Shown piece after piece: positions 1 through 34,591 of a stretch of 34,591 nucleotides of DNA. The DNA is from an uncultured Granulosicoccus sp. (lineage in GTDB: Bacteria > Pseudomonadota > Gammaproteobacteria > Granulosicoccales > Granulosicoccaceae). The notes beneath the pieces are model-generated. The model worked only from the letters and a program-made list of their open reading frames with translations. It searched no databases and was not told the DNA's origin. The translations under genes and the position numbers were made by a program. Numbering within the stretch: position 1 is the first letter of the stretch; each line of letters opens with the position of its first letter. The stretch covers positions 1 to 34,591 of the forward strand of contig CALKLO010000069.1 in NCBI GenBank assembly GCA_937991945.1, written 5' to 3'.

Positions 1-183
1 GATGAAATTACTACGGTGCGTATTGTGGGTGCGGATGAAATAGACCCTGCGCTTCGGCACATCAGCATTGATTCGCCACTGGCCAGGGCACTACTAAAGA
101 AACAAGTGGATGATGAGGTATCGATAGTGGTCGATGGGCAAACCAAAGTCTACGAAGTGCTTAGTGTTGCGTATCCCGAATAA
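1..183 (+). CDS. greB: Transcript cleavage factor GreB-like, C-terminal part (partial)
   Basis: Only the last 60 codons are present; the gene enters from the left edge and stops with TAA at 181-183. The visible peptide contains RIVGADEI followed by ISIDSPLARALLKK and VDDEV, which is the FKBP-like C-terminal domain of the GreA/GreB family. The RIVG-DEI and SIDSP-ARALLKK pattern is closer to GreB than to GreA. Gre factors enter the RNA polymerase secondary channel and stimulate cleavage of backtracked transcripts; the coiled-coil N-terminal half that does this lies outside the window. The 3' end overlaps the end of the convergent minus-strand gene by 23 bp. The family is clear; the GreB rather than GreA assignment is a little less so. 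Confidence 0.85.
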   Translation, partial: DEITTVRIVGADEIDPALRHISIDSPLARALLKKQVDDEVSIVVDGQTKVYEVLSVAYPE

Positions 184-1717
184 CGGCAAGGTTAGCTCTA
201 CGCCTGATAGCCACCGATGCGACTAAAAAAGCTAAGCCAATGAGTGTGGTGCTACCGCTTTTTCGTCGCGCAACTCCTGTCTCGTTAACCGTCCATTGAA
301 ACGTAGTCGTTGATTCTGACTGATCATCCAGAGCGGTTATCGTAACTGAGTAGCTTCCCTGAGTGTCGGTGGTTCCGTGCATGTGTCCCTGGCTATTTAG
401 ACTTACACCTGAGGGTAAGCCGCTAGCGGTGTAGAGGATAAGATCACCATTAGCGTCAGTGGCTGTTAGGTTCTCGTGCACAGGATCATCAAGCTTGGTG
501 ATACGATCATCTAGGGGTGTAATCATTGGGGCTTGGTTGGCTTGGTCGCTAATGCCATCTGTACCGGTTAGTACATTACGAGGCTTCATAACAAAGCCAT
601 CCCAATGCGTATGCATGTGACGTTGATCTTCGTTACGTGGGACATGATGGAACGACACTCGGTTCCAAACAACCAGATCTTGATTTTCTATAGATTGGCC
701 GTCCACAAACTGTAGTACGTCATTTAAGCAGTCAGGATTAAAGCGTGCATTTTGACTGGCGAAGCGCTCACAGTCGTTAGCCACGGTGACGAAAAAATCA
801 AAGTCAGTGTGTGGTTCGACATCGATGCGTTGGAACCTATGACCGCTTCTGATCGGTTCGATAACATACGCTGGGCTATCGGTACTTGCGTCTGCCTGGA
901 TAGTCCAATTAACTTGCTCAGTTGGGTTTATGCGTAGCGCTTGCTCAGTTGTAAATTGTTCAACCCGCTGTGCTCGTGTGCCGGCGCTCGTTAATTCATA
1001 GCGTGTTTGGGTAAACACATCATCAACAGCGCTGTCGCCTAAATCGAAATCTAAGCGCCAGTAGTAGCTGTGCGTATGGGAAAGCCATAATGTATCAGGG
1101 TCTCCTTCTAGAACACGACCATAAGGCAGCGAGGTGTCGTCTCCGCTGCGTTGAAGGGCGCCAGTGGCGCCAATGCCGGGTTCCATTGCACCGTTTGCGT
1201 AAAACGTCCAACTGGTTATATACGCATAGGCACCCACTTGAGAGATGGAAAACAAATGCAGGCTTTGTGTTTTAGCTGTCTGGTTGGCTGTCTGAATTCC
1301 GCTTTCAGCGGTGCTTCTCCACTTACACAGAGCGGGGCGGCTTTGGATTATGAGTAGTTCGCCGTCAGGGCAATCTTCGGCTGAAAGCGTTAACAAAAAG
1401 CCTCCACCTAAACCAAACTGGGTGACGTCGTTGTAGGTCACATCGCTGTCATCATAGGCGACGTGCAGTTGGCTAAGTCTTGCTGAGCTGAGAACTCGCA
1501 ATGGCTCACCAGCCGGTGGTGTGTAATGCACATCACTCAATACTAAGTTTTCACGAATGCGCGATTCCCAGCATAAATCCCAGACTGCACCGTTGTCGAA
1601 TTGCTCGGTAATACGAGAGTCGGGGGCGCAGGATGCTTCTTGCGCACTGGCGCTACCGGGAAAAACGATAAATATAATCGCTAGTGATAAAAGAACTCTA
1701 GAGAGTAACCGTGGCAT
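161..1717 (-). CDS. Exported copper-amine-oxidase-like protein with Ig-like domain and C-terminal anchor
   Basis: With the start at 1717 (518 aa) the protein opens with a clean signal peptide (MPRLLSRV, hydrophobic core, ASAQ) only 4 nt after the upstream stop; an in-frame ATG at 1792 would bury that signal. Residues about 35-380 resemble the catalytic domain of copper amine oxidases. A candidate catalytic-base Asp97 sits in YNDVTQFGLGG (family: FDxGEYGLG). The cofactor-tyrosine region is VGAYAYI (family: VGNY[DE]Y), Tyr164. An HxH copper pair, His214/His216, lies in SHTHSYYWRLDFD, and FHHVPRNED near His357/358 could give the third ligand. The Asn and acidic residue flanking the cofactor tyrosine are both Ala. 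After about residue 390 come an Ig-like (He_PIG-type) domain and a C-terminal hydrophobic helix followed by RRR, a likely membrane or sorting anchor. It is the last gene of a three-gene set. Oxidase activity is unproven. Confidence 0.7.
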   Translation of the reverse strand: MPRLLSRVLLSLAIIFIVFPGSASAQEASCAPDSRITEQFDNGAVWDLCWESRIRENLVLSDVHYTPPAGEPLRVLSSARLSQLHVAYDDSDVTYNDVTQFGLGGGFLLTLSAEDCPDGELLIIQSRPALCKWRSTAESGIQTANQTAKTQSLHLFSISQVGAYAYITSWTFYANGAMEPGIGATGALQRSGDDTSLPYGRVLEGDPDTLWLSHTHSYYWRLDFDLGDSAVDDVFTQTRYELTSAGTRAQRVEQFTTEQALRINPTEQVNWTIQADASTDSPAYVIEPIRSGHRFQRIDVEPHTDFDFFVTVANDCERFASQNARFNPDCLNDVLQFVDGQSIENQDLVVWNRVSFHHVPRNEDQRHMHTHWDGFVMKPRNVLTGTDGISDQANQAPMITPLDDRITKLDDPVHENLTATDANGDLILYTASGLPSGVSLNSQGHMHGTTDTQGSYSVTITALDDQSESTTTFQWTVNETGVARRKSGSTTLIGLAFLVASVAIRRRANLAVIRDTQH

Positions 1718-1721
1718 CCGT

Positions 1722-2936
1722 TTATTCCACAACTTCAAAGGGTGATGTAGCCGTCCAGTCGAACGGTAAGAGGTCAAAGCCGATTTGAACATCGCTTAGT
1801 ACAGGCCAATCTTCTATACCGGGTGTGAGTTGTCTGCTTTGGCTGTACCAAAAAACAGGGACTTCATCGGTTAATGACTCTGCGTTAACGTAGTCATTGA
1901 GATGGGCTCCACACGTGCCGTTGTCATTGCTAGTGATATTGCCCGAGGCGTATTGTTCGCAAGCGTCGTAGCGTGTTATCGCGACATCATAGTTGGCCCA
2001 ATCGTATTCATTGCTGGCGTAGCTATAACCTTGATTAGCAGGGTCCATATAGTATCCAGCACCGGTTGTGTCGATGATCCGCCAGCCACGAAATTGTTCG
2101 CGTTCTACCTGCAATAGGGCTTCTTGCGTAATGGGTGTGATTTGCATAGCCCGTCGGTTACCTTGGGCGACGTCTAATGGAAAATCAAATTGTTCTATAC
2201 GATCTGGCGCATCAGTATCCATAGCGGGAACTAGACGCCACGTGGCTAAGACTGAGGCCCGTGTTAAACGAGGTATGTCATTGCGGGCATTTTGTGAAAA
2301 TTGGCTGTCTAGCTGTGTGCGGCTGGGTCGACCAGATACGCTAACGCGAGGACGAATCTGTCCATCTTCTGTGAACGTCCATGAGATGTTCCAAGTAAGC
2401 GATTCACGCAGCATGACGCTATAAACCTCCCATGCCTCACTTTGAAGGCTAGGGGTTTGACCAAACTTTGCCAATATGCGGTTATTTTTTATTCGTGAGC
2501 AAAATGAATCTGGTTGAGCATCGGTACCCAGTATTTCGCCATCACAGGTTCTCTCGTTAAGCCTTAACGTTTGTGACGGCACGCTGTCATCTGTGTCGCT
2601 ATCGGATGGCGAAAACTGAGGCTCGGCGTTTGCCTTATCGTGATAGTGCAACAATATTTGTGCAACGTTCACTGATGCCATAACTGAGCGACTAGAGTCG
2701 CCTGGTGCACGGTAGGCAATGTGTGAGACTTCCAAGCCGTGAACCTCACTAACGTGTGCGCAAGCAGACCAAGACGCACCCGATGCAAACGTGTGTTGCA
2801 AAACGGATGCATCGTTGCAATCAGTGTCTTGTGCTCTGGCGCTTTGTCCAATGAACAGGCTCACGATGACAAGCAAAAATGGGGTTAGCCATAAAAGCTT
2901 GAAAGCAGGAAGTGCTGTATGCGTCTTGTTCTTCAT
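1722..2936 (-). CDS. Exported copper-amine-oxidase-like protein lacking catalytic residues
   Basis: This 404-aa protein has an N-terminal signal peptide ending near ARAQ (residue 36). It aligns by eye with the neighbouring copper-amine-oxidase-like protein through several shared blocks: an HGLEVSHIAYRAP segment (family GLVLhdV.Y), SWTFTEDGQI (family W.F..DG.I), ATWRL, an NYDVAITRYDACEQYASGN stretch, and IEDWPVL near the end (family EDwPvMP). At the cofactor position the motif reads ESLTW instead of GNY[DE]Y, so the tyrosine is replaced (about Leu180). The HxH copper pair is replaced by Ala227/Val229, and the third-ligand region reads RQLTPGIED without His. It is therefore probably a non-catalytic partner or pseudoenzyme. 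The start codon overlaps the stop of the upstream gene (ATGA, 2933-2936), and the downstream gene begins 4 nt after its stop, so the three are likely translated together. Confidence 0.7.
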   Translation of the reverse strand: MKNKTHTALPAFKLLWLTPFLLVIVSLFIGQSARAQDTDCNDASVLQHTFASGASWSACAHVSEVHGLEVSHIAYRAPGDSSRSVMASVNVAQILLHYHDKANAEPQFSPSDSDTDDSVPSQTLRLNERTCDGEILGTDAQPDSFCSRIKNNRILAKFGQTPSLQSEAWEVYSVMLRESLTWNISWTFTEDGQIRPRVSVSGRPSRTQLDSQFSQNARNDIPRLTRASVLATWRLVPAMDTDAPDRIEQFDFPLDVAQGNRRAMQITPITQEALLQVEREQFRGWRIIDTTGAGYYMDPANQGYSYASNEYDWANYDVAITRYDACEQYASGNITSNDNGTCGAHLNDYVNAESLTDEVPVFWYSQSRQLTPGIEDWPVLSDVQIGFDLLPFDWTATSPFEVVE

Positions 2937-3652
2937 TGTGAGGTAAGAAGGGTTACGCTCATTGCTGACAAGTTAACTATGGGTTCAGCGGCAAACACAG
3001 TGTTGGTTTGATCAAAAAGAGACACCAATGCACATCGTTGTGTGCGGCAAGGGTGTTCGGCCTTTAGTGGTTCGTAAATACTCGCTTTCAAATCCAATTC
3101 CTTAATGGATACGAAAGGCTCTGGAGTTCGCCGAGCATGCTCTTGTTTGAGCAGCTGAAGTAATTCGGTATCTTGCGCGATGAGGGAAAGGGCGAAGTCA
3201 ATTTCCACATCGTTGAGAGGTAAATGCACAGACTCAATAGAGGATTGTTTTACGATTGCGTTCTCTTGCAAATCCATAACCAGCAATCGAGTGGTCTGCG
3301 CTGCATAGTTGTACTGATAGACATTTATCCATCGGACATCGAGCTGGTTTTTTCGTTCCTGCTTTTCAATGCTCAGGGTTTGTGCGCCAAGGGGATGTTC
3401 AATGGCGCGTGTGCGGGCCGTGGGCCAAGGAACGGTGGAGGCTGTAGCTGCGACTGTCGCTTGCTGGCTCAACGATAAACCAGCGGCATGAGCCTGATTC
3501 AAGGACGCAAGAGCACAGATTGCAACTGGCAGCGCCACTAGGCAATGCGAGGCCATTAGCGAGCGCATCTTGGAGAGGATGCCTGAAATAGCGGGTCCAC
3601 TGATAATTGAATGAAGTTTAGTCATAATGTTGGCTATGATACGGTGCATCAT
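2933..3652 (-). CDS. Exported protein resembling copper amine oxidase N2/N3 domains
   Basis: The longest reading gives 239 aa. A signal peptide with the core CLVALPVAICALASLNQAHA suggests that translation may begin at an internal ATG (3625, 3568 or 3556); no ribosome binding site decides between them. The mature part has VRWINVYQYNYAAQTTRLLVMDL (about residues 106-128), like the N2 domain pattern 'R.a.v.vydy.t.kt.e.vVDL' of copper amine oxidases. It ends with a segment containing FAAEPIVNLSAMSVTLL, like the N3 pattern 'YA.PIeGl...vDLnaM.V'. No catalytic domain follows; two catalytic-domain-like proteins are encoded immediately downstream with an ATGA overlap. The reading as a split-off N-terminal region is an inference from spaced motif similarity. 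The 5' end overlaps the upstream region of the divergent cyclotransferase-like gene. Confidence 0.55.
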   Translation of the reverse strand: MMHRIIANIMTKLHSIISGPAISGILSKMRSLMASHCLVALPVAICALASLNQAHAAGLSLSQQATVAATASTVPWPTARTRAIEHPLGAQTLSIEKQERKNQLDVRWINVYQYNYAAQTTRLLVMDLQENAIVKQSSIESVHLPLNDVEIDFALSLIAQDTELLQLLKQEHARRTPEPFVSIKELDLKASIYEPLKAEHPCRTQRCALVSLFDQTNTVFAAEPIVNLSAMSVTLLTSQ

Positions 3653-3697
3653 GCGTACCGGCCTGTTACCTCTTTCTCATCTAATTGTGTCTTATTC

Positions 3698-4297
3698 ATG
3701 ACATCTGACTGGATCTACTATTTTGGATATGGTTCCCTTGTGAACCGTGACACACGTCCCGCTGGCGAATTTGCGCAAAGCGCTCATTTGACGGGTTGGC
3801 ACCGAGTCTGGGAGCATCGAACCGCTGATAAAGAGCGTCAGCAGCAGTGCACATCACTGAGTATAGAGCCTATAAAATTGCCTGAAGGCGGTGGTATCGA
3901 TGGCGTTATCGCTCGTATACCCGCATCGATGTTGGACGAGCTGGATCTTCGAGAGTCTGGTTACGAGCGTTTGAGCTTGCCTATCGGTGATTTCGAACTG
4001 ACGACTGACATCGATTCAGACACTATATTTGTATATCGCAGCTTGCCACAAAACCGATTTCTGGCGGATGTAAAGCAACCAATTTTACAATCTTACATAG
4101 ACTGCGTTTTAGCTGGCTATCAAAACCGATTTGGCGATGTCGGCATGCGCACCATGATTGAGTCGACCAGAGGCTGGGATCGGCCAATATTGAATGATCG
4201 GCAAGCACCGCATTACCCTCGGTGGGTAACGATTGACCCGGGGTTGCAAGCTCAGATCGATCAACACATGGATGCGCTGCCAAATACGCAAATCTAG
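3698..4297 (+). CDS. Gamma-glutamylcyclotransferase-like protein
   Basis: The chosen ATG at 3698 gives 199 aa and puts the diagnostic YYFGYGSLVN motif at residues 6-15, as usual for this fold; the upstream in-frame ATG at 3611 would add 29 residues of no family character and overlap the divergent gene. YGSL forms the substrate-binding loop of AIG2/GGCT/ChaC proteins. LDLRESGYERL (about residues 85-95) fits the region that supplies the catalytic glutamate in the family. Such enzymes release 5-oxoproline from gamma-glutamyl peptides or amines; the substrate here cannot be told. It lies divergently from the amine-oxidase-like set and just upstream of a DUF3581 gene on the same strand. Confidence 0.75.
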   Translation: MTSDWIYYFGYGSLVNRDTRPAGEFAQSAHLTGWHRVWEHRTADKERQQQCTSLSIEPIKLPEGGGIDGVIARIPASMLDELDLRESGYERLSLPIGDFELTTDIDSDTIFVYRSLPQNRFLADVKQPILQSYIDCVLAGYQNRFGDVGMRTMIESTRGWDRPILNDRQAPHYPRWVTIDPGLQAQIDQHMDALPNTQI

Positions 4298-4385
4298 CGT
4301 CAGAATCCCTGCCAATGGGTGATTGCTACTTGCTAGTTTGACTAGTGTTTGCCATCATGGCCGGCTAACGTTGGAGCGTTTCTAT

Positions 4386-5153
4386 ATGGTTATTTCTGAC
4401 TTTTTTGTTGAAGAGGGAAACGCAGTCTTTTTCAGCGAAGAGCAAGCCAGTCTGTTTGCAAAAAGTGTCGCTGGAGACTTTAACCCCATACATGACCCTG
4501 GCAGCAAGCGGTTCTGTGTACCGGGTGATCTATTGTTTTCGGTATTGCTGAACCGTTACGGTGTGGCCGCTAAAACAACCGTAGAGTTCTCTGGCATGTT
4601 GAGTGGTGGAACTCGCATGGTGCTTCCAGATCAGGCGACGGGTGAAATGAACATCGTCGACGCATCGGACAAAGCGTTGTTAACGGTCAAACAGGCTGGG
4701 CAGCGATTTATTAACCAAAATTTCACCGCAATGTTATCTGCTGAGTACGTAAAATTTTCAGGTCAAACATTCCCGGGAATCCTGGTGCAGCTGATGCGTG
4801 ATGCTCAGGTCATGATTAATCCCGCAAGACCCTTGGTCATCTATAAGGATATGACGATAGTCTTCAATGAGCACGCCAATGCGTTATTTCAGGCCAGCGA
4901 CTCTGACGTGCTGAGCGATCTAATAGAACCAATGGATAATCGACTTACCCTGCGCTCCACGAACAACAGTATCGATGCCGAAGGCAGAAAGGGCCGTGTA
5001 ACGCTGTCATTTGCAATAGAAGCTGACGGAATCGAGATTGGTACTGGCGAGAAGAACATGCTGCTGAGTGGCTTGCGTGAGTACGAAGAGAGTGCCATGA
5101 TGGAAGTCGTAGATCAGTACAACGCTTGGCGGCGCGACTACTCAGCCGCTTAA
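4386..5153 (+). CDS. DUF3581 family protein
   Basis: The start at 4386 gives 255 aa and is preceded by GGAG at 4373-4376, 9 nt upstream; an in-frame ATG at 4323 has no such site. The N-terminal part contains [14 protein letters not shown] and [14 protein letters not shown], then [10 protein letters not shown], which I recognise as the DUF3581 signature of gammaproteobacteria. The AGDFNPIH block resembles the MaoC-type hotdog dehydratase motif SGDxNPIH, so an acyl-thioester-related function is possible but not established. No signal peptide or membrane segment is seen, so it is probably cytoplasmic. It ends 20 nt before recQ and may be cotranscribed with it. Confidence 0.8.
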
Positions 5154-5173
5154 TTGTTCGCAAGGAGGCGAAA

Positions 5174-7000
5174 ATGACAGTTCAGGAAACTGAAACGGCT
5201 GATGCTCTGGATGTGCTCCAGACAATTTATGGCTATGACGAATTTCGTGGTCAACAACGCGAAATTGTCGAGACCATTATTCAAGGTGGTGATGCCCTTG
5301 TTCTCATGCCCACGGGTGGCGGCAAGTCACTGTGTTACCAGATACCCTCGTTGGTGCGTCGTGGTACCGGCATTATCGTTTCACCCCTCATCGCGCTAAT
5401 GCAAGATCAGGTCGATGCCCTACAGGCATTGAACCTGAATGCAGCATTCATTAATTCGTCCATGGATGCTCGGGCAATCAACCACACCGAGAATGCATTG
5501 CTGTCCGGCGATATTGACATGCTGTACGTTGCACCAGAGCGCTTGCTCATGCCAGGAATGTTAGCCCTGCTAGATCGCGCAGAAATTGCCTTGTTCGCTA
5601 TTGATGAGGCGCATTGCGTATCGCAGTGGGGACATGATTTCCGCAAAGAATATATGGGGCTATCGTTGCTCTCAGAGCGTTTTCCCGACGTGCCTCGCAT
5701 TGCTTTAACAGCGACTGCGGACGAGCGCACACGTGAGGAAATCGCGAACAATCTACAACTGCAGGAAGCTGCACGCTTTGTTAGTAGTTTTGATCGCCCG
5801 AATATTAAATACACCATTGGTGAGCCGCAAAACGCTCGCGATGCCATGCTGAATTTCCTCGATGCTAACCATCCAGGAGAGGCTGGCATCGTGTATTGCT
5901 TGTCTCGCAAAAAAGTAGAGCAAACCGCCGAATGGTTGAATAAGCAAGGGCGTGTGGCTGTGGCTTATCACGCCGGCTTGCCAGCCCATGAGCGCGAGTA
6001 CAATCAAAAACGATTCCTACGTGAAGATGGTCTTATTGTGGTTGCCACCATAGCGTTCGGTATGGGAATCGATAAGCCCGACGTGCGCTTTGTCGCGCAT
6101 CTGAATTTGCCCAAGAGCATTGAAGCCTACTATCAAGAAACAGGTCGAGCTGGGCGAGACGGCCGAGAGTCAAATGCGTGGATGGCTTATGGCCTGCAAG
6201 ATGTCATAAACCTGCGATCCATGATGGCGCAATCAGACGCCGACGAAAAACACAAACGTGTTGAAAACCATAAGTTGGATTCCATGCTGGGCTTGGCAGA
6301 GCTCACAGGTTGTAGACGTCAGGCGCTACTCAGTTATTTTGGCGACACATTAGAGGCTCCGTGCGGTAATTGCGACAACTGTATTAGTCCACCTGAGACA
6401 TGGGACGCCACTGATGCTGCTCGAAAAGCGTTGTCCTGTGTTTACCGTACTGGACAACGTTTTGGTGTGACCTACCTTGTTGATGTGTTGTTGGGTAAGC
6501 ATTCTGAGCGCATCACACGCTTTGGACACGACCAGCAATCGACGTTTGGTATTGGTATGGAGCTCACGGCCAATGAATGGCGCAATTTGTATCGCCAAAT
6601 GATTGCAAAAGGGTTGCTAGCGGTGGATGTTGATGGTCACGGTTCCGTTCAGTTAACGGAAGATGCAAGACCTGTACTTCGAGGCGAGATTGCGTTGCAC
6701 CTACGTCAGCTGCCCAAGGGTGATAACAAGCGTGCTAAGGCTGGTGGTCGCTCGAAGCCGTCGGTCAACATATCAGAGCAGGATCAACCGTTGTGGGAAG
6801 CTCTGCGCGGGTTACGCAAGCAATTAAGTGAGCTTGCTGGTGTGCCAGCTTATGTCGTGTTCAACGACAGCACACTAGCTGACATGATCGCCATCAAACC
6901 GCGCGATGAAGGTGAAATGGCAATGGTATCGGGAGTGGGGCAGCATAAACTCGCTCAATATGGCGAAGAATTTCTTGATGTCATAAGAGATTTTGCGTAG
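5174..7000 (+). CDS. recQ: ATP-dependent DNA helicase RecQ
   Basis: A 608-aa RecQ-family 3'-5' helicase, full length for the family. The ATG at 5174 is preceded by a strong AAGGAGG at 5162-5168; the longer in-frame start at 5126 would run into DUF3581. Visible motifs in order: FRGQQREIV (motif 0), [13 protein letters not shown] (Walker A), [15 protein letters not shown] (DEAH box plus aromatic loop), ALTATA (motif III), SFDRPNIKY, then the second RecA domain with GIGMDKPDVR-like [12 protein letters not shown] and [10 protein letters not shown] (motif VI). A zinc-binding C...CGNCDNC cluster follows, then winged helix and a C-terminal HRDC domain ([15 protein letters not shown] onward). RecQ acts in recombination repair and replication fork processing. 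Confidence 0.97.
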
Positions 7001-7006
7001 CGCAAA
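6992..7006. terminator. Short perfect hairpin over the recQ stop codon
   Basis: TTTGCG, TAG and CGCAAA form a perfect 6-bp stem whose loop is the recQ stop codon (6998-7000). It lies where recQ meets the convergent minus-strand gene, only 7 bp apart. There is no T-run, so it could be a weak transcript-end structure or chance; no classical terminator is seen here. Confidence 0.25.
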
Positions 7007-7007
7007 C

Positions 7008-7307
7008 CTAGTGTAGCCACTCGTTATTTGTTCTTTTCGAATACAGAATTTCGCGATCCAATAAATCTCCGTTTATGGAGAATCTTTCCCATCCAGTTTG
7101 CTTGCGATAAGGCGGCTGGGTGGATTGATTAGACCAAGCGCGGAACCGCGCAACCAGTAGGTCTTGCTCGTTTCGTTCATCTAACCACTGTGTCTCGAAG
7201 ACGGTATCGCCACGAGTTTCAGTGTGTGAACGTGCAATGCTTAAGCTGTGTCGTTCTGATAGCTTAAACATCTGCTCGTAGTCGCTAACGGATTTAATGC
7301 TATTCAT
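7008..7307 (-). CDS. Small hypothetical protein
   Basis: The ATG at 7307 gives 99 aa; a TTG at 7331 would add 8 residues. I do not recognise the family. The product is hydrophilic, with no signal peptide or transmembrane segment; it is rich in Arg, Glu and Ser, contains two Trp-centred stretches (TQWLDERNEQD and TGWERFSINGD) and ends in NNEWLH. The C-terminal GWERFSINGDLLDREIL could be a small beta-rich domain. It is convergent with recQ (7 bp between stops) and lies about 60 nt downstream of the acyltransferase gene on the same strand, so it may be the tail of that transcript. No ribosome binding site is clear, which lowers confidence that it is real. Confidence 0.5.
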   Translation of the reverse strand: MNSIKSVSDYEQMFKLSERHSLSIARSHTETRGDTVFETQWLDERNEQDLLVARFRAWSNQSTQPPYRKQTGWERFSINGDLLDREILYSKRTNNEWLH

Positions 7308-7366
7308 CGGCGCATGGTATCGCTTGCGCAAATCCGATTGCCGAGATGCCTTTCACGCTTTTTAGA

Positions 7367-8368
7367 TCAGCGCGAATCTCTGAAGCGTTTTGGGAGCCGT
7401 TCCTGTTTTAAAAGCCAATTGTCGATGTACTGATGAACGACCAAGCTGGCTATGGTACTCACCACGATAGATATAGCCACAAACATTAGCGCCGCTCCCT
7501 GACCTTCGCCAAGAATGGGAGGCAGGATCTTACGCAAGAGGCCCAACACGAAAATGTGGCATAAATACAGAGCGTAAGAGGCATCACCCAGTAGAACACC
7601 AAATTTATATTCGCGAACATTGATAAATAAACAGGCCATAACGATCAGCAACGAAGGCACGCCGTATTCAATGATTCTGGGTACAGGCAATTTTAAGAAA
7701 AGCATGATGATGCCTACCACAAGCAGGACCCAAGCAACCGGTGATGAGAGGCGAAAACCCCGTTTCCACGCCAAGGCTAGTAGCATGCCCAACACAAACT
7801 CAAAGACCATGGATTTGGCAAAAAAGTGAGTGATGGCTGATTCACCTGTGTCCAAGGCTGTAGCCAACAAAAAGACACTGGTGATAATTAGTGTGATAAA
7901 TGCAATACGATATTTTTCTGCGAAAAAAAGCGATAACGCGAAAACAAAGTAAAAATACATTTCGAAATTCAAGGACCAACCCGGCGCAACAATCGGCCAA
8001 GCTTCCGTCGCTGTAACCATGCTCCAGTGAGGCACAAAGGCTAGGCTCAGCAGTAACGCTTCAGTGTCAAAGCGTGTAGCTTTGAAAACGGTTGGGAGTA
8101 CGATGAGCATCGCCGCCATGAGGAGCGTGAAAAACCAGTACAGAGGGATAACTCTGCGAGCTCGGTTTATGATGAATTTACCGAACGTATTGGTTGGCTT
8201 CGCGATATAAATCATGATGAAGCCGGAGATGACAAAGAAGATATCCACCCCAAAACTGCCTGCGTGTTTTAGCAGAGGGGCATAGCTGTCAACCTGAGTA
8301 ACTGCATGGCTGTAGACGACAGCCAGCGCCGCGAAGGCGCGAAGGTATTGCAGTGCGTGCAGTCTCAT
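7367..8368 (-). CDS. Acyltransferase 3 family membrane protein
   Basis: A 333-aa polytopic protein with about ten hydrophobic segments. It opens with MRLHALQYLRAFAALAVVYSH, typical of the acyltransferase-3 (OafA/NodX/WecH) family, where an Arg and a following His in the first helix are needed for transfer. FFVISGFIMIYI follows as the second family signature. Members move acetyl or other acyl groups onto extracytoplasmic sugars of O-antigen, capsule or peptidoglycan. The next two genes upstream on the same strand encode secreted SASA-type esterases that could remove such groups, which suggests a shared glycan substrate, although a 69-bp gap and unproven cotranscription leave this as inference. 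Confidence 0.88.
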   Translation of the reverse strand: MRLHALQYLRAFAALAVVYSHAVTQVDSYAPLLKHAGSFGVDIFFVISGFIMIYIAKPTNTFGKFIINRARRVIPLYWFFTLLMAAMLIVLPTVFKATRFDTEALLLSLAFVPHWSMVTATEAWPIVAPGWSLNFEMYFYFVFALSLFFAEKYRIAFITLIITSVFLLATALDTGESAITHFFAKSMVFEFVLGMLLALAWKRGFRLSSPVAWVLLVVGIIMLFLKLPVPRIIEYGVPSLLIVMACLFINVREYKFGVLLGDASYALYLCHIFVLGLLRKILPPILGEGQGAALMFVAISIVVSTIASLVVHQYIDNWLLKQERLPKRFRDSR

Positions 8369-8437
8369 GAAGAAAAATTGTCTATGTTGTGAATATTAGG
8401 GTCTCTTTATAGCACTGCTACGCAGCAAACTGGTCTT

Positions 8438-9805
8438 TTAGGAACCTGAAGCGCGGAGTAAAGCCGCGTAGTATCGACGCCCCATCTCGCGCAATGCCTC
8501 GGCACCAAAGTGAACGCAGGTACCGTTGCCACAAGGATACCCATTCGCAGGCGTCAGGTCATCGTGATTAGACAAGGCGACAGAATTTAAAACGTTAGGC
8601 AGGTTTCTATGCGCTAGATCGATTAATTCTTTGGGTTGGGACAATTGTGAAAGATCTCCTCGATCATCGATGCCACGAGACATGGTGCCGACAACAAATG
8701 GAATATTGCTGTCATTGCGCCGAAGGTCTCCGCCTCGAGCATCAGCTGTAATCGTTAGTCTAAGCGCTTGAACCAATCGTTCAAGATTGGCAGCATAGGA
8801 GCTCGCACACGCATCGTTAGCATCAGATTCTCCTTGATGCCACAGTACGCCGCGAAGAATTCCGCCTGTGGTTTGTATGGCGTAGTCGGCGCGAGCAACA
8901 GCGCGGTCAAACAACCACGTGTTACCTAGGGCTGCATCCGTTGTGTCTTGAGCATTCCATTGACCCGGAGGGCCTTGATCATTGGCGCAGAAGGCTGACC
9001 CTGACCAAGCTGCCGGAACAAGAACGATGTTGTTGCTTGTGTCGTTGAGTGCTGCCTTGGCAAAGCTTAAGCCCAGGCCGATGTAATCAAGACTTTTGCT
9101 TTGGGTGTTTGTCGCATCGAGAGGCACGTGAAGTGGGTCTTCAGCGATTGTAATCGACGGTGTTGCGACATTTTTCGATATGGCCGTAAAGTCACTTTCC
9201 TCAATGAAAATCGTATCCTGATTGTTGGAAGTCGCATTGAGTTGTTGAATTCTAGGGTTGGTTGCATCGAGTCCACCCGCAAAGGATTGGCGAGTACCAT
9301 CACCGCTAAATCCAACCATGTTGCTTTGTCCAACGAGCAGATAAATATCTGGTGCATCGACAGGGTTGATGGCGACCTGAAATTTCAGTTCGTGCTGATC
9401 AACGCCATCGCTCGCCACCAATGTAAAGCTACGTTGCTGGCGCATTATCGGAAGATCAGCAATGTCTAATCGCATCACGGCCGCATTACTGCCGCTGGTT
9501 GCTTCCATCGTAGGCTGATCAAAGCTAGTGGTGATGAATGCGTCATCAGCCGGCGTTAAGCCTTCAATACTCAGCGTTACGGGGCTATCGTGATCATTTC
9601 GCCGAGTTAACGTAAATGGCAAATTGAGCCCGCCGCTGTCGCCTTCGGTGAGTTCTAAGTTGGTCGGTAGTGCTTGTAACTCGAAATCAGCGGCAGAGCC
9701 GGTAGATTCACTAGAGGAGCAAGCGATCAGTAGTAGCAGAGGTGAGAGTAAGGCGCAGCGCAGCGCCGCTCTAGAGCCCACTCTGAAGATATTTAGGGTT
9801 TTCAT
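8438..9805 (-). CDS. SASA-family (sialate O-acetylesterase-like) lipoprotein esterase, copy 1
   Basis: The ATG at 9805 (455 aa) starts directly before a lipoprotein signal peptide whose lipobox LIAC puts Cys29 at the mature N-terminus, followed by Ser residues, so outer-membrane attachment is likely. Residues about 40-150 form a beta-rich domain of unknown type. The esterase domain starts at DIYLLVGQSNMVGF, where the Ser of GQSN (about 161) is the expected nucleophile; LWHQGESD (about residue 320) and GTCVHFGAEALREMG near the C-terminus supply further active-site residues, including the likely catalytic His. The family removes O-acetyl groups from sialic acids, xylan and other glycans. It is a paralogue of the adjacent gene with similar domain order; the substrate is unknown. 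Confidence 0.85.
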   Translation of the reverse strand: MKTLNIFRVGSRAALRCALLSPLLLLIACSSSESTGSAADFELQALPTNLELTEGDSGGLNLPFTLTRRNDHDSPVTLSIEGLTPADDAFITTSFDQPTMEATSGSNAAVMRLDIADLPIMRQQRSFTLVASDGVDQHELKFQVAINPVDAPDIYLLVGQSNMVGFSGDGTRQSFAGGLDATNPRIQQLNATSNNQDTIFIEESDFTAISKNVATPSITIAEDPLHVPLDATNTQSKSLDYIGLGLSFAKAALNDTSNNIVLVPAAWSGSAFCANDQGPPGQWNAQDTTDAALGNTWLFDRAVARADYAIQTTGGILRGVLWHQGESDANDACASSYAANLERLVQALRLTITADARGGDLRRNDSNIPFVVGTMSRGIDDRGDLSQLSQPKELIDLAHRNLPNVLNSVALSNHDDLTPANGYPCGNGTCVHFGAEALREMGRRYYAALLRASGS

Positions 9806-9909
9806 GAGACAAAAGATAAGCAAACAGCAAGCCTATCTCTTGTGTATCTCGGCGTTGAGGGCGTAATACGCGCCCGTGTGGCGCGCAAGTAGGCGCTCCC
9901 CAGACGAAA

Positions 9910-11286
9910 TTAGGGTAGGAGAGCTTTCAATTCAGTGTAATAACGCACACCCATTTCTCTTTGGGCCGCTGCGCCGAAATGGACACACGTACCTTCACCG
10001 CAAGGGTAGGCCGGTGGTATGAGATCTTCAGTAAGGACAACACCTGATAGCGGTATGAGGTTGGTGACGTTTCTGTGTGCATTGTCGACAATTACCTTAG
10101 CGTCTCCAAAAGGTAGTTGTGCTCCGCGGGTGTCTTCGCCCTGGGACATTGTGCCAACAATAAAAGGGACATCTGACTCGCTACCGCGTGCCACTGCACC
10201 TCTCGCATCAGCATCTATGTTGGTTCGCAATGATTCAGCGAGCTCTGTAAGGTTCTCAGCGTACACCTCGGCACAAGCCATGCTGTCCGAATCAGCTTCG
10301 CCTTGGTGCCAAAGAATACCGCGCAAAATTCCGCCTGTCTGGGCGATAGCAACATTGGCTCGGGTAATAGCTCTGTCGTGAAGCAGGGTCCCGGCTAAGG
10401 CTTCGTTGGTTTTTTCAGTGGCGTTCCATCCCAATCCGTCAAATCGGTTGGTATCGCGACTGCAAAAGCCTGTGTCGGACCATGCCGCAGGTACTAAGTA
10501 GACGTCTGCTGTTGTGTCGGCCAGGGCTTGTTTAGCGAATTCAAGGCCAAATGCAATTCGTTCGCCCTCTTTGCTCTGAGTGTTGGAATTGAAGCCGTTA
10601 TGCAGCGGATCTACAGCAGGTGTAAGCGGTTCGCCAACGTTATAGACGCTGATCTCTGTTGTGAAGTCTTCTTCGGTTGCGAAGTTTTCAGAGTCGTTAC
10701 CCGTTACATTGAGCTGTAGCACCCGCTCATTGGGAGCGTCTAGCTCGCCTGGTAGTACTTCCCTTGAGTCATCTTCGCTAAAGCCGACTGCATTGCTTTG
10801 GCCGACAATGAGGTAGACGTCTGCCTTATCGGTGGGCTGGATTTCAAGCAGCAAATTGACTGTGACGGGGGCTGAGACACTATCATCGCCCGTTATTTGC
10901 AATGTGCGTGTTTCAGGCATCAGTGGAGCGGCGCCAATGGCCAGCTGGATAGCTAGGGTGCTGTCGGTTTGAGTGGACGAAAGAGATGCGTCACTAAATT
11001 GAGTTGTTAGGTTGAGATCTTGACTGGTTGTCGCGCCTGCCGCGGTCAGTGTAATGGGTAGGGCTTGTGAGTCACCACGCACGATAGTGACATCGACGGT
11101 TGCATTACCCTCACCCTCAACCAACGTGACTTCGGTGTTGTTGAGTTGAATGGTCCAGTCTGCATCGCTAGTGGGTGGAACGGTGGTGACCGGGTCAGTC
11201 GTGTTTGTCGTGGTCTCACTACTGCAGGAGGCTAAGACGAGCACGAGCGTTGCGGCTAAGCAGTGGCCAATTCGATACTTATGCAT
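9910..11286 (-). CDS. SASA-family lipoprotein esterase, copy 2
   Basis: The ATG at 11286 gives 458 aa with a lipobox LASC at Cys21; an in-frame ATG at 11346 would place 20 extra charged and polar residues before the signal. A Thr-rich linker follows the lipid Cys, then a beta-rich domain containing VTLVEGEGNATVDVTI. The esterase domain has VYLIVGQSNAVGFSEDD (nucleophile Ser in GQSN), LWHQGEADSD and GTCVHFGAAAQREMG. Shared blocks with the neighbouring copy run from the linker to the C-terminus (for example NTQSK, VLVPAAWS versus YLVPAAWS, PFIVGTMSQG versus PFVVGTMSRG), showing a tandem duplication that has since diverged. The two copies are separated by about 100 bp. Confidence 0.85.
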   Translation of the reverse strand: MHKYRIGHCLAATLVLVLASCSSETTTNTTDPVTTVPPTSDADWTIQLNNTEVTLVEGEGNATVDVTIVRGDSQALPITLTAAGATTSQDLNLTTQFSDASLSSTQTDSTLAIQLAIGAAPLMPETRTLQITGDDSVSAPVTVNLLLEIQPTDKADVYLIVGQSNAVGFSEDDSREVLPGELDAPNERVLQLNVTGNDSENFATEEDFTTEISVYNVGEPLTPAVDPLHNGFNSNTQSKEGERIAFGLEFAKQALADTTADVYLVPAAWSDTGFCSRDTNRFDGLGWNATEKTNEALAGTLLHDRAITRANVAIAQTGGILRGILWHQGEADSDSMACAEVYAENLTELAESLRTNIDADARGAVARGSESDVPFIVGTMSQGEDTRGAQLPFGDAKVIVDNAHRNVTNLIPLSGVVLTEDLIPPAYPCGEGTCVHFGAAAQREMGVRYYTELKALLP

Positions 11287-11612
11287 CAATGTAGGTCGGC
11301 TTTTTATTGAATAGTCCAAGGCTGTGTTTTTTCTCGTCAATAACATCTGAAATTGTGGCGATCGTGCAAGGTAGTACTGGTAACATAAGGGGGTCGGCTT
11401 CTACGAATCCCTTGACATTAGCCGATTTGGAGTCTATCAAACATAGAGCTTTCTATTTGTGGAAAGTTACCGTGCTATCTGAAATGCAACGCGTTTTAGC
11501 GCACTTTTAGTGACTATGAGTCGTGCCGTTAGTTCCAAAACAAGGTCTTGGGTCAAAAACTGTGACGTAAGGTAACCCTTCACACTTATTCAGATTATCC
11601 GCTAATCCCTAA
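11287..11612 (+). promoter_or_regulatory. Upstream region of the antiporter operon with candidate sigma70 promoter
   Basis: This 326-bp gap separates the divergent esterase gene from mrpE. The best promoter candidate toward mrpE is TTGACA at 11412-11417, a 17-nt spacer, and TATCAA at 11435-11440 (perfect -35, 4 of 6 at -10). This would leave a leader of roughly 165 nt before the mrpE ATG, which itself has no clear Shine-Dalgarno sequence. I saw no convincing riboswitch fold, terminator or additional gene in the leader; short inverted pieces (GTCA/TGAC around 11550-11570) are too small to call. Confidence 0.4.
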
Positions 11613-12116
11613 ATGACGCAAACCTATCGACTTATTGCGGCAATGGTGTGCCTTTGGCTACTACTGTCCGGCTTATTCAAAACACAACTCATCGTACTGG
11701 GCATCTTGTCCGTTGCTTTCGTTGTGTATATTGCGCGCCGCATGCGCATTATCGAACACCGAGGGCAGTCGTTTTACAACGGAATCCCCGAGGCGTTGAG
11801 TTACTGGCGCTGGCTTATGTACCAAATTGTGCTCAGTAATATTGATGTCACTAAACGCGTTTGGTCGCCAGAGTTGAAAATCAAACCTATGTTGAGGCGT
11901 GTAAGCGCAACCCCCAACACGGAGTTGGGACGTGTTGTCTATGCAAACTCGATTACGTTAACGCCTGGTACTACGGCGATAAATTTTACCCCTGAGGGCG
12001 ATGTTCTCGTTCACGCATTGCATGAAGACAGTCTTGAAGAGCTTGAGGCTGGCGAGATGGCTGCACGGGTTCGCGATGTTGAACCGCATTTTCAGATAGA
12101 GGAAGGGGGTCGATAA
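11613..12116 (+). CDS. mrpE: Mrp-type Na+/H+ antiporter subunit E
   Basis: A 167-aa membrane protein that opens the antiporter operon. Two or three hydrophobic segments at the N-terminus are followed by a soluble C-terminal region with VVYANSITLTPGTTAINFTPEG, the signature of MrpE/MbhA proteins (usual form 'anSITLTPGTl.v....'), and VHALHEDSLEE. MrpE is needed for assembly and full activity of the multi-subunit antiporter. Its stop TAA is immediately followed by the next start, and the run GGAAGGGGG just upstream gives that start a strong ribosome binding site. Confidence 0.92.
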   Translation: MTQTYRLIAAMVCLWLLLSGLFKTQLIVLGILSVAFVVYIARRMRIIEHRGQSFYNGIPEALSYWRWLMYQIVLSNIDVTKRVWSPELKIKPMLRRVSATPNTELGRVVYANSITLTPGTTAINFTPEGDVLVHALHEDSLEELEAGEMAARVRDVEPHFQIEEGGR

Positions 12117-12398
12117 ATGTTTGTCGCTGCAACAATCGCTGTTCTAGTAACCATGGCGTTAACCCTAATGCGGGCACTCATGGGCCCTACCTTATTCGAT
12201 AGGCTACTCGCAGTTAACTCGTTTGGTACTAAGACAGTTTTACTCATCGCCGCTTACGGCTTTATGACTGGGCGACCGGACTTTTTGGATATCGCTCTGG
12301 TATACGCGCTCATCAATTTCCTAGGCACTGTGGCTGTGCTTAAATTTTTCGAGTATGACGACCCTGCCAGTGCTGCCTACCAAGAGGATGATTACTAG
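12117..12398 (+). CDS. mrpF: Mrp-type Na+/H+ antiporter subunit F
   Basis: A 93-aa protein with three predicted membrane helices. LMRALMGPTLFDRLLAVNSFGTKT is the MrpF/MbhB signature (usual 'R...GPt..DRvvAlD..gt'). An FLDIALVYALINFLGTVA segment follows as in the family. The gene abuts mrpE and mrpG without spacing (TAA then ATG, TAG then ATG), so it belongs to one coupled operon. MrpF is a small integral subunit of the antiporter; no enzymatic motif is expected. Confidence 0.93.
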   Translation: MFVAATIAVLVTMALTLMRALMGPTLFDRLLAVNSFGTKTVLLIAAYGFMTGRPDFLDIALVYALINFLGTVAVLKFFEYDDPASAAYQEDDY

Positions 12399-12878
12399 AT
12401 GTTTGATGCAATCGTCTGGGTGGTTAGTTGGGCATTCATGTTGACAGGGTGTGTGTTTGTCCTGACGGGGGCGGTCGGTATTATACGAATGCCCGATTTG
12501 TATACACGGTTACATGCTGCCAGTTTGACGGATACGGGCGGAACCATTTTTATTTGTTTAGCGCTCATTATTCAATCGGTGTTCGTCTTCGGTAGTGCAA
12601 TGGCTGCTATCAAAGTTGCGTTGATTCTTTTCTTTACGCTTTTTACGGGGCCTACGGCCTCACATGCGTTAGCGAAGACAGCCTTACTTAGCGGGTTGGT
12701 TCCAACGGACGCTGACGGCAAACCTCTTCTCGAATCTTCCGAGGAGGCAACCCAAATGGCAAGATCACGGCCAGCAGATTACCGCACTGGCCAAGAAAGC
12801 GAGGCGTACAATTCGCGCGCTCAGTTGTTTGATTCCGAAGCGACCAATAACGACACGACATCTGGAGTACAGCGATAA
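12399..12878 (+). CDS. mrpG: Mrp-type Na+/H+ antiporter subunit G
   Basis: A 159-aa protein. The first 100 or so residues hold three hydrophobic helices with the MrpG/MbhC signature GAVGIIRMPDLYTRLHAASLTDTGG and a FTGPTASHALAKTA segment at the end of the third helix. The C-terminal 50 residues are a hydrophilic tail (ATQMARSRPADYRTG onward), which makes this subunit longer than the usual 100-120 aa. The stop codon overlaps the next start in a TAATG arrangement at 12876-12880. Confidence 0.93.
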   Translation: MFDAIVWVVSWAFMLTGCVFVLTGAVGIIRMPDLYTRLHAASLTDTGGTIFICLALIIQSVFVFGSAMAAIKVALILFFTLFTGPTASHALAKTALLSGLVPTDADGKPLLESSEEATQMARSRPADYRTGQESEAYNSRAQLFDSEATNNDTTSGVQR

Positions 12879-13486
12879 TGGAGACGTTAGTCGTCGCAGT
12901 TCTGTTGACGTTTCTCGTCATTATTGCCATCGGTATCATTGTGTTACGGGACCTACTCGGTGCTGTGATCCTGCTTGGTGTGTATAGCCTTGTTGCTGCA
13001 GGCGCGTTCGTGGTAATGGATGCCGTCGATGTCGCCTTTACCGAGGCCGCTGTAGGCGCGGGTATTTCAACCATACTGTTTTTAGGTGCTTTATCTTTTA
13101 CCAGCCATAAACAGAAGCCTCGGGGGCACGACAGTGTTTTCGCATTGGTGTTTGTGGTTATCACGGGCAGCGTATTGATATACGGCACCTTGGATATGCC
13201 ACATTACGGCAATGCGGAATCCGCAGCCCAAACGCACCCTGATTTGGCGGTTCGTTTCATTGAGCAATCTGGTTCTGAAGTTGGACCACCCAACATTGTT
13301 ACCTCCGTATTAGGAAGCTATCGCGGCTACGACACACTGGGTGAGACTCTGGTGGTATTTGCGGCTGGCATCGCTGTGCTCAGCATCCTGGGTTTAAAGC
13401 GTCGAAGACCAGAAGACGATGTGTTGGAAGACGCTCCCGGCGATACAGCTGCCGGTGCTTCCGATGATGCCAAAGACCACAACTGA
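12878..13486 (+). CDS. MbhD/MbhE-like subunit (equivalent to the C-terminal part of MrpA)
   Basis: A 202-aa membrane protein. The first half carries an MbhD (DUF4040) domain: VLRDLLGAVILLGVYSLV and DVAFTEAAVGAG, where Glu56 matches the conserved acidic residue of MrpA's C-terminal helices. The second half ends with NIVTSVLGSYRGYDTLGETLVVFAA (about residues 138-163), the MbhE signature also found at the end of MrpA. Classical MrpA fuses this to a large NuoL-like domain; here it is a separate gene, as in archaeal membrane-bound hydrogenase clusters where MbhD and MbhE are distinct. A hydrophilic tail (PEDDVLEDAPGD) follows. It sits between mrpG and mrpB. Confidence 0.85.
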   Translation: METLVVAVLLTFLVIIAIGIIVLRDLLGAVILLGVYSLVAAGAFVVMDAVDVAFTEAAVGAGISTILFLGALSFTSHKQKPRGHDSVFALVFVVITGSVLIYGTLDMPHYGNAESAAQTHPDLAVRFIEQSGSEVGPPNIVTSVLGSYRGYDTLGETLVVFAAGIAVLSILGLKRRRPEDDVLEDAPGDTAAGASDDAKDHN

Positions 13487-13497
13487 GTGACGCGTTC

Positions 13498-13926
13498 GTG
13501 AAACTATACCCAAGACAACGCCACCGCATCCTGCAAGTTGTAACCAAGTTGCTGGTGCCTGTAATGCTCATGTTCGGGCTCTATGTTCAGTTTCATGGTG
13601 ACTACGGCCCAGGCGGTGGTTTCCAAGCGGGTGTCATATTTGGCAGCGCCTTCATATTGCACGGTTTGGTTTTCGGCTTGCAACGCACCCGAGAGGTCCT
13701 ACCTCCAAGAATGCTACACATCATGATGTCGTTAGGCGTTCTTTTGTACGCGGGAACAGGTGCTGTGACTATGCTCATGGGCGGTAATCTTCTTGACTAC
13801 GATGTACTTGCACATGATCCCTTGCATGGGCAGCACTGGGGATTGTTCTCCATTGAGCTAGGTGTTGGTGTAACCGTCAGCGCTGTCATGATTAGTCTTT
13901 TCTACAACTTTGCTAGCAAACGATGA
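13498..13926 (+). CDS. mrpB: Mrp-type Na+/H+ antiporter subunit B
   Basis: A 142-aa protein with four hydrophobic helices, read from a GTG at 13498, 11 nt after the previous stop. The motif FGLYVQFHGDYGPGGGFQAGVIFG is the MrpB/MbhF signature (family 'FHGH..PGGGFqgG'). DPLHGQHWGLFSIELGVG follows as in the family. The stop codon overlaps the mrpC start (ATGA, 13923-13926). MrpB contributes to the ion-translocating membrane module; it is homologous to neither NuoK nor NuoL types. Confidence 0.93.
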   Translation: MKLYPRQRHRILQVVTKLLVPVMLMFGLYVQFHGDYGPGGGFQAGVIFGSAFILHGLVFGLQRTREVLPPRMLHIMMSLGVLLYAGTGAVTMLMGGNLLDYDVLAHDPLHGQHWGLFSIELGVGVTVSAVMISLFYNFASKR

Positions 13927-14291
13927 ATCAGCTTATCGGTTTATACAGCTACTGGGTCGTCATTGTATTAATGATGGCTGGCCTGTACATCATGATCGCA
14001 CGATATAACCTGGTGAAAAAAATTATCGGTCTGGGTTTGTTTCAGACCTCTATCTTTTACCTCTATATCACTATGGGTAAGGTCAAGGGCGGTACCGCAC
14101 CCATCTTGGCGGAAGGTCAGGATTACATCTATTCCAATCCGTTACCTCATGTACTCATACTGACAGCGATTGTTGTCGGCGTTGCTACAAGTGCTGTGGC
14201 GTTGGCGTTGATTGTTCGCATACATGAAACGTACGACACCATAGAGGAAGACGAAATCAGGGAAATTGAAGAAATGGAGCCTGAAGCTTAA
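13923..14291 (+). CDS. mrpC: Mrp-type Na+/H+ antiporter subunit C (NuoK-like)
   Basis: A 122-aa protein with three membrane helices, homologous to NuoK of respiratory complex I. GLYIMIARYNLVKKIIGLGLFQTSIFYLYI and DPLPHVLILTAIVVG-like NPLPHVLILTAIVVGVATSAVALALI are the family blocks (MrpC usually has 'DPlpqALvLTAIVIg.a'). The C-terminus is a short acidic tail (EEDEIREIEEMEPEA). It overlaps mrpB by 4 nt and mrpD by 1 nt (TAATG), consistent with tightly coupled expression. Confidence 0.93.
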   Translation: MNQLIGLYSYWVVIVLMMAGLYIMIARYNLVKKIIGLGLFQTSIFYLYITMGKVKGGTAPILAEGQDYIYSNPLPHVLILTAIVVGVATSAVALALIVRIHETYDTIEEDEIREIEEMEPEA

Positions 14292-15778
14292 TGACTGAGC
14301 AACTTCCAGCGCTACAAATTCTGATAACTATGCTGGCGGCGCCTTTGTGCGTGCTAGTACGACATGCCCGTATTAGTTGGGCTATCGCATTTTTGGCCAA
14401 CGTCTTCGCTTTTTGGGTCGCATGGCAATTGCTGTGGCAAGTGCAAGAGCATGGCGCTATTCGCTACGCGCTAGGCGGCTGGGCGGCACCAACGGGTATT
14501 GAATACTACATAGACACTGTCAACGCAGCAGTTGTATTGCTGGTTTCAGGTATCAGCTCAATCGTACTGTTGTATGCCTATAGCAGTGTCGGAAAATCTA
14601 TTCCCAAGGCTAAGCATTATTTGTTTTATGCAGCTTGGTTGCTTTGTGTGACAGGTTTAATGGGCATTGTTATTACAGGTGATGCTTTTAATGTCTTTGT
14701 TTTCTTAGAAGTCTCGTCACTAGCTACTTATATGCTTATCTCGTTCGGCGAAGACAGGCGCGCCTTGACAGCAAGCTTTCGCTACTTGGTGTTAGGTAGT
14801 GTGGGTGCTTCGTTCATACTGATAGGTATCGGTTTTTTATACGCGGCCACCGGCACGCTGAACATGCTTGATTTAGCCGAGCGTATCCCTGACAGTGAAT
14901 CCCAAAGAGCGGTATTGGTAGCTTTTAGTTTTATCACTATCGGGGTGCTCATAAAAGCAGCCGTTTTCCCACTACACGCATGGTTACCTAACGCATACAC
15001 GTACGCACCTGTTGCCGTTACCGCATTTTTGGCCGGCACAGCGACCAAAGTATCGCTGTATGTGCTGCTGCGATTTTTCTACAGTATTTTTGGTGCCGAC
15101 TACAGCTTCGGGCAATTGTTCCTCAATGGTGTCTTGTTACCGGCGGCCATTGCAGGGTTTGTATTGATGTCTTTGGTGGCGGTGTATCAAACTGATCTAC
15201 GGCGCATGCTGGCGTATTCCAGTGTTGCTCAAATTGGTTATATCGTTGCTGGGTTTTCACTGGCTAGTCAAGCTGGATTAGCTGCAGGCATTGTGCACAT
15301 TGTTAATCATGCCTTGATTAAAACCAGTTTGTTTATGGCCGTTGGCTGCATCATTTATAGGGTGGGGCATTCGCATATTCCTTCCCTAGACAATTTGTTC
15401 AAACGCATGCCGTTCACATGCGTCGCGTTTATTATCTCTGGGTTAGGACTCATCGGTATTCCACTCACCGTGGGGTTTGTCAGCAAGTTCACGCTGATTG
15501 GGGCTGCTATGGACGAAGGCTGGTGGGTACTGGCGGCATTAATCTTAGTCAGCTCGCTGTTAGCTGTGGTGTACATCGGGCGAGTAGTAGAAATTATGTT
15601 GTTCAGACAGTCTCGTGAAGGTGGACAGGCGTCGACCGGTCTGGCGGAGGCTCCCATGAGTATGGTGATTCCAATGTATGCACTTGTCTTAGTCGGCTTA
15701 TATTTTGGTATCAATGGCAGCGAGACGCTTAATGTTGCTAATGATGCGGCCCAACAACTGCTGGGCGGTTTCAAATGA
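14291..15778 (+). CDS. mrpD: Mrp-type antiporter subunit D, first copy (NuoM/NuoN-like)
   Basis: A 495-aa polytopic protein of the proton-conducting transporter family (ND2/ND4/ND5). The conserved helix-5 Glu140 lies in FVFLEVSSLATYMLI. The helix-7 Lys222 lies in LIKAAVFPLHAWLPNAYTYAPV and the helix-8 Lys253 in GTATKVSLYVLLRFF, so the residues needed for ion translocation are present. This copy has the closest match to classical MrpD/MbhH in the set. It follows mrpC by TAATG and overlaps the next gene by ATGA (15775-15778). Confidence 0.92.
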   Translation: MTEQLPALQILITMLAAPLCVLVRHARISWAIAFLANVFAFWVAWQLLWQVQEHGAIRYALGGWAAPTGIEYYIDTVNAAVVLLVSGISSIVLLYAYSSVGKSIPKAKHYLFYAAWLLCVTGLMGIVITGDAFNVFVFLEVSSLATYMLISFGEDRRALTASFRYLVLGSVGASFILIGIGFLYAATGTLNMLDLAERIPDSESQRAVLVAFSFITIGVLIKAAVFPLHAWLPNAYTYAPVAVTAFLAGTATKVSLYVLLRFFYSIFGADYSFGQLFLNGVLLPAAIAGFVLMSLVAVYQTDLRRMLAYSSVAQIGYIVAGFSLASQAGLAAGIVHIVNHALIKTSLFMAVGCIIYRVGHSHIPSLDNLFKRMPFTCVAFIISGLGLIGIPLTVGFVSKFTLIGAAMDEGWWVLAALILVSSLLAVVYIGRVVEIMLFRQSREGGQASTGLAEAPMSMVIPMYALVLVGLYFGINGSETLNVANDAAQQLLGGFK

Positions 15779-17238
15779 ATCCACTATGGACATTAGTTCC
15801 GCCGCTAGCAGTTATTCCTTTCATACTGTTTTTTGGCGAGAAGCGAAAAAACTGGCGCGAAGTTTCAATAATCATTGCAGGCTTAGCACTGCTGCTGATC
15901 AACAATAGTATTTATAACGACTTGATGGCAGGCGGCACGCCACAAAGTGGTGAGTTGGGTATTCTGGCTGACTATACGTTGAAACTATCAGCCGAACCCA
16001 TGGGCGTTATGTTCGGGTTGCTGGCCAGCTTTTTGTGGGTGGTGACAACGGTCTACAGTATTGGTTATATGCGCGGGCATCATGAAGTCAATCAAACGCG
16101 CTTCTACACCTGCTTTGCTATTGCGTTGGCAGCTGTCATGGCTGCAGCGTATGCGGATAACTTGCTGACATTGTTTGTCGCTTATGAAGTCATCACGATT
16201 TCCACCTTCCCACTGGTCACTCATGCTGGTGGTGTGGATGCCAAAAAAGCAGGGCGCGTCTATTTGGGCATTTTAATGTCTACGTCAATAGGCTTTTTAC
16301 TACCGGCTATTATTTGGACAGCAACCGTTGCAGGCACACTGGACTTCGTGCCAGGGGGCGTTCTAGGCGATGCTGGTTTGAGCAACGGTGCCATGGCAGT
16401 GTTGTTGGGCTTGTTTGTTTTTGGCATTGCCAAAACTGGAATTATGCCGTTCCATCGCTGGTTACCTGCAGCCATGGTGGCACCGACACCCGTCAGTGCG
16501 CTATTGCACGCGGTTGCGGTGGTTAAAACAGGTGTATTTAGTTTGCTCAAAATCGTGACCTATACCTTTGGTATAGACACCATGACAATGAGTGGCGCGG
16601 CGCAGTGGTTCCTTCCTGTTGCAGCCTTCACCGTTATAGTTTCATCGATTGTGGCGTTTACCAAAGACAACTTAAAAGCTCGTCTTGCTTATTCAACGAT
16701 TAGTCAGTTGGCTTACATCATTATGGCAGCGTTACTGGCCACCGTGATGTCGGTGAGCGGCGGTGTGTTGCATATTGTCATGCACGCCTTTGGAAAAATT
16801 ACTTTGTTCTTTTGTGCGGGTGCGATTTTGGTGGCGCTGCATAAGTCCGAAATTTCCAAGCTAGACGGTATTGGGCGGCGTATGCCGATCACCATGGGGG
16901 CGTTTTTCATTGGCGCTGTTAGTATTATTGGGCTGCCGCCAGCAGGTGGTGTATGGAGTAAGTTACTCATAGCTGGAGGGTCGCTGGATACAGGAACTAT
17001 TGTCTGGGCGGCTGTTTTGATGCTAAGTACGTTGCTTAACATCGCCTATTTATTGCCTATTCCTTTGCGAGCTTTTCTACGGCCTGATCCATCGTTGGCA
17101 CCGGGTGAAAAAGCCACCATGCAAGAAGCGCCTTTTGCCTGTTTGTGGGCCATCGTGCTAACTGCATCTACCTGCTTGTTGCTGTTTATTTATCCGCAGC
17201 CGCTGACTGAACTAATTGGACTCATTCAATGGCGATGA
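15775..17238 (+). CDS. Proton-conducting antiporter subunit, second D-type copy (MrpA-N/NuoL-flavoured)
   Basis: A 487-aa polytopic protein of the same transporter family. Helix-5 Glu138 is in FVAYEVITISTFPLV, helix-7 Lys220 in GIAKTGIMPFHRWLP, and APTPVSALLHAVAVVKTGV provides His245 and Lys251. The APTPVSALLH.A..VK.G pattern is that of NuoL and the N-terminal domain of MrpA, so this protein may stand in for the missing NuoL-like part of MrpA. It lacks the long lateral helix expected of NuoL at this length. It overlaps the preceding gene by 4 nt and the next by up to 10 nt. Confidence 0.88.
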   Translation: MNPLWTLVPPLAVIPFILFFGEKRKNWREVSIIIAGLALLLINNSIYNDLMAGGTPQSGELGILADYTLKLSAEPMGVMFGLLASFLWVVTTVYSIGYMRGHHEVNQTRFYTCFAIALAAVMAAAYADNLLTLFVAYEVITISTFPLVTHAGGVDAKKAGRVYLGILMSTSIGFLLPAIIWTATVAGTLDFVPGGVLGDAGLSNGAMAVLLGLFVFGIAKTGIMPFHRWLPAAMVAPTPVSALLHAVAVVKTGVFSLLKIVTYTFGIDTMTMSGAAQWFLPVAAFTVIVSSIVAFTKDNLKARLAYSTISQLAYIIMAALLATVMSVSGGVLHIVMHAFGKITLFFCAGAILVALHKSEISKLDGIGRRMPITMGAFFIGAVSIIGLPPAGGVWSKLLIAGGSLDTGTIVWAAVLMLSTLLNIAYLLPIPLRAFLRPDPSLAPGEKATMQEAPFACLWAIVLTASTCLLLFIYPQPLTELIGLIQWR

Positions 17239-17675
17239 CACCTAAACATAATTCTGACGAGTCGCCAGAGACGATAGCGCCACTAGCGCGTTATTTTCTT
17301 TGGGCAGATTCCCCAAAAAGCGTTCATAAGTTGATCCTTGGTTTGTCTGCGCTTTGTGTTTTCTTATTTCTGATGGACTTTGTTTGGCACCGCCACACAA
17401 AGGTCGATGGCGAGGGCTTGTATGGGTTCTATGCCATTGCAGGTTTTGTCTCGTTCACGCTGATCGTTTTAGGCGCAAGAGCGCTTCGTGTGTTTATAGG
17501 TCGTGATGAGTCTTTTTACGCACCTCACGGGGTTGATTCTGAAGAGTACCCGCTAGAGGGTACCGAGCGGCTGGAGCACAGCGAGAGACAGGTTGATAAT
17601 CTGTCAACGTTAAAAAACGATGTGTTGGGTCGCACCGATTCCGATAGTCAGTCTTCGCGCAGGTCACAATCATGA
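17229..17675 (+). CDS. Small membrane protein of the antiporter operon, unknown function
   Basis: A 148-aa protein not recognised as any standard Mrp subunit. Two hydrophobic segments (LILGLSALCVFLFLMDFVW, about residues 35-53, and YAIAGFVSFTLIVLGARAL, about 68-86) are joined by a short polar loop with HRHTKVDGEGLYGF. A hydrophilic, acidic and Ser-rich tail follows (about residues 90-148). The ATG at 17229 overlaps the previous gene by 10 nt; an ATG at 17235 gives the ATGA overlap seen elsewhere in this operon and may be the true start. The stop overlaps the following start by 4 nt. Its place between two ion-translocating subunits suggests an accessory or assembly role in the complex. Confidence 0.8.
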   Translation: MAMTPKHNSDESPETIAPLARYFLWADSPKSVHKLILGLSALCVFLFLMDFVWHRHTKVDGEGLYGFYAIAGFVSFTLIVLGARALRVFIGRDESFYAPHGVDSEEYPLEGTERLEHSERQVDNLSTLKNDVLGRTDSDSQSSRRSQS

Positions 17676-19363
17676 GTACTGTTCTAGCGCCTCCGTTCAT
17701 ATTTCTTATTGCAGCTATGCTGTGCCCGCTGTTACCAACGCGATGGCGTGCTTTGCTGCTACTAGGTGTACCGGTAGTAGCGCTCTCGGTGATGCTTAGC
17801 TATGCCATGGGCCAGCATGCCGTCGTCAACGTTGTTGGTTTTGAACTGACGTTTATGCGGGTCGATAAACTGTCATTAATATTTGGTATCATTTTCTCCA
17901 TCGCTGCGTTTTTGTCAGGGCTCTACGCATGGCATGTGCGCGACACAGTACAGCAAGTGGCAACGCTGGCTTATGCAGGTTCTGCCATTGGTGGTGTTTT
18001 CGCTGGTGATCTAATTACGCTGTTTCTTTGGTGGGAAGGTACCGCCGTAGCCTCAGTATTTTTGATTTGGGCACGACGGACACCGGCCGCTTACTCAACG
18101 GGTATGCGCTACCTGATAATTCAAGTGTTATCGGGTGTGTTGTTGTTGGCAGGGTTGTTAGTTCACTACCACGATACCGGATCAATAGCCTTTGATCATT
18201 TAGGGTTAGTGAGCCTAGGCACGTGGCTTATCTTCTTGTCATTCGGTATCAAATGCGCGTTTCCATTTATGCACAACTGGCTGCAGGATGCCTATCCAGC
18301 GGCAACCATCACGGGTACGGTTGTGTTGTCCGCGTTCACGACAAAGATGGCTGTCTATGCGCTAGCGCGTGGTTATGCTGGTACCGAAATGCTGATTTAT
18401 ATCGGTGCGATCATGACGCTGTTTCCTATTTTCTTTGCTGAGATAGAAAATGATCTTCGTCGAGTATTAGCGTACAGCCTGAACAACCAACTAGGATTTA
18501 TGGTGGTTGGCGTAGGTATTGGTACCGAGCTATCACTAAATGGTACTGCTGCTCATGCGTTTTGCCACATCTTGTATAAGTCTTTACTGTTTATGAGTGT
18601 GGGGGCCGTTATGTATCGCACGGGAACATCAAAGGCATCAGAATTAGGGGGGCTTTATAAAACCATGCCGGTGACGATGGTCTGTTGCTTGATTGGTGCA
18701 GCTTCGATATCAGCGTTTCCACTGTTTAGCGGGTTTGTTTCCAAGTCGCTTATTCTTGATGCGTCAGCGTCCAACGGTTATTACCTTGTTTGGATGGCAT
18801 TGCTTATCGCGTCCGCTGGAGTGTTAAGTCACTCCGGAATAAAAATTCCGTACTTTACGTTCTTTGCTCATGACAGTGGCAAACGACCTGCTGAAGCGCC
18901 TATTCATATGCGTATAGCGATGATCATCACGGCTATTTTGTGTGTGGTTATCGGTGTGTTCCCAGGCTTGTTGTACAGCTTGTTGCCATACGATATTGAC
19001 TACCAACCGTACACCGTTGATCACGTGTTAGTGCAAATGCAGTTATTGATATTCGCCTTGCTAGCCTTTGTATTCTTAATGAAAACGGGCGTACATCCAC
19101 CAGAGGTTAGGGCGACCAACATTGACACTGATGTGGTGTATAGAAAATTCATACCCAGTATTTTCCCAATTATTGTTCGTCTGGTTGTTTCAGCGAACCG
19201 CTCAGCCCGTGTTACGGCTTTAGCGCTAGTGGGGAGTGGTCTTGGGTTGGTTGAGAAAGTGTCTCGACCGGGAGCACCACTAGCTAGAGGTTGGAGTGTG
19301 GCTAGTATGATGTTCGTTGTTATTGTTGTTATGTGCTTGGTGTTGATCATGAACCTTTGGTAG
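17672..19363 (+). CDS. Proton-conducting antiporter subunit, third D-type copy
   Basis: A 563-aa polytopic protein, the most divergent of the three transporter-family subunits here. Helix-5 Glu122 is in LFLWWEGTAVASVFLIWARR, helix-7 Lys194 in FGIKCAFPFMHNWLQDAYP and helix-8 Lys225 in SAFTTKMAVYALARG. The usual WLPDA..APt stretch reads WLQDAYPAATITG. The family core is followed by a longer C-terminal part with extra helices and a VEKVSRPGAPLARGW segment, then a terminal hydrophobic helix. It is the last gene of the operon; the start overlaps the previous stop by 4 nt. It probably provides an additional ion channel in the complex. Confidence 0.88.
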   Translation: MSTVLAPPFIFLIAAMLCPLLPTRWRALLLLGVPVVALSVMLSYAMGQHAVVNVVGFELTFMRVDKLSLIFGIIFSIAAFLSGLYAWHVRDTVQQVATLAYAGSAIGGVFAGDLITLFLWWEGTAVASVFLIWARRTPAAYSTGMRYLIIQVLSGVLLLAGLLVHYHDTGSIAFDHLGLVSLGTWLIFLSFGIKCAFPFMHNWLQDAYPAATITGTVVLSAFTTKMAVYALARGYAGTEMLIYIGAIMTLFPIFFAEIENDLRRVLAYSLNNQLGFMVVGVGIGTELSLNGTAAHAFCHILYKSLLFMSVGAVMYRTGTSKASELGGLYKTMPVTMVCCLIGAASISAFPLFSGFVSKSLILDASASNGYYLVWMALLIASAGVLSHSGIKIPYFTFFAHDSGKRPAEAPIHMRIAMIITAILCVVIGVFPGLLYSLLPYDIDYQPYTVDHVLVQMQLLIFALLAFVFLMKTGVHPPEVRATNIDTDVVYRKFIPSIFPIIVRLVVSANRSARVTALALVGSGLGLVEKVSRPGAPLARGWSVASMMFVVIVVMCLVLIMNLW

Positions 19364-19380
19364 CATTTGGCTTTGCTCTG

Positions 19381-19408
19381 CTAGCTTTATTGTTCTGCAA
19401 TGAGCTAG
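19381..19408 (+). terminator. Imperfect hairpin after the antiporter operon
   Basis: CTAGCTTTATTG and CAATGAGCTAG pair imperfectly around a TTCTG loop, 18 nt after the last antiporter stop codon. No T-run follows, so it is at most a weak transcript end. Confidence 0.25.
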
Positions 19409-19447
19409 TAGAGAAATAGGCAACGTTAGCAACAGGATGTATCAAAC

Positions 19448-20059
19448 GTGAGAAAACTATTTGGACACCCAGATTCTGGGCACGCCTATAAGGTACGATT
19501 TTTTTTGTGCGCTGCAGGTATTGAGCACGATTATGAAGTCGTCGATATTTGGCAACCCAGAGAGTCGCGTTCTGCTGAGTTCCAACGAGTAGCAACGTTG
19601 GGTGAAGTGCCAGTTTTAGTCGAGGACGGCGCTGTGTACGCGCAATCTAATGCGATTCTTCTTCACTTAGCCCGTCAGCATGAACAATGGGGCGGTGAGA
19701 GTGCACAACGACTTAATGCTTGTGAGCAGTGGTTGGTTTGGGAAGCTAACAAGATTGGTATGTGCTTGCCGCAAATTAGAAGCTACGAGCGATTTGAAAA
19801 AAATGCTTTGCTAGAAGGCGCACTGCCATGGTTAAAGGCGCGCTATGAAAGCGATATCAGCACAATAGAATCGGCGTTGTCAGGTGGACAAACGTGGCTA
19901 CTGTCGGGCGATCAACCAAGCATTGCTGACTTTTGTTTGTGCGGTTATCTGTTTTTCGCTGATGAGGCCAACGTTGAGGTGCCACCCAATGTGCAAGCAT
20001 GGCTGCAACGCCTCGCGAATCTTGATGCTTGGCAGCACCCCTCAAAACTCCTAGCCTAA
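19448..20059 (+). CDS. Glutathione S-transferase family protein
   Basis: A 203-aa protein of normal GST length, with GTG as start codon. The thioredoxin-like N-terminal domain has HPDSGHAYKVRFFLCAAGI in place of the usual active-site segment, then LGEVPVLVEDGAVYAQSNAILLHLA with the conserved cis-Pro (VPVL) and the glutathione-binding QSNAIL (usual ESxAI). The C-terminal helical domain contains SIADFCLCGYLFFADE, matching the family's N-capping 'siADi...'. The substrate is unknown. It stands alone between the antiporter operon and the convergent eda gene. Confidence 0.85.
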   Translation: MRKLFGHPDSGHAYKVRFFLCAAGIEHDYEVVDIWQPRESRSAEFQRVATLGEVPVLVEDGAVYAQSNAILLHLARQHEQWGGESAQRLNACEQWLVWEANKIGMCLPQIRSYERFEKNALLEGALPWLKARYESDISTIESALSGGQTWLLSGDQPSIADFCLCGYLFFADEANVEVPPNVQAWLQRLANLDAWQHPSKLLA

Positions 20060-20071
20060 TCAATCCTAAAT

Positions 20072-20131
20072 CAATTGGGGTCGGACCATGAAAGTTAGCC
20101 TTGGCTAACTTTCATGGTCCGACCCCAATTG
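20072..20131. repeat. REP-like 60-bp palindrome; probable bidirectional terminator
   Basis: Two 29-nt arms (20072-20100 and 20103-20131) are perfect reverse complements around a TT loop. The core contains GGGGTCGGACC, a type of palindromic unit I recall from dispersed gammaproteobacterial repeats associated with REP-type Y1 transposases. An outer pair (AATCAAT near 20060 and ATTGATT near 20140) also matches in inverted orientation. It sits between the stops of the convergent GST and eda genes, where the RNA hairpin could end transcription from both sides. No other copy was seen in this window. Confidence 0.75.
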
Positions 20132-20144
20132 TTATGCGATTGAT

Positions 20145-20762
20145 TTATTTAAGGCTCATGCATTGGCTGGCAAGGGCAGTAATGCCCTCCCAGTCGCCGG
20201 CTTCAACCATGCTGCGAGGTGCGACCCATGAGCCTCCGACGCAAAGCACGTTACTGAGCGATAAGTAATCCTTGGCCGTATCAACGTTGATTCCGCCTGT
20301 AGGGCAGAAAACTGTTTCTGTGAATGGGCCACCGAGTGCTTTTAGCATTGTGGGGCCACCAGATTGAGCCGCAGGGAAGAACTTAACTTCTTTAAATCCG
20401 CCATCGCGAGCACGCATGATATCTGCAGCGCTCATAATGCCTGGTAGTAACGGCATGGAGATGTCGTTTGCAGCCTTACCCAGCTCTGCTGTGTAGCCTG
20501 GGCTGACAGCGAACACGGCACCGTGGTCTTGGGCACGTTTTAAATCATCGCCGTCCAGTGCAGTGCCGACACCGACAATGGCACCTTCGATATCAGTCAT
20601 GGCTTTGATTGCATCCAATGCAACCGGTGTGCGTAAGGTAATTTCAAGAACCCGTAAACCGCCTTTGACCAATGCTTCTGCAAGAGGTTTTGCAGAGGCG
20701 ACATCGTCGATGACGAGTACCGGTATTACAGGTGCAACCTGCATGAGCTCGCGAACGTTCAT
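20145..20762 (-). CDS. eda: KDPG aldolase (2-dehydro-3-deoxy-phosphogluconate aldolase)
   Basis: A 205-aa class I aldolase that splits KDPG into pyruvate and glyceraldehyde-3-phosphate, the last step of the Entner-Doudoroff pathway. Motifs: [14 protein letters not shown] with the catalytic Glu, [33 protein letters not shown] with the Schiff-base Lys, and FCPTGGIN for phosphate binding. Length is normal for the trimeric enzyme. It follows edd on the same strand with a 44-nt gap and is probably cotranscribed with it, under the HexR-like box ahead of edd. Confidence 0.96.
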
Positions 20763-20806
20763 GGTGCTTTTGTTTCCTGTTAGTTATAAAAACGGTAAGT
20801 AATGGC

Positions 20807-22633
20807 TTAATCGTCGAATACGCAAACAGCACCCAGCTCGGCACTACTGACGTGATGTCTGAAAGCGCTGAATAATTCGCGTCCCATATTGACAGTCTTG
20901 CGGCTTAAATCAGGTGCTACTACGGTGCGTGAATTCCACTCAGCTTCATCAACTAATGCATTGAGCTCGCCAGTTTCAGCATTCATTTGAATCATGTCGC
21001 CGGTTTTAACTTTTGCTAGCGGCCCATCAAGTAAACACTCTGGTGAAACATGAATAGCCGCTGGAACTTTACCCGAAGCACCAGACATTCTGCCATCGGT
21101 AACCAGCGCAACTTTAAAGCCGCGATCAAGCAGGACGCCCAGAATAGGCGTTAGTTTGTGCAGCTCTGGCATACCGTTAGCCCTTGGGCCCTGATACGCA
21201 ATAACAGCGATAAAATCTTTTTCCAGCTCGCCATTTTCGAATGCGACTCGCAATGCGTCTTGAGAGTAAAAAACAATGGCAGGTGCTTCAATTATTCTGT
21301 GATCAGTTTTTACCGCTGATGTTTTAATCACTGCACGGCCTAGATTTCCAGACATGAGTCGCAATCCGCCATCAGCCTGGAAGGGGTTTGCAGCACTTCG
21401 AACAATGGAATCATCGACGGAGCTTTTTTGACCATCTCGCCATTCGAGTTCACCATCGTTGAGCCAAGGCTCAGTGGTGTATTGGTAAAGCCCCGAAGAG
21501 CCGGCAATTGTTTGTACATCGTTGTGTGCGAAGCCTGCATCGAGTAGTTCGCGAATAACTAATGACATGCCACCGGCTGCGTGAAATTGATTGACGTCAG
21601 CTTGTCCACTTGGATACACGTGCGTTAGCAGTGGTACGGCGCGGCTAAGGTCGTCAAAATCATTCCAGTTGATGATTATGCCAGCCGTTTTTGCAATAGC
21701 GACGATGTGTAAGGTGTGGTTGGTGGAGCCGCCGGTGGCGAGCAATCCAACAATGGCATTAACGATGGCTTTCTCATCGACCATTCGACCCAGAGGTGTG
21801 TATTCTTTGCCTCTTGCCGTGATGGAAACAGCGCGTTGTGCCGCAGCTATTGTTAGTGCCGAGCGTATATCGGTGCCTGGATTTATGAACGCAGCACCTG
21901 GCATGTGCAGTCCCATAATTTCCATAAGCATCTGGTTACTATTGGCGGTGCCATAAAACGTACAAGTGCCGGGGCCGTGGTATGAGGCGCTTTCAGATTT
22001 CAATAGATCTTCGCGTGTGGCTTTACCTTCTGCAAAGAGTTGGCGGGTACGCGCTTTGTCTTTGTTAGGGATGCCGGTAGTCATCGGGCCTGCGGGAATA
22101 AAGACGGCTGGCATGTGTCCGAATGCCAGCGCACCCATCAACAAGCCAGGAACAATTTTATCGCACACGCCCAAATAGACGCCTGCATCGAATACGTTGT
22201 GGGATAGGGCGATGGCCGTTGACATGGCAATGACGTCGCGACTGAATAGCGACAATTCCATACCCGGTTGGCCTTGTGTAACGCCGTCGCACATGGCGGG
22301 CGTGCCACCGGCGACTTGTGCGGTTGCTCCAACGGCTCGAACAGCGTCGCGAATTTTCTCGGGAGCGTATTCGTATGGCTGGTGGGCCGACAGCATATCG
22401 TTGTAGGAGGTAACGATCGCTAGGTTGGGAGCGCGCTCTGCATGCAAAACGAGTTTGTCGTTGCTAGGAGCTGCGGCAAATGCGTGGGCAATATTGGTAC
22501 AACCCATGATGCCCCGGTTGGGTGGCCCGTCTGCAAGCTTGTTGACTCTATCTAGGTAGGCTTTACGAGTGGTACGGCTTCGCTCGATAATGCGCTGTGT
22601 AACGTCGTCCACAGCCGTGTTCAAAGATGGCAT
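20807..22633 (-). CDS. edd: Phosphogluconate dehydratase
   Basis: A 608-aa [4Fe-4S] dehydratase of the IlvD/Edd family that converts 6-phosphogluconate to KDPG. Visible blocks include [28 protein letters not shown], a [14 protein letters not shown] segment, [21 protein letters not shown] and [10 protein letters not shown]; the three cluster cysteines fit [13 protein letters not shown] and [27 protein letters not shown] near the C-terminus is also diagnostic. The length is the family's usual 600-610. A 15-bp HexR-type palindrome lies 19 nt before the ATG. Confidence 0.97.
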
Positions 22634-22652
22634 CAGGCTTTAATTTCAATGT

Positions 22653-22667
22653 TGTAGATGAATTACA
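22653..22667. promoter_or_regulatory. HexR-like operator upstream of edd
   Basis: TGTAGATGAATTACA keeps both outer half-sites (TGTA and TTACA) of the known gammaproteobacterial HexR consensus TGTAATTAAATTACA, differing only at three central positions. It ends 19 nt before the edd start on the minus strand, which suits repression of edd-eda. hexR lies in the same locus. Confidence 0.65.
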
Positions 22668-22765
22668 CAATTATGTCATATAAGTTTGACAAATCCATGA
22701 AATAGTTGAGGTGAGAAGGGGCAGAATTGTTTAAAATAGCCAGCATAAATAGACAATTACCGGTT

Positions 22766-22780
22766 TGTAGTAATATTACA
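22766..22780. promoter_or_regulatory. HexR-like operator at the zwf start
   Basis: TGTAGTAATATTACA is a near-perfect match to the HexR consensus palindrome. It ends only 2 nt before the zwf ATG (22783), in the place of a ribosome binding site, and no Shine-Dalgarno sequence is visible elsewhere. Bound HexR should block transcription of zwf-pgl-hexR, giving autoregulation. Confidence 0.7.
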
Positions 22781-22782
22781 TA

Positions 22783-24258
22783 ATGAATTTGATATCCAAC
22801 GATAAGTTACAGCCATTCGATTTTGTACTCTTTGGGGGAACCGGCGATCTATCCGTCCGAAAGCTCATACCGGCTTTGTATTTCCGACATTGTGAAAACC
22901 AATTGCCGGACGACGGCCGTATAATCGCGGTAGCTCGATCAGACTACGACACCGAATCGTTTAAACAGTGGCTCAATGAAGAAGTTCGGCAACACATTAG
23001 CGATCAAGATTTCAACGAAATTGACTGGCGTGACTTTCTACAGCGAGTGTTGTATTTCCAAGTCGATGTCACGGATGTCGGAAGTTATCAGTCGTTAGTC
23101 GACGCATTAGCAGGACGCGAGTCGCACGCACGGGTGTTCTACCTCTCTGTAGCCCCCAGTTTGTTTACGCATATTACGAATGGCGTGCAGGCGGCTGGTC
23201 TCATAACGCCCGATAGCCGAGTCGCTTTAGAAAAGCCTCTTGGACGTGATCAAGAATCCGCGGAAGAAATCAACAACAAGCTGTCTGAGGCTTTTAGCGA
23301 AGAACAAATTTACCGAATTGACCACTATCTCGGTAAAGAAACCGTTCAAAACTTATTAGCGCTACGTTTTGGTAATGCGTTGTTTGAGCCGTTGTGGCGT
23401 AGTGAGCGCATCAATGATGTTCAAATAACCATCGCAGAATCACTAGGCGTAGAAGGTCGGGGTGGTTTTTACGATCAAACGGGTGCCTTGCGCGACATGG
23501 TTCAGAACCATCTGCTGCAGTTGTTGGTCATCCTTGCTATGGAGCCACCGGTTAGTATCGACCCTGATGCGGTACGTGATGAGAAAATCAAAGTGCTGCG
23601 AGCGCTCAAGCCGTTAAAAGGTATTGACGCTATCGAAAATACAGTTCGTGGACAATACAAGGCTGGTGCATACGTAGACGGCCCCGTTCAAGGCTATCTG
23701 GATGAAAAAGATATTCCAGAAGACAGTGCAACAGAGACATTTGTCGCTATAAGAGCAGAGATAGGATCGTGGCGCTGGGAAGGTGTTCCCTTCTTCCTGC
23801 GCACCGGCAAACGCATGGAAAGTAAAACAACAGAAATTGTTATTAATTTCAAAAAAGTCCCGCATTCCATTTTTACAACGGCTGACGGATTCAGCACGCC
23901 TAATCAGTTGATCATTCGTCTTCAGCCTGAAGAAAGCATTCGCATGCGAATTTATGTCAAAGCATGGGGCGATGATATTCAGCTACAGCCGGTCTTTTTA
24001 AATCTAGACTTTAACGATGTATTCCAGAAGCGGAAAATGATCGCGTACGAGCGGTTGCTGTTAGATGTTATCCGTGGCAACCCAACGTTGTTTATGCGCC
24101 GTGATGAAGTCGCTGCGGCTTGGGCATGGATTGACCCAATCCGAGAGGCATGGGAGCAGTATCAGTATCGGCCGAAGAGTTACACTGCAGGTACGTGGGG
24201 GCCAGCTGCTGCTAATGCTCTCATTAGCAAAGAAGGTTTGCACTGGAATGAAGACTAA
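22783..24258 (+). CDS. zwf: Glucose-6-phosphate 1-dehydrogenase
   Basis: A 491-aa enzyme that oxidises glucose-6-phosphate to 6-phosphogluconolactone with NADP+ (or NAD+). FVLFGGTGDLSVRKLIPALY is the Rossmann nucleotide-binding motif (usual GxxGDLxxRKLxPxL); RIDHYLGKETVQN is the active-site signature with the catalytic His. FFLRTGKRM and the ALEKPLGRD block also match. The length fits the family (480-500 aa). The start at 22783 puts the Rossmann motif at residue 15, as expected, but lacks a clear ribosome binding site, so leaderless or weak initiation is possible. It heads zwf-pgl-hexR. Confidence 0.97.
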   Translation: MNLISNDKLQPFDFVLFGGTGDLSVRKLIPALYFRHCENQLPDDGRIIAVARSDYDTESFKQWLNEEVRQHISDQDFNEIDWRDFLQRVLYFQVDVTDVGSYQSLVDALAGRESHARVFYLSVAPSLFTHITNGVQAAGLITPDSRVALEKPLGRDQESAEEINNKLSEAFSEEQIYRIDHYLGKETVQNLLALRFGNALFEPLWRSERINDVQITIAESLGVEGRGGFYDQTGALRDMVQNHLLQLLVILAMEPPVSIDPDAVRDEKIKVLRALKPLKGIDAIENTVRGQYKAGAYVDGPVQGYLDEKDIPEDSATETFVAIRAEIGSWRWEGVPFFLRTGKRMESKTTEIVINFKKVPHSIFTTADGFSTPNQLIIRLQPEESIRMRIYVKAWGDDIQLQPVFLNLDFNDVFQKRKMIAYERLLLDVIRGNPTLFMRRDEVAAAWAWIDPIREAWEQYQYRPKSYTAGTWGPAAANALISKEGLHWNED

Positions 24259-24280
24259 TCAAAGGCGCTAAAGAGCACTC

Positions 24281-25048
24281 ATGACAAATATTGATTACGT
24301 AAGTTGTGTCAAAGAACACATGGCATCAGTGGGTGCTGCTTGGGTACAAGCGCCCGATAAAGTATCCTTGGCTGAGCAGCTCAGTGAGTCGTTACTAAGC
24401 AGGCTGCAAGCGTCAATTGCTGCGAATGGTCGTGCATCGCTAGTGGTGTCAGGTGGTAGTACGCCAGCGCCAGTATTCAAAGCCTTGTCCAGTGCCGATA
24501 TCGACTGGTCAAGCGTGACCGTAACCCTTGCTGATGAGCGTTGGGTGCCTCCGGGTCATGCAGATAGCAACGAGTCCTTGGTGCGCGACACACTCATGGT
24601 AGACAAGGCCGCAGCTGCTCAATTTGTTTCGCTGTATCGCCATGACGTTGAGCCTGAGCAAGCATTAGCTGCCATTGCTGATGATGTGAAAAAAATGAGA
24701 ACACCGTTCACCGCCGTTATTCTAGGTATGGGTAACGATGGTCATACGGCATCGTTGTTCCCAGACGCGCCAGAAGCTGAATTGGTAGCTGCAATGTCGC
24801 TAGATACCAAAGAATGGCTCATGATGATGCACCCACCATCGGTGGCTCAAGCTCGAATTACCTTAACGCGAGTGGCATTGCTCAACGCTGAGCATCGTTA
24901 TTTACATATGACAGGTGAACAGAAATGTCAGGTTTTGTGCGATGCTATCGGCGGCGAGCCTAGTGCTCGTTATCAAGCTGGCATGGCACCGATAACGGGT
25001 TTGTTGTTGGAGTCGCCCGCATCTGTATCGGTGTATTGGAGTCCTTAA
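24281..25048 (+). CDS. pgl: 6-phosphogluconolactonase (DevB type)
   Basis: A 255-aa enzyme that hydrolyses 6-phosphogluconolactone to 6-phosphogluconate. [32 protein letters not shown] and [19 protein letters not shown] are the three diagnostic blocks of the DevB/glucosamine-6-phosphate isomerase-like family; the His of GHTASLFP is the expected catalytic residue. It lies 22 nt downstream of zwf and 3 nt upstream of hexR, so the three form one operon covering the oxidative start of the Entner-Doudoroff pathway. The N-terminal ~20 residues are slightly longer than in many homologues. Confidence 0.95.
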
Positions 25049-25051
25049 AGA

Positions 25052-25882
25052 GTGCTGGCAAAAATAAAAGCCGCTAGAGATACGCTGAGAAAATCTGAGC
25101 AAAAGGTCGCCGATGTTGTCATTGCAGACCCTGAACAAAGCGTTCAATCTTCGATACAGTCCATAGCGACTCTTGCTTCAGTCAGCGAACCTACGGTAAT
25201 CCGTTTTTGCCGAGCATTAGATTGCGTAGGCTTTCAGCAATTCAAGTTAAAACTGGCTCAGGACTTAGCACGACGCGGTACATTTTTCTATCAAGATGTG
25301 ACGGTCGACGATTCGAGTAAGGTACTGGCCAACAAATTACTCGACGGTGCGATAGCATCGCTTGTTCAGATTCGTGATCAAATCAACGAAGATCAGCTAG
25401 ATCGCGCTATTGCTTTGTACGAAGCTTGTGAGCGGGTTGAGCTGTACGGCTCAGGTGGCTCAGCGGTTGTTGCAGAAGATGCTCAGCTAAAATTTTTCCG
25501 TTTAGGCAAGCCCGCCATTGCCTACTCTGATCCTCACATACAACATGCATCAGCCGCATTGCTTGACAAAAACGCCCTGGTTATCGCAATTTCACACTCT
25601 GGGCGCAGCAGCGATATCTTAAAAACGGTAGAAATAGCCCGTCAGTCTCAGGCAAAAGTCATCTCAGTAACGGCGACACGGTCTCCATTGGCTCAAGTCA
25701 GCGATGTCGCTTTGACTGTTGACGTTAATGAGGACAGTGATATCTTTTCGCCGGTAAAGTCTCGGCTAGGCCAGATGGTGGTTTTGGATGTGTTGGCCGT
25801 TGGCGTGGCCGTGCGAGGCGGCGACCACATGCTTGAACAACTCGCACGTGCTCGCCGAGCCATCGACTTTAAGTTTGTTTAA
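25052..25882 (+). CDS. hexR: RpiR-family transcriptional regulator HexR
   Basis: A 276-aa regulator starting at GTG, 3 nt after pgl. The N-terminal RpiR-type helix-turn-helix is seen in SIATLASVSEPTVIRFCRALDCVGFQQFKLKLAQ (about residues 33-66). The C-terminal SIS domain (about 120-260) has YGSGGSAVVAEDAQLKFFRLG and VIAISHSGRSSDILKTVEIA, the sugar-phosphate binding loops. In known relatives HexR represses Entner-Doudoroff and related genes and is released by KDPG. Its place beside zwf-pgl and the palindromes near edd, zwf and pyk fit that role. The stop overlaps the convergent FecR/LysM gene's stop (25879-25882). Confidence 0.93.
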   Translation: MLAKIKAARDTLRKSEQKVADVVIADPEQSVQSSIQSIATLASVSEPTVIRFCRALDCVGFQQFKLKLAQDLARRGTFFYQDVTVDDSSKVLANKLLDGAIASLVQIRDQINEDQLDRAIALYEACERVELYGSGGSAVVAEDAQLKFFRLGKPAIAYSDPHIQHASAALLDKNALVIAISHSGRSSDILKTVEIARQSQAKVISVTATRSPLAQVSDVALTVDVNEDSDIFSPVKSRLGQMVVLDVLAVGVAVRGGDHMLEQLARARRAIDFKFV

Positions 25883-27273
25883 CGCTCAGTCGAATCTATT
25901 GCACCAAAAGCCGATACCGTGAAAGGGTCTAGTAATACTCTGGCCCTTGTGAAAACGGAATCGTTGTCGACTCTAAATATCGCACTACCGCTAGCGTTAA
26001 CATCCACGCTAAGTGGGTCAGTGAATGATTTGTCGGACGAGATTTGAATCTCATACCCGTTAGCATCGCTATTGGGATTAACAACTTCCACGAGAAATTC
26101 GCTGCCATCGCTAACAACCGATGTGTCTACTGGGGCAATGCTAGGGTCGATATCGGCAATGGTAATACGTGAACTTGTTGTGAATCCGCGTAAGCCGTTT
26201 GTATCGATGGCTCTTAAGTGTAAGAAGTAGTCGCCAGATGCTATATCGTTGAAACCGACTCGTTGGTCGTCGATATCAAACGCTGCGAGTGACTCCGTGC
26301 CTGAAGCGTTAGATGACACAACCGTGCCATATTCCGAGGCTCGAGGGTTGGGCCACCAGCCGATCGTATCGCCAGCGGCTATTCTTGCAGGGATACGTTT
26401 GAATACGGGCGCTGGCAATAACGGGATAGGATCGCTGGGCGATTGACCGGCATTAACGACGCTACCAAAACCGAGGTCAAGCTCAATATTTTTATCCGCA
26501 GCTTCAGACGATACATCGACAATGCCTTCGGTAACACCGAGTAGTACGGTCTTTTGATCGACATCAATATCGAAAACGGTACCGCGCACGGCCGCAGATG
26601 CGTATGGCGTGCTGATGCGAAAATCAACTGGTTGATCTTCACGTGTTTTCACATTTGAGCTGACCTTACCGCGAATAGTGCGTATGTCTATCACGCAGCT
26701 GTCATCGGCAGGCAGACAATTCAGGCGGTTAAGTCTGGCTTCGGTATTCGGTTGTAAATTTATGACAGAGCCCGATGAAAATTCAATACTGGCGAATCCT
26801 GTCTCACCGGTATTGATCAAATCGCCGGGGAATACATGTGATTTACGATCCAGTGAGACCAGTGTGACGTCGCTGTATTCTGAGTGTTGTGGCCCGACAG
26901 AGATATCTTTCGGAGCTTCAGAGTCAATGCTTGATGCTCTTTGGGCGATGACGGTGCCTTTAACGAACACCACTTCGGCAAATTCAGCTCGTGCGGGAAT
27001 ATGAATGGGTATGCGGATGATATCGCCAACGGTTAAAGGTGCGGTAATCGGCAGTCCGTTGAATTCTGCAATATGCGGCGCAAGCCCTGCACGACCTAGC
27101 TCTCTTTTAGTAATCGCTTTGAGCGTGTCACCTGGCTCAACGACGACGTCGCGAGAAATGATGGTGTGGGGGATCTTAGGGGTCTTGCCCTTAGTGTCGG
27201 ATTCCTGCGCAAAACCGCTAACAGTGGTGCTTGACAGGGCTATGAACAGCGTCCAGAGGTGTATTTTCAACAA
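25879..27273 (-). CDS. Exported LysM and FecR-domain protein
   Basis: A 464-aa protein with a signal peptide ending near SGFAQ. It is read from a TTG start; a second TTG follows at once, and no in-frame ATG lies nearby. A LysM motif for peptidoglycan binding spans about residues 43-90 (VVEPGDTLKAITKREL to GDIIRIPI). A FecR domain follows (about 140-260): VFPGDLINTGETGFASIEFSSGSVINLQPNTEARL, then FRISTPYASAAVRGTVFDIDVD. The C-terminal 200 residues form beta-rich, possibly FN3-like repeats. Such proteins often occur beside CHASE2 adenylate cyclases, which are absent here. It is on the pyk strand, 119 bp downstream of pyk. Function is unknown. Confidence 0.85.
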   Translation of the reverse strand: MLKIHLWTLFIALSSTTVSGFAQESDTKGKTPKIPHTIISRDVVVEPGDTLKAITKRELGRAGLAPHIAEFNGLPITAPLTVGDIIRIPIHIPARAEFAEVVFVKGTVIAQRASSIDSEAPKDISVGPQHSEYSDVTLVSLDRKSHVFPGDLINTGETGFASIEFSSGSVINLQPNTEARLNRLNCLPADDSCVIDIRTIRGKVSSNVKTREDQPVDFRISTPYASAAVRGTVFDIDVDQKTVLLGVTEGIVDVSSEAADKNIELDLGFGSVVNAGQSPSDPIPLLPAPVFKRIPARIAAGDTIGWWPNPRASEYGTVVSSNASGTESLAAFDIDDQRVGFNDIASGDYFLHLRAIDTNGLRGFTTSSRITIADIDPSIAPVDTSVVSDGSEFLVEVVNPNSDANGYEIQISSDKSFTDPLSVDVNASGSAIFRVDNDSVFTRARVLLDPFTVSAFGAIDSTER

Positions 27274-27321
27274 AGTGCGCTCGATGGTTAGGCTTACAGT
27301 ACGCCCCTAGGGTACCTGAGG

Positions 27322-27351
27322 ACAGGCTGCCGGAGATACCCGGCAAGCTGT
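27322..27351 (-). terminator. Imperfect hairpin downstream of pyk
   Basis: A 12-nt stem (27322-27333 with 27340-27351, two mismatches, loop AGATAC) lies about 40 nt after the pyk stop on the minus strand. No T-run follows it. It could be a transcript end or an mRNA-stabilising hairpin between pyk and the FecR/LysM gene. Confidence 0.35.
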
Positions 27352-27392
27352 CATGACAAGATTGTTCACTATCGGTAAAGCGTGACGTAGTT

Positions 27393-28820
27393 CTAACTAG
27401 GAAGTTCTTTTAGTCGAGTAAGTCTGAGCATGTTGGTTGTGCCTGTTCTGCCGAAAGGCATGCCTGCTGTGATGGCAATAATTTCACCCATTTCGCCGAA
27501 GCCTTCTTGAAGGGTCAGCTGGATAGCTGTGGACACCATTTCATCGATGCTATTCATGACTTCATGGATAACGGCATGAACACCCCATACGAGTGCCAAT
27601 TTACGGGCAGTATCTCGATTGGGTGTGCAACCGATAACCGGGGCTTCTGGTCGCTCGCGAGCAGCTCGAAAGCTGGAAAAGCCTGATTCTGTATAAGTAA
27701 AGGTTGCCGCTAATGGCATGACAGTGGCCACATGGCGTAAGGATGAGCTAATAGCGTCCGCTACCGTGTCGCCAGGGGTTGGGATTGATACATCGACCAT
27801 CTTGCGGTGATACGGGTCACGTTCCACTTCGATGATGATGCGGTTCATGGCTGTGGCGGCCTCTATCGGAAAGCTACCTGCCGCGGTTTCTGCAGACAAC
27901 ATCACTGCGTCAGCACCGTCATAGACAGCGGTGGCCACATCAGAGCTTTCAGCGCGGGTCGGGATAGGTGAGTGAATCATGGATTCAAGCATTTGAGTGG
28001 CAACAACAACTGGCTTGCCCTCCTGTCGTGCACATCGAAGAATTTGTTTCTGTACAACGGGCACTTTTTCTTGTGGCATCTCTACGCCGAGATCGCCTCT
28101 AGCCACCATGATGCCGTCACTTAATTGGACGATAGCTTCAAGGTGATCGATAGCGGAAGGCTTCTCTAGCTTTGCCATAATGGCAACTTTTGAACCAACT
28201 AAATCGCGCAGTTCAATCATATCTTCGGGGCGTTGCACGAACGATATAGCTACCCAATCGACGCCTAAGGCGAGTGCGTAGTCTAGATCGCGACGATCTT
28301 TGTCGGTGAGCGGTGAGATAGGTAGGTATAAATCGGGGACGTTGACGCCTTTGTTGGCGCTAATTTCACCACCTACTATGACCTCTGTTACGGCCTGTTT
28401 TTCTGTAAATTCGAGTACTTTTAAACGGATTTTGCCGTCATTAATGAGTAGTTGGGCACCTACGGTAAGTGCTTTGAAAATTTCCGGGTGCAGCAGTGGC
28501 GCACGAGTCGCGTCACCTGGCGTAGGGTCTTGGTCGAGAATGAATTTCTCGCCCGGAACAAGCATCTCTTTGCCGTTGGCGAAGGATCCTACTCGCAGTT
28601 TAGGGCCCTGTAAGTCGGCGAGTATGCCGATAGGCCGACCACGTTCCTCTTCGATTTTTCGGATGATGCCGTAAGTACGCGCGTGATCTTCATGTGTGCC
28701 ATGGCTGAAATTTAGGCGAAACACGTCAATGCCTGCATCGAACAGAGAACGGATGGTTTCGTAGCTGTTACTCGATGGGCCGAGTGTGCCAATGATTTTT
28801 GCGTTTCTTCTGCGTCTCAT
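27393..28820 (-). CDS. pyk: Pyruvate kinase
   Basis: A 475-aa enzyme that transfers phosphate from phosphoenolpyruvate to ADP, producing pyruvate and ATP. Motifs: KIIGTLGPSSNSYETIR, VFRLNFSHGTHEDH (substrate-binding Arg and Asn), ILADLQGPKLRVG, VAIMAKLEKPSAID with the catalytic Lys, GIMVARGDLGVEMP for metal binding and VVVATQMLESM followed by PTRAESSDVATAVYDGADAVMLSAETA. The length and motif order are normal. The HexR-like box 19 nt before the start implies co-regulation with edd-eda, since known HexR regulons include pyk. It is divergent from glcDEF. Confidence 0.97.
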   Translation of the reverse strand: MRRRRNAKIIGTLGPSSNSYETIRSLFDAGIDVFRLNFSHGTHEDHARTYGIIRKIEEERGRPIGILADLQGPKLRVGSFANGKEMLVPGEKFILDQDPTPGDATRAPLLHPEIFKALTVGAQLLINDGKIRLKVLEFTEKQAVTEVIVGGEISANKGVNVPDLYLPISPLTDKDRRDLDYALALGVDWVAISFVQRPEDMIELRDLVGSKVAIMAKLEKPSAIDHLEAIVQLSDGIMVARGDLGVEMPQEKVPVVQKQILRCARQEGKPVVVATQMLESMIHSPIPTRAESSDVATAVYDGADAVMLSAETAAGSFPIEAATAMNRIIIEVERDPYHRKMVDVSIPTPGDTVADAISSSLRHVATVMPLAATFTYTESGFSSFRAARERPEAPVIGCTPNRDTARKLALVWGVHAVIHEVMNSIDEMVSTAIQLTLQEGFGEMGEIIAITAGMPFGRTGTTNMLRLTRLKELPS

Positions 28821-28839
28821 CGAATTATTTTATTATGTT

Positions 28840-28854
28840 TGTAGTTAAGTTACA
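28840..28854. promoter_or_regulatory. HexR-like operator upstream of pyk
   Basis: TGTAGTTAAGTTACA differs from the HexR consensus TGTAATTAAATTACA at only two positions. It lies 19 nt before the pyk ATG, the same distance as the edd box from edd. HexR control of pyruvate kinase is known in other gammaproteobacteria. Confidence 0.65.
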
Positions 28855-28994
28855 TGGCGATCAGGGCACCACCTTTGCCAACAACAAGCGCCGGTAGTAT
28901 CCTAGTTTAACTCACTCAGCTGCTAATGAAAGGTGAGAGGCAGATAATGTTGCTCTTTTGAGCGAATGCCATAAGTGGTCGTTGTGCCATATTG

Positions 28995-29009
28995 TGTAGT
29001 CAAACTACA
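28995..29009. promoter_or_regulatory. HexR-like palindrome upstream of glcDEF
   Basis: TGTAGTCAAACTACA has perfect 6-nt inverted arms (TGTAGT/ACTACA) around CAA. It shares the TGTAG half-site with the other three boxes, but its right arm reads CTACA rather than TTACA. It lies 157 nt before glcD and 174 nt before pyk, so it could serve either gene or be fortuitous. Confidence 0.45.
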
Positions 29010-29166
29010 TACTCGTGACATTGCTCACACAGCGACAGGTGTACCTTCAAATGAAGCTAGCAGGCATCAAATTGGTAAATAACCCGTCTAAACTGAGCGA
29101 AAAAGTTCTACTAAACGTAGTCTAGTACTTAGAGAGTCGTAATCTACTTCCGCTAGGAGTGAAAGT

Positions 29167-30690
29167 ATGTCAGCTATACCATCTGCCGTAACGCCCGACC
29201 TGTCGGATCCAACCGATGTCGGTGTTGACAGAGTGCAGCGGCGAGAACGATACGCGCAAGAGCTTCGTTCTCTATTACCTGAACATTCTATCCTGGCAAC
29301 GTTAGAGCAGCTTCGTCCGTACGAATCTGATGGCTTAACGGCATTGAAAGCAACACCGTTGTTAGTGGTGTTGCCAGATACCATCGAACAAATACAAGCA
29401 CTCATGCGCTGGGCGCGTGATCATTCTGTCCCTGTCGTGGCTAGAGGCGCGGGTACTGGTCTCTCAGGTGGGGCATTACCGCACGAAGACGGCATTATTT
29501 TAGGCTTGGCAAAATTCAACCAAATACTGGAAATGAACGACGACTTGGGGTTTGCCCGAGTGCAGCCTGGGGTCACTAATTTAGCTATTTCTGATGCTGC
29601 GCGACCGCACGGACTCTACTATGCACCCGACCCGTCATCGCAAATTGCTTGCACTATCGGCGGCAACGTTGCTGAGAATTCTGGTGGTGTGCATTGTTTA
29701 AAGTACGGATTAACCGTGCACAACGTTTTATCCGTCACGGTCGTAACCATTGACGGCGACCTGATCACTTTCGGCTGCGATGGGCATGACAACGAAGGCT
29801 ACGATTTACTGGCCCTGCTAACAGGCTCGGAAGGCATGTTGGCCGTAACGGTTGAAGTGCGCGTTAAATTACTCCCCGTACCGCCCGTGGCTAAGCTCGT
29901 GGTGGCGGCCTTCGCTAGTGTTGAAGCAGCAGGCGATGCTGTCGGTGAAGTCATCGCTGCAGGTATTATCCCGGCAGGCTTAGAGCTCATGGATAACCCT
30001 GCCATTGTGGCGGCGGAGGCGTTTGCAAAATGTGGCTATCCAACAGATGCTGCGGCCTTATTGCTGTGCGAGCTAGACGGATTAGCTGAAGAGGTGGATG
30101 CACAAGTGGCAGGCGTATCAGAGGTATTTACACGCTGTTCCGCAACCAGTTTGCATATTGCCGAAACTGAAGCTGAACGCTTATTGCTGTGGAAAGGGCG
30201 AAAATCAGCGTTTCCAGCAGTGGGGCGCTTAGCGCCGGATTACTACTGCATTGATGGCACCATTCCTCGAAAACAGTTATCCCATGTGCTGCAGCGCATG
30301 GATGAAATGTCGAAAGAATATGACTTGCCGATTGCCAACGTTTTTCATGCAGGCGATGGAAACTTGCACCCACTGATCATGTTTGATGCGGGCAAGCCTG
30401 GTGAGCTTCATCGGACTGAGGAGTTGGGCAGTCGCATCCTTCAGTTGTGTGTTGAAGTCGGCGGAACCGTGACCGGTGAGCACGGTGTTGGTGTCGAAAA
30501 AATTAACGAAATGTGCGTGCAATTCGATGAAAACACGTTGACCCAATTTCACAGTGTGAAAGCGGCGTTTGACCCTGAAGGGTTGTTAAACCCTGGTAAG
30601 GCTGTACCGACATTGCAACGGTGCGCAGAATTCGGAGCCATGCATATACATCATGGCGAATTACCATTTCCAGAACTTGAACGATTCTAA
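29167..30690 (+). CDS. glcD: Glycolate oxidase/dehydrogenase FAD subunit GlcD
   Basis: A 507-aa flavoprotein of the FAD-linked oxidase (PCMH-type) family. VVARGAGTGLSGGALPHEDGI is the FAD-binding loop, followed by IGGNVAENSGGVHCLKYGLT, LTGSEGMLAVTVEVRVKL, and GDGNLHPLIMFD with the metal-binding His region, then GTVTGEHGVGVEKI near the C-terminus. These are characteristic of GlcD and related D-2-hydroxyacid dehydrogenases. With GlcE and GlcF it would oxidise glycolate to glyoxylate and feed electrons to the respiratory chain; D-lactate is an alternative substrate. TAGGAG lies 8 nt before the ATG. The gene leads a three-gene operon, with 16 nt to glcE. Confidence 0.94.
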   Translation: MSAIPSAVTPDLSDPTDVGVDRVQRRERYAQELRSLLPEHSILATLEQLRPYESDGLTALKATPLLVVLPDTIEQIQALMRWARDHSVPVVARGAGTGLSGGALPHEDGIILGLAKFNQILEMNDDLGFARVQPGVTNLAISDAARPHGLYYAPDPSSQIACTIGGNVAENSGGVHCLKYGLTVHNVLSVTVVTIDGDLITFGCDGHDNEGYDLLALLTGSEGMLAVTVEVRVKLLPVPPVAKLVVAAFASVEAAGDAVGEVIAAGIIPAGLELMDNPAIVAAEAFAKCGYPTDAAALLLCELDGLAEEVDAQVAGVSEVFTRCSATSLHIAETEAERLLLWKGRKSAFPAVGRLAPDYYCIDGTIPRKQLSHVLQRMDEMSKEYDLPIANVFHAGDGNLHPLIMFDAGKPGELHRTEELGSRILQLCVEVGGTVTGEHGVGVEKINEMCVQFDENTLTQFHSVKAAFDPEGLLNPGKAVPTLQRCAEFGAMHIHHGELPFPELERF

Positions 30691-30706
30691 AAGGCCCTTT
30701 TAAACA

Positions 30707-31834
30707 GTGACATCTAACGATGATAGTGCTGCGCTACTAGAACGCGTAACAGAGGCCTACCAAAACAAAACCCCGTTGCGTATTGTGGGTGGCGATAGTA
30801 AAAAAGCGCTGGGAAACAGCGTCAGTAACAATGATCATGCACCGCTATCGATGCTGGGGCATAGCGGTATTATTTCTTATGAGCCCACTGAGCTGGTAGT
30901 TACCGTGCGGGCAGGCACGCCGTTGTCAGAGCTGAACAATGCGCTGAATGATGCGGGGCAGATGTTGGCCTTTGAACCGCCTGAATTTCCAAACAGTACG
31001 ATTGGCGGTGTGTTGGCGTGTGGGCTCTCAGGTCCTCGTCGACCCTTTAACGGCTCTGCCAGAGACTACGTACTGGGTATGCGAGTGATAAACGGACAAG
31101 CCCAGGATTTATCCTTTGGTGGTGAGGTCATGAAAAACGTCGCAGGCTATGACGTGTCTAGGTTGCAAGTGGGAGCGTGGGGCAGCTTGGGTGTGTTACT
31201 CGACATGTCCATGAAAGTATTGCCAAAGCCTGCCAAAGAGCTGACCTTGAGACAAGATTCCCCCGCTCACGCAACCGATGCGTTTGCCTCCTTGTTACGC
31301 CAATCGCTGCCGTTGTCAGGTGCAATGCTGATTGGGGAAAGCCGCTATTTACGCCTCAGTGGCAGTGATTCAGCCGTGCTTGCCGCCGCTGCACAGCTCG
31401 GTGGCGATGTTATTGCAGATGATGTCGCGCTCTGGTCATCGGCCAGAAATCACACGCATGAGTTTTTTACCACGGGCCTGAAAGTTCATGGCGGTGTTAA
31501 TACGTTGTGGCGGGTGTCTGTGTCTGACTACGCACCAGCTCTGGATGTTGCTGGCGAATACTTATACGAGTGGGCAGGGGCTCAGCGTTGGTTAAAGACT
31601 GAGGCACCAGCTTCTGAGGTTTATGCCGCTGCCGCAAAACTTGGCGGTCATGCAACACGATATAGCGCGAGTGACGACCCGGCAGAGCCCGCTTTTCAAC
31701 CGGTGTTGGGTCCCATGCGACGTCTACAGGCTCGGGTCAGAGATAGCTTTGATCAACAGCGTCTTTTTAACCGTGGGCGATTCCACCCAGAACTAGACAA
31801 CCTAGATGCGCCCAGTGGCGCTGTGAGTGTTTGA
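30707..31834 (+). CDS. glcE: Glycolate oxidase subunit GlcE
   Basis: A 375-aa FAD-binding subunit read from GTG at 30707. It has a shortened PCMH fold with TIGGVLACGLSGPRRPFNGSARDYVLGMRVING and EVMKNVAGYDVSRLQVGAWGSLGVL, the GlcE hallmarks. The C-terminal end includes FNRGRFHPELD, corresponding to the family's 'DP.giFNPGR' element. GlcE partners with GlcD and GlcF in the membrane-associated complex. The gene lies 16 nt after glcD and ends 3 nt before glcF, so it is part of one transcript. Confidence 0.93.
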   Translation: MTSNDDSAALLERVTEAYQNKTPLRIVGGDSKKALGNSVSNNDHAPLSMLGHSGIISYEPTELVVTVRAGTPLSELNNALNDAGQMLAFEPPEFPNSTIGGVLACGLSGPRRPFNGSARDYVLGMRVINGQAQDLSFGGEVMKNVAGYDVSRLQVGAWGSLGVLLDMSMKVLPKPAKELTLRQDSPAHATDAFASLLRQSLPLSGAMLIGESRYLRLSGSDSAVLAAAAQLGGDVIADDVALWSSARNHTHEFFTTGLKVHGGVNTLWRVSVSDYAPALDVAGEYLYEWAGAQRWLKTEAPASEVYAAAAKLGGHATRYSASDDPAEPAFQPVLGPMRRLQARVRDSFDQQRLFNRGRFHPELDNLDAPSGAVSV

Positions 31835-31837
31835 GCA

Positions 31838-33094
31838 ATGCAAACAACGATAGCACCCAGCTTAGCTAACGATCCGCGTGCCATCGCTGCGGTCGATGTT
31901 TTAAAGAAGTGTGTACATTGTGGTTTTTGTTTAGCAACCTGCCCGACGTACAACTTATTGGGCGATGAGCAGGACAGTCCACGTGGTCGTATTTATTTGA
32001 TCAAGCAAGTGGTAGAAGGGCATGAGCCTACGCAAAGCACGCGCACGCATTTGGATAGATGTTTAACCTGCCGAAATTGCGAAACGACCTGTCCTTCCGG
32101 TGTCGAGTACGGTCACTTAGTAGACTTAGGCAGATCCCTGGTTGAGGAGCGCGTGCCTCGCACTGGCAAAGCGTTATGGCTTCGCAAATTAATTCTTGAA
32201 GTGTTGCCTTACTCGAAACGCGTCGGGCCGCTGGTTAAACTCGGCCAGCTTGTACGTCCATTGATGCCAAGTGCCTTAGCGTCCAGCATACCGATGTCAC
32301 AGACAGTGCCTTGGGCGCCTAGAGTTCGAACACATGAGCGCCGTATGCTGGTGTTGGATGGTTGCGTTCAGCCTTCCATGGCGCCAGCAACGAATGTGAG
32401 TGCGGCTCGAGTCCTGGAATCGTTCGGTATTTCCTTGCTCACCGCGAAATCTTCTGGCTGCTGCGGCGCGGTGCATTTTCATCTCAACGAGCAAGAAAAA
32501 GCAAAGGACTTTATGCGTCAGAACATCGATGCGTGGTGGCCATTTGTGGAAGCGGGTTGCGAAGCTGTGATAACAACGGCCAGTGGGTGTGGCGTTATGG
32601 TTAAGGACTACGGTCATGTCCTAGCGAATGATGCTGAGTATGCGCAAAAGGCTGCAAAGATCAGTGAGCTGAGCTGTGACATTGTCGAGGCCATGAGCCA
32701 GGTGTTAGCCAAAGAAGACGTCTCGTCTTACAAAGCTTCTGCCGCTAAAATGGGTAAGGTGGCCTACCATCCGCCGTGTACGCTTCAGCATGGTCAAAAG
32801 TTGCCAATGGCTGCAGAAACACTCTTAGCCAAATTTGGATTTACGCTGTCGCCGGTCGCTAACTCACATACGTGCTGTGGTTCTGCTGGCACCTACTCGA
32901 TTTTTCAGCCGGAACTAAGCCAGCAGTTAAGAGACAATAAAGTGGAAGCCTTGTTAGCGGATGAGCCCGATATCATCGCTACGGCAAACATAGGCTGTCA
33001 GTTGCATATTCAGGGCGGAAGTGGACGTCGAGTTGTTCATTGGATTGAACTACTAGATACCGTGATTACAGAGTCGAACGGCACAAGCGCTTAG
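31838..33094 (+). CDS. glcF: Glycolate oxidase iron-sulfur subunit GlcF
   Basis: A 418-aa protein with two N-terminal [4Fe-4S] ferredoxin motifs: CVHCGFCLATCPTYNLLG and CLTCRNCETTCPSGVEYG. Two CCG (cysteine-rich) domains follow, seen as LTAKSSGCCGAVHFH and NSHTCCGSAGTYSIFQPE, as in GlcF, LldE and heterodisulfide-reductase-like proteins. It would pass electrons from the flavin subunits to the quinone pool. Length is near the usual 405-420. The gene ends 72 nt before the aldehyde ferredoxin oxidoreductase-like gene on the same strand. Confidence 0.95.
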   Translation: MQTTIAPSLANDPRAIAAVDVLKKCVHCGFCLATCPTYNLLGDEQDSPRGRIYLIKQVVEGHEPTQSTRTHLDRCLTCRNCETTCPSGVEYGHLVDLGRSLVEERVPRTGKALWLRKLILEVLPYSKRVGPLVKLGQLVRPLMPSALASSIPMSQTVPWAPRVRTHERRMLVLDGCVQPSMAPATNVSAARVLESFGISLLTAKSSGCCGAVHFHLNEQEKAKDFMRQNIDAWWPFVEAGCEAVITTASGCGVMVKDYGHVLANDAEYAQKAAKISELSCDIVEAMSQVLAKEDVSSYKASAAKMGKVAYHPPCTLQHGQKLPMAAETLLAKFGFTLSPVANSHTCCGSAGTYSIFQPELSQQLRDNKVEALLADEPDIIATANIGCQLHIQGGSGRRVVHWIELLDTVITESNGTSA

Positions 33095-33166
33095 AATCCG
33101 TTTTACTAGCATTTGTCGGTTACTATATTTCCTTGCATCATAAATTAGAGCTGTTTCTATAAAGTC

Positions 33167-34591
33167 ATGCGTCAATATCACCATATAGAGTTATCCACAC
33201 GCCAAGTTCGCACTGAGGATCTGGTAGGCGAGGCCATCGTTAGAGCAGGGCGATATCTTATCGCCAAGACGCTCACCGATGCTGATCTAGGCACTGTCGA
33301 TCCATTGTCTGGAGACAATCCTTTAATTTTCTCGGCTGGCCCGTTTGCCGGCACAAACTTCTCTAACGCCAATCGGGTTAGCGTGGGTTGCAAAAGCCCG
33401 CTTACGTTGGGAATCAAGGAAGCCAATGGCGGTGGTACCTTTGCTTTCGCAATGGGACAGCTAAAAATTGCAGGTTTTACGCTGACCGGTGTCTGCGATG
33501 ACTGGACAATTATTCATTTTGGTAAAGAGGGTCTTATTGAATTTCTCGACGCCAGCGAATTTCTGGGCATGGGTAATTTTGAAACAGCCGAGAAGCTTCA
33601 TGAACGCTTTGGTAAAAAAGTAAGCTTGGGCTTGTGTGGGCCAGTGGGTGAATACCAAGGTCTTATGTCTGGAATCGCCTTTAGTGATGTTGATTTGCGA
33701 CCTAGCCGTTTAGCTGCCCGTGGTGGAGTTGGCGCTGTAATGGGGTCAAAAAAGGTCAAGGCAATTATTGTTGATCTAGATCGTATGCCGCCTTTGCACG
33801 AGCGCAAAAAAGTTATGGGTGCGGTCAAAGAGTATCGAAAAATGCTTGATGCAGAACCTGCCATTCAAGCGTTTCAAAAAACTGGAACAGCCATGGTAGC
33901 GGACTACACCAATCACGTAGGTGGTATTCCTGTGCGCAATTTTACCGGCGGGCAAGCGGTTGATACGGAAACAGGTCCATTCAAATTGGGTGGAGATTTT
34001 CTACGCGAACAAAATTTAGCCAGAGGCGGCGAGCAGACTCATGCGTGCATGCCGGGCTGTATTATTCAGTGCAGTAACGTCTACGCCGATGCAGACGGCA
34101 ATGAAGTGGTCTCGCCGGTAGAATACGAAACCATTGGTTTATTGGGAACCAACTGCGGGCTATCTGACCCGGATGATCTAGCTCGATTGAACTACGAAGC
34201 TAACGATCTTGGCATCGACACTATCGAACTTGGCGGCACCATTGGTGTGCTCATGGATGCCGGCGAAGGTGAGTTTGGCGACACCGACTACATGCGCTCT
34301 GTGCTGGATGGCTTAAGACAGGGTACTGAATTGGGTAAGTTGCATGCCAGTGGTACTGCTCGAGTGGGTGAGGCATTGGGTGTGACCCGAATTCCTGTTA
34401 TTAAGCGTCAGGCTATAAGTGCCTATGACCCTCGCGTTATAGAAGTCACAGGCTTAACCATGATGATGACCGCTCAAGGTGCTGATCATACGGCAGGAAA
34501 TTTACCGTCATACGATAGCAAAGGTAAAACGACCGAAGAGCTGGTCGCTGTCAGTCTCGATATGCAAACGATGTGTGCCGCGGTAGATTCA
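33167..34591 (+). CDS. Aldehyde ferredoxin oxidoreductase-family protein (partial)
   Basis: The first 475 codons of a tungsten/molybdenum enzyme of the AOR family; the gene runs off the right edge. The N-terminal domain shows FSAGPFAGTNFSNANRVSVGCKSPLTLG, LKIAGFTLTGV, LGLCGPVGEYQGLMSGIAF, and AARGGVGAVMGSKKVKAIIV, the pterin-binding region signature. HACMPGCIIQCSN (positions about 34041-34079) carries the cysteines for the [4Fe-4S] cluster, here spaced CX3CX3C rather than the CX2CX3C of Pyrococcus AOR, which suggests a YdhV-like or other bacterial branch. Partner genes for electron transfer or the cofactor may lie downstream. It follows glcDEF by 72 nt; the substrate is unknown. Confidence 0.9.
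   Translation, partial: MRQYHHIELSTRQVRTEDLVGEAIVRAGRYLIAKTLTDADLGTVDPLSGDNPLIFSAGPFAGTNFSNANRVSVGCKSPLTLGIKEANGGGTFAFAMGQLKIAGFTLTGVCDDWTIIHFGKEGLIEFLDASEFLGMGNFETAEKLHERFGKKVSLGLCGPVGEYQGLMSGIAFSDVDLRPSRLAARGGVGAVMGSKKVKAIIVDLDRMPPLHERKKVMGAVKEYRKMLDAEPAIQAFQKTGTAMVADYTNHVGGIPVRNFTGGQAVDTETGPFKLGGDFLREQNLARGGEQTHACMPGCIIQCSNVYADADGNEVVSPVEYETIGLLGTNCGLSDPDDLARLNYEANDLGIDTIELGGTIGVLMDAGEGEFGDTDYMRSVLDGLRQGTELGKLHASGTARVGEALGVTRIPVIKRQAISAYDPRVIEVTGLTMMMTAQGADHTAGNLPSYDSKGKTTEELVAVSLDMQTMCAAVDS

Follow-up and report, generated by a model that had tools for sequence, protein, structure and literature searches.

A predicted copper amine oxidase split over three adjacent genes in Granulosicoccus-like marine bacteria

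Judging from sequence, a split copper amine oxidase (CuAO) is present in marine Granulosicoccus-like bacteria as separately encoded front domains, a catalytic half that retains the active-site residues and another that has lost them. The window, i.e., the whole analyzed stretch of 34,591 nucleotides from an uncultured Granulosicoccus sp., carries three exported-looking ORFs on the minus strand in the order C-B-A. CuAOs are textbook single-chain homodimers. We give a probability of about 60% to the reading that C, B, and A are subunits of one split, exported CuAO, in which A would be the enzyme, C would supply domains D2-D3 in trans, and B would be a catalytically dead partner.

The C-B-A locus and its relatives

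Gene C (positions 2933..3652, minus strand as for all features below; 239 aa) encodes a signal peptide-like N-terminus followed by a CuAO D2-D3-like part (residues 57-239). Gene B (1722..2936; 404 aa) encodes a homolog of the catalytic domain D4 devoid of the base, the cofactor Tyr and the copper ligands, and gene A (161..1717; 518 aa) a D4 homolog with an intact active-site set, an Ig-like domain and a C-terminal tail. The start of A was taken as the ATG at 1717, with the mechanical ORF beginning at the in-frame ATG at 1792. The sequence agrees with the initial annotation on the ATGA overlap of C and B and on the 4-nt gap between the B stop and the ATG of A; the exported character that it ascribed to the three proteins was recognized, by eye, in a signal-peptide-like start that ends in an AxA motif in each of them.

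The cluster is neighbored by an ORF that matches nothing in Pfam, a gene for a DUF3581 protein and a helicase-like ORF (the last identified by eye), and these neighbors recur in 24-26 of 62 loci, which among the loci listed are those of Granulosicoccaceae. The genes beside the window's cluster offered no clue to a substrate, and a search of the window's genome at an E-value of 0.001 found no single-chain CuAO elsewhere in it.

A conserved three-gene neighborhood, proposed as a check on the annotation, was indeed found: C-B-A order on one strand occurs in 45 of the 50 gammaproteobacterial loci (with B-before-A order assigned by scores), and the remaining five lie at contig ends. At each of the two joints (C/B and B/A), 23 of the 45 loci show a -4 nt overlap. 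The genome surveys scored the first 4 to 7 candidates per genome. In nine Chloroflexota loci, C and A occur with no B, and two gammaproteobacterial A genes (L165 and L197) have neither B nor C nearby; B is therefore not needed in every relative.

As the relatives come mostly from metagenome assemblies (37 of 40 titles start with MAG), the arrangement could be imagined as one single-chain CuAO gene split by frameshifts or misassembly. However, a start and a signal-peptide-like N-terminus are found in every one of the three pieces, and B and A represent the same domain twice. The three-gene layout is repeated in 45 of 50 loci, among them locus L039 in the 7.8-Mb, single-contig genome G020. Wherever a sequence pair gave a dN/dS value, it moreover indicates purifying selection on the pieces. 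The recurrence and the purifying selection together rule such an artefact out, and its probability is negligible.

Some sequences were set aside. The "canonical" row of L114 turned out to be a wrong ORF and was excluded from the residue counts, the tree and the profile comparison, while two A rows at contig ends (L070_A, L072_A) and the partial row L055_B did not enter the residue counts or the tree. L106_B was left out because its gene contains a stretch of N on the contig. Two single-chain rows are truncated, namely L116, of 549 aa, and L168, at a contig end, and seven of the nine Chloroflexota split A proteins were aligned, with L189 and L191 left out.

Protein A and its active site

The assignment of A as a homolog of the CuAO catalytic domain, originally made by eye, is confirmed by the agreement of Pfam (PF01179, 2e-29, 103.2 bits, at a cut-off of 27 bits), profile-profile comparison and the predicted fold. 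Its AF2 model superposes on the Arthrobacter globiformis amine oxidase (AGAO) with a VIA Z of 35.1 over 345 residues at an rmsd of 2.6.

The candidate residues Asp97, Tyr164, His214, His216, and His357/358 lie at these numbers in the protein, and of the two adjacent histidines the third ligand is His358 and not His357, the latter position being occupied by Tyr in eight of 62 homologs. Asp97 (1427..1429), which is profile-aligned to the base of single-chain CuAOs, corresponds to the catalytic base (AGAO Asp298), Tyr164 (1226..1228) to the topaquinone precursor (AGAO Tyr382), His214-x-His216 (1070..1078) to two copper ligands, and His358 (644..646) to the third one (AGAO His592). In AGAO, His431 is a copper ligand. 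Tyr88 (1454..1456) is by alignment the equivalent of AGAO Tyr284, as judged from A aligned with single-chain CuAOs and from B, which aligns with AGAO at the same place. In AGAO, Tyr284 hydrogen-bonds the quinone (PMC9491219). All of these residues are conserved in 62/62 A homologs. The full active-site set (the base, the cofactor Tyr and the three copper ligands) occurs in 62/62 A proteins and 10/10 single-chain CuAOs, and in 0/53 B proteins. Given the PF01179 matches above the cut-off, the profile alignment and the 62/62 conservation, the active-site residues of A are not a product of chance, and their persistence in A over great divergence, together with their loss in B, points to selection for these residues in A.

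In the alignment with single-chain CuAOs, A has a gap of about 12 residues, which presumably falls where the dimer-arm hairpin lies; an arm shortened in this way could weaken the canonical dimer.

The immediate surroundings of the cofactor Tyr are altered. The window's A has the motif G-A-Y-A-Y around Tyr164 versus G-N-Y-D/E-Y in CuAOs (consensus with Asn and Asp/Glu taken from PMC3382800). Asn before the Tyr is replaced in 62/62 A proteins (Ala in 42, Ser in 15, others in five), and the position after it is neither Asp nor Glu in any of the 62. The AGAO mutant N381A (PMC9491219; PDB 7wir and 7wis) resembles the 42 A proteins with Ala before the cofactor Tyr; it is reported to still make topaquinone, with topaquinone formation lowered to 1/180 and kcat to 1/160 (PMC9491219), and the corresponding Asn-to-Ala change in HPAO gave 5-10% topaquinone (PMC3382800). 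Ala at this place is a crippling mutation in AGAO N381A (1/160 kcat), whereas in A it is a fixed natural state. The replacement of Asn and of Asp/Glu throughout the A proteins weighs against the split-CuAO reading.

The disappearance of both residues that flank the cofactor Tyr from all 62 A proteins would fit a reading in which A is not an amine oxidase, but binds copper, perhaps modifies its Tyr, and either catalyzes another oxidation or has only a structural or adhesive role at the surface. The same reading would accommodate a new residue, His371 (605..607), kept in 61 of 62 members of the A branch and found in 0/10 single-chain CuAOs, as well as the fusion of A with Ig, TSP3, F5/8C, PKD or cadherin-like domains that a scan of ten long relatives showed in several of them. 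Nevertheless, we consider it improbable, since 62/62 A proteins retain the residues directly involved in catalysis and metal binding, along with the Tyr284 equivalent, whereas B has lost the catalytic and metal set.

According to the preferred reading, an active amine oxidase, the A protein would adopt the CuAO catalytic-domain fold and bind copper by His214, His216, and His358; Tyr164 would be converted into a topaquinone-like cofactor, and Asp97 would act as the base in the oxidation of primary amines, with aldehyde, ammonia and H2O2 as products.

Behind the D4 part, the window's A has an Ig-like (He_PIG) domain (284..502; residues 406-478; Pfam 1.5e-10) and a C-terminal tail (164..262; residues 486-518) composed of a Ser/Gly segment, a hydrophobic stretch and Arg-Arg-Arg, a candidate rhombosortase sorting signal. 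A loose self-made pattern picked out a similar tail in 35 of the 53 A sequences; the GlyGly-CTERM model TIGR03501 gave no match to the window's A and matched one of 50 A homologs, weakly (0.023). A rhombosortase is encoded in the window's genome (TIGR03902, 146.8 bits, cut-off 84), and TIGR03902 exceeds the cut-off in 15 of the 19 surveyed genomes, the window's own included, compared with weak matches in all 14 control genomes, none of them above the cut-off. In Granulosicoccus, with A carrying the Ig domain and the tail, the latter would probably keep the complex at the cell surface.

Proteins C and B

In the case of C, the argument is based on the predicted fold and on profile-profile comparison, because sequence searches with a single C give almost nothing. 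The window's C has no amine-oxidase match in Pfam (CYYR1 appears at 0.19) and hits the NCBIfam primary-amine-oxidase model only at 0.024, and in a comparison of the C profile with PDB sequences AGAO appears only at an E-value of 0.1, beneath an unrelated transporter protein at 0.045. The Pfam AGAO-like N2 model, which does not match the window's C, matches four of 48 C homologs (best 5.5e-4), and among the families listed it is the sole one to recur; the others listed, 24 out of a further 32, are represented once each and resemble chance hits. The AF2 model of C (mean pLDDT 88) superposes on residues 98-281 of the E. coli amine oxidase with a VIA Z of 9.5 over 162 residues and on AGAO 13-192 with a VIA Z of 7.5-8.6. 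In the Foldseek search, among the matches listed, 50/50 were CuAOs (44 at E ≤0.001), and the structural alignments to CuAOs extend over 156-166 residues, across both front domains. Residues 54-169 aligned with a profile of ten single-chain CuAOs at an hhalign probability of 96.7% (E 3.6e-10 for a single target). The claim that C covers N2 (D2) and N3 (D3) is upheld by the predicted fold, and the profile-profile comparison agrees on CuAO homology.

B matches PF01179 at 2.1e-17 (63.6 bits, cut-off 27 bits), as do 48/48 B homologs, and CuAOs by hhalign at 99.9%; the residues said to be missing are missing, so that it is, as annotated, a catalytic-domain homolog without cofactor or copper residues. 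None of the five active-site residues is kept by 46 of 53 B homologs and at most two are kept by any; the Asp and both His of HxH are retained in 0/53. The absence of amine-oxidase matches and unrelated predicted folds had been named beforehand as outcomes speaking against the assignment; neither came true, the folds predicted being those of A and C, and amine-oxidase homology holds for A, B, and C.

In a quick tree without bootstrap, B forms a single clade nested among A sequences. Its dN/dS values of 0.12, 0.08, and 0.18 point to purifying selection in the three of six pairs giving a B value (in two others, the window's pair included, synonymous sites were saturated, and one pair has no B). 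B distances follow A distances (r 0.90 over 50 loci, with 0 of 2000 permutations as high), a co-inheritance that is expected of neighboring genes and hence no proof of contact.

It may be argued that A and C alone constitute the enzyme, an A2C2 heterotetramer, with B as a separate secreted protein such as a regulator, a copper-loading chaperone or a binding protein. The nine Chloroflexota C-A loci (where A2C2 is presumed) and the two lone gammaproteobacterial A genes fit this scheme, and so does the fact that B retains residues tied to the fold (six Cys in common with A, in 52-53 of 53 B homologs), yet changes about 1.7 times faster than A. We nevertheless find it rather unlikely: B stands between C and A in 45/45 complete gammaproteobacterial loci, often with -4 nt overlaps, and is a homolog of D4, the domain whose arms extend into the partner protomer in CuAOs, as described in PMC3382800.

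The three-subunit scheme goes beyond the observed sequences, homologies, predicted folds of A and C, gene order, residue conservation and selection, and it infers secretion, copper binding, quinone formation, an activity and its substrate, contacts between subunits, their stoichiometry and anchoring at the surface. In this scheme, C would be the D2-D3 front normally found in the same chain, bound in trans to A and perhaps also to B, and B would be a duplicated, catalytically dead copy of A occupying the second dimer protomer, so the unit would be A/B plus C instead of a homodimer.

Comparison with known amine oxidases

With the TPQ CuAOs (AGAO, TynA/ECAO), the system shares the D4 fold and D2-D3-like domains, and A additionally shares base Asp, cofactor Tyr, three copper His, the Tyr284 equivalent and Met368. 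It differs in having three chains versus one, D2-D3-like domains in a separate protein C, and a second D4 that is dead; A itself differs by having neither the Asn that precedes the cofactor Tyr nor the Asp/Glu that follows it, by extra conserved Cys and His371, and by its Ig domain and tail. All CuAOs structurally characterized up to 2012 were termed homodimeric (PMC3382800), and in open-licence PMC articles, by titles and abstract openings, no natural split or heteromeric CuAO was found.

The predicted A/B pair resembles the engineered WT/Y382F AGAO dimer, in which one protomer lacks the cofactor and the activity of the other is kept (PMC4497604); an active/dead pair can therefore work. However, that dimer is a laboratory construct derived from one single-chain gene, whereas the dead B is a separate, diverged and co-inherited gene. 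Tentatively, at somewhat less than even odds, we propose a natural heteromeric CuAO with a separate front subunit, an obligate live/dead dimer and a quinone formed in the absence of the Asn and Asp/Glu that are regarded as necessary, perhaps helped by B, C or His371. Communication between the two CuAO sites is described as still debated (PMC4497604), and a natural active/dead pair, if true, would reveal the purpose of the second protomer. Furthermore, a family with changed residues beside the cofactor Tyr makes it testable which of them self-processing needs.

In Chloroflexota, the C-A gene pairs (Herpetosiphonaceae L110 among others) have the same D3/D4 split and the same active-site set, with mostly G-A-Y-N-Y as the A motif, but lack B. 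The C-A and C-B-A series may show, in living genomes, how splitting a homodimeric enzyme can be followed by its conversion to a heteromer via duplication and decay. In L110, A stops after D4, without an Ig domain or tail, and the cluster is neighbored by genes for two peptidases and a beta-lactamase-fold protein.

Gene layout and domain assignment

Three genes follow one another on the minus strand of the window, in the 5'-to-3' order C, B, A: C (2933-3652, an ORF of 239 aa) is joined to B (1722-2936, 404 aa) by an ATGA overlap, and 4 nt separate B from A (161-1717, 518 aa). By eye, all three products start with a signal-peptide-like N-terminus. The window is contig 69 of its genome (3.8 Mb), which has no PF01179 match other than A and B (E 0.001). 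Two neighboring frames were also noted: positions 1-183 of the plus strand, in convergent overlap with the end of A, look by eye like the C-terminal part of a GreA/GreB-type protein, and a divergent ORF upstream of C (3611-4297), without a Pfam match, has related ORFs in 26 of 62 loci.

A and B are homologs of D4, the catalytic domain of copper amine oxidases (CuAOs). They matched the Pfam Cu_amine_oxid model at 2e-29 and 2.1e-17, respectively (A also contains a He_PIG Ig-like domain), and PF01179 was found in 48/48 B homologs scanned. Profile comparison with ten single-chain CuAOs covered residues 46-391 of A (probability 100) and 42-404 of B (99.9). The AlphaFold2 model of A (pLDDT 86) was superposed on Arthrobacter globiformis amine oxidase (AGAO) over 345 residues (Z 35.1, rmsd 2.6). 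Every one of the 50 structure matches listed for it was a CuAO, counting a Pichia enzyme named lysyl oxidase. Six cysteines are common to A (61-62 of 62 each) and B (52-53 of 53 each); two of these are usual in the single-chain set (9/10 each) and a third is present in 5/10.

Protein C was assigned to the front domains D2-D3, because both are covered by the fold match and the sequence profile of C matched that of single-chain CuAOs at 96.7%. Searches by sequence yielded little for C: the Pfam AGAO-like N2 model matched four of 48 C homologs (best 5.5e-4), the window's own C not being among them, and against PDB sequences the C profile matched AGAO over residues 54-126 at no better than E 0.1. 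Foldseek with the AlphaFold2 model of C (pLDDT 88; ten-residue blocks of 84-98 from residue 61 on) returned CuAOs in 50/50 matches listed, 44 of them at E 0.001 or better. In VIA, residues 57-239 aligned with 98-281 of the Escherichia coli amine oxidase (162 residues, Z 9.5, rmsd 3.8) and with 13-192 of AGAO (Z 7.5-8.6). All these Z values are modest; differently named proteins score up to Z 7.9, over a single 61-residue domain. Both target ranges correspond to D2-D3. From this match, the cut between C and A falls near the D3/D4 junction of CuAOs.

Active-site residues

Sequences of 62 A proteins, 53 B proteins and 10 single-chain CuAOs were aligned. The equivalents of the catalytic base (Asp97), the cofactor precursor (Tyr164) and the copper ligands (His214, His216 and His358) were all retained in 62/62 A proteins and 10/10 single-chain enzymes; Tyr88, the equivalent of AGAO Tyr284, was likewise present in every A (62/62). 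Among the B proteins, 46 of 53 retain none of the five residues, six retain one and one retains two (Asp 0/53, either His of the HxH pair 0/53, His358 7/53, Tyr 1/53).

The residues flanking the cofactor Tyr differ. In A, it is preceded by Ala (42/62), Ser (15/62) or another residue (5/62) instead of Asn, and is followed by Asp/Glu in 0/62, versus Asn in 10/10 and Asp/Glu in 9/10 of the single-chain set. His371 is novel to A (61/62 versus 0/10). AGAO with an Asn-to-Ala substitution still forms topaquinone, with 1/180 of the normal formation rate and 1/160 of the normal kcat (PMC9491219); in HPAO, another CuAO, the same change leaves 5-10% topaquinone, and with Glu406Gln its formation is about tenfold slower (PMC3382800). 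Of all the results, the loss of both flanking residues weighs most heavily against simple CuAO chemistry in A.

Gene order, distribution and history

The order C, B, A on one strand was found in 45 of 50 gammaproteobacterial loci (paralogous sets from one genome included), the other five being located at contig ends. Measured between longest ORFs, the C-B joint is -4 nt in 23/45 loci, as is the B-A joint (23/45), and each is at most 20 nt, overlaps counted, in 42/45. Nine split loci of Chloroflexota, as well as L105 of Caldilineaceae, have C-A without B, and another Caldilineaceae locus, L106, has all three genes in the order C-B-A, B being interrupted by a stretch of N. Genome G121 carries one C-B-A set, one B-A-C-B-A array and one lone A, and G420 one C-B-A set and one lone A. 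A genes without nearby B or C lie at L165:7041-8420 and L197:111-1712, in genomes that carry a C-B-A set as well.

Searching 48 genomes of the same order with A gave 37 matching genomes, and by our reading of the matches a split A is present in 31 of these (in G023, as a contig-end fragment only); the matches in the remaining six are to Ig domains, to single-chain CuAOs or, for G011, to a short fragment. Among 369 gammaproteobacterial genomes, six matched A at 1e-20 (three split), and among 301 of Chloroflexota, the phylum of locus L110, 18 matched (nine split; the nine others, two of which were inspected, have frames of 652-720 aa). In 398 genomes of the window's phylum, the C profile at 1e-6 found the window's own genome alone. 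Named relatives belong to Granulosicoccus, Granulosicoccaceae, Pseudomonadales, a Methylomonas assembly, unplaced Gammaproteobacteria, Caldilineaceae and Herpetosiphonaceae. Within these samples, the split system is therefore frequent in one family but seldom met outside it.

A maximum-likelihood tree built from 125 D4 domains has one fully supported branch that sets off the single-chain enzymes and another that sets off all B proteins; with the single-chain enzymes as outgroup, B is nested within the A proteins (branch support 98; nearest joint 84). The sequences fit a history in which a CuAO was split into C and A, then A was duplicated and one copy decayed into B. The split A closest to the single-chain enzymes is L195:3920-6138, whose adjoining C has a lipobox-like signal (by eye) and scores only 44 bits against the C profile.

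Purifying selection acts on all three genes. Six pairs were compared; three of them yielded a dN/dS for B, of 0.12, 0.08 and 0.18. Distances between B proteins follow those between A proteins (r 0.90 with 50 loci and 0.81 with a chosen set of 18), B changing about 1.7 times as fast as A.

Predicted location and proposed assembly

At its C-terminus, A has Ser/Gly, then a hydrophobic stretch, then Arg-Arg-Arg; a loose expression of our own making recognized this pattern in 35/53 A proteins. A rhombosortase is encoded in the window's genome (146.8 bits, cut-off 84) and in all 11 other genomes of the genus among those listed; the GlyGly-CTERM model did not match the window's A. The tail and the rhombosortase make surface display likely. 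In several relatives A is extended by long C-terminal TSP3, F5/8C, PKD or cadherin-like regions, which again speaks for an exported protein.

Homology, conservation, gene order and selection are directly supported by the data; beyond these, we infer that C, B and A would assemble outside the cytoplasm, C filling the place of D2-D3 and the catalytically dead B that of the second D4, and that A would load copper, process Tyr164 to the cofactor and oxidize a primary amine as the putative substrate. A CuAO dimer is known to tolerate one dead protomer, as engineered WT/Y382F AGAO has a kcat of 65.5 per dimer, whereas the wild-type kcat is 129.5 per second (PMC4497604). The D4 arms of one protomer line part of the partner's active-site wall (PMC3382800), so B may complete the site of A. 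Such a system, if working at all, would work like a CuAO; it differs from members of that class in not having D2-D4 in one chain and in the absence of the Asn-Tyr-Asp/Glu motif from A. No natural split or heteromeric CuAO was found in searches of open-licence papers, judged by titles and the starts of abstracts.

A second, paralogous C-B-A set is present in Granulosicoccaceae (L051:2633-5504, L057:6707-9648 and L066:2525-5373). It adjoins the gene of a protein of about 770 aa that looks secreted, with related ORFs in eight loci and with SdrD_B and Big_9 domains in the two scanned; neighbors of this set are possible candidates for a substrate or partner. In six of its loci, a small lipoprotein-like ORF, FKBP-like by eye and without a Pfam match, is also adjacent.
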